Assembly (NCBI GenBank): GCA_907165065.1
Contig: OU015528.1
Span: 25,626,015-25,690,014, forward strand
DNA length: 64,000 nt
From: Caprimulgus europaeus
Taxonomy: Eukaryota; Chordata; Aves; Caprimulgiformes; Caprimulgidae
Direction of reading: 5' to 3'
A program made the position numbers and the translations under genes. Positions 1-64,000 of this stretch are shown here, one piece after another (the first letter of the stretch is position 1; each line of letters starts with the position of its first letter). Below the pieces are notes generated by a model. That model made no database searches and was not told the origin of the DNA. It was given only the letters and a program-made list of their open reading frames with translations.

Positions 1-273
1 AACCTCTTTAGTGCTAGAAATTAAAAGAAGAAAAAGTTTTACTAATGCAGAATGACATACAGTATTTTGTACTTGAATGAAAATAAAATTCTGTAACTAA
101 TTAACAGATCTTTTCCTTCAAAAGAAAAAATGTAACAGCCTAAGGCCTTGGTTCAAAAAATGATTTTTATTCAACCCATGTTCCTGCCAAATGTGATCAG
201 TTTGAGAATTTAAGGTCTTAAGTTTTGTTGTCTTGTTCTTTAATGACAAAAATTACTATTTCAAATATTTTAG
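1..273 (+). other. NRCAM: NRCAM intron, 3' part
   Basis: AT-rich intronic sequence ending in a pyrimidine-leaning stretch and an AG at 272-273, the acceptor for the exon that follows. No open frame or repeat of note is seen. It belongs to the intron upstream of the first NRCAM coding exon in the window. Confidence 0.8.
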
Positions 274-352
274 TGAAGGAAAAGGAGGATGCACATGCTG
301 ATCCAGAAATACAACCTATGAAGGAAGATGATGGAACATTTGGTGAATACAG
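274..352 (+). CDS. NRCAM: NRCAM penultimate constitutive coding exon (cytoplasmic tail)
   Basis: Read with a leading G from the previous exon, this 79-nt exon encodes V-KEKEDAHADPEIQP followed by MKEDDGTFGEY. This is the acidic part of the NrCAM cytoplasmic tail just after the membrane-proximal segment. It is flanked by an AG at 272-273 and a GTGAGC donor at 353-358. The exon ends on two bases of a codon (AG), so the next exon supplies the third base. NrCAM is a neuronal immunoglobulin/fibronectin-III adhesion receptor of the L1 family that acts at the axon initial segment, nodes of Ranvier and growth cones. The tail ends in Tyr, which becomes the first residue of a YRSL sorting signal when the microexon at 9476 is used and of other junctions when it is not. 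The ectodomain and transmembrane exons lie left of the window. Confidence 0.95.
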
Positions 353-2068
353 GTGAGCAGCTAAAGTGGTTTGTCATGTTCAATGCTCATATCATACATG
401 TACTGTATATAATATCACACTTATTAACTCAAAACTAACTTTTTTTTCCATGTTGACAAATATTCCGTATCCAGTGTTGTATAGAACTGTAGATTGCATT
501 TCAACCTCACCATTAGAAAAAAAAATAAAAAAATCCAAGCGTAGAATAAGCTTTTCACTAATGCAAGGTGAAATCCAGATTCAAACACAATTGAGGAATC
601 TTTATTTATAGACCCATCTTTGAGATAGCTAAAATATGAGATACAGTGTCCTTTCAGTTCGGGCACATTTAGCATTATGGGTTTTGAAAATATTTTTCTA
701 ATTGAAGCCTACTGAACACAATATTGTGTTACACTGACTGGAAAACAAATGCATTTAAAATGGCTGCCAGTACTAACACCTAATCCAATAACAAAGAAGT
801 GATGTTATACACAGAGGTGAAGGTATATCCTACAAGAAAAAACAAATCTCCCTTCCATGTATTTCAGTACAAGATACATAGCAAGCAGCTTCAAAGTATG
901 CAACACAGCTCTTATTCCTGAACTCTCTTCTTTTATTGTAAATTTAGTCTAGCTGAATCTCCTGGCATCATGAAAAGCATGCCTTGGCAAGTCTGTCCAT
1001 ATGGCAATTATGTGTATAAGTTATTAAAGAAGCAGCATTTTATTTGTTGTTTTTGATTAGTACAGGAAATTATGCTGTTATTTTCTAAATATATCAATAC
1101 CATTATATTTTACATGCGTGTTGTAATAGATTTTACAGTGTCAAAAGCATTGTAAAAGCCCTTTATTATTTTGAAGATGTGACATTTACAAACGTACATA
1201 GAAAAATCTTTTTTCTCAAGAAGGATCCACGCTGTGGCCATGGCTTCTTCATATAAGGGAGATGTGCATCTTCATCTGACTGGAATAGATTTACAGTTCT
1301 CAATGCCAAAGACAAGTTTCTGTTTGTTCTTCCTCAATTTTTTTAAAAAATACAATACTTTGTTCTTAGATTAATGAGTTCAGAATAGTATTTATTTACA
1401 GCAGTAAGTGCCTATGGATTAATTAAATTCAACTGGTAAAGGGAAGTGTGAAGCAATGTTTGGAAGCAGATGTAAATAAGTACTGTGTAAGTTTTCCTAG
1501 TCAGTCCAGTTTGCGTTCTCCTTTATATCACTCCTCTGTTTAAGATACTTGGAAGTTTCAGCAGCAGAAACTGACCTTCCTACAGAATTGTACAAATTAT
1601 ATGACCTCATTACATGTTTTCTCAGGCCTAGAGTAAGACTATTCAAGTCTGCTTTCGTGTATGACCTGTAGCAAGATTTGAATTTATGTCTCCATATTTA
1701 AGTGACTTGAGTTAATCTATAGCATCATCTAGTGCTTTATTAAATTATTTTATAATGCATTTATCCACCTCATGTCTGGTGAATATGGACAGATGCATGC
1801 CATGCTTTCAGACTTGTTCACATGAAAGAGCTCATCCTATTTACCATGCAAAAACTCCTTTCTAAAATGTATTTCTGTGTAATTAGTCTATATTGGGCTT
1901 TCCTCTTTTTTCCTTAGAGACAGGGCAGCAGCAGCAACCAGTCAGATTACAGAAGATACCTTGGCACTCTATCTGCAGCCCAGCATCACTGCAGTCACTC
2001 AGTTCCCAGTTTCTGCCTCATGTAGCACTGGTCATGATGCAGTGTTTCTTTGAGGAAAAAGGGTATAG
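353..2068 (+). other. NRCAM: NRCAM intron, no gene seen
   Basis: AT-rich intronic DNA without a supportable gene. A polypyrimidine tract and AG at 1916-1917 resemble a splice acceptor. The frame behind it stays open from 1919 to a TGA at 2051-2053 and is the same frame as the Gag-like open frame downstream. The two are separated only by the stops at 2051 and 2066 (TAG). This may be decayed upstream coding sequence of the same element, or chance. Confidence 0.6.
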
Positions 2069-2082
2069 GGTTTCCCTTGGGG

Positions 2083-2099
2083 AAAAAAAAAAAAAAAAA
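2083..2099 (+). repeat. poly-A run upstream of the Gag-like ORF
   Basis: A run of 17 A residues just 5' of the Gag-like open frame. It lies inside the open frame (open from 2069) but before the first ATG at 2156, and before the acceptor at 2150-2151. Length changes here would not affect a protein started at 2156 or one spliced at 2152. Confidence 0.9.
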
Positions 2100-2151
2100 T
2101 CTTTGAAAGATCTAGGAATTCGAGTATTTTGAACTTTTTTCATCACTTCAG

Positions 2152-3991
2152 GTCCATGTCTGCTTGGACAGGAAAGAAACTGGACAAGGAAAAGAAAAGA
2201 AAAGGTAGCTGTGCCAATTCTCCTGAAGCAGACCCTGTCTTTACCAAAGCAAAGTCTGTGAGATCTGACAGATCCAGCTTCTTCAGAAGGTCAGGGGATC
2301 AATACTCCAGCACCAGATCAGAGACCTCCTACACCAGGAGGAGGGCTAGGCAATCTTCAGAGCTTACAAGGGTTAGTTCTGTCTCTGCTTCCCTCTGCCG
2401 AGAGGAAAAGAGATCAGACGAATGGAAGCACAGGCATGGCTCTAGACATCATGCTTCTGAGCAACAGGTAATGGGGTCGGAGGAGGGCTCAGGTTCTCAG
2501 GCAGGACAGCAGTCCCCTTTCCAGCAACCCCTCAGCTGCAACTCAGTTCATGACTCACTGGCAAGGCAGCCTCCTTCTCTCCAGCACTGGTTCAGCCAGA
2601 CCCCAGACTACAGCTCAGATTCAGAAGACACTCAGAGCTCCTACCACAGGAAGGTAAGACCTACTACTACTCACTTCTCTGAATCTGAAAAGAATTCATT
2701 AATGAAATCTGTCATTTTGCCTGAGCTAGCTACTGTCTTAAAGGATGCTTTGACAGCAGCCAGACAAAGTATAACTTCTGTGGCACAGGCTAGGTCCCAT
2801 TCAGTGAAACATCCCAGGGTACCAATTACAGAAGTTCCAGTGGTTCCTCTAAAAGCAACTGGGAGCAGTTCCCAAACTTTTGAGTCTGACCATATGGACA
2901 GTTTAAAAGATCAAACAGCTCCTGGAAAGGAGAAATTAGAGGCTGACAAGGCCTCGGAGGTTGAGTCAGTCCCTGAAGATAGCAAGGTGTCATCTGAATC
3001 CCCTACAGAAGACCAAGAAGGATCAGATTTTCTGCGCAAGTTTGACATGGAGAATCAGAATTATCTGTTCAAGCACATAAAGAAAGTGTTAATGCTAAAA
3101 TCTTCCAAATATGAATGTGCTTCAGAAGAACTTCCTATCGCCTCTGAAGAAGGCAAGGTAGAAAATGCACTTCCTATCCATTCTGCAGTGGAAGATCTTG
3201 TGTGTAGGATTTGGGGTAATCCTGAGGCAAAGCATGAAGCCCCAGCAGTCCTACGTAAGCTATATCCTCTTCCAGTAGATAAAGCTGTTTTGTGGGGGAC
3301 CTTGCCTCAGGTAGACAGGGCGTTGGTTACTACTGATTCTGTACTATCAGTGTATGCTAATATGGATGTTCTCCCTAAAGATCCTACTGATAGAAAGGTT
3401 GAGGAAGCAATTAAAAGATCTTTCAAGCTAGTTGCAGCCCAGCTTGGAGTATCTATCTATTGCACTTACGCTTCTAGAGCATTACTAATATGGTTGGAGG
3501 AAGACCGAGCCCGATTAAAAAAGAAATGGGTCCCATCTGGTACCATGCAGAAGAAGCGCAGGCTATGTAAAGATGTAGCTAATTTTATCCATGATGCAGC
3601 AGAGGATTCTCTTAGACTCACCATTAAAAATATCGCATGCCTCACTGTAGCCTGGAGAGCTATATGGCTACGTCCTTGGACCTCAGAACTAGATCTAAAA
3701 TCTAAACTGCTGTCTTTACCATACACAGGTGGAAAGCTATTTGGTGAATCCTTGGTCCAGATCATGAAAGATTTCTCAAAACACAAACACTCCTTACGTC
3801 AGCTTAAAAAACAGAGCTCTGTTGGAAGCTCTTCATTTTGTTATCCTCACAAGTGTCTGAGCTCCTTTCGTTCTCCTCCCAAGTTTAAAGGAGGGAAGGG
3901 AAAGTATAAGGTCTCACAATCATTTCATGCCAAGTATGAAAGGACATCTCACTTTCAGAGAGACACCAGACCATCAAGAGGAACTTTCTGA
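2152..3991 (+). CDS. intact DIRS-type Gag / LAP2-alpha-like ORF, candidate alternative NRCAM terminal exon
   Basis: The frame is open from 2069 to a TGA at 3989-3991. The first ATG at 2156 gives 611 residues. An AG at 2150-2151 behind a T-rich tract could act as a splice acceptor, and splicing from the exon ending at 352 would be in frame (AG+G, Arg). Residues 1 to about 300 are Ser/Arg/Glu-rich and low in complexity, with a basic KEKKRK patch near residue 10. Residues about 335-555 look like the conserved core of DIRS retrotransposon Gag and the LAP2-alpha-specific domain: an HSAVEDLVCRIWGNP helix, the LPKDPTDRKVEEAIKRSF segment, WLEEDRARL, FIHDAAEDSLRL, then WRAIWLRPW and LPYTGGKLFGE. The C-terminus is basic and Gly/Arg/Ser-rich. 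The family call rests on remembered family patterns, not a search. No reverse transcriptase, RNase H or tyrosine recombinase is seen downstream, so it is not a complete element. It may be a free-standing gene, a domesticated exon, or a young relic that has not yet decayed. Confidence 0.75.
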
Positions 3992-6900
3992 GAACATAGA
4001 CTTGCTTTCTCCTTTCTCAGGACCTGGGAAGAGGGAGAGACTTGGAAATTTATACTGAATAGACTTCAGTATTTCTGGACCAGTAAGCCCAATTCTTAGA
4101 AAATTAGTTGTTTCAAAATAAGATTTAAATTACTGAATTACTTAAATCTTAATGACTAATTAAGATCTTCTAGAGAAGTCATAGCTCTCAATTTTAGGGG
4201 AGGTTTTTGTCACATTCACTTTCTAGGCTTCCTAGTATTCTTGGGATGTCTTGGACTTGTTTGACATTTTGCACTCTTCAGCTTCATCTAAGACCATACT
4301 TTCTGCAGAACCTGCCAACATTGGATTTTCCTGCCCTATTGATCTAACAAAGGAAGCAATGCTTTAGGAAACACAGATGTTTCAGGAACCACAGAATGAC
4401 CAGGTACACTATGTTCCTGTGACTGGAAGCATACCTGAACCTTTACATAATAAGGGAAGACAGTGCCTCTGTAGCAAACATTGCACTACAATCCCAGTGG
4501 TTTCCTGGGTTGTAGAAGACTCAGATAATAAACTGTGGACAGTCAATGCTTGCACCATGGAACTTCAAGAAATACAATTAGTACCACAAGTATATGTTTA
4601 TTTCAATTTAAATTAAAGAACATCTAGAGCTCCTGTTCAGGTCAGTTTAGGTGTATAAATCAGCCTAAATTTCCATCTGAGGTCTTAATTTCAAGATAAA
4701 TTAAGAGTCAAAATTGTCTTAATTTCAAGAGGAATTAAGAAGTTATGGCATCTACAGACCTGTGGTTTCATGGGTAGGGAGAGACTGCAAGCATACATTT
4801 CTAGTTAACTTCACAGGAAGTTAGGAAGTCTAGTGTCTCATTGCAGTCTGTCATATGTTCTTACGAAGATCAAACAGGACAAGGCAACTACAGTAGTAGG
4901 ACTGCTAGTGTGGTTATGCAGGACATTTGCACATTTTCTTGAATTATTTTGCCTCTTTTCTTCAACATTTTGACAAACATATTTTTTCCTAGAAATTCTT
5001 GGATATGCTATGAGAGATTTTATGGAAATGGTTGATGGACGGTTTGAAGATTGCTAGATAATATATTAATCTTCCTTCTTGTTCTGGATTGATTATGATG
5101 AAGATATAGTTTGTAACTACAACAGTATTTTTTTCTCTTGTAAATATTCAAGTTTTATTGCTGCCTAGGTGTGTTTCCAGGGGGACCTAGCCATGATTTG
5201 TGCCTCAGCACAAATTCTAAGCTTGGTCCCTTCTAACACAAGAGCTGATATTAGTGGACTACCTGAGGAATTATTGTCTCTGAATAGTCCAACTGGATTT
5301 GACAGTGGTCTTATTGTGTCCTCATTTAGGCATACATGGGTTTTTTTTGATGGTTCTTATTTTAATTCTGGAACATTTGTGTCACTACTTTTTAAATCAG
5401 TGCTTTGATTTCTCTTTGTATAATTTTTCACCAGAAATAGCAAAGGTGGAAAGTTTGATTGATTTTTTCCCAAGCAGATTTTTCTTTAAAATTTTCACAA
5501 GGAATGAGTCAAGTTCTTTGATTTACAACAATCTTTTCAACCCTTTGCCATTTAAAGGCAGAGCTTAATCTCTCAGTTTTTCTGGCTTCTGCCAGGATTG
5601 AAGATTGAGTATGACAGAGTTGCTAAAGCAAAACTACTCAGAAAACTAATACAGAGGTGCTTATATCTCAGTTAGGTAAGAAATAGTAAAATGTTTTGAA
5701 GTCTGGATTGATACAGGTGCATAGGTGTATAGGGAAAGCATTTTATCAGTTTAGAAGCGTGAGCAGAAACTTGTTAGGTATTGGGGCAGAGGTTCTCCTG
5801 GAGTGTGCAAGGAAGCCATAGTGTAAGGTACTTCTGTGGCTTTACATGACTGCTTATACTTAAACATTTCTGGGTTGTTGACATGAAGGCAGAGAAAAAG
5901 TACTTTAGTGACAACAGTTTTCATCACTGGAGTTCTCTTTCTGTGTCCAATGGCCCTGAATACTTTACATATTTTGTTTGATTTATGTTTCCTTTCATTT
6001 GACAGTTGGGTTATAAGGAAAAGTAGTGTATTGCTAACCATATGTTGAGTCTTTTTGCATGTCCATGAATGTGGCAAAGTTAAGTGGGAACTAGTTGCCT
6101 GCTGGACTGCAGAGGCATCGTAAAACTGAGTTCCCCATTCTGACTGGTTGCTGCATGTACCCATATCTAAGGAAGAAAAATTGAAAAGTTGAAAGAAGAA
6201 AGGAGATTTCAAGGTACATATTTCTGTCATTAACGGATGAGCTTGTAAAATGGAAGTACTTTCTTTTAAAAAAATAAGTTTGTACTTTGGACTTACACGT
6301 TATTGTCACTTCTGTAACTCTTCTATCTCTTAATCACTAGCTGCAAGTTTGATACGTGTTTTATTAAGCTGAGAAGAAAAAGAAACATGTATTCATATAT
6401 TAGTAATCGTTCATGAGAAATATTTAAATCATGCTTTTGGAGTATGCTTTAATATTAAATCCTGTTCTTTACTGAAAGGGAAAAAATAAAAATGTGGTAC
6501 ATATCAGTACTTACCAAAATGACTGGTACCTATCAGTCTTCATTGAGAAACTTTGATCCTTAAAAAGTAACTAGTGTGGAATCTATAAAACAACAAATAC
6601 TAAAAGTATCACTAAACTTAACTTGCATGTCTGTCTGATCTATATGTAGAATTCATACCCATTTTCACCTCTGGTTCCCTCCCGGTACTTGTTGTCTTAC
6701 TATTAATTGTATGCACTGCATACATAACACTTCTAAAAACTTCTTCAGATTTCCACTATATTTTTATTCAACCCAATTTATTTTTTATTTCACAATATTA
6801 CACTAGGTAAGTATAAAAGTCAGCAAGTAAAACCACAAATAAAAACTAAAAGAAATTATGATCTATCCTGGTTGTATTTTGGAATAGTTTTATGAACAAT

Positions 6901-9475
6901 CATCAGCAAGATGAGCACATCTTGCAGATACTGTATCAAAATGTATGGCTTTAACATATTTTTGCAATACAGCTTAAAGTGTTCTATAGCTCTTTGGGCA
7001 TCCATATTCATAATGCAATTCAGCAGCTTTTACAGTTTGCTTCTCAGCAGCGAACAGATAATACATTCATTTCCCCAGAGCACCAGGGTCCCTTCTCTGT
7101 TTTGCACTCTGTCCAAAACACTGATGTCTTCACTTTTATTCTCCCTCTCCTGCTTGTTTTTTCCTTCTCTTTCTTCCTTGATTTCTTTATTTCTATGCAA
7201 AACAATGTATTCATCTAATACAAAAGTCATAATCCAGTATGATAAAGAATAAATGGTACCATGGCATGTTTCCATTTCCTGAACACGGAGTGGAAAGTAC
7301 TTTGGGTAACCCCACTTGGTTTTCCACTATGAGTCTTGGCATAACCTCTTTATGGACTTACACAGTGCAAAAAAGGGAGGGATCCCCACAATCAGATTTG
7401 ATTTTTGCATCTGCTTTAACTGTAATCTCACACCAGCACCCACCTCTGTGCAGGTACCATCCTGGGTAGATCTGCAGTTTTGTTTGTTTGTTTTTAATTA
7501 TGCAGAACAGTAAAATCTGCATCCTTACTAAAATACAGAAAAATCACAGACACGAGGCAACCAACTGTGTAAGTACGTCTTCATTGTTTGGCTTATAAAT
7601 AAACTTTTTATTGGATTAAACACAAAAATGTGCATATTTTTAATACAGTGATGATTTATAATTTATTTACTGTATATTTACTGTATATTCCAGCCTAGTG
7701 AATTACATTGGATAGAGTCACACTGTAGAATATTTGTACATTGTTTCCTGACCAGTTGGAATATGGTACAAATGCAATTTTAATTTATTTTCATTCCTAC
7801 ATATTACAATGTAAGCAATTACGAAGTTATTAATCTAAAATTAAACAGCAAAATTTATGCACGATGTTCTTTACTAAATGGTATTACCCAGAAAGCATTA
7901 ACTACCACAGGTCATTCATTTGGAGTAGGACCAGTTACTACTTCAAAGTGAGGATCCGGTCTTTGTTTGGCTTGAATAACCTGCTTTAATGACTCTAATG
8001 CCCTCTAATAAGGGGAGTGGAGAAACTACATGGTGTGTGATTTTTAAATACTCAGTTCTATCTTCAACCTTTTAAATACAGAGTCCTTGCAAAGTGAACT
8101 TTCTTCAGTAAAATATTTGTGATCTGCTTGTGTTTGCAGTTTTATAAACATTTGCATTTTGCTTGACATTTAGGAGTGGCATTCTTTTAAATGTTACTAG
8201 CCTGGATGTTGACACTATCAGTGAGCACAGAAGATCAATTATATGATATTTATCCCTATGCCATGTACACATCAATAACTAAAACCAAGGTCAAGACTGA
8301 TACAGCCAAGTTTAGCGTTTTTGCCTTTGTATATTTTAAAGATGAAGATTTTCTATGTGTTATAAAATAGATATTTCTAGTACTTTTTCTTGTGTATGCA
8401 TAGAAGGATAAAATCTCTGGTATGCTTTTTGTGTAAGTATATGCATATTAGAGGCATATTTCTTTTAGAATGTGATAACTTAAGAGTTTTCAAAAGCCAA
8501 AAAAGGTAATGAGATGAAGAGAAGCAGCTTGATGAAAAATTGGTTGTAATAGTTTTCTAGCAATAATGAAATTTTTCGCAACAGGGCATTTGTTAGGTAA
8601 TGATATAATCTATGTGACCTTGCATATGCTGTCTATGTATGATTTCTCTGGGCGTCCAAAGACAATAAAAGAAAAAAAAAAAAGAAGAAAATACATTGTT
8701 GGAAGAACTAAGATATTTGGGTTTAGGAAGCAGACGGTTAAAATATTTTGCTGAATATATTTTTGATATTGTAAAATATATTTTCATTATTTGATATTCT
8801 ATACATGTTTCTTTATATTTTCCATAAGCTGGGAGTCCTTAAATAAAAAAAGAAGAATCTCTTACTCTTTTGTACCCTATATGCAGTTAAAGTCACATGT
8901 TCTGTTTAAGACAAGGTAAATAATTGTACCCAAAAGTGCAGCTGACAATACTGGTTTTGAATTTGAAATGCTTTGGAGCTGCTGCTGAAGTCTTCATTTT
9001 GAAACAGAAGTCCAGTGTAAAGGATTCTGAAAAGTGCCCAACTACATCTATTTCATGAAGTATGAGCCTACCACAGCCGCAAATTTATTTGGAGATGCTG
9101 ATGGTGCTGCAGCTTTTCTGCTGACAGGGGAAAGACCACAGTACTTTGCGACAGGGATCTCTCCTCCCCACCTTTCTTTCCTTTCCTTTTTCTGTTGTCC
9201 TCCAAACCACTATCATGATTGTCAGAACATGTTATGGATTAGGATAAAGAGGTTGATCTGATAAGTAATGAAAAAAGACTAAGCATGCTCTTAACTGCTC
9301 AACTCTAGCTACTGTAAGTAAATCGTTGCTTCACTTGTATACAGTAAATATTATAGCAATTTTAAGAACAATTTATTATTGATAAAATACTGATCACTAT
9401 CAGGATATGGACTTTGCTTTTCTTCTTAGGCTATTTTCATTTGTTTCTTCTGCACCCTTTTAATGGAATATGTAG
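3992..9475 (+). other. NRCAM: NRCAM intron, no further gene seen
   Basis: AT-rich sequence with only short, unconvincing open frames. Downstream of the Gag-like ORF an AATAAA at 4527-4532 and an ATTAAA near 4612 could serve as poly(A) signals for a transcript ending in that ORF. Around 4680-4742 there is a short imperfect duplication of a CTTAATTTCAAGA-type unit. I see no remnant of the reverse transcriptase or recombinase genes expected in a full DIRS element. Confidence 0.6.
4527..4532 (+). promoter_or_regulatory. AATAAA, possible poly(A) signal for the Gag-like exon
   Basis: A canonical hexamer about 535 nt after the Gag-like stop codon. It would be needed if that ORF is used as an alternative terminal exon or as an independent gene. 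The hexamer is common in AT-rich intron DNA, so by itself it is weak evidence. Confidence 0.3.
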
Positions 9476-9487
9476 GTCTCTTGAAAG
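9476..9487 (+). CDS. NRCAM: NRCAM RSLE microexon (12 nt)
   Basis: The 12-nt sequence GTCTCTTGAAAG is bounded by an AG at 9474-9475 and a consensus donor GTAAGG at 9488-9493. Read after the AG left by the exon ending at 352, it encodes Arg-Ser-Leu-Glu and leaves AG for the next exon's T, so the frame is unchanged with or without it. It creates Y-R-S-L, a YxxPhi signal. The L1CAM family is known to carry a neuron-specific RSLE mini-exon at this position that promotes AP-2/clathrin endocytosis and axonal sorting. A pyrimidine-rich stretch with a TTCTGC motif lies upstream (about 9421-9460), as is typical of neuronal microexons that depend on SRRM4. The exon is far too short for ORF callers. Position, phase and both splice sites agree, so I consider it real, though inclusion in RNA is not shown here. 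Confidence 0.88.
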
Positions 9488-10084
9488 GTAAGGTTGAAAA
9501 TTGCAAGTCTGGCCTGCATTATGTAACAAATTATTTGAAATGCAGCACTTTTATTTTCTTTATACTATTAAAGAAAATCAGTATCTTTCATTTAACCAAG
9601 TTCATTCTTCATTCATGTTCAAGGAGTCAAAGAAATTAAGAAGTTTAACAGACTAACTTCACAGCACATCATAAGCTTGTTACTTTGGAGAATATATATA
9701 TATATTTTTTTAATAGCTTTACAACCCACTTTTTAATGCTTGCAGTTGCATCTAAATTGCTTCCAAGCCAAGGGCACAGGTTCTTATCATTGAAAACTCA
9801 TGCACGGGGAAAAAAAAAACAACAAAACAAAAAACCAAAAAAACCCCAAAACAAAACCACAAACTCCCCTCCTTCCACTGAAGACATTCTCTGTTTAAAC
9901 CATTCCTACACCATGTATTCATGTCAACTGCTGCATCATAATGATTTGTCTCTACAATGTGATGTGGGTTTACTAAAGGATTATAGGGCTGCACACATGC
10001 TTTTGATAAACTCTGCATGCATGGCTGATTTTGTCTTAATATATTATACATCAGTTAATTCCTTTTGTTTGTTTGTACCTCCAG
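9488..10084 (+). other. NRCAM: NRCAM last intron segment
   Basis: Intron between the microexon and the terminal exon. It contains a short (TA)n stretch near 9693-9704 and an A-rich tract with CAAAACAAAA-like units at about 9809-9860. It ends with a TTTGTTTGTTTGTACCTCCAG acceptor region at 10064-10084. No gene is seen. Confidence 0.75.
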
Positions 10085-10322
10085 TGATGCAGAGGACCAT
10101 AAACCTCTAAAAAAAGGAAGCCGGACACCTTCAGACAGAACTGTGAAAAAAGAAGACAGTGATGATAGTTTAGTTGACTATGGAGAAGGTGTAAATGGTC
10201 AGTTCAATGAGGATGGCTCCTTTATTGGACAGTATAGTGGTAAAAAAGAGAAAGAACCTGTAGAAGGAAATGAAAGCTCTGAGGCTCCTTCTCCTGTAAA
10301 TGCCATGAATTCATTTGTGTAA
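10085..10322 (+). CDS. NRCAM: NRCAM terminal coding exon (ankyrin-binding tail, stop)
   Basis: The first T completes Ser after AG from the preceding exon. The frame then runs [19 protein letters not shown] to the C-terminus PVNAMNSFV and a TAA at 10320-10322. The segment [14 protein letters not shown] contains the FIGQY motif (10221-10235), the ankyrin-G docking site shared by L1CAM, NrCAM, neurofascin and CHL1. Phosphorylation of its Tyr is known to release ankyrin and to recruit doublecortin in this family. The last three residues, Ser-Phe-Val, fit a class I PDZ ligand, and NrCAM is known to bind SAP-family PDZ scaffolds. The sequence is almost identical to mammalian NrCAM as I remember it, including [11 protein letters not shown], and this separates it from neurofascin and L1CAM. 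Transcripts that end in the Gag-like exon at 2152 would lack this exon, and so lack ankyrin binding. Confidence 0.97.
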
Positions 10323-12006
10323 CCACCGAACTCGATCCCCTTGTATCTTCAGTTTGTTTAAAGCACTTGTACATCCTCCTTCTCATACTAAGAACATACA
10401 GGTAACGGATCTCCTTACCACAATATGTTAATGCTATGAGAATATGCAGGTCAATACAGTTATACAGCATAATGACACGTTAAGTGGTAAATTAGTATGA
10501 ATCAAAATATGAAATTCAAATTTTGTTCAAAACTTGGATATTTTTACTTTTTTTAAAAGGAACTGACACAAACAATAACATCGACTTGTAATTTTGTTTC
10601 CTGTTGATAATACAGTATAATGCATGGGACAAAAATGCTACACAATTCACAGATAATCTTGTGTACACTATAAAAACATGGTTTGACAATTTGTTATGCA
10701 GTCCTCAGCTGAATCCCTGGATATGAATTCCATTTTCATTGTCAGAGTGTTATAGTAGTATTATATAGAACTTCAATGTCTTTGTGGACATTGTTGTGAA
10801 ATTGGTGACTTAATGTCTAGCTCTCATATGTCTTTTTGTGAGACAGTTAGGAACAGTATGTACAATATGTAATTGCTAAATGATTTAAGTATGACACTTG
10901 CATTTGCTGATGCTTAATGAGACCCTATTATCTGCTCTTTGCTCCTATTACTTTATAGCCTTTTTAATCTGTCAAGTATTACAGCAGTACAGTGTTCTAT
11001 TTTTACATCAAAACACATTGGATTGATTTTAGGGCATAAAAGATACGCATTGCAATGCATTTTGGAATTTGTCTCTGAAAGAAAAACTTTAATAATGACA
11101 GAAAATATTCCAGAAAACACAGGGCAAAATACATTCAGTGCCTTTATACAATATGCATTCCATAATTTGCTGTACTACTAAGTCAGTTGGTGCAGTAAAC
11201 TGTGATTAGCAGGCTACTATCATTGCCAAATAAAGTAAAAATGAAAAGGAAAAAAAAAGTGTTATGAAACTGTTGTGCTAAAAACTGAAGATTTTAAATA
11301 ATTTAAATTACACAAAGAAGAGTACAATTTTTTTCCTTTAAAAATAAAATAAATGCTTTCTAGACAGTTACAGCACAACATGTTTTCATAGCCTTAGAAG
11401 ATTACAAAGCAAACAAAACAAACAAACAAACAAAAAAACACAAAAACAAACCACAGCCAGAATTAAATTATTTACTAACACAGCAAGGTATAAGCTCTTG
11501 TCAAATAAATTATTTAAAAACCAAACCAGCTGACTACACCAGCGAGAGTACATTTCCCTCTGTGTCCTGGCCTGATCAGTGTGGCAGCTTTCTAATTATC
11601 TGCACCCTGAAGCAGTATGGGGGTTACTGCTTGGAACCACAGAATGCAATGTGACAAGTGCTAATATAGGTTAGTGGTAAAGAATTACCATTATTGGTTA
11701 TGAAGTTATTATCTTGCATACTATATCAATCAAATGTTTACCTCCAAATATAAATTTTTATAACAACCTATGGTTGAAGGAATGCTCAGTTTCATTTGCC
11801 AATAAATTGGTTTTTCATAACTTGCATCAAGTTTAATTTTAAGTAAGCTTTTTATATGTAGATATTTTGTTGAATTTGTAAATACACTTAAAGCGTAGAT
11901 GCTATATGCTTCTAGGTGTTACAGACAAATAAAACAAGAAAGCTTATGTTGTACTGTGTAAGAAGTACTGTAGCCAATGGTGTTTATGGTATTTTAAAGC
12001 ATCTAC

Positions 12007-12172
12007 TTTTTTTTTCTTTTTTTCTTTTTTTCTTTTTTTCTTTTTTCTTTTTTCTTTTTTCTTTTTTCTTTTTTCTTTTTTCTTTTTTCTTTTTTCTTTT
12101 TTCTTTTTTCTTTTTTCTTTTTTCTTTTTTCTTTTTTCTTTTTTCTTTTTTCTTTTTTCTTTTTTCTTTTTT

Positions 12173-12203
<31 letters not shown>
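12007..12203 (+). repeat. (CTTTTTT)n pyrimidine microsatellite in the 3' UTR
   Basis: About 200 nt of uninterrupted pyrimidine, made of 7-nt CTTTTTT units (about 18 in a row), flanked by 8-nt variants and ending in a run of more than 20 T. It creates a spurious poly-Phe/Leu/Ser open frame that is not a gene. In RNA it would be a long U-rich tract of the kind bound by PTB, HuR/ELAV or TIA proteins. Confidence 0.95.
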
Positions 12204-12208
<5 letters not shown>

Positions 12209-12626
12209 GAAAATGAAATAGTGAACTGTTCTGCTTATTTACCGCAGATTCCTAACTGAACCATTCAGTGCGTTTGCCAGTGCATTACCTTAGACCATAG
12301 TACACCTCGCGGCTTTCATGTATATATTGTAGGTAAAGCACAACTGCAGTAATCACAAATGTTAAGGTAGCAGTAAGAAGCTTCTTTCACAATTTTGAGC
12401 TTTCCATTGATCAGTTTTCTTAATGGGAACTGCAATAAGAAAATAATTCTGCAAACATTGATTACAAAGCACAAAGACAACATTTCTTAATAGGATTTGC
12501 CAATGGTTTTGGTAAAAGAGAAATATAATTTTACTCTGAGTTCATTGTAGATGCTGAATTATCTGTGCATGTGGGGGTAAACATACAGGCTCACTTCTGT
12601 AATAGTGCAACAGATTTTGTATTAAA

Positions 12627-12632
12627 AATAAA
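12627..12632 (+). promoter_or_regulatory. NRCAM: AATAAA, candidate distal NRCAM poly(A) signal
   Basis: Canonical hexamer followed within 30-40 nt by a T/G-rich stretch (TGTTTGTTCTGTTT around 12651-12664), the usual arrangement of a cleavage site. The hexamers at 11229 and 11343 are alternatives. Confidence 0.45.
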
Positions 12633-15600
12633 TGTGGTTTTAAAGTTTCACTGTTTGTTCTGTTTACACCAGTAGTAAAAATCACATCTGAGTCACCGTG
12701 TGATTAAGAATTCAAAGTAGAGAAAAGCATGAAACAACTCTGGCAGAAGTTGTTCCCATGATGTTATAGGACTTTATGTACTGCAGCCAAATTATTTACA
12801 GAAACTTGCATATCTTTACGTGCTACCATTTGAAAAAATGTGAATTTGTCTGACCATTTCCCTTGAAATCTCCTGTTTTAAGTTTTGCTGCCATGCTTTA
12901 TTTAGTCATATTTCTGCAAAGAAAAAACCTAAAAGTCATGTTCCATACCTGCAAGAGTGAATAAGAGAAAATAAGAATGTTTATTCAAAATTAAGAGTCC
13001 TCAGATAGTATCCCAAATCAGGATTTTGTGTCCTGAAGTTGTTGTCTGACATAACAAATTCTAGGCATCTGTTTTTAAACAGTACATGAAGTGAGGGAAT
13101 TTTCAGTAACATCTTTTACAGCACACAAAATCCATTGCAATGCTCTTTTCATATCTTGTCTATTCTGTGTATGGATGGAAACAGACTGGGCAGGAGGGCA
13201 GCTGCTCTGCAGAGAAGACTGCAGGAGAGACACGGATTCCAGGCGATCCAGGTGCTTCAGGAGATACATTAGAAAGTTGATGTTTGACCATGATGGTTGA
13301 AAGAGGGATTTTACGATTTTACCACTGAATCGGAAGCCATTCTGTCAGCCCTCCTGTGTGTAATTGGAAACCCCTGGCTACTTGAGCTTCTGTCATCTTC
13401 ATAGTCTCAGTTCTGGCACCTTCAGATATGGGGCTACCTATTTTTCTGTACAGGTATCTGTTGATTTTTCCAGCAATGTGCATTAACTGGGAAATATGAA
13501 ACAGCTGTTTCTGTTTTGATTCAAAAGTAATTCCTGAAAAGAGGGATCTGAGTTCCCTAGGCTGTGTTGGGACAAAAAAATTCAGATGATAACCATTTTT
13601 GGAGACACACTTTTTTGTGCATGTTCCCCAAAGTGTACTAATACATATAGTTGCTACATTTTCCCTTTAGTGATATACCTTTGCTTTTGGTTTTATTCTC
13701 ACTGAAGTGATTGTGTACATCCGGAGGGAATTAAAGAGGATACCTCAACAGTAATTTTTCTTGTAATCTTCTATTCTTGCATTGTTCCTAGGGAAATACA
13801 GTTTCCTTGTGGCTCTACATAGCAGAGGCAAAGTGGCAAAAGATTTGGGAACCAAATTGTCTTCCTACATTGTCTGGCCCATTTTAAGACAGAAACTGTA
13901 GAAATAACATATAAAGAAATATTGTCTACAGTATGGAAGTGTTTTCTTCTCAGAAAGAAGAATTAGGGGAAAATGCAGGAAGAGGATATTTCAATAATTT
14001 CTGAAAAGTAATTGTCTTTTGTTGTGTGTTTGTCCCCCTCCCTCTCTCAGTGTTCCCCCTCCTACTACCTTAGGAAAGAACATTTCAGAGAGCTGGCCGA
14101 AACAGCAGCTGGTATCATGGGAAGATGGAAATAACTGAATGTGCTACTTGTAGGAATCTGCCCCCAAATGATGTCCCCAGGGTACAAATAAATCCAACAG
14201 GCCATCGTTTTTTAATCTCTGAAGGAATCTGTTGCTGCTTTTTGCACATATGACGTAGAAACACTAGACCAAAATGCCAAGATAAATACATGTCAACAGG
14301 ATTTTGACAGACAGTAGATGTGATACATCATGACTGTAAGCAAGCAGGAAAATTGTTGTCCTTGTGATCCCATGACTTTTGGCAACAAAAATGTACACAG
14401 AGTTCCTTACTGTGCTTACATGTAGATGAGCTGATAAAAAATTCAGATCTTGTTTGATATCTGAAAGATGAATCATTCATGTGGGGTTGGACAATTGTGC
14501 CCAACTGTGAATTTGGCAGCACTGGCTTTGTCCTCTGGGGAAGCCTTGCAGGATAAAATTGAAGATAGTTTGCAAGTAGTGCATGTGTTACAAGTTAGAG
14601 AGCGACCAGGGCTGGAGACAGCTCCTGTCACTGGGACCCGGCCAGACTTTTGACCTGTTCTCCCTTGGCCTGAGGTGCTCAGGTAGAAGATAGTGTGGTT
14701 TCCCTGTCAGCTGAAAAAAAACATGGCATCACACAAAAAACCTAAGTCACTACTGTAAATTTGATTTAATGCTGCCTGGCTTTCTATTACATTTTTTATA
14801 TAAGTGAAGAGAAGGAAAAATATCAGGTCCTCAGCTTGACACATTGTGCAAATGTGCGTGCCCAGGGTTTCAGACCTGAGCCTTCAAACAGGGAAAATTT
14901 AGATAGTCTAATTCTGGTGCCCAACTTCCTAAAACTTGCTGGGTCTCATGGTGCATTAAGGAAGGAACTACATTTACCTCTGATAATAAACTATATTTGA
15001 TATGTATCTTCCAGAGGGTGCTGCCCTATTTCCCAGTCCAAAGGCCTCCGAAGAGGGATGCTTTGGTCTTGAAACCCAACCCCTTATCTGACAGAGGATA
15101 GTAGTTCACTCCATACACTGCTCTGCCTTATGTTTGCAAAATCTAGAGGGCTTCAAGATTTCATGGGACTAAGGAGACAAATTAAGTTTTCTAAAGAGCA
15201 ATATTCAGAATATATTCCAAGTAGTTGGTCTGTGATATGTGTGCTGTACAGATGGAGGCCTTATGGTCACCCTGGCATCAAAAATTAGCCTGTCCAGCAC
15301 AGCAGAAGAAGAGGAAGTGAAAATGAAACTGTTGAGATAGAGAAAATGACATTTAAAAGGTATAATATTTGAGATTTCTTGTAAAGATCTGAGAAACAGT
15401 CAGTAAGATAGCTACCCTGAAGGGGGAAAGGAGAAGAGCAGCCAAAGGCTACTTTACCCACAGGGGAGAGGCAGCAGGAGCCCTTGCTAATCTAGAGCAC
15501 CACAACCCGCTGGGTGTAGACCAGACTATCTGTTGTTGACAAACAGCATGTAATAGATTAATAGCATGTCATTATCCTTCCAGATAATTTTATGTTTTGG

Positions 15601-16673
15601 GGTTTTTTTTTCTATTTGTCCAGTCATTGCTTGAAGAGACTTAGAACTCACTAATGTTAGAAATGTCTGTCAAACTTAACTGAAAATTTCCAGAAAATTG
15701 GTAAGTTTAGAGTAGGAGAAATAATCAGACAGATGGACAAACAAATGCACAAAGCAGTTGCTTTAATTTCCTTACTTTTTGAAGCAAGCTAAAACTATCT
15801 GCTGGGAAGCAACTGCTTTCTGTAAGTATAGGGTGAGGCCAGCTGAAAAGAGTCTTTTCCTTTTGCTTGGGAACTTGACTTGTATTGTTCCATTAATTTG
15901 AAGAAAGTGGGCGTTTTTCAAACTGTTGAGAAAAGGAAGATACAAGGGAGCCATACAAACTGTTTGGTGAATCAAAAACCTACAGGATGAGGCCTCCAAA
16001 CTAAGATCAGTCCTTTTGAAGAGCTGCTTCAGACAAAAAAACCAAAAAAACCCATGGGGGTGGGGGGGAAGGTAGCTGCTTGAGAAGTTTCTGGTGAAGT
16101 CAGAGGACAGATGAATGGGAAAAAAGCTGACACGGATTGGAATAGTTTGATTTCCACTGAGAAGAGGAAAAATGTCCTTTGCTAGGTCATCTGATGGTCT
16201 CTAGACACATGCGGAAGCACTAGAAAGCTTGTTACACTGATTACAGCTGATTATTACAGCTTTGATTTTGTAGTCCACAAGCCACAGTTTTTAGGTGTAG
16301 TTATATAACTTGAACAATTAGTGAGCCAATTAGCCAGCAGGAACTTTTATTTAGCTGAGAGTATTTTTTCTTCCTGGCTTCTTGCCAACAGATGCTTGGT
16401 TCCAAATTTTTGCTTTAATAAGAAAATGGTCTCTGCTCTTCTATTAAAATTAGGCAATAACCATAAACTTTATCAAAAGAGAAGCTTGTATATATTTTTC
16501 TAAACCAAACCAATTTTACTGATTAATTTATTTTAATGTGAGAGGCAGCCCAGGCTTTAATCATGTGTTTCAAAATAACAATTGACCACCAGGGGGAAGT
16601 CACAGTTGGTTAGCAGAAGCCTGGGGAAAACTGGTACCCATGGCAGTGCATAGAAGTTCACATCCCATGTGAA

Positions 16674-16712
16674 CATATATGTTTATATATATGTATATAA
16701 AAGTATATATAA
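16674..16712. repeat. TA-rich simple repeat
   Basis: Imperfect TATATA/TGTATATAAAAG repeats in intergenic sequence. Simple sequence with no other feature. Confidence 0.8.
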
Positions 16713-19700
16713 AAGTGTCTAATAAGAATAAGACACAAGTTCATAATGATTTGCTTGTTTTGCAAAAAGTAATAATGCTATTTGTGTAAGCAATAATATT
16801 CACGACTATATTCTAATTCACCTATTTGTCATCATGATAATAAATTTCAGGGAAATTTTGGGCAGAATTACTTTTTGAAAAGTAAATTGGTAAGAACTAT
16901 GGGACAGCGATGCTTGATCTGAAATTCAGCAGCCAACCCTGTCTCCAAGGCACATGGATATAGCACTTTTTGGAGGCAGAATCAGACACCAGCTGAATGC
17001 TTTGCTAGGTTGTTGGTTCCCAGATCAGTGTTTGCAGGTACCTGTGCTAGGTAGCTATTAAAAAAAAAAAAAAAAAGTTGAAAAATACAGTGTTGATTTG
17101 GTTCGTTTGCAGTCAGTTAGCTCAGCTTTTGAGATTCACATAAAGGCTCAGAGCAGGTTCAGAAAAGGGCAACGTGTCCATGGCTGAACCTGGAAAACTG
17201 GAGGGGATGGGTTCCCGTGAGTAGCCCAGGCGTCCAGCCTGTGCCAGGTGATTTGCAGGGCAGTAGCTCATCTCGCCAAAGTACTGTACTTGATCTGGTT
17301 TTGAATTTGGCAGGATTGTGCTTAATCTCTGTGTCAAAGAAGAAAGGCTTAAGGTCTTGACGCATGAAGATGAGAATAGCGTGTCACGCAGCAGATTGCG
17401 CCCAGGCGGGGGTGGGTGTCACAGCAGCGGGAGCAGAGCTTGGCACTGTGCCTGTTCTGCCTGCACCCTGCTCTGTTCTGCTCTGCCTACCCCCCAGCTC
17501 TAACCCTCCTGGAGTCACTCCTTTTGAAGTGTACCCAGGATGGTGACCACCATTAACCCTTTTGATCAGGACAGGCAACATGTAGCACATTTTCAGTATC
17601 ACACCAACAGAACCCACATTGATCTGAAATGAAATGAATAAACTCTGAATTGCTTCACCTTGTCAGACAGCATCATCTTCAGACGGACTCTGCCTGCAGG
17701 AACCATCTCAGCTCATCAGGACCCTTTCATGTGAGGAGGGGAGAGGCTCTGCCCTTCTGGGTTGGCAGCACATCATCCCTGCAGTAGCAGCAAGGGGTGG
17801 AAGGGGAAGATATTTGCATGGTATCCAGAGCTTTGTAGCGGGACAAAGCAGACTTGTTGAATGGATTGAGGTGGTAGAATAAAACATGAAAACTTAAAAT
17901 GTTGAGAAAATAATAAGTTTTCAAAACACTACTGACAGCTCTGCATCAAACACGATAGAAAAATCATCATACAAAATACATTGGTACAAGAAGTTTGAGG
18001 TTAGAGATGGGAACGCAGCCACAGGTTAATAATTAACAGTGAAGAATATTTGACAAATAATGATTTTTTTTTTTTTTGCTGGTGATGAGAGCAGAGATGC
18101 TGAAAACTGGAAGCCAGGACAGATGTTTCAGATGGAGCAGGCAGCCACTGCCCTGCCAAAGCCATTGAAGCTGTGTTCATTTACACCAGCTGAGACTTCT
18201 GCTTGTGGTACTTCAGGCAGGTCTTTGGGCAGAGATTTGCATAATGACTATTTTTTGAGTGCATAAATGTCTAATAGAGTGTCAGGGTTTCTCCACTAAT
18301 GACAACAGCCTCCAGCAGGGACATCACAGCCACAGCCAGTTTACATGCTGGAGTCAGCCACGTGGCAGAACCACGAACTTTCTTTTCTAAATCATGTATT
18401 TCAAACTGCAACTGACAAACGTTCCACTACAAATATTAAAAAAGAAAATCTGTAATTATGTAGCCAATTTTGGTGATATTATTGCTCATCAGTTGTTCAC
18501 TAAAGATTTGTTGTAATAAAAATAATGTAATAATAAAAATAATACCATTGCAGAGGCATAGTCCATGTATTTAAGAGGCTCACTTTCAAAGTATACATTT
18601 TAATTCTGCACACAAAAGCTTGGGGAGAATCAGTGCAACATCCTCCTGAATTGTAGAAAAAAAAATTCTATTTTTAATGAAATTTGATGTTCCATGTAAA
18701 AGATAACAGAAGAAACAAGATGAATTTGCCTGTCATTCATCTTAAGACTGTCTCCAGGTTTGGTTCTGTTTTTTGTTGCCTGTCAGGATTTTTTTTTTTT
18801 TTAATACCTCTAGTAGGATGGGTTTCAAGAGTGATTTATCCACTCGTCACTGGATGATGAAGTTTTACAGTAAGATGTTCAGCGAAGAATTGATGTGTAC
18901 CATAAGACTATGTCTGTCAAAAAACGGATATGACAATCAGTGCAGCCTAGTCCTGCATTTCTCAGTAGTCTTTCACTGTAACTTGGATTTTAATTTCAAA
19001 TAAGCTTTCCATGTGAGACTTGAATTGATATAAAAATGCTCAGATATTGAATCTGAAAAGTTTAGCTACTTCAGATGACAAAATAAAGGCTAATGTATGA
19101 AACATATGGATTGCTCTGGTTCAAGAGAAATTAAAAGATGGCAAATTTGGGGGCATTGGTTTCTACTGAAGACAATGTAAAGTGAAATCTATAGGAGCAG
19201 AAATGATAGCTTAGCTAAAAATTTTGTCATTAATTTATGCCTCAGTCTCATATTGAGAGTTATGTTTCCTCTTCCCCATGTGCAACCTTGAGGAGTCAGC
19301 TCTGCTATGAGGCTCCCCAGCACTGTGGGGCTCTCTGCAGCGGTGCAGGCTCACCCAGCATCAAATCCCACCACTACTCCAAAGAGGAATAGTTACAGGG
19401 AGGGAGGTCACTAAAAGAAGGTTATTGCTCAAAGTGCACTTGCTTTTCTACCTTTTCAAAGTATGAGGTGAACCTCTCACACCCTGTCCAAGAAACAGTT
19501 CCTACAAACAGGGCTACTGCAGCCACTTGATTTAACTTTGTCTTAACAAATATTACATTGCACATTTTGAATAACTTAATATCTTTGTAAAGAACTGGCT
19601 CATCTGGAGTTATTTCTACAAACAGATGAAGGAATAGAGAATAAACCAAGGCTCCACAAACCTTTTAGTCAGGACAGCAAATGCAAATAGACGACTGTGT

Positions 19701-22700
19701 TACTCAATAGCAGGTCAAAGATAGGTGAAAATGCTGACCAAAGTCAGCAGGATCACTCCCTTTCCCTACACAGGGCAGAGATTTGCATCAGCACAGACAC
19801 GAGTACTTACCAAGGTTAAGAGAAATGTGCCTGCCCACTGTCATCAGGCTCCTCATCATGGGAACAGCCCCACACAGTCACCTTCACACACTCAGAGGAA
19901 GTGCTGCATTTATTTCTAATGAATTAGCTGATGTGTTAACTCTGCCAGTGGGGGAAGAGCCTGCCTGATCAGAAGACAGAGGGAACCAGCAGCACCCAGT
20001 GCCTTGTTTAGGTGTGCTCTGCTCTTTCTGGGCTGGCTTGATGCTGGTGCTGGTGATGGAGCTTTCACTATAGGAAGCACTCAGTCACTGCTCCAGGGCA
20101 AAAAAAATAATTAGATGACCAAAGCAAGACTTACCAAGACCTATGAGCTTAAACTCTGTTCCTGAAATGCTGCAGGTTGGCCACAGCCATGTGCTAACAG
20201 ACAGTGTGACTCAGGAGTGATCTGTAAATCTCTCTCTGTTTCATTGCTCCTAACAATAACAGGCAACAAACTGAATAATTGGCTGGATAAATATGTTCAT
20301 TGAAAGTTATTGTTCATATTGGATAGCCCTAGGTATTCTGCTTCTGATTTGGTATGGGTTCATGCATCATTCTTGCAGGAAGGGTTGTCAACTTCATTAA
20401 ATTATGAACTATTATTTTTTTCACCCTCTAAGACCCTAATAAGCTGCCCACATGACTAACCTTGAAGTGAGAGCCCAAATCATATTGGAGGAGTTATGTT
20501 CTGGAATAAAACCACAGATAAAATTGAAATATAAACTGATTAAAATAAATGGCACATAGCCCATTTGCATGTGACCAAGTGATAGTAATGCGATGTTGTA
20601 GTTACCAATTGCACTCCTACCTTTTCAACAGGTGTGCTCAAATCACATCCAGAATGTACATTTATTTCTGCTAAAATACACATACACCCAGATATTTTCA
20701 GTCATAATTTCTCAGAAAGCTCAAACAAGTACTGAAGTGTCTCCTTGGCTCCTACCTAAGGCTTAATGTGACTTTGAAACGTGTTAGTTTGCTTCATTCT
20801 GCTTTTGGCCAAACAGCTGAACTTGAGTCCTACCACAAACACAAGTTGGAGTGTTGTCGACTCTGTGCTGGCCTCAGGGGGTTTGTCTCTGCTGTTAATT
20901 AGAGGCATCCCTGGGCCAGGCTCACGGCTCGAGCCCTGACCAGCCCCACAGCATCGCCCTTAGCTCATTACCAGGCTGTTTTGCAGGGCTCTGTAGGGCC
21001 TCAGAGGTACCTGCTCCCGAAAGGCAACGGGGACAGGACTGTGTGAGCCCTGGCTCTCTTCAGTGCCTCTCAGCACTCTCCGTATGCCGAGTGGCCAGGA
21101 TACACCACACTCCTGCCACAGGAAGAGCAGGCTCCCATTCCTCTACCGCAGCTTGAGATCTGGCGGGGAGAAGGGTCAGTCTGAGGCTTGGTGGGTGCAG
21201 CTCATCCCCTGCAGAGCAGGCTCTGTGCAGGGAGCTCACAAACAGGTCTGTGCTCCTTGGTCTTGGGGTCAACAACTCACCCTACACCCTCTTTTATTTG
21301 AGAGCACACATATAGCTGCAGTGCTATAGTCCCATTCATTGAGGGTCTATGACAACTGTGCCACCCTGAAAAGGGAGGGGGGAAGAGAGGGGACCCCTTA
21401 AACAATACTTTCTTAAAATAAAATAGCCCAAAGTGACCCAATCATGTCTTCTTGCCACACTGAGAAAATAATTGATTAGAAAACCCATCTCTGCATGTTT
21501 CTTATTGCAAGCAGAGTGGTGGCCACACCTACTAGAAAGCAAGATGGAAGATCCCACAGAGTTCACCCCACTGTGAGATAAAATCAAGAGTGGTGACCAG
21601 GGAGAATATTCTACTTTTCTCTGAGGTGTTGGTGACCCTCCTCAGCTAAAGAAAGGATACAGGTGGTCCTAATGGTGTTAGTTGATCTCACGTGGCTGGT
21701 GTGTCCTAATTGCTGTGCTCAGCTTTTGCTCAGTTTGTGATCACAAATGAGTTTTGCCTCAGGTTAGCTTTCCAGAGACTATTTTCTTCTCGTCTCTCTC
21801 ATATGGCATGATCTATTTTTTAAGATAATATGGAATTAAATTCCTTTACTTGCTTGAGACATGAGATAGCTATTATTAAATATGTATGTTTGAAGTGTGT
21901 TTTTCAAAGAGATCATGAACATTTGTCCAATGATGCTGAGAATGGGTATTCCAGGTAAGCACAATATTTTAATTTTTAAAGACATGGACTAACAGTAGCA
22001 ATGAACAGGAAAAAGTGCATAGATCAGAGGACGTGAATGCATTGTATGCATATAGATTGGCTGGTATATATGAAGTAGGTGTACCAGATGTAAGATATGT
22101 TTCATGTATGCATTAATTCAAGCACTAATGCCTCAGCATAATTCAGGGGTAAGTGCCAAAGAGGGCACAGAAGGAACGAGGATGGTAAGTAAATACTTAG
22201 GCAACATATTGGAGAAAAAACACAGAGATAAGGAAAGTGTAGGTGACCAAGACAAGACTTCTCTATCACAGAGGTATTTTCTTTTAAAGCTTTGAAAGAA
22301 ATGAATCTGCGAGATCTTCACATTAGGTTTCTGTGAATAGCAAAGAATAAATCCATCTAGAAAAACTTTATTGCCACTAAAACATGATGAAAGAAGGATT
22401 AACTTTGAGGAAACAAAAAGCAGAGATGAATGGCTGATTGCTCAAACCTAAAAGGAGATTTCCTGCCCACTGCCACATGTATGCTTGTGTGATGCCTTAA
22501 AATGGTTTTGTTGGAGAGAAAAAAACAACTTTAGAGCCAAGTAATTGCCACTCTTTTATTGAATAGTAGTTAATAAGACATCCGGGGAGAACTGGGTTGA
22601 TTTAAATGCTTTATTCTAAAGGGTATTCAGCAATCATGTTCTGACTAAATGGATAATCAAATAAGTCACACTCTTCATTTTAAAATGCGGCCATTGTTAA

Positions 22701-25700
22701 TGGACCTAATATCTGAGTGCACAGTTTTGTCACTGAATCCAGACATTGGCACAGTTAAAAGCACAGTCCCTTTGGGAGCCCACACCACTCTGAAACCCAC
22801 TCTGAGCACCAAAGAGGCTGAGAAAATTCTGCTTATATTTTTGGATAGTAAAACTACAGGTGGTAGACTACAGACATGTATGCTACTAGCTTCAACACGA
22901 GTTAATTCCTGTGGTTACTAATCTTAATGGTAAATTGAAATTTATGAGGCAGTGAAGTTAATTGAAAGAAGATCAGATTGTCACTGTTCTTACCATGTAC
23001 TTTGCTATTTTTTTTTTTCCAGTGGGTTCAGCTTTCTATTGTGATGTCTGTACCTTTCTAGTAATGAAAGAGAATGGACTTGATCTTCAGCTAGTCCATG
23101 CCAACCTGCTCCCACTGAGCTGAGTAGGACTAAACTGGTTTGAAATAGCCAAGTCTAAACACTTAAAATGAGAAACCTGGACTGTGAGAATCCAGGGAAC
23201 TTGGAATTAAATGCATTTCTTCTTCCTACTTCTTTATATATGTGATTTTCTTCCATGAGATCAGAACCACCACCAGAAGGAATCAATTGTTGTGGTTGTT
23301 TTTATTTATGTTTCAACAGCACAGGGAAGGCTTTTGGAGATCCCAGTGTGTTAAGTGTTACTAAAAATGAGATAGGGCCCACCCCATCTAATTTACATAG
23401 CTTAAAAAAAACCTCAGCAAGTTGTGCTGTATTTTAAGTTCATCTTTATCCTCTCACAAGAGACACTAATAAGCTGTTCCCCTTATTTTTGTCAATTCTC
23501 CTGAGTAGCAGCCAACCATTAGACTTGGGTCCATCTCATATCCTTCTGTCAAGAGTAAAAAGGCATTACAGACTGGGAGAGGAAATTGAGAGATTGATAC
23601 ACAATTTTCTCCAGTAATACTGTTTACAGATCTCTGAGCAAGCTGACACAGCAATATAGCTCCCACTGCTACCATTTTACTCCTTATCCTGGGGGAATTT
23701 AACTTGTTACTTTAGAAATGCAAGTGTCCCTTCAGTATATTTTGAGCATAGAGCCACAGTTTTAACTTGGTGAAGACTGGGTACAGTATGTATTTGTCCT
23801 GTGACTGCCGTTAAGCTCTTGGCCCTAGAAGACCTAACTTTCTACATCAATAGAGTTCATGAGCTGGTTTAACAAAACTTATTCTATACTGAACAATATC
23901 TTTAAAAGTAAGTAGGTAGGTGATTTAGCAGCTCAGGTTAGCAAACTAAGAAGTCAGAGCCCAGAAAATTAATGCAGGAAAACAGGCATTTAGCAACAAA
24001 TTATGGGTAGTTTAGATGTTGAATGGGAACAGAAATCAGTGGGATTTACAGGTTGTAAACCCTCATAGAGTCTGGCTGTAAGTACCAATAATTAGCAATT
24101 TGGCATCAGGAAACTCAAAATGCAGGCAAGTTCATCAAAACAGGAAGATAAATGGGAAACTGTAAAATCTGACACTTGTTTTTAAATCACAGATTCTATA
24201 GGAAATCAAATCTCTGTCCTTGAAGAAACTGAGACAGATATTTCAGTCTGTTAAATCCTGGCAAGGGCAATTTGAACCAGTTGTGTCAGAAGTATAGTCA
24301 TCCTGTTGGAAGAACTCCAGAAAAGAGATTAGTGGTTGTTGAAGCAAGAAGCAATAAAAGCAATTCAGCCTCCTCCAGGAAAAGGTAATACCACAACAAC
24401 GTGGTGTTCCCAGGATAATGGAGTATTAGGTTGGTGAGTGAGTTGATGTCATTGATAAAAGACTGGAAACCGTGATTACTCCAGTAAAATAAATTTTGCT
24501 CTAAGAAAAAGGGCATACATCATATGTACCTGAAAAATAGCCTGACAGTATACCCAATAAGATAAAACAGCTACAAACGCACCTGAGTATAATACAAAAC
24601 TTGTAAAATTATATGGATGGTGATATTCCATCACCTAGTATTTTAGCAATCAAGTGTGAATGTCTAGGTCCCATCCAAAATCAATTTAATAACATTTAAT
24701 AAAACTTGTAGATTGGCCCACACAGCTGTGGAACAAAAAACTGAATCCTGACCCTTTGGCTCCCTTGAAGCCCAGTTCTCTTCTGCATTGATGCTCCTAA
24801 GAGGTGAGGTCCCATAGCCCTCCCCCACACTGGGTCCATAGCTATTAGTGATACGATTTCGTAGTGTGGTACTTTGATGGATGGCTGTAGAACATAAGCA
24901 CCCTAGCCTGCAGCTGGACCTGCCATTTAAAAAAGGTATTATTTCAAACAAGTGCATGACACATTTTTAAATTATCATTCCTAAAAGAACATAGAACACA
25001 AAAAGAAACTGAGCCAGTGGGACACGAAGATAAAGACAAACAAAAAGAATAAAAGCACTGATGGCAATTTGGCAACTTAAGAAGTACTGGAGAGACTGAA
25101 GAGGGATGATAATGAACAGGAACTGTTTTTCCAGGCACTGAATACAGCTACTGTGATTCAGATTTGGAAGCTGTGTAAAGGTCTGAGAAAAGTAGGAAGA
25201 AAGCATTATTTAGACTAGTTCTGAGAAGATCCTACATAACCCCAAGGGTCTGAGCTTGGCGCTATGATAACACAGCTGACTGCGTAACTGGAATGTTTTC
25301 ACAGCAGTACATAAAATTATTTCTAGGAAGACAGACCTGCAGCTGAACCATTTATCACTGTTTATGGACTGGCTGGGTTCAGACCATGTCTCATGGGCAA
25401 AGGTGCTTCCTGTGGCTCTGACTTCAAAGTGTACATATTAATGTTAATGTACTGGAGTACATCCTTTAGTCTATGACTGGCACTCTTGCTCTGCTTTGGA
25501 AACTGAAGAAATCTGAACTCTGCAGTGGCAAAGGATCCCTTAATGCCCTTACTGCTCCAAAATAGTCCCATGGGCTGTACATTATCAAGTGTGGAAAATA
25601 TACCTGCTAAACACCTCAGAAGAACTCCAGTTACTGTAACAAATATAACTTCCTTTTCCCAAGACACAGAAAGAGAGAGACCAGACAGAGAGATTTGACA

Positions 25701-28700
25701 GAACTGCTACCGTTTAGACAAAGAAAAAAAAAATATGAATGAAAATTAAATATGACTGCCAAATAATGGAAAAGATAGAGAGAGTACAGTAAAGTTTTGA
25801 ATTGTGCCAAGGAAAGAAGATCATGAGGAGAATCTGGAAAGACGATACAGATTCTGGAAGGTCTGCAGCTGGAACTCTGTCCCAGATGAGGGAGAGATAT
25901 ACAGTCTGAGACACAAGTCTAAACAGAGAGAGGAAACAAGCAAAGGATTAGTTCTGGAAGGTGTCAGTCTGGAAGCTCAGACTGACTCCAACTCACTAGA
26001 TAAACTAAGCAGGCACAGGAAGAAAACAGAGCTGAAGTGTCAGAGAAAGGCAGTTGAGTCACAAAGGAGAAGGAGATCTTAAAGGTGAGATAAAAACTCA
26101 CATAGGATGGGATATCAAGAAAAAATGTTTTGGCTGCTGTGCTGAAAGCAGAACAGACATTGAGTTGGATGACACAATGTTTCTTCCTCCAAAAATGCTG
26201 TAAAAGCTCTGTGCAGAGAAGTTTCAAAAGGGATGCTGAATCAATCCAAATGGAAGCAAGGAAAGAGCCGGGCAGAGGAGCTCTGTGCAGCAGCTGTAGA
26301 TGGCTCATTTGGTAGAAATATAAAGGTATGCATAAAAAGGGGAGAAACATGGAGCAGGCTGAGAACTGCTCTTCTGGAATGGAAATTGGATACCAAAATG
26401 TTACGTATACCTTGGCATTTCTACTGCATACATATACAATGAAAATTCTTTATGAGTTTATACTATAAGTGGCAAAAAACATTTAAAATAAGCTAAACGA
26501 TATATTTCTGAATTATTCACTTAATAAGAATTTCTGTATTTTGCAAGTACGAAGGCTCAATGTAATTAAATGGGTATATAAACTGAGTAGATATCACGGT
26601 CAAACAGACGTAACCTATTGCAGGGAAATGCAATTGAATTTGCCCTATGTAATTAACAACCAATGATCAGCTTTCTCAGCCCCTGCAGAGATGAGCTTCA
26701 TTAGTCTGAGCTGGCTATTGATAGCTTTCCGTATTTCCATCATCCCCTGGAGCATGAGGCAGCCTTTCACGCATATCTGTATTCAGGACTGGTTGGTCAG
26801 ATGTGGGGAAAGACTGCTAGGGGCCCGCTGGGGTAATGATTTTTAACAGCTGAACTACAGAAGCTAAGGTGATTATATAAAATGAATTCAGTTTGTGAAT
26901 TCAATTAAAAATATGTTTTAGCACAATGAGAAAGTAATGATTTTTACTGCAATTATAGAAATACGCTTATGCTAATTTATTTTCTTACTAGAATGCAAAA
27001 CACTCTTTAAGGGATACAGTTCTGCACTATCAGCAGTTTATAAATATTGTAGAAGTTGTGCAGATTTGAAAGCTCAGCTCTGGTCAAGTGAGGAATGAAA
27101 TGAGTCTGATCAAGTTTCCACAAAAAAGTAGGAACTGGATCAGGCTTTTTATTTAATGGCACCAAGAGCTACCCAAGGCCTGTAGCCAGAGAGATTCTCA
27201 AAACTGAAAAAGTTCATTGTTTAATAATTTCAGGCTGCCCATTTACAGTGGCTCGTAGCCACAAGTTTGAAAGTAAATGAGTGCAGCTTTTGTGGGAGTG
27301 CAGAAGTAGCTCCCAGTGACTGTGTGATTACTGGTTTTTAGCATTCATCTGATAAACATGGTCAGTTATTCTAATCTAGCATGTTAACATTATAAAAATG
27401 TGATCAAATAAGCCTTTATTAGTCCACTCGTGTAATTATTTTTCTCTTGTTATTGTATATGATATCAGATAGCTTTCATGTTATCAGCATGGCACTGCAA
27501 AGAAAATAAATCAGAGACCTTTAAAATAATCTCATTCAAAGTTGCTATGAAATATGTCATTTCCTAAATTCAACAGCTATAAGTACAAGTTTATCGTCCA
27601 AGTCCATAGACAACCTTGGTAATCTCAATTTGCATATCTTTCTCTTCAAGACTAAGGCCAAATATTTCAGGATGTGAGATTCCCCTGAAACAAGTTATAT
27701 CTTATTTTCAGATAGTGTGAGCAATACACACTGGTACTGACCTGCTTTTCTGGAAGTGAAGGGGTGACTACTCTACCTACACAGAAAAGAGATAACAATT
27801 GAAGTATTGTTGTACACTTTTCACTGTTGGGACTAATTAGATGATTAAAGTACATCCAAAAATATCCAGGTACTCACTGTGATATTTAATTCACAATCTT
27901 TATCCATCTGATGAGATTTCTGGCTCCTGCTGCCTGACTCAACACAGCTGCCGTTGCTGTATACAGGATATTGGGTGGAAAGACCCACATAGCCACAGTT
28001 CCTCATCTTCATTAACTCTTCTTTGCTTCTAGATGTCTCTTTAGTGTTGGCCTTTACATAATCACCTAAAGTCTTGTATTACATCTCAATACTTTCCAGG
28101 TATTTTTCGCTGTCCTTATCTGCCTTGACCCAGTACTTACCCTACACGATTCAAACTGCTTCCAGCCAGGGAATACAGAAAAATGTTTGAGAAAGTGTTG
28201 CCAAGCACTTGGAGGCTGGAAAACAGTAAGGACCCATAGGAAGACTTGAGGAACATGACATTTCTTTGGGAGGTTCGTTGCATGGGTTGTGCACTAATTC
28301 TGAAAAATGAAGCAGTCAAACTCCTGGTATTTACTTTTTTACGCAGCTGTCTAAGAGTGGAACTTGAGGTTAGCAGAAGGACTTACTTTTCTCTTGAGTG
28401 TTTTCATAGCGTGTTATGCCCTTCTGTGCCCAGGAGCTGCTAGGGAGTTTTGCCTCTGGGACCCATGCAGATGGGAGCAGAGCAGGTGGAAGAAATCTAA
28501 CACCTCTGTGTGTGTGTTGCCCTCAGCTTTGCTGGACTTGGTGAAAACAGAGGTAGCAGCTCAACCCTTCCAGATCTGACTGATTTAAGCCCTACTCTTT
28601 CCCCAGTGCACTGCAGTGAATATTGAATGATAAGAAAATCTCAGCAAGACTGCCTTCCCCAAGCAGTGAGGCTGAAGGGTTCAAATGAGTCTTGGCTGTC

Positions 28701-31700
28701 TCCCAGTGCAGGGCTGTGAGCCCAGCCAACGATGAATGAACCGCTTCTGCCATGTAGGTGCAAGACATGCGTTTCTTTTGAAGGGAACTTCTGTGAAGTG
28801 AGACATTCATAGTTTCTCAGAAAGGACAGTAATCAAACCAGGTGTCCTTGCATTTAGTAAGCTAAGATAATGCCCTTATGTTTTAAGAAGGACGTGCTAT
28901 GGAGATAGTAGGCTTGTATGAGATGGGTCTTTCTTTAAAGAAGAGAGGAATTTTGGAAGCATGAGGAAAGTAGAGTTGTGTATCTTTCCCACCTAAAGTG
29001 AGCTGATAAAAACCTCAAAAGCTTCAGTTATTTCACTTTCCTACCTGTTTACTGCCTGTTAAAGCACTTGCCAGCCTCTTGACAACCATTGTGCCAGTGT
29101 CAATGAGGGGTCTATGGAGCATAAGAGGTGCTCAGGTAGTGCCTAAATATCCCGTTCTGACTCTGGATCCTGGCATCAAAGCACTGTAGTGTTGAGTACC
29201 ACTGTACTCCAAGACCTGCATTTAATTTCTGTCCACTTCTGGCTTTGTTAGATGGAAGGCTAAGACTAGGTCAGCTTGGTGAGACAAGAGAATACCTAGT
29301 TATATGTCTCACTAGCATTTAGGGGTTAAAGAGTTGACAAAGCAGCTCATTTATATAATACAGCCTACACAATTCAATGTGCTCCAAGGGAAGATATTGC
29401 TGGAGAGCGCTGTCAAAAACACATGCTTAAAAAATTTAGTAGCTTTGGGGGATAAAAATTGGACTTGAGCAGCTATAAGGATGATTAGCTCCTTAAATCT
29501 CTTCTGTGAATCCTATTAAATTAAACTTCCACAGCCTGAAGAGCTTCTGTCCTCTTCCCCCACCAACTCCCTAGATAAAGGGAATGTGTTGTGCTAGACT
29601 AAATATTACTCTAATAGAAGGCTTCTCTCAAAAGAAAAACTGGAAAAACACTCATCAGATCCCTGAATTACATGGGATCCAGTTCTATGTGCAGACACCT
29701 TTCTTGACCTGTCTGAGCCAGTTTTGTCTCCTCTTTACTGACCTGCAGAACTGAATAATTGATGGCTATTGACCTTCCTACACAACTGCAGAAGCAACAA
29801 AGGAGAATGTTTAGAACCAGCTCTATTTCCAGATATTTCTTTGTTGTTGTCCCTTTGTGTGGAAAGAAAGAAAACTAGAGCCTAAAATTATTCCCTTTTT
29901 TGAACTTAAAAATATTGCAGTACTGTACAGTGGTGCAGATGGTGTGAGACAGGGCTTGTTACTGAGGATATCTGTTGCCTTTCATAAAAGCTGTGAATTC
30001 ACTGTGACCCCATCATCCTGTCTATGTTTAGCTGAGCTATCTGGACCCGAGGGAGCCTGGAGTCTGGACTGTCTCCGAGATGCCCATGTGCACACTCAGC
30101 TTGTCCTTGTAGGCAACCTGAAATCAGAGATGCAGTTTCTCTCAAACCTCATACAACCCAGAACATGTAGTGTGTATTAAGCCTCTAACCCCCAACAGTC
30201 TGCACCAGCAGATACTTTCCACATTAATTTTGGTAAAAAGAATAGAGATGTAAGAGCTTAAGGGCCAGATTTTAAGAGACACTGAAGTGCTTAGCAACAC
30301 ACATAAACAGCTATGTATGGCCCAGGCCACATTTAAGAGGACATGGAGGGGTGGGACAGGAAGGTTGTGAACAGTACCTGGATAAGGGCCTTGTGGAGTT
30401 GAAATACCAATTATTATCATCTGAAAAAAAGGACAGGCACTTCAGAGAAGAGAAATGTCTTGTTTTAATGTGGGACAGACAGTTTGAAAAAAAAACAATC
30501 TTTTTAATGTAGTCCTAATTTGTTGGAACGTTTATCAGTTGTATTACTAATATCTGATATTTATTGGGAGCATTTATCATAAATGAAAAGTCATGCAAAA
30601 CCACACAGTTTATCTAATTGCTCCCTTATGAACACATGGTCACAGCTAATTTTGAATTTTGATCTTAATTGTGGCCTTTTTTTTTCATCCTTGAATCTAG
30701 CATACTTCCCCAAGCCCCGTACTTGCAGTGTGCAAACCCAAGCATCACACGCTGTTTGACTGCAAGGCAAACCCAGACCAGTTTGCTGTCTCAGTCACAT
30801 ACTGACCATGTCCAAGAGGTTCAAGGAAAATAAAGGTCAGGAGAGGGTGACCGTGTCTGTTAGTGATGTAAACCTGCATCCTCACAGTGGCACTGCAATT
30901 TCATTGCTGCTTTTGGATCTAAAATACATCAATGAATATGTGGGGTCATGGAGAATCTACAGAGTGTTCTTGGAAGATAAGGGAATGGTTTTTATTATGA
31001 GGGAATCATTTGGATTTGCCTCATCATGTCTGCATGAATAATCCAATTCTTATGGAATTGGTCGCCTGCATATTAAGACACTGAAATAATTACTGAATGT
31101 TAGCTGTGACAAAAAATGTAATCATCCCCATTTTGACCTTGTTTTTAAACTTGTGTTACCTTTTTAAAAAATGTACACTTACGACTGATGCCAAACAGTA
31201 AGTTGGTTTTTTAATACTGTCATGACTGAATGAGTACATATTGTGTCTCCACATCTGATAACTGGAATGTGGGGCCTGATGAAAAAATAAAATTTAGTAA
31301 GCTTTGTACTAAAAGGATGTCTCCTTTTAAATCTCCCTCTCTGACCTATTATCAGTAAATAACTCATATGTTCCTACAGCAAAGCAAAGAATAGACTATA
31401 TTAATTAGTTTATAGTACATCTAATTTAATTAATATTTTTAAAACCTCCAAATCTCGTTTGTATTTTCTGAGCACATTAGAGTTTATCACTTGTATTTCC
31501 ATATCTAAAACTTTGTGAAGTTTAGGAATTCACTAAATACTGTATTCTGGGTATTTGGGTATGGAAGATGTCAAGCCATATGCCTGAAAAATAACTAGTT
31601 TGGAAAAAGTATATGCAAGTTGAACAAAATTTCCTAATGCAAAGTATGAGGTGACATTGATAATAAAGTCACTCCATTAGTGACACCTGTAAAAAGCTCC

Positions 31701-33883
31701 TTTGCATAAGGAGTGGTAATGCTGCAGAGATTAGATTTCCTTTTCTTAGTTCCACCAGCAGAGCAGTAGAGAGCTCATCAGCTTTAGTGATGTTTAACCT
31801 GTGGTTCAATCAGACCATCTGTTATCTCTGGCAGGCTGCTAGCTAGTCATTTCTATCTGGGATACATTAAAGCCTTAATTTTCAGCGGTTTTACCTTCCT
31901 TCTGGTCAGGTAGGAAACACTGCATTCCTTCCCCAGTATCTCTTTACTGGAAAACACACTGACCAAGTGTGGCCTTTGGAAAGCTGCAGGAATAGCATAT
32001 GGGCTGCCATGTTAGGTGTGCACAGCTGGGGCTTAGCAGCTGTGAGCTGAAAATCGACATAGAGCTCAAAAAAAGACTGCTGATAGATTGCTAGCTTGTT
32101 TGATTTTTTAACTTATTTTTTATTTTATTACCTAACTGTGGCTTTTTCTGGTCTTGGCTCTTTGCTTGCTTTATACATGGCATTAAAATTCTCATTTGCT
32201 ATGCAGTCATTACTGGCATTTCCATCTTTCATGCTTTACTGATACCAAGTTTCTACATGGAGGGAGCCTTTCTGGTGCACAGCTGCAGCATTTTACAAAG
32301 ATTACTGGATCTGTCAGAAAGTATCACTTAACAGTATGATGGTGTCACTGCTGACGTTTGAAACCTATCCGCATGCATTTAAAACCCCTTAATGCAGCTG
32401 GACTTTACTGGATACACGATTTTGAGGTTCTGCTTGAAAACAGCAAATGGATAGAAAAATAATGCTTCATCTTATTTGTCTCCTGCTGCCCTGATCTATG
32501 GCTGCCTTGGGGCCACTTGTGTGGGGTGGAGGAGATCTCCATGAACCACCCATACTGCTGCCAGGGCCCAGGTCAGCAGCAGCCCTGCCATAGCCAGAAG
32601 CTACCTTCAGCATCTGCTTCTGAGGGAATCCTTCCTTCCTGGCACAGGAACAATCTGCAGGTTGCTCTAACACTGGGTAGATAAGCAGTGCTTTTTGCAC
32701 TCCTTTCTGATTGGCACTCAGTCTACTCTCCAATCTTTTATTTTGTTGGTTTGCATTTCTACTGTGCTATGGAATATCTCACAGGTATTTGTGTTCTCTA
32801 GCTGGGAGCACCTGCTTCTTTAAAGAAGACAATTTAAATCATAGGAAGGGAATGCAGCTTCATTCTCAGTGTTAACTGCAGAGAGCGATAACCATGTAGC
32901 ATTCTGGAATCTGCTGATTTACCCATCTGTGCATTTGGCTTTTCGTGTCTATATTGTTTATAATGCAGTTTCAATGACTGCAGTCTGGAACTTATCAGTT
33001 ATCTGGAGGTCACTGGAAAATAAGTAAAAATACGCACATAAAATATTTATGTATAATTTTTCCTATGATATTTAAAAGGCTAAGCAGGAAATTAAGAGCT
33101 TGATCCAGCAAGCCTCACCATGTAGATAGTTTTGTTCACCTCATCAGTGACGGCAGCCTTTGTGTGTGAGGGCTTTTTCAATCTTTGTGTGTGACTGTGA
33201 CATGAAAGTGATTTAGAAATTAATAAATTTCTCTAGGAATGCCTGGATTGCAGCTTTATACTTTAGGGAAACATACAAGTTTTATTTGTGATGCATTTCA
33301 ACAAAGCCACATTCAGTGTGTTAGCATTTAAAATAAACTGTTCATGTTTAGTGAATACAGGCATGTAATGATCCAGTCAAAATATAATAGTGTTGCATGT
33401 CATATTTAGAAACACTCCACAGTGCAAAAATGTTTAGGTTTTTTTACAAGGCATAGAAGTTTTATTTCCCCCTCCTACCCCCTTGAGCGAGCCTATGGGA
33501 TTTACTTTGGAAGATTCAAGGAAACTTTTGTTGGGGATTCAAAATTTCATGGTCAAGAACAGGAAAGTTTTATAGGTGTTATGAGCAGAGTGGAATTAAC
33601 TAATAACTCTTTCTCTACGGAGTCTTTTTCCATCTCAACACCAGTCCCAAGGAACTATCTAAAATCATGTTTATAATAAAGCTCTAGGGACTGCTGCATA
33701 ACCCCCTGTTGTTCAGAGAAAGGTTGTTCAGCCTGATTTTTCAGGACTTAAGTGTATCTGACTAATATACGTTGAATTCTCAGAAATCTTCTTGCAACTC
33801 CTGGTTACTCTACCAGGATACTTATTTCATTTTATATGCAAAATACTTCCTGCAAAACTCAATGTATTTTTTAAAAAGACTTA

Positions 33884-33888
33884 ATGAA
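33884..33888. repeat. 5-bp target-site duplication, left copy
   Basis: ATGAA directly before the LTR's terminal TG. The identical sequence follows the terminal CA at 35041-35045. Confidence 0.88.
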
Positions 33889-35040
33889 TGTGGTGGGTTG
33901 ACCCTGGCTAGAGACCGGATGCCCACCAAAGCCCACTCTATCACTCCCCCTCCTCAAATGGGCAGGGGGAGAAAATTATAACGAAAAGCTCGTGGGTGGA
34001 GATAAGGACGGAGAGAGATCACTCACCAATTACTGGCACGGGCAAAAAACAGACTCGACTTGGGGGAAAAAAACAAATTTACTTTATTACAAATCGAAAT
34101 CAGAGGAGAATGAGAAGTAAAACCAAATCTTAAAACACCTCCCCCATCCCTCCCTTCTTCCCGGGCTTAATCTCTTTCCCAATTTTCCACCTCCTCCCCC
34201 CAGCAGCACAGGGGGACAGGGAATGGGGTTAGGGTCAGTTCATCACACGGTGTTTCTGCCGCTGCTTCCTCCTCAGGGGGAGGTCTCCTTCCCCCGCACC
34301 AGCGTGGGGTCCCTCTCACGGGAGACAGTCCTCCACCAACTGCTCCAACGTGAGTCCTTCCCATGACTGACAGCTCTTCACGAGCTGCTCCAGTCTGGGT
34401 CCATTCCATGGGGTGCAGTCCTTCAGGAAGGGACTGCTCCAGCGCGGGTCCCCCATGGGGTCACAAGTCCTGCCAGCAAACCTGCTCCGGCGTGGGCTCC
34501 TCTCTCCACGGGCTACAGGTCCTGACAGGAACCTGCTCCAGCGCGGGCTTCCCGCGGGGTCACAGCCTCCTTCGGCATCCACCTGCTCCGGCGTGGGGTC
34601 CTCCACGGGCTACAGGTGGTCATCTGCACCACCATGGACCTCCATGGGCTGCAGGGGGACAGCCTGCTTCACCATGGTCTTCACCACATGTTGGGGGGGG
34701 AATCTCTGCTCCGGCGCCAGAGCCCATCCTCCCCCTCCTTCTTCACTGACCTTGGTGTCTGCAAAGTTGTTTTCTCTTACATCTTCTCACTCCTCTCTCC
34801 AGCTGCAAAGTGTGCAGCTTTTTTTCTCCCTTCCCTTTTTTTTTTTTCTTAATTATGTTATCACAGAGGCGTTACTGATTGGCTCGGCCTTGGCCAGCGG
34901 CGGGTCCCTTCTTGTAGCCGGCTGGCATTGGCTGTGTTGGGTCGGACATGGGGGAAGCTTCTGGCAGCTTCTCTCACAGAAGCCACCCCATGTCCCCTCC
35001 CCCACTGCTACCAAAAACCTTGCCACGCAAACCCAATACA
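33889..35040 (-). mobile_element. solo LTR of an avian endogenous retrovirus (ERVL/ERV3-like)
   Basis: A discrete 1152-bp element starts TGTGGTGGGTTGACC and ends CGCAAACCCAATACA. It is flanked on both sides by the same 5 bp, ATGAA (33884-33888 and 35041-35045). TG...CA termini, a 5-bp target duplication and no internal coding sequence define a solo LTR left by recombination between two LTRs. A 5-bp duplication fits ERVL-type integrases. Orientation is minus, because AATAAA appears only on that strand (complement of TTTATT at 34083-34088), near the LTR's 3' side. The sequence matches my memory of a family abundant in passerine and other birds (TguLTR5-like), but the exact name needs a library search. 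The middle is GC-rich and contains degenerate tandem units. Open frames across it are artefacts of that repeat. Confidence 0.92.
34310..34720 (-). repeat. degenerate tandem repeats inside the LTR
   Basis: Units of roughly 40-60 bp recur with a core like TGCTCCAGCGTGGGTCC followed by a CACGGGGT/CCATGGGGT segment. At least seven partial copies can be followed. The high GC content and the regular phase keep frames open on both strands without coding function. Confidence 0.75.
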
Positions 35041-35045
35041 ATGAA
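35041..35045. repeat. 5-bp target-site duplication, right copy
   Basis: ATGAA directly after the LTR's terminal CA. It matches the copy at 33884-33888. Confidence 0.88.
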
Positions 35046-36879
35046 ATACAGTCCAACACTGTGCATATTTTCAGAGGCCCATGGGGAACATGTCTAGAGG
35101 ATGGTCTTTGTCTGTCTTGATCTGCTTCTGTATTCTGAATTGTCAAACAATAAACCAACAATCAGTCCTGTAGGCACTTGAGAAAATGTTGTCTCTAGCA
35201 GCCCCAGAGCTAAGAGTTTTCTCCTATTTTTTTCTCCTGCAAGTGACTGAGAGTGACTTCAGGACTGTGCAAAGTGGTATTCAGAATGGAACTTGGCAAT
35301 TAAAAGCTTCTGCTAATTGAATATATACACTGTGGCCTTTAGTACAGGGTCTGACCATCGTAGGCAATCCTAGAAGAGACCACTAGAATAAATATAAGAA
35401 GGGAGAAATATATTGGGAGCAAATGCTGAAGAGGGAGGAGGTGAGAAGAGGGAAGAAGGGTGAGGTAGAAGAGTGAGGGATTATGGAACCAGTCAGGATG
35501 CCTGGCCCTTCAAGGGAGGCAGTGATAAAAACCTGTATGTTTGCTAAGATTTCAATTTTAATTTATTTAATACAGTTGAGCCCACAGGAAAACAAAACTA
35601 CCTTATCTTGTAGAGAAAGACAGGGTTAAAGACCCAAAGACTGCGGCTAAAGAGTGCATTCTGTTATTCTCTCAATTATAAAGTAGTGCTTTATTGAAAA
35701 TAATGAAATAGGAAAAGCTGACATTTTCCAGCAGAAATCTTAGGGATAGAAATTGGGTGAATTGCTCTTCCTTTTTAAATAATTTGTTTAAAATGATTGA
35801 AAATATAATAATCTGATAATATATAACTCCAGACTTAGCATGAACCTGATCTTAACAGGCCCTTCAACTGGAGGGCCCAAGGGAAGAAATAGTATGCTTT
35901 TCCATGAACGTGGCAATTCTAATTAAAAATAAATACCAGTGCACTGCAGCCATGTACACAGCAGTTTTAATCAATAAACTCTTCAGCTGAAAGATATTTG
36001 CCCTGATTTTACATATTAATTATTTGGTTTTAACATAATTTGCATGATCATACTCCTTTCTTACAATGTCAGTTATTTCAACTTTATTTATAATCTCTAC
36101 CTCCTAGCTTTATCTGCAATTAACAGCCGTAGGAGTTAATTGAGAGTTGGAGTGAGGTCTTCTCTCTGTCACCTTCTCTTTCAAACAGCTGCTAGTCAGC
36201 ACTGTTGGGTATTTAATATTGTTATGTGGATACTGTTGGACTCTGAAATCAACACATCAGATGGAATCTATCTTAGAAAATGAGGATATTTGCCATGCAG
36301 ATTTGCCCATCTGAGCTATTCATCTAGTCTGCATCTAGTCAAAGGAGAAAAATAAGCACTTCTGTTCATCTCACCTTAATATACGCATCTAAATTAAGTC
36401 AAATGAATTGCATCCTAAAATGGCTTAGCTCTATCTGTTCACCATGAATGGAGATTAGTACGAGTTGTGCAGTTGTAGATGTCTATACTGTAGACATAGG
36501 AAGATAGGTGAGGTGAATCTGGCCACTGCCCTGGCATTTTCAGCAGTTCTCTCTGTTTTGTAATTGACAGGTTATGCTATGGCTGATCAGGTCCCAGGAA
36601 GGGCAATAAATGAAGTAACCACTGCCTATGTTGCAAAATTTTCTTATGAAAAACAGCAGTTGTTCCTAACATCATTCAGTTACTGTAGAGTAAGCCAGGC
36701 AAAATCATCTTCTGCAGCTTCAGGATTCAATATTGCTATGGTCTGGATAACCTAAAAAAGGTACTGAAGATATTGAGGACTCAGTTTTGCTATTGCTTGA
36801 GACTTTTGCTACAGGAGAACAGTCTAGCTGAGATCTAGACATCAATTCTAGTTGAGATTTAGACATCGAGACAATCAAT
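35046..36879. other. intergenic DNA, no gene seen
   Basis: AT-rich sequence between the solo LTR and the first CR1 fragment. A purine-rich patch (about 35390-35470) with GAGGGAGGAGG-like runs is the only compositional feature. No convincing open frame is present. Confidence 0.6.
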
Positions 36880-37790
36880 CACAGGGCTGAAGGGGCTTTA
36901 AAGAGATCACTTAGTGCAGCCAAATTCCTGAGGCAAGATCACCTTTAGAGAGATTATTCTTGGTTTTATGAAGTTCCTAAGTTGGAGACTTCAAAATTGA
37001 TGCTTTCTTGTAATTTATAGCCATTAATTCTTGTCTTCTATACTATGGGTTTGAACAACAGGTGAACCTCCTTCTCTTCCACATTTTACTTAATAAGCTG
37101 CTGCCACGTCACCACCTAGTCCCGTGTTCTCTAGGCTAAACAGTCTTGTTTTGTCCAGTTTTTCCATATGGCACAATGACTGTTCTCAGCATGTCTCAGT
37201 TCTGTCCAGCTGCTCCACATTGATTTGCTGTCATGTCCAAAACTGGATATGGTACTGTAATAAAGCTTTGCCAGAACTGAGGAAGGCAGAAGGATTGGCT
37301 CACTGGCTCACACATTCTGAAGTTTCATGTTGCTGTTTATAAGTCCCAGTCTGATGTTTGATTTTCCTATAGCAGTATGTTGCTGTTTGCCTGTGCTCAG
37401 GAATCATCCTGGATAAACCACAGATCCTTTCCTACAGTGCGATACTTTTTTCACATTGAATATCTGTTTGTCAAGATTCCACTTTAAACTCAAACCTGTC
37501 CTCTGGCAATCTAGCCCCCTTCCATCTAGACCATCTCTGAGTTTAGTAAGCCATGTAGTCTCTTCTACCAGTCCTCTCAATAATGCAAGTATTAACCAAC
37601 ACCTTGCCAGGACAGGCCCTGGACAAACATCTCTGAGCACACCTCTCCATTTTGGCTCTGAGTCAGTGCTAATTACCCTGAATAGGCTTTTCCAACTGGT
37701 TTTGTAGCCAAGTAATAGCATTTTTTTCTAAACCATCTTTACCAATTTGCTCAGAGTCTATTATGAGAAACCTTAAAAAAATTCCCAGTA
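36880..37790 (-). mobile_element. old, degenerate CR1 LINE fragment, antisense
   Basis: Stretches such as CTCTAGGCTAAACAG (about 37130), GTCCAAAACTGGATATGGTACTG (about 37235-37257) and CACAGATCCTTT (about 37420-37431) line up in order with the antisense of the 3' half of CR1 ORF2 and its 3' UTR. The copy is strongly diverged and has no intact frame. Its edges are uncertain. It looks older than the two neighbouring copies. Confidence 0.55.
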
Positions 37791-39659
37791 TTTGACATGT
37801 TTATCTGTCCACAAAATAAGTTACGCTGTTGTATGAGGAGATTAGACTGGTCTGATACAATTTGGTCTTGACATATCTGCAGAGAAGCAGACAGCTAGAT
37901 TAACAAAAGGATTTAGGTGCCACCTAACTGTCATTTCAGATATCTAAGACCCATATCCTCAAAACTCATAGCTTCTAAAAATATAAATTAAGTGGCTTTT
38001 ATGTTTCTTCTGTATTTTTTTCAGATGCAGTCTGCACCCCAGTAACATTTAGTTCTTAAATCCCAGAGGGATTGAGTTTCTAACTGGAGCTATGTAGAAA
38101 ATAAATAAAGATTTAATGGGAGAGATATGAAGAAGAAGAAATTATGTCATTCATCCAGGACAGAGACCTTCAAGTTCTGATTGCTCTTCAGTATGGTTTC
38201 TGTATTTTCCATTAGAATGTCACTGGATAAAAAAAACAGATGGATATTAGGCTGAACTTATATTTTTCTTTATAAACTACCCTTTTAACAGTGGAATTGT
38301 GTGAACTGCAGTGTAATGATGCAGCTTGTTGTGATTAGTCTCTAAAATGTTAAGAACTACAGAGGCATTAATTGTAATCTCTAATTGTTTGGGCTTTCCC
38401 CTTCTGAGATATAACATCTGCTAAACACAAAAAAAAGCACAAGAAACAAATACTAACCTCACTGGAGCTGTAATTTCTGACTTCATTTACTTTTATAGCC
38501 TTGTTGGCATTAAATTAAATGTTATATGGATAATACTGTATTTGTCTTAGATTTTTTTTTTCTGTTGAGTTTATTTGTTTTGGTCTGTCACAGTTAACTG
38601 TTAATCAAGAAGAAAAGCATGCAAGCACCAATGTGTAAGCACAAAATCAGGTAGTGGTGGAGCAAATCTCAGACACTAATTCAGCATGGTTTACGTGCCA
38701 AGCAGATTGGACCATCTAAAACTAGGCTGTTTCCCTGTGTTTTATTCTATGAAAAATCTCAGATTTGAATTAGTACTGCACTAATCCTACAGCACTGGAG
38801 GCAGGTTTTTCTTGTAGATAAGTTTAACGGGTTATGCTTGAAGCAGTTTATGTTGAATTTGGGACTTCTATAGGGATGATCTGTCTCATGCAGATTTTAT
38901 GATCTTTAATAGAATGCAGCTTCTGCTTAAATCAAGCCATTTACTAAGCATTTCTACTCTGCCCTGCCTTCACTAAACGTGTAAGAATTTAGCTCTGACA
39001 CTTCAGTACTTCAAATTTGGCCAAAAGATTCAGAGCTCTTCAAATGGTCACATGGACAGCGTGATAGAAACATGTACAATGTCAGTATAAAAACACCACT
39101 TATATAAAAAAGGATTAAAAATGTGCGAGGTAAATAAATAAGGCTAACACTGTCATTCCTAGAGTCCTTGAAAATATTTACCTTAAGGAAAGAAATTTCA
39201 ACAGTTTAAAATGGTAAATATTGATTTTTACTGTGAATCCTAAAGAGTGAAGGTAAGAAATCACCACAATGAAAACTTCATGTGCCCATAATCCATGTTG
39301 CCTAACTTTTTGAGATCATTAACCTGTGTTCAAAACATGAGACTCAGATAGTTTTTACATTTAGCAAATACAATGTTAGCAGAAAGTAAAGACTTCTAGA
39401 AGGAACGTGAGACTGTAAGAGATCAAATGGATCAACTCCATTCCTTTTGAATGGCAGAAAATAGTCAATTTATCTCTCCTTTAAAATGGTTCATGTAGCA
39501 TGGAACAATTCAAAGATTCAAGCATCACGTACTCTGCAATAAGAAAGGGGAAGATCAAGAGCATGACTAATGCCTAGGCACTTGAAGTTGTGTGTGTGTG
39601 TGTGTATAAATATATTATTTTTCTGCTTGCTTCTGAAATTAATTGTACATCTTTGTGAT
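37791..39659. other. intergenic DNA, no gene seen
   Basis: AT-rich sequence with no convincing open frame. It contains a (TG)n microsatellite at 39589-39605. Confidence 0.6.
39589..39605. repeat. (TG)n dinucleotide microsatellite
   Basis: About eight TG units in a row. Simple repeat. Confidence 0.9.
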
Positions 39660-39905
39660 CCTTCACTAGACTTGCTCCAGTATGTTCATCTCTCTCTTGT
39701 ACTGGGGAGCCCATTACTGGGCCCAGCATTCCAGAGGCGTCTCACCAGTGCTGAGCAGAGGGCAAGGATCACCTCCCTCAATGCTCTTCCTAATGAAGCC
39801 CTGGATGCTGTTGGCCCTCTTTGCTGCAAGGGTGCACTGCTGGCTGCTGACATTTGTGGCAGGTTTCTTGGTGGGAATCCTGACTGCTCCATCTTCCACC
39901 ACTGG
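39660..39905 (-). mobile_element. CR1 LINE fragment (ORF2 C-terminal part), antisense
   Basis: On the minus strand, reading across frames, recognisable pieces of CR1 ORF2 appear in order: SSQQC-LAAKRAN, then FIRKS, then REVILALCSALVR. This is the region just after the reverse transcriptase fingers and palm in CR1. The frame is broken by small indels. The nucleotide sequence (e.g. GTCTCACCAGTGCTGAGCAGAGGG near 39738) matches the antisense of avian CR1 as I remember it. Confidence 0.85.
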
Positions 39906-40564
39906 AAATGGGAAAATAATTTAACATGGTTCCTAACATTAAAACTTGAAATTTGAAAATTTGGAACACACTATGCAAAATACACAAATACACCACATTA
40001 ATTATGACTGTAGTTTTGCGAAGAACATTATGAATGTCAGTTTAAGTTTCACATAATCAAAAGTTTAGGGATTTTTTTTTTTTTTAGTATATTTCTCATT
40101 GGTATTCTCTTCTAATACACAGCTAACATTCATTGAAATAAATTTGACAAAATTAATTGTAAAATCTGTGAAAAATATTACTTTAAAATATACAAACCTT
40201 TTAAATTATGTATTTTATTACATCTCTCTTTTTTTATTTCTTTCGTGTCCCTTCAGAAGGAAAACACTTTTCTTGAAAAAGCATGAGGGGAAAAAAGAAT
40301 AATAATCTTTTGAAGTGGAAGTTCCTGGTCTTTGTAGTTTAAAGATTAGCCTTTTATGAGATGATCTCAACTGCTGAGCAACCAATTTGTGTCAGTCCTA
40401 TGAGAATTCTTTAAATTAAGTTTAGCTGTACATTGCTGAAAAGATTAAAGACTTTTTGGAGCTCTAAAAGAAAAAATTGTATTGGTTGAAAATTAGGACA
40501 TAGTCCTTTTCATTATTTTCTTGCTGATGAAACCAGTTTTAAATTCATTTGTACATAGGGGCAT

Positions 40565-40650
40565 GCACATATGTATGCATACGTATGTATATGTATCTCG
40601 ATCTCTGTCTCTATTTCTATCTGTCTACATTTCTATATCTATATCTTCAG
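40565..40650. repeat. compound tetranucleotide-like simple repeat (GTAT / TCTA)
   Basis: Imperfect GTATGCATAC, GTATATGTATC and TCTATCTG/TCTATATC units directly abut the 5' edge of the CR1 copy at about 40651. Confidence 0.75.
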
Positions 40651-42158
40651 TCTCCACCGACAAGGCCACCCCTCAGGAATCCCCAACCCAAGAGACCAGT
40701 GAGAGAGTCTGGAAAAAGGAAGACTTTCCCTTGGTCCATGAGTATTGGGTTAGAGATTGACTATGCAACCTTTACACCCACAAGTCTATGGACCCTGATG
40801 GGATGCACCCACATGTGCTGAGGGAGCTGGCTGATGTCATTGCTAGGCCACTCTAGGTCATCTTTGAGAGGTCATGGCAATCAGGAGAGGTTCCTGAAGA
40901 CTGGAAGAAGGTAAATGTCACCCCTGTCTTCAAGAAGGGTGAGCAGGAGGACCCAGGGAAATACAGGCAAGTCAACCTTACCTCAATCCCTGGAAAGGTA
41001 ATGGAACAGCACATCCTGGAGGCCATCTCTAAGCATGTGAGAGACAAGAGGGTCATCAGGGGTAGTCAGCATGGATTCACCAAAGGGAAATCATGCTTAA
41101 CTAACCTGATTGCCTTCTATGACAGGACAACTGGCTGGATAGACAAGGAGAGGGCAGTGGATGTTGTATACTTGGACTTGAGCAAGGCTTTGATAGTCTC
41201 CCATAACATCCTCATTGTCAAACTCAAGAAGCCTGGACTTGATGACTGGGAGGTGAGGTGGATTGAGAACTGGCTGAATGGAACAGTTCAGAGGGTTGTC
41301 ACTGGTGGTGTGGAATCAAGTTGGAGGCCTGTATCTAGTGGTGTCCCCCATGGGTCACTACTGGGTCTAGTGTTGTTAAACCTATTCATCAGTGACTTAG
41401 ATGAAGGAACAGAGTGCCTCCTCAGCAAATTTGCTGATGTTACTAAACTGGGAGGAGAGTCAGATGTGCCAAACAGCTGCGCTGCCATTCAGAGGGACCT
41501 CGATAGGCTGGAGAGACAGGCAGAGAGGAACCTCATGAGGTTCAACAAGAGAAAGTGCAGGGTCCTGCATATGGGAAGGATTAACCCCAGGCACCAGTAC
41601 AGGTTGGGGGCTGACCTCCCGGAAAGCAGCCCTGCAGAGAAGGACCTGGGAGTGCTGGTGGACAACAAGTTAGATATGAGCCAACAGTGTGATCTTGTGG
41701 CCAGGAAGGCTCACGGTATCCTGGGTTGTATTAGAAAGAGTGTTGCCAGCAGGTCAAGAGAGGTTCTCCTCCCACTCTACTCAGCCCTGGTGAGGCCCCG
41801 CCTGGAGTATTGTGTCCACTTCTGAGCTTCCCAGTACAGGGAGGACACAGAACTCCTGGAGTCTGTCCATCGAAGGGCGATTAAGATGATTAAAGGACGG
41901 GAGCATCTTTCATATGAGGAAAGGCTGAGGGAGCTGGGCCTGTTCAGCCTGGAGAAAAGATGGCTCAGAGGGGATCTGATTAATGTTTATAAATACCTAA
42001 AGACAGAGTGTCTAGAGGATGGGGCCAGACTCTTCTCATTGGCACCCAACAAGAGGACAAGAGGCAATGGGCATAAACTGCAGCATAGGAAGTTCCACTT
42101 TGTGGGACTAGATTCAAGGCGAAGCTGAGATCTGTTTACTGAGAGGAACAGCTAATTT
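40651..42158 (+). pseudogene. CR1 LINE ORF2 (endonuclease end to reverse transcriptase), broken
   Basis: The sense strand reads as CR1 ORF2 from just before the reverse transcriptase (TPQESPTQE, KEDFPLV) through [96 protein letters not shown] and [15 protein letters not shown] to [13 protein letters not shown]. It is dead: a frameshift or TGA near 40758, a TAG at 40854-40856 and a TGA at 41823-41825 interrupt it. The catalytic FADD is FADV, and the AFD palm motif is altered by a 3-nt loss (KALIVSH). Homology stops near 42158, so the last ORF2 residues and the 3' UTR are missing. That is unusual, because CR1 copies are normally truncated at the 5' end. A 275-codon frame (41001-41825) survives by chance. 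Confidence 0.93.
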
Positions 42159-43300
42159 AATATTCACACACATGATTTGATGTGATTGCTTCTTAACCAA
42201 ACCCCAGTGTGACTCAGTAACCTAAAGTTCAAAGTTACAATCTCTGAACTGGTATCTAGAGCTCACGGTACTAGTGAGTGATCAACAGAGTGTAAACGTA
42301 CTCTCATGTCATCCTCTTAATTTCTTCCCTGCTCCAGTTCTTTGTCAGATATGAATATTTTTGTTTGTATAGAGGAATCTGTCTGAGCTCCAAGCTACCT
42401 TTTTTGCCATATCTCAAGTTCCTACTCCCTCCTGTGGTGGGACACAGGGACAGTAATCCCATTAAAAGGATACAGTTAGGAAAGTTGTTTCTTGTTAAAA
42501 TTGCCCAATTTTGACCTTTCACACCCTCAAAAATGTCTGAATCATTTTCCAGAAACATGAGTCATGAAAGAGATCGAGCATAGGAAATAATAGCCTGAAT
42601 GATTAAACTACAAGCTACTCAAAGTAGACTTGTAAAATACAGAAGCTAATTTCAGTCTTAGGTCTTGCCATATGCTGTATTTTTAAGCTCTGTAATTAAA
42701 ATTACCTTTCTGACATGCTTCATTCACTTTGGAGAGTTTGGAATCCAACAAGAGTAGTGTTTAGCTCGGTGATGCCTGACTGTAAAATTCTTACTTTCAT
42801 TTGAAAATTTTAATATGGGAAATATTCTGCATCATTTGGGAGCAATGAAAAGGAACTTGCATGTGCCAGCTTTATGGATGATAGGCTTGGATATAGTCAG
42901 ACTTCAATTTATCTCTGAAAATATACCATCTAGAATTCAAATAACCACGGATTTTAAAATTGATTGTTAGCCCTCTTTCAGCGGTATAAGCTGCAGCAAG
43001 ATTTTTCAAAGAAAGACTACTCTTAAGCTATTTTAATGCATTACCCTTAACCAGATAGGACTCTACAGCAGCGGAGTTGAATGGAAAATTGTTTCTTTTT
43101 TATAAAATTTGCAGTTGGAGTATGATTTTCATTCTTTGCTTTTAGTAGTATTCCAAGGCAGCACAGGAGTACAGAGTAACATATGGCCATTCCTGTATGT
43201 TTACGAGAAAAGCCATTTTTCAAATAAAGGGCCATTAGCAAAACAATAGGGGCTTCTAATCTTATTAATCCTCTAAAAGATTGCTGAGACTGGGTAGGGG
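42159..43300. other. intergenic DNA, no gene seen
   Basis: AT-rich single-copy-looking sequence right of the CR1 copy. Only short unconvincing frames are present. Confidence 0.6.
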
Positions 43301-43309
43301 TATATAAAG
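43301..43309 (+). promoter_or_regulatory. TATA-box-like element
   Basis: TATATAAAG in a GC-richer setting (GGGTAGGGG directly upstream). It is a good match to a core TATA box. An inverted repeat begins about 60 nt downstream. No coding frame follows, so any transcript would be non-coding. The assignment is speculative. Confidence 0.3.
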
Positions 43310-43362
43310 CTCATGCTGGCCTGTGTCTCCATTTTATGATGAAAACGGAAAGCTGTTGTCCC

Positions 43363-43428
43363 CGCTTCATATTCCCCAGCCCCCCCCTTCCTCCCGTGGT
43401 GGAGGTTTGTTGTGGGAAATATGAAGCG
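43363..43428. repeat. 66-nt inverted repeat (hairpin/cruciform)
   Basis: Left arm 43363-43378 (CGCTTCATATTCCCCA) and right arm 43413-43428 (TGGGAAATATGAAGCG) pair over 16 positions with one mismatch. On a minus-strand transcript that mismatch is a G-U wobble, so the stem pairs fully. The 34-nt loop contains a further 5-bp stem, CCTCC (43390-43394) with GGAGG (43401-43405). Confidence 0.85.
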
Positions 43429-45600
43429 AGGCCAGTGGTTGCTATTCCTCCATCCGTGCTGCAGGATGCAGTTGTGCCTCTTTCATCCTTATGGTCAGAT
43501 CCTAAATGACTTGTGCCTCTTTCCAGGGAGCAAATTCCTCACAGGAATCAAATACCCAGGGATGTAGGTATGTGTATGAGCTACATATATAAACTGATCG
43601 CAGGAAGAGAGTGTTATGGAATAAGGGGCAGCTAATGATTACAAACGAAGAGGGTGCTGAATGCACTCTATTGCTGCTTTTTGCACGTTTTCTGTTCCTG
43701 TTTTGCTTTGCCAACTCCCTGGCTCTAGTGAAGGATGTTTGAATCAAGCAAAGGGAGAGAGAAGACAGGGATGTTCTGTGCAGTGCAGAGACACCCACTG
43801 GTATAACACAGCAAAAAATTACCCTGCCTAAGAATGTGTATGACAGCCATCTTAACTTCTGGCAATGAAATCAGAAACTGAAATTACTGAACATTAGGGA
43901 ATAACATCCTTCACAAAGTATCCTAAATGTTAAATACATTGTGGCAGTATATAGTTGTCTGTGCTATACATCTGAGGGTACATGCTGAGCAGCCTAGCAC
44001 TCCCTTCAGCAAATCATCCTGAAGTCGACTTTTGTGTTTTAGTGCTTCTAGCTGCAAAATGCAGCCTGAGGCAGTTTTGGAACTGAACACCATTCAGAGT
44101 AGCCCTGAGATTGCTCTAAACTCTGCCAGGGGCTGAAATGGTTTTATGGTGCTCACTGTCAGAAAACAGTTAAGGTGTCCAAAAACTGCAGCTGAGATGA
44201 AGTCTGTGCCAGAGTTCCAAACCTCACTAATATTTTAAGTGCCTTCTGTTCCATTACTACCTACTGTTTGCCAACATCTATGATCTAACCTCTTTGCCCT
44301 AATGTGCTCTGCTATTCAGTCTTTATTTCCCATTTTTTTTCTGCACCCTTGGTACCACTCAGTTTTCTCTCTGGCATGCAACCTCTATCCCTGTTGCTTT
44401 GACTCATCTTCTGCATGTTTGTGTACACATACAATACACCATATTGGATTAAGACACGGGAATTAAAGACCCAAGCCTAAATCTCCAACTCTGGAATGAT
44501 TAAATGAGAATCTGCTAGGGGTTTTGTTTTGTTTTGTCTTGTTTTTTTCATGAATTATCTTTTTTTATCCTTGAACAACAAGCTTCTGACCCATATGGTT
44601 GCAGGAGTATGACCTCATTATAATTGACATAACGGTATCTGCTGCAATCTGCAGACTGTAGAGCTATAAAGTCCGTGGCATTTTGTGTCCTAGAGGAATG
44701 AGTTCAAATCCTTTCAGACACGCAAGAACTATCCAAGACGACAGCTACAAGTCAAGAAGTCCTGACTGGCTTCCTCCTGCCCTTCCTTACTTCAAGGTGC
44801 TGAGAAAATGTACTTCAGATGCCTCTCTACTGCAAAGACCTGATTTCTCATCAGGGGAAATGTTTGTGCTTTGGTGTTATTTCCAACATAAAGGATTGAT
44901 CTTGGAGCAACAAGGGGTCTCAGTGTGTCAGGCTTAGGACCCTGGACTTCCTGAAGTTTTCCTCTCTCTGGTCCTTACTGCTGTGCAGGTGGCATAACCT
45001 AGCCAAGTGTTATTTGTGCTCTGCCAACTAGTGACTGTGTGTTAGCTGTCACTTTCTGTAAATATAAAGCGTCATGGTTTCAGCCCCTGCTCCCCCCCAA
45101 AGTTGTGTTTCACATACAGTGGGAACTCATATCTCGTAGTTTTGCAGGTTCCATATTCCATCCCTCCTAAGTCCTTCCTGCAACAGCTGTCACAAATTTG
45201 GTAGCTCACGACTCTTCAGTGGATCCTTTCTCCACTCTGTCCCTGTTTGCTTTCCTCCAAGCCGGTACGCAGCAAGCCCCATACTTATTTTGGGACAGGG
45301 CACCTTCCTCCCTGTGCGTTCACACAGCCCTTTTTTTTTTTTTTCCTTCTGGGAATTTTGATTTCTGTAGCAATTTACAAAGTCGAAAATACCACAGGAC
45401 TTGGGCAAAAGGGAGAGGTAGAGGCTTTAAAAAAAAATATCTAGCCTTTGTGGTAATGAAAAAGAATGAAGAAAAAATGATCCTGCATAGAAAATGCAAA
45501 CTCCAGAAAATAAACTGAAGCTTAAGAAAAATCCTGTCATTTCAAAAAATCCTGTCATTTCAAAATTATTCTTCTAACTTGGCCCCAGCGTTACTGGACA
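43429..45600. other. intergenic DNA, no gene seen
   Basis: Mixed-composition sequence leading into the CpG island. A GTTTTGTTTTGTTTTGT simple repeat is at about 44521-44545, a T run at about 45331-45345, and an 18-bp tandem duplication at about 45529-45563. No convincing coding exon. Confidence 0.6.
45529..45563. repeat. two-copy tandem repeat, about 18 bp
   Basis: The unit AAAATCCTGTCATTTCA occurs twice in a row. A local duplication near the left edge of the CpG island. Confidence 0.85.
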
Positions 45601-46103
45601 CATCTCTGGAGGATCTCGAGCATCACGCCTCTTGTGAGTGTCTCTGTGCGTGTCTGCGTGTGGCCGGGGGTGCTGCACATGCTCACTGGACAGCGCGCAG
45701 TGCTGCTCCGGTGTCCGGGACAGGCGCGGATGAAGGATGCTGAAACCCTCCGCGTCCCCGACACTTCTCACCCCCGCCCTTCCTGGGCTGAAGGGGCGAC
45801 CGTCCCGCTGCCCCTCACCCCGCTCCCCCACCCCCCATGGCCGAGCACCCACCGCAGCCGGGGCTGCCGGCTGCTGCGCCTCTTATCCCCGCTCCTCACC
45901 AGGCTCGCCGCCTCCCCGCGCTCCGCTCTCACCATTCTGCTCCCTTCCCACTCCCCGCAGCTTTCCCCGCTCTCTCCGCAGCGCTCTGCCCTCACCTGTC
46001 CCCACCCACCTCCCCCTACCCCGCTCTCCCTACCCCGCTCTCCCGCACTTCACCCCTCACCGCTCCCCTCTCGCCACCGCGTTCGCTCACGCGCGCGCAC
46101 GAG

Positions 46104-46123
46104 TGACATCACCCCTGACCAAT
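46104..46123. promoter_or_regulatory. CRE-like and CCAAT boxes
   Basis: TGACATCA (one base from TGACGTCA) at 46104-46111 and CCAAT at 46119-46123 lie 8 nt apart, in the middle of the CpG island. The spacing suits cooperative CREB/ATF and NF-Y binding and puts a likely transcription start 60-110 nt to the right. Confidence 0.6.
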
Positions 46124-46189
46124 CAGCCGCCGCCGCTCCCCTCGCCCCGCTCGGCCCCGGCGGCCCCGCACGCGGCGGGCAGGGGGGGC

Positions 46190-46317
46190 GCGCGGCCGGC
46201 TGTCAGGCGGGCGCGCGGGCGGGGGCCGTTCCGAGCCAAGTCGAGCCGCCGCAGGTGCGCGCAGCCGGGGCGGGACGCGGCGGGGTGACAGCCCGGCAGT
46301 GCGGCGGCACCGCGCAG
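46190..46317 (+). other. possible non-coding first exon with two candidate splice donors
   Basis: GC-rich sequence ends in CAG|GTGCGC (GT at 46254) and CAG|GTAGGG (GT at 46318). The second is the better donor match. No ATG-started frame here looks coding. The left edge is a guess from the CCAAT position. Confidence 0.35.
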
Positions 46318-47050
46318 GTAGGGCACGGCTCGCTTCTGAGCGGGTGCGCAGCGGGGTCCCGCTTTAGGGACGCGAGTAAGAGCCGCCGCGGCGCTGCCTC
46401 CTGTAAGGGGAGAGGGCGGCCCCCGGCAGCGGGTGGTCCCGGGGAGGGGGCGCCGCCGCGGGGAGTCACCTCTCCCGGTGCGGCTGGAGGAGCTGGGGTA
46501 GGGGTGGGATGGGGTAGGGGTGGGGTGGGGTGAGGTGGCAGGCAGGCAGGCAGGCAGCTGCGGCCCCGCGGCTGGGCGGTGGGAGAGACCCGAGCTCCCC
46601 CGCGGTGCGCCGATGCGGCGTTGGCCCGCGGACGGTACCTGGGCCCGGGCGGCGGGCCCCGATGCTGAGAGGAGGCCGCGGACGGCGGCCGTTCCGCGGC
46701 GCGGCGCGGGGAGCAGGGGCGGGGGGAGCCGCCCTTTCCCTAGGATTACGAAAGTGGGGCGCTGCGCCTTCCCTGGGTAGCGCTCCGGCGGACGCCGTCC
46801 GTGGCGACCGCGGGTTTGGCGGGGGAGAGGTGGGCTGCCGCGCGTCCCTGCGGGGGCTGCCGCGCGCCTCGCCGGAGGGGCCGGGGGTGCCGCCAGGGAA
46901 CCCATTTCTCCGCGTCGTCTCTGGTTCTTCCTGGCGCACGTACGGGTTTTGGCAGCGTGTCCGCGCTGTGCTCTGGCAGCTCATCCTTTCAGCACCGCCG
47001 CGGCCGCACGGGCTGCCCTTCAGCGCAGTCTGTGCGCCCAGAGGCAGCCT

Positions 47051-49680
47051 CGCTCCCTCGCGTTCACTTGTTTGCGTTTTGGGTGTATTTAAAAGGTATT
47101 TTTGTCACTGCACCTTCTTGCAGTAAAACTATGAAGGTTCCACTTTGTTTTCCCTTTGTAAAATGCTAATTATGTTGCTTTTCTGTGTCACTTTTCCGTA
47201 AATGTCGGTAATTCAGGCAGACTGTAGTAACACCTGCTGGTGAGAACAGAAATACCGCTTGCGGACATTGCCGTTGCTGAGCTCTGCTGAAAATCACCTG
47301 AAGGGGCTGAGCACGCCCGTGATGCTCTCTCTGAGCTGCAGACTGAGTGAGGGGCTCTTTAGGAATTCCATCTGCTCAATGAAGCGCTATTTCATTCTGT
47401 TTATAAAACCCACTGGAGATTATCTATGCAGTTAATCAATTATGCCCCATTTAGTAATGAAAATAAACCATGACCTGTGAGCTGAGAATGTTTTCAATGA
47501 TTATTATATTAAGGCACAGGAAAAAATAATATTAAGAGGGTTCTTTAAGGTTTAAGAAAAAAAAAACAAACAACATTGTGGGATAAAATAAACCATACTG
47601 ATGTATACAACTTAGGTAAAAAAAATGCCTAAAAATGCAGCCACCTGTGCAGAGATGACTGTAACAAAGGAGGTGTTAACAAATATACTTTACTTACTAT
47701 TAATCTTTTGTATAAAATTACTTGTAAAGCAGTAAAAACAATGAACACAGGACTCGAAATTGCATAAGAACAGGAGAAAGAATTCTCAATTTTTCTCCTC
47801 TACCATTAGTAAATTTTAAGTGTCTTTCTTGCATTACAAATATTGTACAAATCCCGATGAAAGGATGATCTTTGGCCCATATTGTACAAATAATAATAAT
47901 TGACTAAAATGTCTTTAGCAAAAAAACTTCCTTTAATGTTGTGGGAGCCTGTTGGAAATATGAAGCTTTTGTTTGTTTACATTTGAATGTGTATTATCAG
48001 CATTAGATGCTTAGTTCTTTTATTTTTTTTCGTAATGGTTTACATGGCATTAAAATATATCTTATCCACCCCTAAATTTTGCAAAAAGTAAAAATAAGAA
48101 GCTAAGCAAAACACTTCTGTCCTTGTCCATGTTTATATTATCTACAATGCTGTTGTAAACCAACAAGAGATTTGCAATTTTACTTCTGACAGACACCAAA
48201 AAGTAATGCAACCTCCACACAGCTGTATGATAATGCAAGAACTTACTTGATTTCATAGAATCTTAAATCAAGTATCATAAACACCTTCTACAGGTTATGG
48301 AACAAAGAACTAAGTGCCTTTCTGAGCATGTCTGATACAGTCTTAACTGCATGATCACATGCTGTCTTTTTTCTACAGGAACCTCATTCAGTGCATGGGA
48401 TGGATGGAGCTCACTTAACAGAGTTCAGTATTTTTCACTGATCACTGTGTGACCTCATGGTTTATTTACTTCACATTACTCAACTCTGCATTGAAGGCAG
48501 AACTGATAACATCTGTATGGGCTTTGCTAAAGTGCTCGGCCTTACATGATCAGAATTCCTCACAAATATTTATTAGTTTAGCGAACACTACCTAAGGTGG
48601 GACAAGACTTTTACAGATGGTGAATAGAGGCACAGAGTGGGTTGGGTGAAAAGTATTCACTCATTTTTAGTGTCCAGTTTGAAATTTCTACAATTCTTGT
48701 AAATCTGTATCTGCAGAGTGGATGGCAAAAAGAGGAATTCACAGTTAAAGCCTTTGTGGCATATTACAGAGCCAATGTCCCTTTTTCTTCCTGCAAGCTC
48801 CACCTCATTCTCTGTACATATTCCTATTCTTCAGTAGGTAAGACAAGAGTCCTACCTGCATTAGGTTATGTATCATCTTCTGTGCATGTTCATCCTGTGC
48901 ACTGAATGGGGCAAGGTAACTTTGAAGAAGCAGCGCATATTTATTTACATATTATATAACAATGTACACACTCAAGGGAAGTTAATTATGGTTGCACAGA
49001 CATATATATGCACAGTCATTTTACAACTATAGAGTGGTTGATTTAGTAACCTTAATAATATTTTTCTCATGTTGTTTGTGGGGTAAAATGTGTATACATG
49101 CCCCATATACTTTCTTAAAACCTAGAAAATTAAACTTAATGGAATTAAAAAAAACCCAAACAACCCAAATGAACCATAAGAAAACACAGAAAATTTTCAA
49201 CTCAAAGTAAAATTCTTCTTTTGTTACTCTATTGGACCCATAATGGTTACCAGCAGGATTGGAAAAGTTGAATCCTTTGCAAAAGCTCTTGAACTTCTAG
49301 CTTTATGGGTGATAGCATTGTGAGAGCGCAGTCCCTTTTGTACACACCAGTGATAAAGCCGGATGGCATAGTTTGTAATGCATTTGCATGGCTACTATTG
49401 GTAGTGGACAAGTGATGAAAGACTGGAGTCCTTTCTGTTCTAGGCTTTAGACAGAATGTATCAAGGTGGATGAAGGCTCTTTTGCCAGCATTCTGCAAGC
49501 ACAGCCCTTTTAGCTTCAGCCTTTATACACATATACTAATGACAGCCTCCTTATCCTCCTGTAGCCAGTCTCGGTCTTCATTTTTTAGGTGCCTGGGCTT
49601 GACCATTCCAATTTTGTCTTCAGTTTCTTGTCTCAGCCAGTCCTGTCCCTCCTTGCTTTTTGCCTTCCATTTGCTTTTCT
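47051..49680. other. intron-like or intergenic DNA, no gene seen
   Basis: Composition returns abruptly to AT-rich. Short direct repeat ATATTGTACAAAT near 47843 and 47880. No coding exon recognised. If the CpG island promoter fires to the right, this is the start of a long first intron. Confidence 0.55.
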
Positions 49681-49965
49681 TAATTCGTAGAATTGTAGAA
49701 TGGTTTGGGTTGGAAGGGACATTTCAAGGTCATCTAGTCCAACTCCCCTGCAGTGAGCAGGGACATCTTCAACTAGATCAGGTTGATCAGAGCCCTGTCC
49801 AAACTCACCTTGAATGTTTCCAGGGATGGGGCACTGGGCAACCTGTTGCACCACCCTCTTTGTAAAAACATTCTTCCTTATATCTAGCCTAAATCTACCC
49901 TCCTTTTGTTTAAAACCATTACCCCTTGTCCTGTTGCAACAGGCACTGCTAAAATGTTTGTTCAT
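49681..49965 (-). mobile_element. CR1 LINE 3' end, antisense
   Basis: The sequence from GTAGAATGGTTTGGGTTGG through CATCTAGTCCAACTCCCCTG, TTTCCAGGGATGGGGC, CTGGGCAACCTGTT and TATCTAGCCTAAATCTACCC to AAAACCATTACCCCTTGTCC is the well-known 3' end of avian CR1, read antisense. This is the usual 5'-truncated insertion form, containing the end of ORF2 and the 3' UTR. The short GTAGAATTGTAGAATGG at the left is a remnant of the terminal ATTCTATGATTCT-type repeat. Confidence 0.93.
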
Positions 49966-51189
49966 GTAAGTTTATTTCCCAGAGCTCCCTCTTCTTGATT
50001 TGCTATATCAGTCCAGTCTAGTCTCCTTCCCTTCTCAGTTCCCAGTCACTTTTTCTGCACTTTTACCAGACAATGGTCTCAATTTTTACTCCTCTTCATA
50101 GAACATAAGGTGGCTTTTGGTCTTCTGCGCTGATACAACAAAGTACTTTCTTCTTAGAAGTTGTTTTGGTTTTGGTACATTTTTAGAGATACAGGAAAGC
50201 ATGTAGCATTAACTCAAACCTTGCCCATGTTGATGGCTTCAAACCTTAGTCACTAACAATTTTTGAAGTAAAAGACACTTACTATGAAGAGACTTCAGCA
50301 ATTCTGACTGGAGCATATACTGTGTTTTTGCTTACCTCTGCTAAGTTTTGGGGATTTCTGGGCTGGCAAATAAAACAACTGATGATTTGGGTTTGGTTTG
50401 GGTTTATGCTTATTTTTTTCATTTTATGTTGAGGTTTTGTTACAGCCTCTTTAGAGAAATATCTACAAAAAGAAGATGTAAGCCTCTCACTGAATTGAGA
50501 TCTGAATAAAACTGTGACTGGTGGAGTTCCACTGCACCACAGTATTTTTTTTTTTTTTTTTACATAGTAGTCCTTTTGATATGATAAAAATACTATTTAC
50601 AATAACTTAGTAGCTCTTGTGTCTGAAATGGGGCACATGGATGAGTTTGCACCACAGACTGAATATTATAATTAATGTGAGACAATATGTAAAAACATTT
50701 TAATATCTGTGGAATCTTCTTAAGAACTCATATGAGCAGTGCGGTGTTGAAATGGAGAAATATAAATATATATATTTGGCAAGTTCTTTGCTTGTATTTA
50801 TGTAGTTCTTTTATAATTGACACATAGTGAACAGATTAAGTGTTGTTCCCCTCCAAAGGAGTTAGTTTGTAGCGTACAGATCATGATTTAGTCATGAAAT
50901 GGGTATTTATGGGTGAGTTATTTTTACAGCTTTATTGGAAACATCCTGCTTTATCATAGACAATTCAATTTTCTCCAGTTTAGCGAAATAGTTGAACACA
51001 AGCATAACTCTTAAGTTGCTGTTGATTCCTGGTCAAGCCGGTACTCAGAGTTGTTAGGCATGTGCTTGAATTTACTGCTGTATTAGTTTCTGCATAAAAC
51101 TGTTTTTCTTATCCATAAAATATGAGTAATGCATTTCAGCTTAACAACTGCTACATTTAATTTGTTGGTAAAAATCAATTAGAGGTGTT
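49966..51189. other. intron-like or intergenic DNA, no gene seen
   Basis: AT-rich, with a T run at about 50546-50563 and a GGTTTGGTTTGGGTTT stretch at about 50390. No coding exon seen. Confidence 0.55.
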
Positions 51190-51385
51190 GATATATTCAG
51201 TCAACCACTGGAACTGATTACTCAGAGAAGTTGTGCTGTTTCCCTCCTTGAAAATTTTCAAGACTCAAATAAAGTTACCAGCGACCTTGTCTGATGTCTT
51301 AGCTGACCCTGTTTTGTGAAGGAAGTTGGGCTAGGAACCTCCTGATGTTCTCACGTGAATTATCCTATGACGTTATCCTGTCATT
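51190..51385 (+). mobile_element. CR1 LINE 3' end, sense, diverged
   Basis: CTCAGAGAAGTTGTGCTG, CTCCTTGAAAATTTTCAAGAC, TAGCTGACCCTGTTTTG, GTTGGGCTAGGAACCTCCTGATG and a terminal ATTATCCTATGACGTTATCCTG line up in order with the CR1 3' UTR, ending in the typical short repeat close to ATTCTATGATTCT. About 190 bp, noticeably diverged, so an older insertion than the one at 49.7 kb. Confidence 0.8.
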
Positions 51386-54300
51386 TTCTATAAGGAGGAA
51401 ACATCAGTATACAATCCCAACAGCACTTTCTGAAAGGGGAAGGACAAGTGTGCCAACAGGCAAAATACTTAATATCTGAATGAAATATTTAATGTTACAA
51501 ACTGAATTCCCTTTTTAGTTTTCATTGGTAATTGTGTTTGAATGCATTGCTAGATTTGGTGTGTGCATTAGGTAGGCTTGATTTTATAGTATAGTATATA
51601 CCTTTTTTATGGGAGATAATAACAGGATTCAGTAGCTTGGTCAGTTAACGAGTTGTAGTACTTAAGTAATGATGCCTCTTCAGTTTAAATAGAAGAAAGG
51701 ATCCCTTTTATTAACACGACTGTTTCATATTATGAAAATTACATTTTTCAACAAAATCCCAAACACTTAATTGGAATGTAAATATTTAAAACAAACACTC
51801 GGTGTTGCTAAGTGGAACAGGTTATTAATTTTGTCTCAGTGTTGTACCTAATTAAGATGCTCATCTTTCTGGGAATGATCAGTGCTGGCTGAATGAGGGA
51901 GAAAACTTAGATGCCCTGTCTCAAGCAGAGGGATGGGGCAACAGAAAAGTGACTGGTTCTAGTATCTCAGTTGCAGTGGGATGGGGCATTTTGGATTTAC
52001 CACAACTGGGAAAGAAGTCCATGTAATTTTAAACTTCTGTGTTCTGTAAACCCAATGCTTGTTTGGAGTGCCTGCTTATAATTCAAGTAACATGTGATGC
52101 AGTCTTCAATACATAAGTTTTTTTGAAAGCTATCTTGATTTTATGAATGTCATAAATTGATCTCTCATGCATAGTTTTATTTTTCATTGTGTCTGTTCTT
52201 CGGGCTTTTCATGTTCAATCCTCACCACACCTTAGGAGAAATACAGTAGTATATCTTGTTTCTTGCATAAGAAAATATAACTAGCCTAATACTTTAAATA
52301 TTTCTTAATGAATATTTCCTTCCAGATAACTGAATTTCCAACTAGTATGCTTTCTTTGAAACTTGAAATAAAGCTGACTTTGTTTTGTCTAAGGTGGTCA
52401 GTTGTCTTGCCAACTACTCACTGGTAAGACCTAAAAGAAATTAAAGAAATTAAATGTCTTGCTATGTTGAAGATCAAACCTGTATTTTGCTTTACCAACC
52501 ATTATTGGTGAACTTCTAAATGTGCCTAGTAGGATAACTTACCTTGACTCGCTGTTTTGAGAAGTTAGCAGACTCGCTGCTCTTGCTGGTATTTACTAGT
52601 ACTTTTAGATAATATGTTGCAGTTTTTCCCTCTGAACATTTTTTAGTAAAGCAAAAGAAAAATAAGGAGTAAGATAAATGAGAAAGAACAGCTAGAAATG
52701 TACATTTTTTGTTTCCAGTGTTTCTTCATGTGAAGAATAAGGACATCACTCTCTGGTACTATTGCCAGAAGCCCAGCTCCCCTCTGATCAGCTGTCTACA
52801 GTTTAGATCTTTTATAAAAATGAACTTTGGAATATTGAACAGTTCCCACTTCAGATTTTCATTATAAAGGAGCTCCAAGGGACACCAGCTGCTGTTGAAA
52901 CAGATCTTGGGAAGCCAGACATTCTGAAATGCTCTTTTTTTCCCCTTCTTGTCACTTCCTGAACTCTGTTTGTTCTTATTTTTTGTTTTACTTTTTCCCT
53001 CTGACTTTTGGCCATGTAATTTTTCAACATTTTTTAACATGTTAATGTTTTGAAAAAGTATCCAGTTTTGCCACTTGCACTGGGTGTACCAATGATATCT
53101 TGGAAAAGGCATAATCAGGCCATCACAATGGCAAAATTAGTCTACAGCTTGAATGTAATAGGTTGTTTTTGAAAATCACAAACTAAAGACTGATTAATGT
53201 GAAATTTCAGCATTATCTGATCTTAAAAAAAAATGCATTAATTTCTTTTTGATTCCTCTAGTTTCTTTCTTGACTCTTTGTATAACACATAAGAACTGTG
53301 CCAGCTATTGCAAAAAAAACCCCAAACCACTAAAGAATGACAAGTGAAATAGTGCCAATGCTGACTTCTGTTCTAAACAACGGGGGTGTTAGCTCACTTA
53401 TACTTTGTTGTTTAAACATCTTTCATTTCAGTTTTGCCTTAGGTCTTGTCATGGATACTTTGGTTTTGTTCCTTCTTTTTTATTTTAAGTTGGTGTAGGA
53501 GAAGAGGCTTATTCGCAGAGTTGTGAAGGGAATGCTGAGTAAGATCCTTGGTTCTTCTCCTCTAGTGCACTTCTATTTGTCTGAAGATAGAGGACTGAAG
53601 AAGAAAGTTTTCTCTAATAAGTACTCCTAAAATAATAAAAGGAAAGAGAAGCACATAATCTCAAGTAGGATGATTTTCAATAAATGAGTTTAGAACTTAC
53701 TAATCGCATTATTAAAATGCCAGTGTAAACAGTACTGTGAGATACTTGCATTATATTAATGAAATTAACAAGAAAAATAAAGTATACTTGATAATGGATG
53801 CTTTTTATTCTTCTGGGCCCCTCTGCCAATATGTGCAAAAAATGAGTCACTACTTAAAGGATTTTCTTGAACTTAAGTATTTCTCCCTCTTTCTTCTTGG
53901 AAAAATCTTATTGAATATGAATCAGGAGCAAAACCAGTGTGAACTCTCTCTCTGGGATACTGGAGTGGATAATTGTTTTTAAAATATTAGATGTCTTTTT
54001 GTTTTTATGTGATGGTGATCTGTGCTTTATTAGCTAATAATACTTGAGATGACCAAGGGGTTTTGAATGAAAAAGACTTGATTGCATTTTCATTACCAGC
54101 AATTTGCCAGTTCACTTATTAGTAGTCTGTGTGGTTACAAAATGTGATTTTGGGCATGAAGGAAAGTGATATGTCTGAGAAGCAAGATTAGTTTCACTTA
54201 GCTGTATAGATGAGATACAGAAAAAGATAAATCTGACTAAACCAAGTATTTTGTTATTGTGGAAATGGGTTTTTTGCATCTGCTGCTCAGAAACTTAAAG

Positions 54301-57300
54301 GCATAAAGAAGGTTTTGTAGTTAAAACAGTCCCAGTTTTGCAATAAAAGCACAGCTGTTCCCATTTCCGCCCACATTATTTTACTGTAATGTGCTGTGGG
54401 TTCTCTGCAGACCAGCTGACCCACTCCTAAATGTGGCTGAACCATAATACCTATTTTGTCTCATTTCTATGAGATCTTATTTGAAGCGTTCAAAAGATAG
54501 AGAGACTTTTTTTTTTTTTCTTCCCTGATTACTCCTCTCCAATGTGACGTTTGTATCTGAAGTTACAGCAGCTTCATATAATTCAGACCTTGCCTATGCA
54601 TACACTGGAAGGAAGCACAGAGGTTTAGGATGATATGGGAGTTTTTTGTTTGTTTGTTTGTTTTTTCAATTAGGGCAACTCTGAAAGAACCATACAATAG
54701 TGTATTACCATATACTTATGCATTACCTCAGTTTTATTTACATTCATGTAGCAAGCTATGTGGCCTACTGAATACTTTTTAGCTGATCTTATCCTTGGCA
54801 ATGTTACTGACAGTATTTAAACTGACAGTGATTAGATAAAGCCTGCAAATAGTCACAAGGTATCCTATGTGTGTGGTTTTTTTTGTGGTGTGACAAGAGA
54901 AGAAAGGAAAGCGTGGAAAAAATATATGTGCCTTTTTGGCCACTGTCAAAAAATTTCTAATATACTACATAAACCAATGAGAACAGGTCACAATTTACTG
55001 TTGTGTTAGTATTTAATACTGTCAAAGCACCTACATTATTTTATGTTACAGAAGTACTCAACTTTCAGACATTCTTTGCAAACCAGCTTGAAGAAAAAAA
55101 ATGGTACATTAATATAAGTACAGTGAAGGATATGGAGCACCTTGAAATGTAATTTTTATTTCATCAATGTGGCTCCTGTCTCTAGACAGCCCCTTGGTGA
55201 GGTCAGCACACTTCTAAGAACTGTTTTGATACTTGTTTATTACTGTCTAAAGAAAAGCACTCCAAATATTTAGGATATTCTTGGCCTGTTTTTCAAGGAT
55301 TTTCGTGGTTAATTGAGGTATTAATATTTTTTTTTGTGGATACCAAATCTCTTTAGAAAAGGGGAAAATATTTATTGTGAGGGGAACTAGCTGGATACTG
55401 TGCTATGTATTGGAGTGTGCAAGCAGCCAAGAGCAGTTATTTGGCAGTTTGACTTAGACATTGTAATCCAAGACAACAAAATAATTCAAAGAGAAATATG
55501 GTTATCTGTATAGCTAATAAATTACATTTTGGAAATTTTGGTTTACCAGCAGGGTAATTCCAGTTCAGCTTTATTCCAGAGAGTCCTGGGGCTGATTCTT
55601 GCCTGTTCTGAGAGAATCAGTTGTTAAGTATATGTTCCAAATATTTTTTTTGCATGTCACTGTCTTATTCATTTAAAAGTTTTTCAGAAAACAAAAATCA
55701 GTAAGGACTTTTCAGAGTTAAATATAGGCAGATTTAAATGGAAGGGCTTTTTATTAGCTGTTAGCATTAGGTCTTTAACCTTTATCATTTGGATGCAAGT
55801 TTTGGGCTGGACTGAGCCCTCTCTGGCTGAAGATGTTTGCCATAGTATAGGGTAACAATATTTAGGTGTTTGGAGTAACCTTGCAGAACATGACATGTGT
55901 GCTTCTTCTAAACAGTCCTTCAGGATATGCTAAGCACTTAAATAAAAAGTGAATTTATGTTTGTGGCTTTACATCTGTTAATCTACAGGGGTTTTTGGTT
56001 TTCATTTTGACTTCATTAATCCCATTCTATGGGATCTTTTTTCTGGGTATCTGTTTAGTACACCTGAAAAAATGCCAGTGTGTGCATTTGGGTAATATTT
56101 TAAAATGTTATTTAATCTTCCTGGCAAATAGCAGAATTTTCTGTTGATGGATACATTACTATTGTTTGTGTTCATGCTTGTCTCTGAATTAATGGCCCAT
56201 TAAAACTTGTAATCCTGGCTTTCATCCTGGATGGTTTTCTTGTCTTCCCTGGAAGTTCTCTTGACAGCCTAGGGAGTACCTCTTTGGTAAACTCGATCTT
56301 GCTCCTGGTGGGTAGGGAGTGATGAAAAATTGGGTCAGAGGAGATCAGAGTTCTAACACACATTTCTTTATTTGCCTAACCTATTCTGTATTTCAGTCTA
56401 AAGTTGTCTGCATGATCTTAAATTCATATCAGTGACTTAAAATAAATAGTCTGATTTTGCTCTAGTCTGGATTAGGACTGCTCATAAATTTACTGACTGT
56501 GTCTCAAAAACAGAGTCAACTGAGACAGATTTCAACAAGTAGTAGGAGTGCAGCCAATTCTTATGTTCCTGCAATTGTCCTGGTAGGCCCCTCAAGATTC
56601 TTCCAATATGGAATATAATTACCTATTAAATGTCTGCTTAGAGGTAGTTGTCTTTCAAAGCTTGTTCTCATGAAAGGCACCAAAGAATTGGAGTTCCTGG
56701 CTTGGTCTGTGACCATGTTTGCTGCTAATTTAATGGTAACTTCAGAACAGCGGCATCTTGGAAGGCTTGCCAGGCCAAGATTATGGGCTTCAAATGATCC
56801 CAGGACATAATATAGAAACATGATGTGTAATTTGTAATCTGAACTGTCATCCTGCCGTCTCTCAAAATACCTAAAAAAATAAAGGAAGAAAGATGAAGAA
56901 GACGATGATATCAGATAAGGACAGATTTTCCTGGATTAAGTACAGGAACCTATAATCAAATCAAAGATGAAAATTAATATAGCGGGATTATTATTTTTAA
57001 TCATTGTGTGAAGATTTAATAGAAAAAATTATGAAACTTTAATTCAAGCCAAACAATTCAAGAAACTGTGTGATGGTTGAATATACTGAAACTAGGGACT
57101 ATGTTTTTTGTTAAAGACTTCCACTTTTGCATGCAGAAAGCACCCTGTTTTCTAAGTATTTGCAGTTCAGCTGTTGCTGTTACTTGTTAAACAATTTTAT
57201 TGCTCTTCCTATACTTCTACATTATAAGTGTTTCTAAATAAAGATAATATTTCTTATTTGGCATACGACTCACAGTTCTGTATGCATTTGTGACTTACTG

Positions 57301-60300
57301 TGTATAATTGGACCACTTCTAAGGGGGGAATTGTAGTCTGCCAACTAGTTTATATTTCAGTTAATTTGTAGAAAGATAGAGACACTTAAACTGATTAGCT
57401 TTTTTAGTTGCAAAGTTTTGCATTATTGCATATATAGATAAGTAGAAACATCTGTATTGTTTTTCAGTTAGTCAAACCTACAAGGCTGCCTTAGAAGACA
57501 GCTGAAAGCAAAGAAGGAATCCTGTATGGATCAGTTTCTTAAATTGGACACCCAGAGCTTTAGATTCAAATGTTTTCTTAGTTCAATGTGATATAAAAGC
57601 AGAAATATTTGTTAGACTTTTAGAAATATTCTCTTACTGTTTTACAGACCGTTGCAAATAGTGTTTTTTTTTCTGTTAATGAGGACTGCAGGAGTGTATA
57701 TAAACATTACTGTGTCCCTTTTTTCTCTGCTGGTCTAGTGACAGTTGGCAGGTGCTAGCTTCCAATAAATTAGAGTTGTAAGCTGCACAGCTTGGTAATT
57801 GGCATAGAAGTTGGGTAAGGAAACTGCCTCCTTCTCTTATGCTACAATATAGTGTTTTTTAAAATAAGTTCTTTTTCTTTTCCTTTTCCAGAGAAAATCA
57901 GCCATTATGCAGTTTTCTCAAAGAAAGAGTGCATACTTGTAGGCAGCATGAGGGAGGAGTACTTGTCCTCAGAATGGCTTGTGTTTTGCTGAACCAACCA
58001 AAAGGTGACAGCTGTCTCAACAATATTTTTGAAAACCAGTCTAAGAATGTTTAAAAGTTAAAGTGGGTGCCAGTTGGGAAAAAACTTTAGGCGTACCTGT
58101 GTGAAATGGTTGGCAAAAGATAATCCTGCATAACAACAACAACAAAAAGTTGTCAGTGGTTATACAGATAATAGCTCCTTTTCCCCTCTATCACATTTCT
58201 GTACTGTGCATCTGAAAATATGATTCTTTACTCCTTCTTTTTTCTTCCCACTTACTGGAGAATGAAGAAGAAAAGTTCTCTTTCTGCAAATTAAAGAAAA
58301 AAATATTATTTTGAGATTCTATTACAAGTTATTTTGTTAAGATGATTCTTTAGGAATATGCTTATAAATTAATTTTCATTGAAGCAGCACTTCTGTGTGT
58401 CACTCAGAATCAGGCTGCTGTACAAACATGCTTTATATGAATAGCAATATTAAGGTTCATTAAGTAGGTATAGCAACCTGATGAAAGACTGGAAGGTGAA
58501 AATGGTACAGTTATAAAAACATTAAGGCGTGCATGGAAAGCATAGGGAATATCTTGGTGTTTTCCTCATAGAACACTTCAGTTCTTCCTTGAAAGTTATA
58601 GTACTAGGAATTTTCTTTCAAGAAATACACTATTCTTAGGATGAATAACTGTTCTTTATATAATATTTATATTTGAAACCATTTAGGAATTTCTAGTAAA
58701 ATACAACTTCTGTCTTTACTTTTTGTTTAAACCACTGTAATTATGCATGTTGCTGACTGTAGAGACTCCCAGTGACAGGGTTTTATGACAACACAACTCT
58801 TAGACAACTGGTACTTCAGCGTGAAACTGCAATGAGAAGTCATTGACCTGTGAAACATTTTTCTCAACTTTCTTTCAATCTTATTTTTACATTTGGAATT
58901 GAATTATAATCAGTTTGAATTTCCTTTCTGTATTCCAATGTACTTCTATGGACATTTTCTTATTTATTCCACTGGGACCAAGTTCAATCCCATTTTCCAA
59001 TTCTTATAAAAATAGTAATGAGAAACGTTACATCAAATACATCACATGACAATTTTCTCTAACTTCTTTTATGCAATTTCTATTGCAAATTTATTTATTA
59101 TAACAGAGTGAACTACTTCTTCAGAAGTAGTCATCTTTATTTCAAGATTGTCCTTCCTCTTTCTCATTCACAAATATTAATAACTTTTGTTCCAATTTAC
59201 CAAACTTTTATAATTTAAAATTCTGCTCTTGAAGCTTGTGTTTCTGTGAAAGTTTCCAGTTGAATGTTGAAATGGAAAGAAGTTAAATCTAGTGATTTAC
59301 CATAACTTTAAGGTAAATTGCACCCTTGGAAGGTCTTGAGATTCCTAGAAAGCAATAGGAGAAAGCATTATGGATTTCCATTAGCTGGTGATTAGATCTG
59401 GTTATTAGGTCTGACATTAATCACATGTGTGGAAGTATGCATTAGGAATCATTTAGCTGATGCCAAGGGAGTGGCACTGACATAAAACTGATTTTAATGA
59501 ATTTTTCTGCAGACAACTTTGGAGATGTGAAGTAGTTTAAGTAACTTCTTATTTTCAACAAAAGAGTAGATTAGTTCAGCTTTTTAGCTGCTATTGGACA
59601 GCTCTCAAAGTACTATTTGTTCACTGCAAGTCAGATGAAAAGATCTGACCTGGAAATGTAACAGCACTACAATTACTGTTTTGTCAATACTATTCAATAT
59701 TGTTCTATCAACTACTTTTACTACATACAATTATTCTCATATATTCTATTTCTACATGCCTGAACAGTAACTAAGCCCTCTTCTAAGAGGATCCCCTTAT
59801 AACCTACTGTCTTAACTGCTTGAAAGTCACTCTAGGTACCTATGTAGATTCCCAGACAAAGTTGGCATTAGGTTACAGGGAACTTGTAATGGCCATATCC
59901 CACCAGACAAGCTCCACATTTTCGCATGTAGTACCCCATTGCTTTCCATGGATGGGTGTGAAGAACAAGGATGAAATTAAGTTTATCGCTTTGCAAAAGC
60001 CCTTTCACTAGCTCTGTGTTGTATGTTGATTTGACTGCACATGGAATAACTATTTGAAGAAGTTGTTTTAAATGCTGCTTCTGATCTAATACATTTCCTT
60101 TCTCATGCTTGCTAAAAGCATCTCAAATTCTTCAGAATGTGGATAAATTTCAGTTGTGCTTTTCACCTCTGAAAAAGATTAAATCTCTTGTGAGTGTTGG
60201 CGTTAGACATCAAGCTAGTTGAATTTACCATTGTATAAGTCAGGTAGATTATTTTGCTGCTTTTTGGTGTCTGGGTGCTCTGCATTTCCTGTATCATTTA

Positions 60301-63300
60301 GACTGCAACATAGAGCAATGTTTTAATTCTGTTTTAAGACTGTTAATTACCTGAACATTTCATTTGGCTCTGGTATGTACCTTCGAGCATATTGGCTGCA
60401 GAGTGTTCACTTGATGGTTTCACTATATGGGGTTGTCAATTTTATGTGATGAATAGCTCAGTAATTATGGAGACATTTCATACATTGTAACTCTACAGTG
60501 AACTGTGAATTCCAGTCATTCCTAAAAAAAAAAAAAATCTAATTCGGGTTTTTTAGGAATCACTAAACTGTATTTTTAAATAGCATATTTGTAACTATGA
60601 GTCTTGAGATAATTTTCTGAGAACCTGCAAGTAAATTTGACAATTAGTTTTAATCAAAATTAACTAAAACCTGTATTCTCACAGGAAATTAATATCTGTG
60701 TCAATATTCTTTTGTTTCCATTTTTGTTCTGAATGATTATGGTAATGTAACCAATAAATTTGAATATGTCACCACTGTAAATATTGATGTTATGTATAAA
60801 TATTTTAATACTTCAGTTTGTAAATTTTTGAATGTCAGTTTGTAGCAACTAAAAATTTCATTTATTATTTTATAGGCTACCAAAAGGCAATGTAAACAAT
60901 ACCTAAGGCTACTGTGATATTAATTAAAAAAAGGCTATTGTTATTTTGTCATTGCTATTTTGTATGTAACAGTTTTTGGCTTCCTAAATAGATAAAATTA
61001 TAATCAGCTTAAAATAGAGTAAATACCAAGCTTTAAATATTCCAACCATTTTTATGTTGTTATTGCTTAGTGACACTCATGTAAAGAAGTAATGACTGTC
61101 AGATACCAGAGAGTACCTGTGTTCCCCTAAACTTTATTGAATGATGTGTAAACATGGTGCTGAATATGTGGCAGTGGGGAGGGAAGAGCATTTTGGGTAG
61201 CGTTTCATTTTTTGATAGTTTTGCGGCATTTTTGGGGTTCAGTTGCGGATAATGAAGTTCCTCATTTTAGCGTGGCCATTCTGCTTTCTTGGAACTCTTT
61301 TCATACAATTTATTAATCCTAAAGATTTTTGTTCTGATTTTTGCTATCATAACGATGCAAAAAAATAATTTATGAAAAGATATAGTGCCATATTTTCAAA
61401 TTGCATACTGAGATTATTTGTTCATTTGGAATAGAATTGAATATATTGTTTCTAAATGGGTAAGATTTAGGGTGGAAGAAATAAAGCATTTTCAGCACAG
61501 GTTTGAATACCTATTTCATGGCTCTTTGAGTTATTTTGAATATCGAAATATATTAATAGATCAAGGGAATGAACGGTATCTGATATTATTTCATCTATTG
61601 ATTGCCAGAGAGGCAATATATTAATTTTGAGAAAAGTAAGAGAGTAATCATATATGTATTAGTAGACAAGCTATTAAAGAATTTAAAATTTGTTGTCTCC
61701 TACTTAAAAAGGAAAAATAGACACCTTAACAATATCTTGGTTTTATTAAATAGTAGTAGGTTAGGACAGGATTTCTAAAATTCTTGTTGTGATCTGTTAT
61801 TCAATATAATACTTTATATAAGGAGCCGTAGAAGAAGAGGAAGGTGACAAATAATAGCTTTTAAGTGTCACCCTGCAAAGGGCTATTTTTTTCCTGCTTT
61901 TGAGTGTCTAGTTTATTTTTTTGTTAAGGTGAACAGAAATTCCAACCTCTTTGCAGTTTAATGGGGGGGCGGGTTAATATTTTTTTTTTTTTTTTTTTTT
62001 CCCATATTTTAATGGAAGTACCTGATTGCACTGTTTAATTTGGAAGAACTCTGAGTCCTTGGCTGGAAAAAAGAAAACACTTTCAGGAGAATTGGGAAGA
62101 ACACACTGACCCCACAACTACTGTCTGAGCAGTGCAAATTTCAATGGTCCTTTAAAAGCAAGTTTCCTTAAAATATTTGCCAGAGTAATATATCTCCTTT
62201 CAGCTGTCTCTGGAGTTTCGTTTAGCTCACAGACATGCACAGAGTCTCACCAGATAATCCCTGAAAGACAGTACTTGTATTTGTTATCTTTCTGGGCACA
62301 GCGTTTTGTCTCCTATGAACCTATTTGATACGGGTTTCTGGTCCTTGTATGAGTGATACACCAACTAATGCACTTAGATGTTCGGGTGGAGGACTGTAAG
62401 CGTGCTAGTTTTGTTGATGTACTATATTGTAGTGATAGTTGGTTGGTTGCTGGGTTTTTTTGGGGGGGGTTTCTTTTTTTTTTCGTAATGCAATAGGTTG
62501 TTAGTTTTAGAATACTCAATATTTTTAATTTTGAGTAAGTTTTATATTCTGTTTTGGGATTCTGGTAGCTGTTCAGACAAGAGCATTCTCTGTCAACACG
62601 TTCGGACAGATGGTTGTCCTGTACAATATGTCCAAGGATATTCTTTTCTCAGGGACTCAATTTCAGCTTTGACTGTTGAGAGTTGGGGATTAAGTTCATT
62701 TTCCCTCTCTGATTCAGACACTGATGTGGCCCCTGGAGAGTAGTCTTCTGGTTATCACTAGAGGCAGTAAATGAAAACTGTAAGATGCAGGAAGTAGGTC
62801 ATGTTTTATGTTCTGGTTTTAGGTTTATCGCTAAATGGAGTAACAGAAAAGACAGTGCATATTGAAACCTCGGGGCATAATTTGGTGATGCTGATACTGT
62901 CATGAGGTGGAGTTTGACAGGGCACTGATTAAATATTTGCATGATTTGATTTCATGAGAAAAGAGGTGTTGATGTTTCAACTTGAATTTGTGTACGATTT
63001 CTAGTCAAAAAGAAGTGGGGTTTGCCCTTGACTTTTATTTCTGTGTAGATCTGGAATTGATATTTTTATATGTCTCTAAAGAATTTGCTTTTTAAAATAG
63101 ATCATATTATTAATGACTTGGTAAATTCTAGGAAGAATGCATTAGAAATCACTTAAAACCCCATCACTTATGACATCATTTAATCAAAAACATCCTTTGC
63201 TTCTCAGTTAGATATCTCTTACAACAAACAAAAAATCCCTCCCGGAATGCTTACATATTTTTTTGTTGGTACACACAAATTTGAGTGAGTCATGTGAACG

Positions 63301-64000
63301 ACTGAGCATCTACAAGTCCCGAGGCACAAAACATCTCCTATTGAATCAAGATGGATGCATAGTGTTGTTATTAAAATATTTTACTTCAACTTTTACATTT
63401 TTTTTAAGTATTTGCATGGAAGATTTGGAAATTTAATCAACCTGTGCTTTTTAATAAAAAAGAAGGCAAAAGTTTCAACGTTATTTCAGCTCCTTAAAAA
63501 TATATTTCTGTTCTATTGAGCACTGAGAAATTAAATTCCGTTTACAGACATTGTGGGTTCCTGTGGGATTTAGCAAGAAGTACCATAAAATTATCAAATA
63601 AAACATTCATAAAAATTAGTTGACTGAAAAAATAATGAAGTATTCCAGTCTTTGTCATAGTGATAGTTTAATGTTTCACTTTCATTTGTTAACAGTGGTG
63701 TAAGCAAAAGACGAGCAGAAGAGCATTTGACAAACATGCTTTCACATACTAAATTTGTATGTGAACAAAATATACTAATCATACATATGTTCATTTTAGA
63801 GAAATGCGAATAAATAGTAGGAAAGATTTTAAATTTTCAGTCATTCTAGTTTTTATAATTGGGAACTTTTTTGATTTTATATTCTCCATCTGCTGATGCA
63901 GGTAGCTGTCATGTCAAATAAACAGATGTATTTGCACAAAAATATATGGTCACCTAGCAAAGAGAGAATTTACTAAACACACAGTGATAGCAACTAATTT
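51386..64000. other. intron-like or intergenic DNA, no gene seen
   Basis: More than 12 kb of AT-rich sequence with only short frames lacking recognisable domains, including a 117-codon minus frame at 52759-53112 and a 68-codon plus frame at 61418-61624. Simple repeats: GTTTGTTTGTTTG at about 54646-54662, an A run at about 60525-60537, a T run at about 61980-62000. A perfect 20-bp palindrome lies at 59112-59131. No RNA gene or transposon recognised. Confidence 0.55.
59112..59131. repeat. perfect 20-bp palindrome (9+2+9)
   Basis: ACTACTTCT, a TC spacer, then AGAAGTAGT. The arms are exact inverse complements. It is short and in AT-rich DNA, and its function is unknown. Confidence 0.9.

Follow-up and report, generated by a model that had tools for sequence, protein, structure and literature searches.

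A DIRS-type Gag frame in the last NRCAM intron of birds as a probable alternative last exon

A long intact reading frame for a DIRS-type Gag lies in sense orientation in the last intron of NRCAM (353-10084) in Caprimulgus, within a stretch of 64,000 nucleotides analysed as a whole (the window). Judging from the sequence and from the gene models of other birds, this frame is probably used in birds as an alternative last exon that would give a chimeric NrCAM, with a probability of about 0.85. The NRCAM-Gag transcript and protein are presumably made and of consequence. The best reading is a third exonisation of a LAP2alpha-type Gag, after those of mammalian TMPO and ZNF451, this time in birds, where the host is a cell-surface receptor.

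The Gag frame in the last NRCAM intron

From stop to stop, the frame extends over 640 codons on the plus strand (2069-3991) and is closed by TGA at 3989-3991, while 20 first-order Markov shuffles of the 64-kb window reached at most 121-238 stop-free codons each. The Gag frame comprises 612 codons past the junction codon, or 611 when counted from the Met at 2156. LAP2alpha (PF11560) is the sole Pfam family that exceeds its cut-off in this frame (E=4.7e-12, 46.3 bits, cut-off 25), and the structure of human LAP2alpha (2v0x) matches it with E=3.3e-10, or 2.1e-19 when a profile of 56 sequences is used. ORF1 proteins of about 650 residues in Xenopus DIRS-like elements bear the same domain (passages of PMC9210276). 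In mammals, the LAP2alpha domains carried by TMPO and ZNF451 are described as derivatives of DIRS-like Gag genes (passages of PMC4495291). The features of the locus are collected in Table 1.

Table 1. Features of the NRCAM-Gag locus, in window positions
Feature	Position	Strand	Basis
NRCAM penultimate coding exon, encoding ..KEKEDAHADPEIQPMKEDDGTFGEY plus AG; donor AG/gtgagc	274..352	+	sequence
Left inverted terminal repeat of DIRS-like relic	1906..1946	+	inverted-repeat alignment
Possible cassette exon; acceptor ttttttccttag/AGAC (1917/1918) inside left inverted terminal repeat, end GG/gtatag	1918..2062	+	limits inferred from protein and sequence
Pyrimidine tract and splice acceptor ttttttcatcacttcag/GTCC, cut 2151/2152	2135..2151	+	matches NRCAM-Gag model junction
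Gag-coding alternative terminal exon (probable), coding part, 612 codons and stop	2152..3991	+	ORF, domain, models
Basic patch KKLDKEKKRK, bipartite-NLS-like, putative NLS	2174..2203	+	motif pattern alone
LAP2alpha domain (PF11560), including WLRPW and LPYTGGKLFGE	3158..3772	+	Pfam and profile matches
AATAAA, first candidate poly(A) signal past Gag stop	4527..4532	+	motif, candidate
ATTAAA, further candidate poly(A) signal	4612-4617	+	motif, candidate
Right inverted terminal repeat of DIRS-like relic	6139..6178	+	inverted-repeat alignment
Canonical last NRCAM coding exon, missing from Gag isoforms	10085..10322	+	sequence

Base 2152 completes the Arg codon of NRCAM (AG/G), which puts the acceptor in phase with the NRCAM donor. 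The canonical last exon, which has the same intron phase as the Gag exon, carries FIGQY at 10221-10235, the C-terminal NSFV and a TAA at 10320. Comparison of a bird NRCAM-Gag protein (P0109) with the genome gave 33 matches, 19 of which are located on the contig and strand of the window, where they span about 52 kb and follow the protein from start to end; the remaining 14 are on other contigs with lower identity. Stops occur in 6 of the 19, mostly, in our reading, where a match overruns the edge of an exon, and a few stretches of P0109 have no genome match of their own, including the short penultimate exon. The original prediction had claimed an intact frame of more than 600 codons, a likeness to DIRS-type Gag and LAP2alpha, and a location in the last NRCAM intron. 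The first two claims are borne out by the shuffles and by the Pfam and 2v0x matches, and the third by the exons on both sides of the frame together with the upstream exons in their order.

Proteins that join NRCAM and Gag were sought with a length-padded query, since the length limits of the first search excluded fusions. Gag was matched by 212 proteins of NRCAM-like length, of which 120 were listed. These 120, all named neuronal cell adhesion molecule (1132-1856 residues), come from 39 bird species among cranes, gulls, owls, raptors, ibis, cormorants, parrots, cuckoo, passerines and geese, and are predicted gene models, often with many isoforms per species. DDGTFGEYR of the penultimate NRCAM exon is found in every listed model and FIGQY or FIGEY in none. 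The one model scanned for domains contains Ig, FN3, the first part of Bravo_FIGEY and LAP2alpha. The junction is direct in 118 of the listed models: 117 read GTFGEYR/SM, exactly as predicted from the acceptor in the window, and one, from Cuculus, reads R/SI. In the other two, from Acridotheres, a cassette adds 45 residues (135 nt) in frame; the corresponding cassette in the Caprimulgus window would have 145 nt and run into a stop. The location in NRCAM is shown for the window bird and the 39 model species, with no palaeognath among them, and elsewhere rests on the gene tree described below.

The same frame might instead be a stand-alone intronic gene producing a soluble Gag from the Met at 2156, either under a separate promoter or through a pre-mRNA that keeps the intron or is polyadenylated early, in which case the NRCAM fusions would be minor forms or by-products of annotation. 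A gull entry (P0001, LOC134510183) is indeed annotated as a separate stand-alone gene of 611 residues, and M[SP]AWTGK begins all 13 full-length unfused entries (P0001-P0013), although the ORF caller requires a Met. The basic NLS-like patch follows just after this Met, and the upstream region 1887-2010 looks conserved, by eye and in translation, with the fowl-like P0013. That region, however, is the inverted terminal repeat with the second acceptor, used for the cassette in the two Acridotheres models, and all 120 listed long models join NRCAM in frame. In the Cuculus canorus model (P0182), moreover, the Gag start Met is replaced by Ile and the next Met is at residue 108, while the frame is otherwise open; this weakens a start at 2156 and argues that the fused frame is the unit kept, on the evidence of one model whose fellow cluster members lie outside the comparison. 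A stand-alone gene is accordingly unlikely, and the alternative last exon is preferred.

Remains of a DIRS-like element

The inverted terminal repeats on both sides of the Gag align over 42 columns with a perfect core of 16 nt and a local score of 43, against a mean of 29.3 and a maximum of 34 in 60 shuffles of the flanks. A weak continuation inward to about 2008 and 6085 is possible (matched or beaten by 9 of 500 shuffles), and outward extension is no better than chance (195 of 500). The span that they delimit, 4.27 kb, is in keeping with the 4146-6224 bp given for DIRS-like families in Xenopus (passages of PMC9210276). A six-frame Pfam search of 3990-6241 at E<=10, in which HMMER filters drop most weak matches, gave no family; reverse transcriptase, RNase H and tyrosine recombinase were therefore all undetected there. 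Nor did any candidate for the internal complementary region of DIRS elements beat shuffles (73 of 200 and 123 of 200 reach the values). The ORF, the domain, the left flank and the 3' body each have one match in the 1.18-Gb genome among the best candidates scored.

The Gag is derived from a DIRS-like element. Because of the inverted terminal repeats, the undetected reverse transcriptase and recombinase and the single genome matches, the locus looks like one old, gutted DIRS-like copy with an intact Gag. The bird locus shares with the Xenopus elements the length and domain of Gag, the terminal repeats and the span (passages of PMC9210276), but differs from DIRS-like elements in its undetected reverse transcriptase, RNase H and recombinase, in the lack of a detectable internal complementary region and in the one copy found. 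It is a relic, not a DIRS element. An active or recent element was rejected on the single genome match and the undetected reverse transcriptase and recombinase. It had been stated beforehand that these two genes would be unrecognisable beside Gag, which agrees with the Pfam search, and that many near-identical copies would speak for a young element; one copy was found among the best candidates scored.

Two other open stretches of the window were noted. The first, of 322 codons at 40857-41825, resembles by eye a fragment of CR1 reverse transcriptase. At 45526-47126, several overlapping frames on both strands encode an abundance of Ala, Gly, Pro and Arg, which would suit a GC-rich CpG island.

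Descent and conservation in birds

A protein query, with 8000 candidates scored and hits restricted to lengths 0.55-1.75 times that of the query, found 92 relatives, 78 of which were assigned to named birds among both palaeognaths and neognaths. All but one of these 78 records are partial, starting near residue 156 and covering the C-terminal 75% only, and 13 of the 90 records P0001-P0090 are full-length. The nearest relatives come from Nyctiprogne (95% identity) and Chordeiles (94%), in each case across 75% of the sequence, and group with Caprimulgus in a gene tree built on 456 C-terminal columns. In this tree, judged among the named sequences, all 13 bird groups with at least two named members are monophyletic (support 73-100), and Palaeognathae, Galloanserae, Neoaves and Neognathae are recovered. 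Descent therefore looks vertical, and the tree points to a single copy passed on from the ancestor of extant birds. It does not favour several separate insertions within birds.

Selection was assessed at the protein level on 91 bird sequences including the window, after pruning of two distant relatives (P0091 and P0092). The tree carries 2437 amino-acid changes (variance/mean 4.1), and of the 456 sites 69 never change. Codon simulations under neutrality, with roughly the observed number of changes and 12 runs per rate model, left 3±1 invariant sites (maximum 6) under uniform rates, 12±4 (maximum 19) under gamma shape 2 and 29±5 (maximum 39) under gamma shape 1. Identity to the window in blocks of 30 residues is 94-96% at residues 1-90, where only 13 sequences contribute, 96% at 181-210 and 90-92% at 331-360, 421-450, 481-510 and 571-600, and it falls to 74-77% at 241-300, 451-480 and 541-570. 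The C-terminal end is RGTF in 78 of 93 sequences, and GTF in all 120 listed NRCAM-Gag models. A point against the chimeric reading is that the Gag part evolves faster than the NRCAM part, by a factor of 4.35 across 27 models that each represent a different one of the 39 species. Between Anser and Strix, Gag differs by 0.134, compared with a neutral expectation of 0.32-0.42 at assumed neutral divergences of 0.2-0.3. If these divergences hold, the ratio of about 0.26-0.38, a dN/dS-like estimate and not a dN/dS, is close to the 0.38 published for TMPO LAP2alpha (passages of PMC4495291).

These data bear on a neutral explanation, in which a decaying transposon ORF has stayed open by luck and has been chained to NRCAM by annotation software. 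The Gag product is known here from predicted models, and only intact frames enter protein databases in the first place, so that such frames are over-represented and losses would be missed. On the other hand, 135-150 stop mutations on average were met per neutral simulation, yet the frame is open in representatives of many orders; invariant sites number 69 against 3-29, Anser and Strix differ by far less than the neutral expectation under the assumed divergences, and no second genome copy that could renew the frame was found among the best candidates scored. Luck of this kind is very improbable. The protein-level tests suggest that Gag has been kept under purifying selection. Domestication of the DIRS Gag, as originally predicted, is well supported by the single genome match, the palaeognath and neognath relatives, the tree and the excess of invariant sites. 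Occurrence in one species only, named beforehand as evidence against it, is contradicted by the 78 named birds, and relatives of the ORF, sought in other birds, were found in palaeognaths and neognaths, with the NRCAM location in the models of 39 species.

Identity to bird Gag is 46% for P0091, over 94% of the bird protein, and 45% for P0092, over 62%; the two are 80% identical to each other. P0091 scores 65 bits for LAP2alpha, against 42-49 bits in the bird proteins scanned. As a query it recovered 92 proteins, namely P0091, P0092 and 90 from birds, and among the 7999 candidates of limited length that were scored, none was a DIRS element closer to P0091. Block-wise conservation between P0091/P0092 and birds is correlated (Spearman 0.60, p=0.005, 20 blocks), as it would also be within a transposon family. 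These two proteins are possibly orthologues from a different lineage of sauropsids.

Possible working and known counterparts

The proposed history begins with a DIRS-like retrotransposon that would have inserted in sense orientation into the last NRCAM intron, most likely earlier than the common ancestor of extant birds. The Gag frame of this element would then have become an alternative last exon by means of the in-phase acceptor just upstream of the start codon and a candidate poly(A) signal further down. The predicted product retains the Ig/FN3 ectodomain, the transmembrane helix and the juxtamembrane tail unchanged, followed by 612 Gag residues in place of FIGQY, the ankyrin motif, and the SFV tail. 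FIGQY of NrCAM binds ankyrin B (passages of PMC12681835), and its loss should therefore uncouple NrCAM from ankyrin.

Within the preferred reading of an alternative last exon, the exon might simply switch off the FIGQY/SFV tail by ankyrin uncoupling and early polyadenylation, with the Gag sequence itself mattering little. The absence of FIGQY from all 120 listed models and the role of FIGQY as the ankyrin B site (passages of PMC12681835) are consistent with such a switch, which does not need the block conservation along the whole protein or the mostly like endings; the chance of this sub-case is small.

A working that employs Gag is tentatively favoured, at somewhat less than even odds. The core of LAP2alpha is helical and self-associating, and the bird core is likely so by analogy, which would make of the ankyrin-uncoupled NrCAM a clustering receptor. 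NrCAM is cut by furin, ADAM10 and gamma-secretase. Such cleavage could free the tail, which is basic at its N-terminus, as a soluble LAP2alpha-like protein competent for the nucleus. For most such proteins, the intracellular domain released by these cuts is rapidly degraded (passages of PMC6460357). An NLS-like patch on a transmembrane protein is odd unless the protein is cleaved. A chromatin or lamina role may be suggested; a role at the surface or as a released tail is at least as likely.

A bolder version is doubtful: the exon would pre-date birds, being present in the sauropsid line of P0091 and P0092, and the LAP2alpha-like Gag freed by ADAM10 and gamma-secretase would enter the nucleus as a signalling tail. 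If so, birds, which are without TMPO-LAP2alpha, would have evolved a surface-triggered counterpart from the same kind of transposon.

The nearest counterpart of the bird exon is the DIRS1-like Gag exon of TMPO LAP2alpha, which occurs in mammals only (passages of PMC4495291). Both have the same domain (PF11560, 2v0x) and are single large alternative 3' exons replacing the usual tail of the host (passages of PMC4495291). The TMPO host is nuclear and loses its membrane anchor through the Gag exon, whereas NRCAM keeps its transmembrane helix and its Gag would be cytoplasmic; the Gag residues number 506 in TMPO LAP2alpha and 612 in bird NRCAM, and the terminal repeats are still visible at the latter. 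ZNF451-L2a, with a dN/dS of 0.16 (passages of PMC4495291), is likewise a LAP2alpha-type Gag independently exonised as an alternative last exon, but in a nuclear zinc-finger host of eutherians and with 497 residues.

In passages of PMC5753468, PMC9210276 and PMC7786948, only two DIRS-derived coding exons are named, both in mammalian nuclear proteins, and birds are said to lack DIRS elements. As the original prediction supposed of NRCAM, no description of a bird DIRS Gag gene or of an NRCAM-LAP2alpha chimera was found in the titles, abstracts and passages retrieved from the open-licence PMC literature, where the only paper found with both names, a heart-disease review, mentions NRCAM and LAP2alpha once each (PMC12326461). 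The sequence is already public as database models, and its biology seems undescribed. NrCAM, an axon-guidance receptor, would thus gain an unstudied cytoplasmic tail. A third independent capture, by a neuronal adhesion receptor and kept across bird orders, would show in DIRS Gag a tendency to be taken up as an alternative last exon, for which the acceptor and poly(A) signal that come along with it may be the reason.
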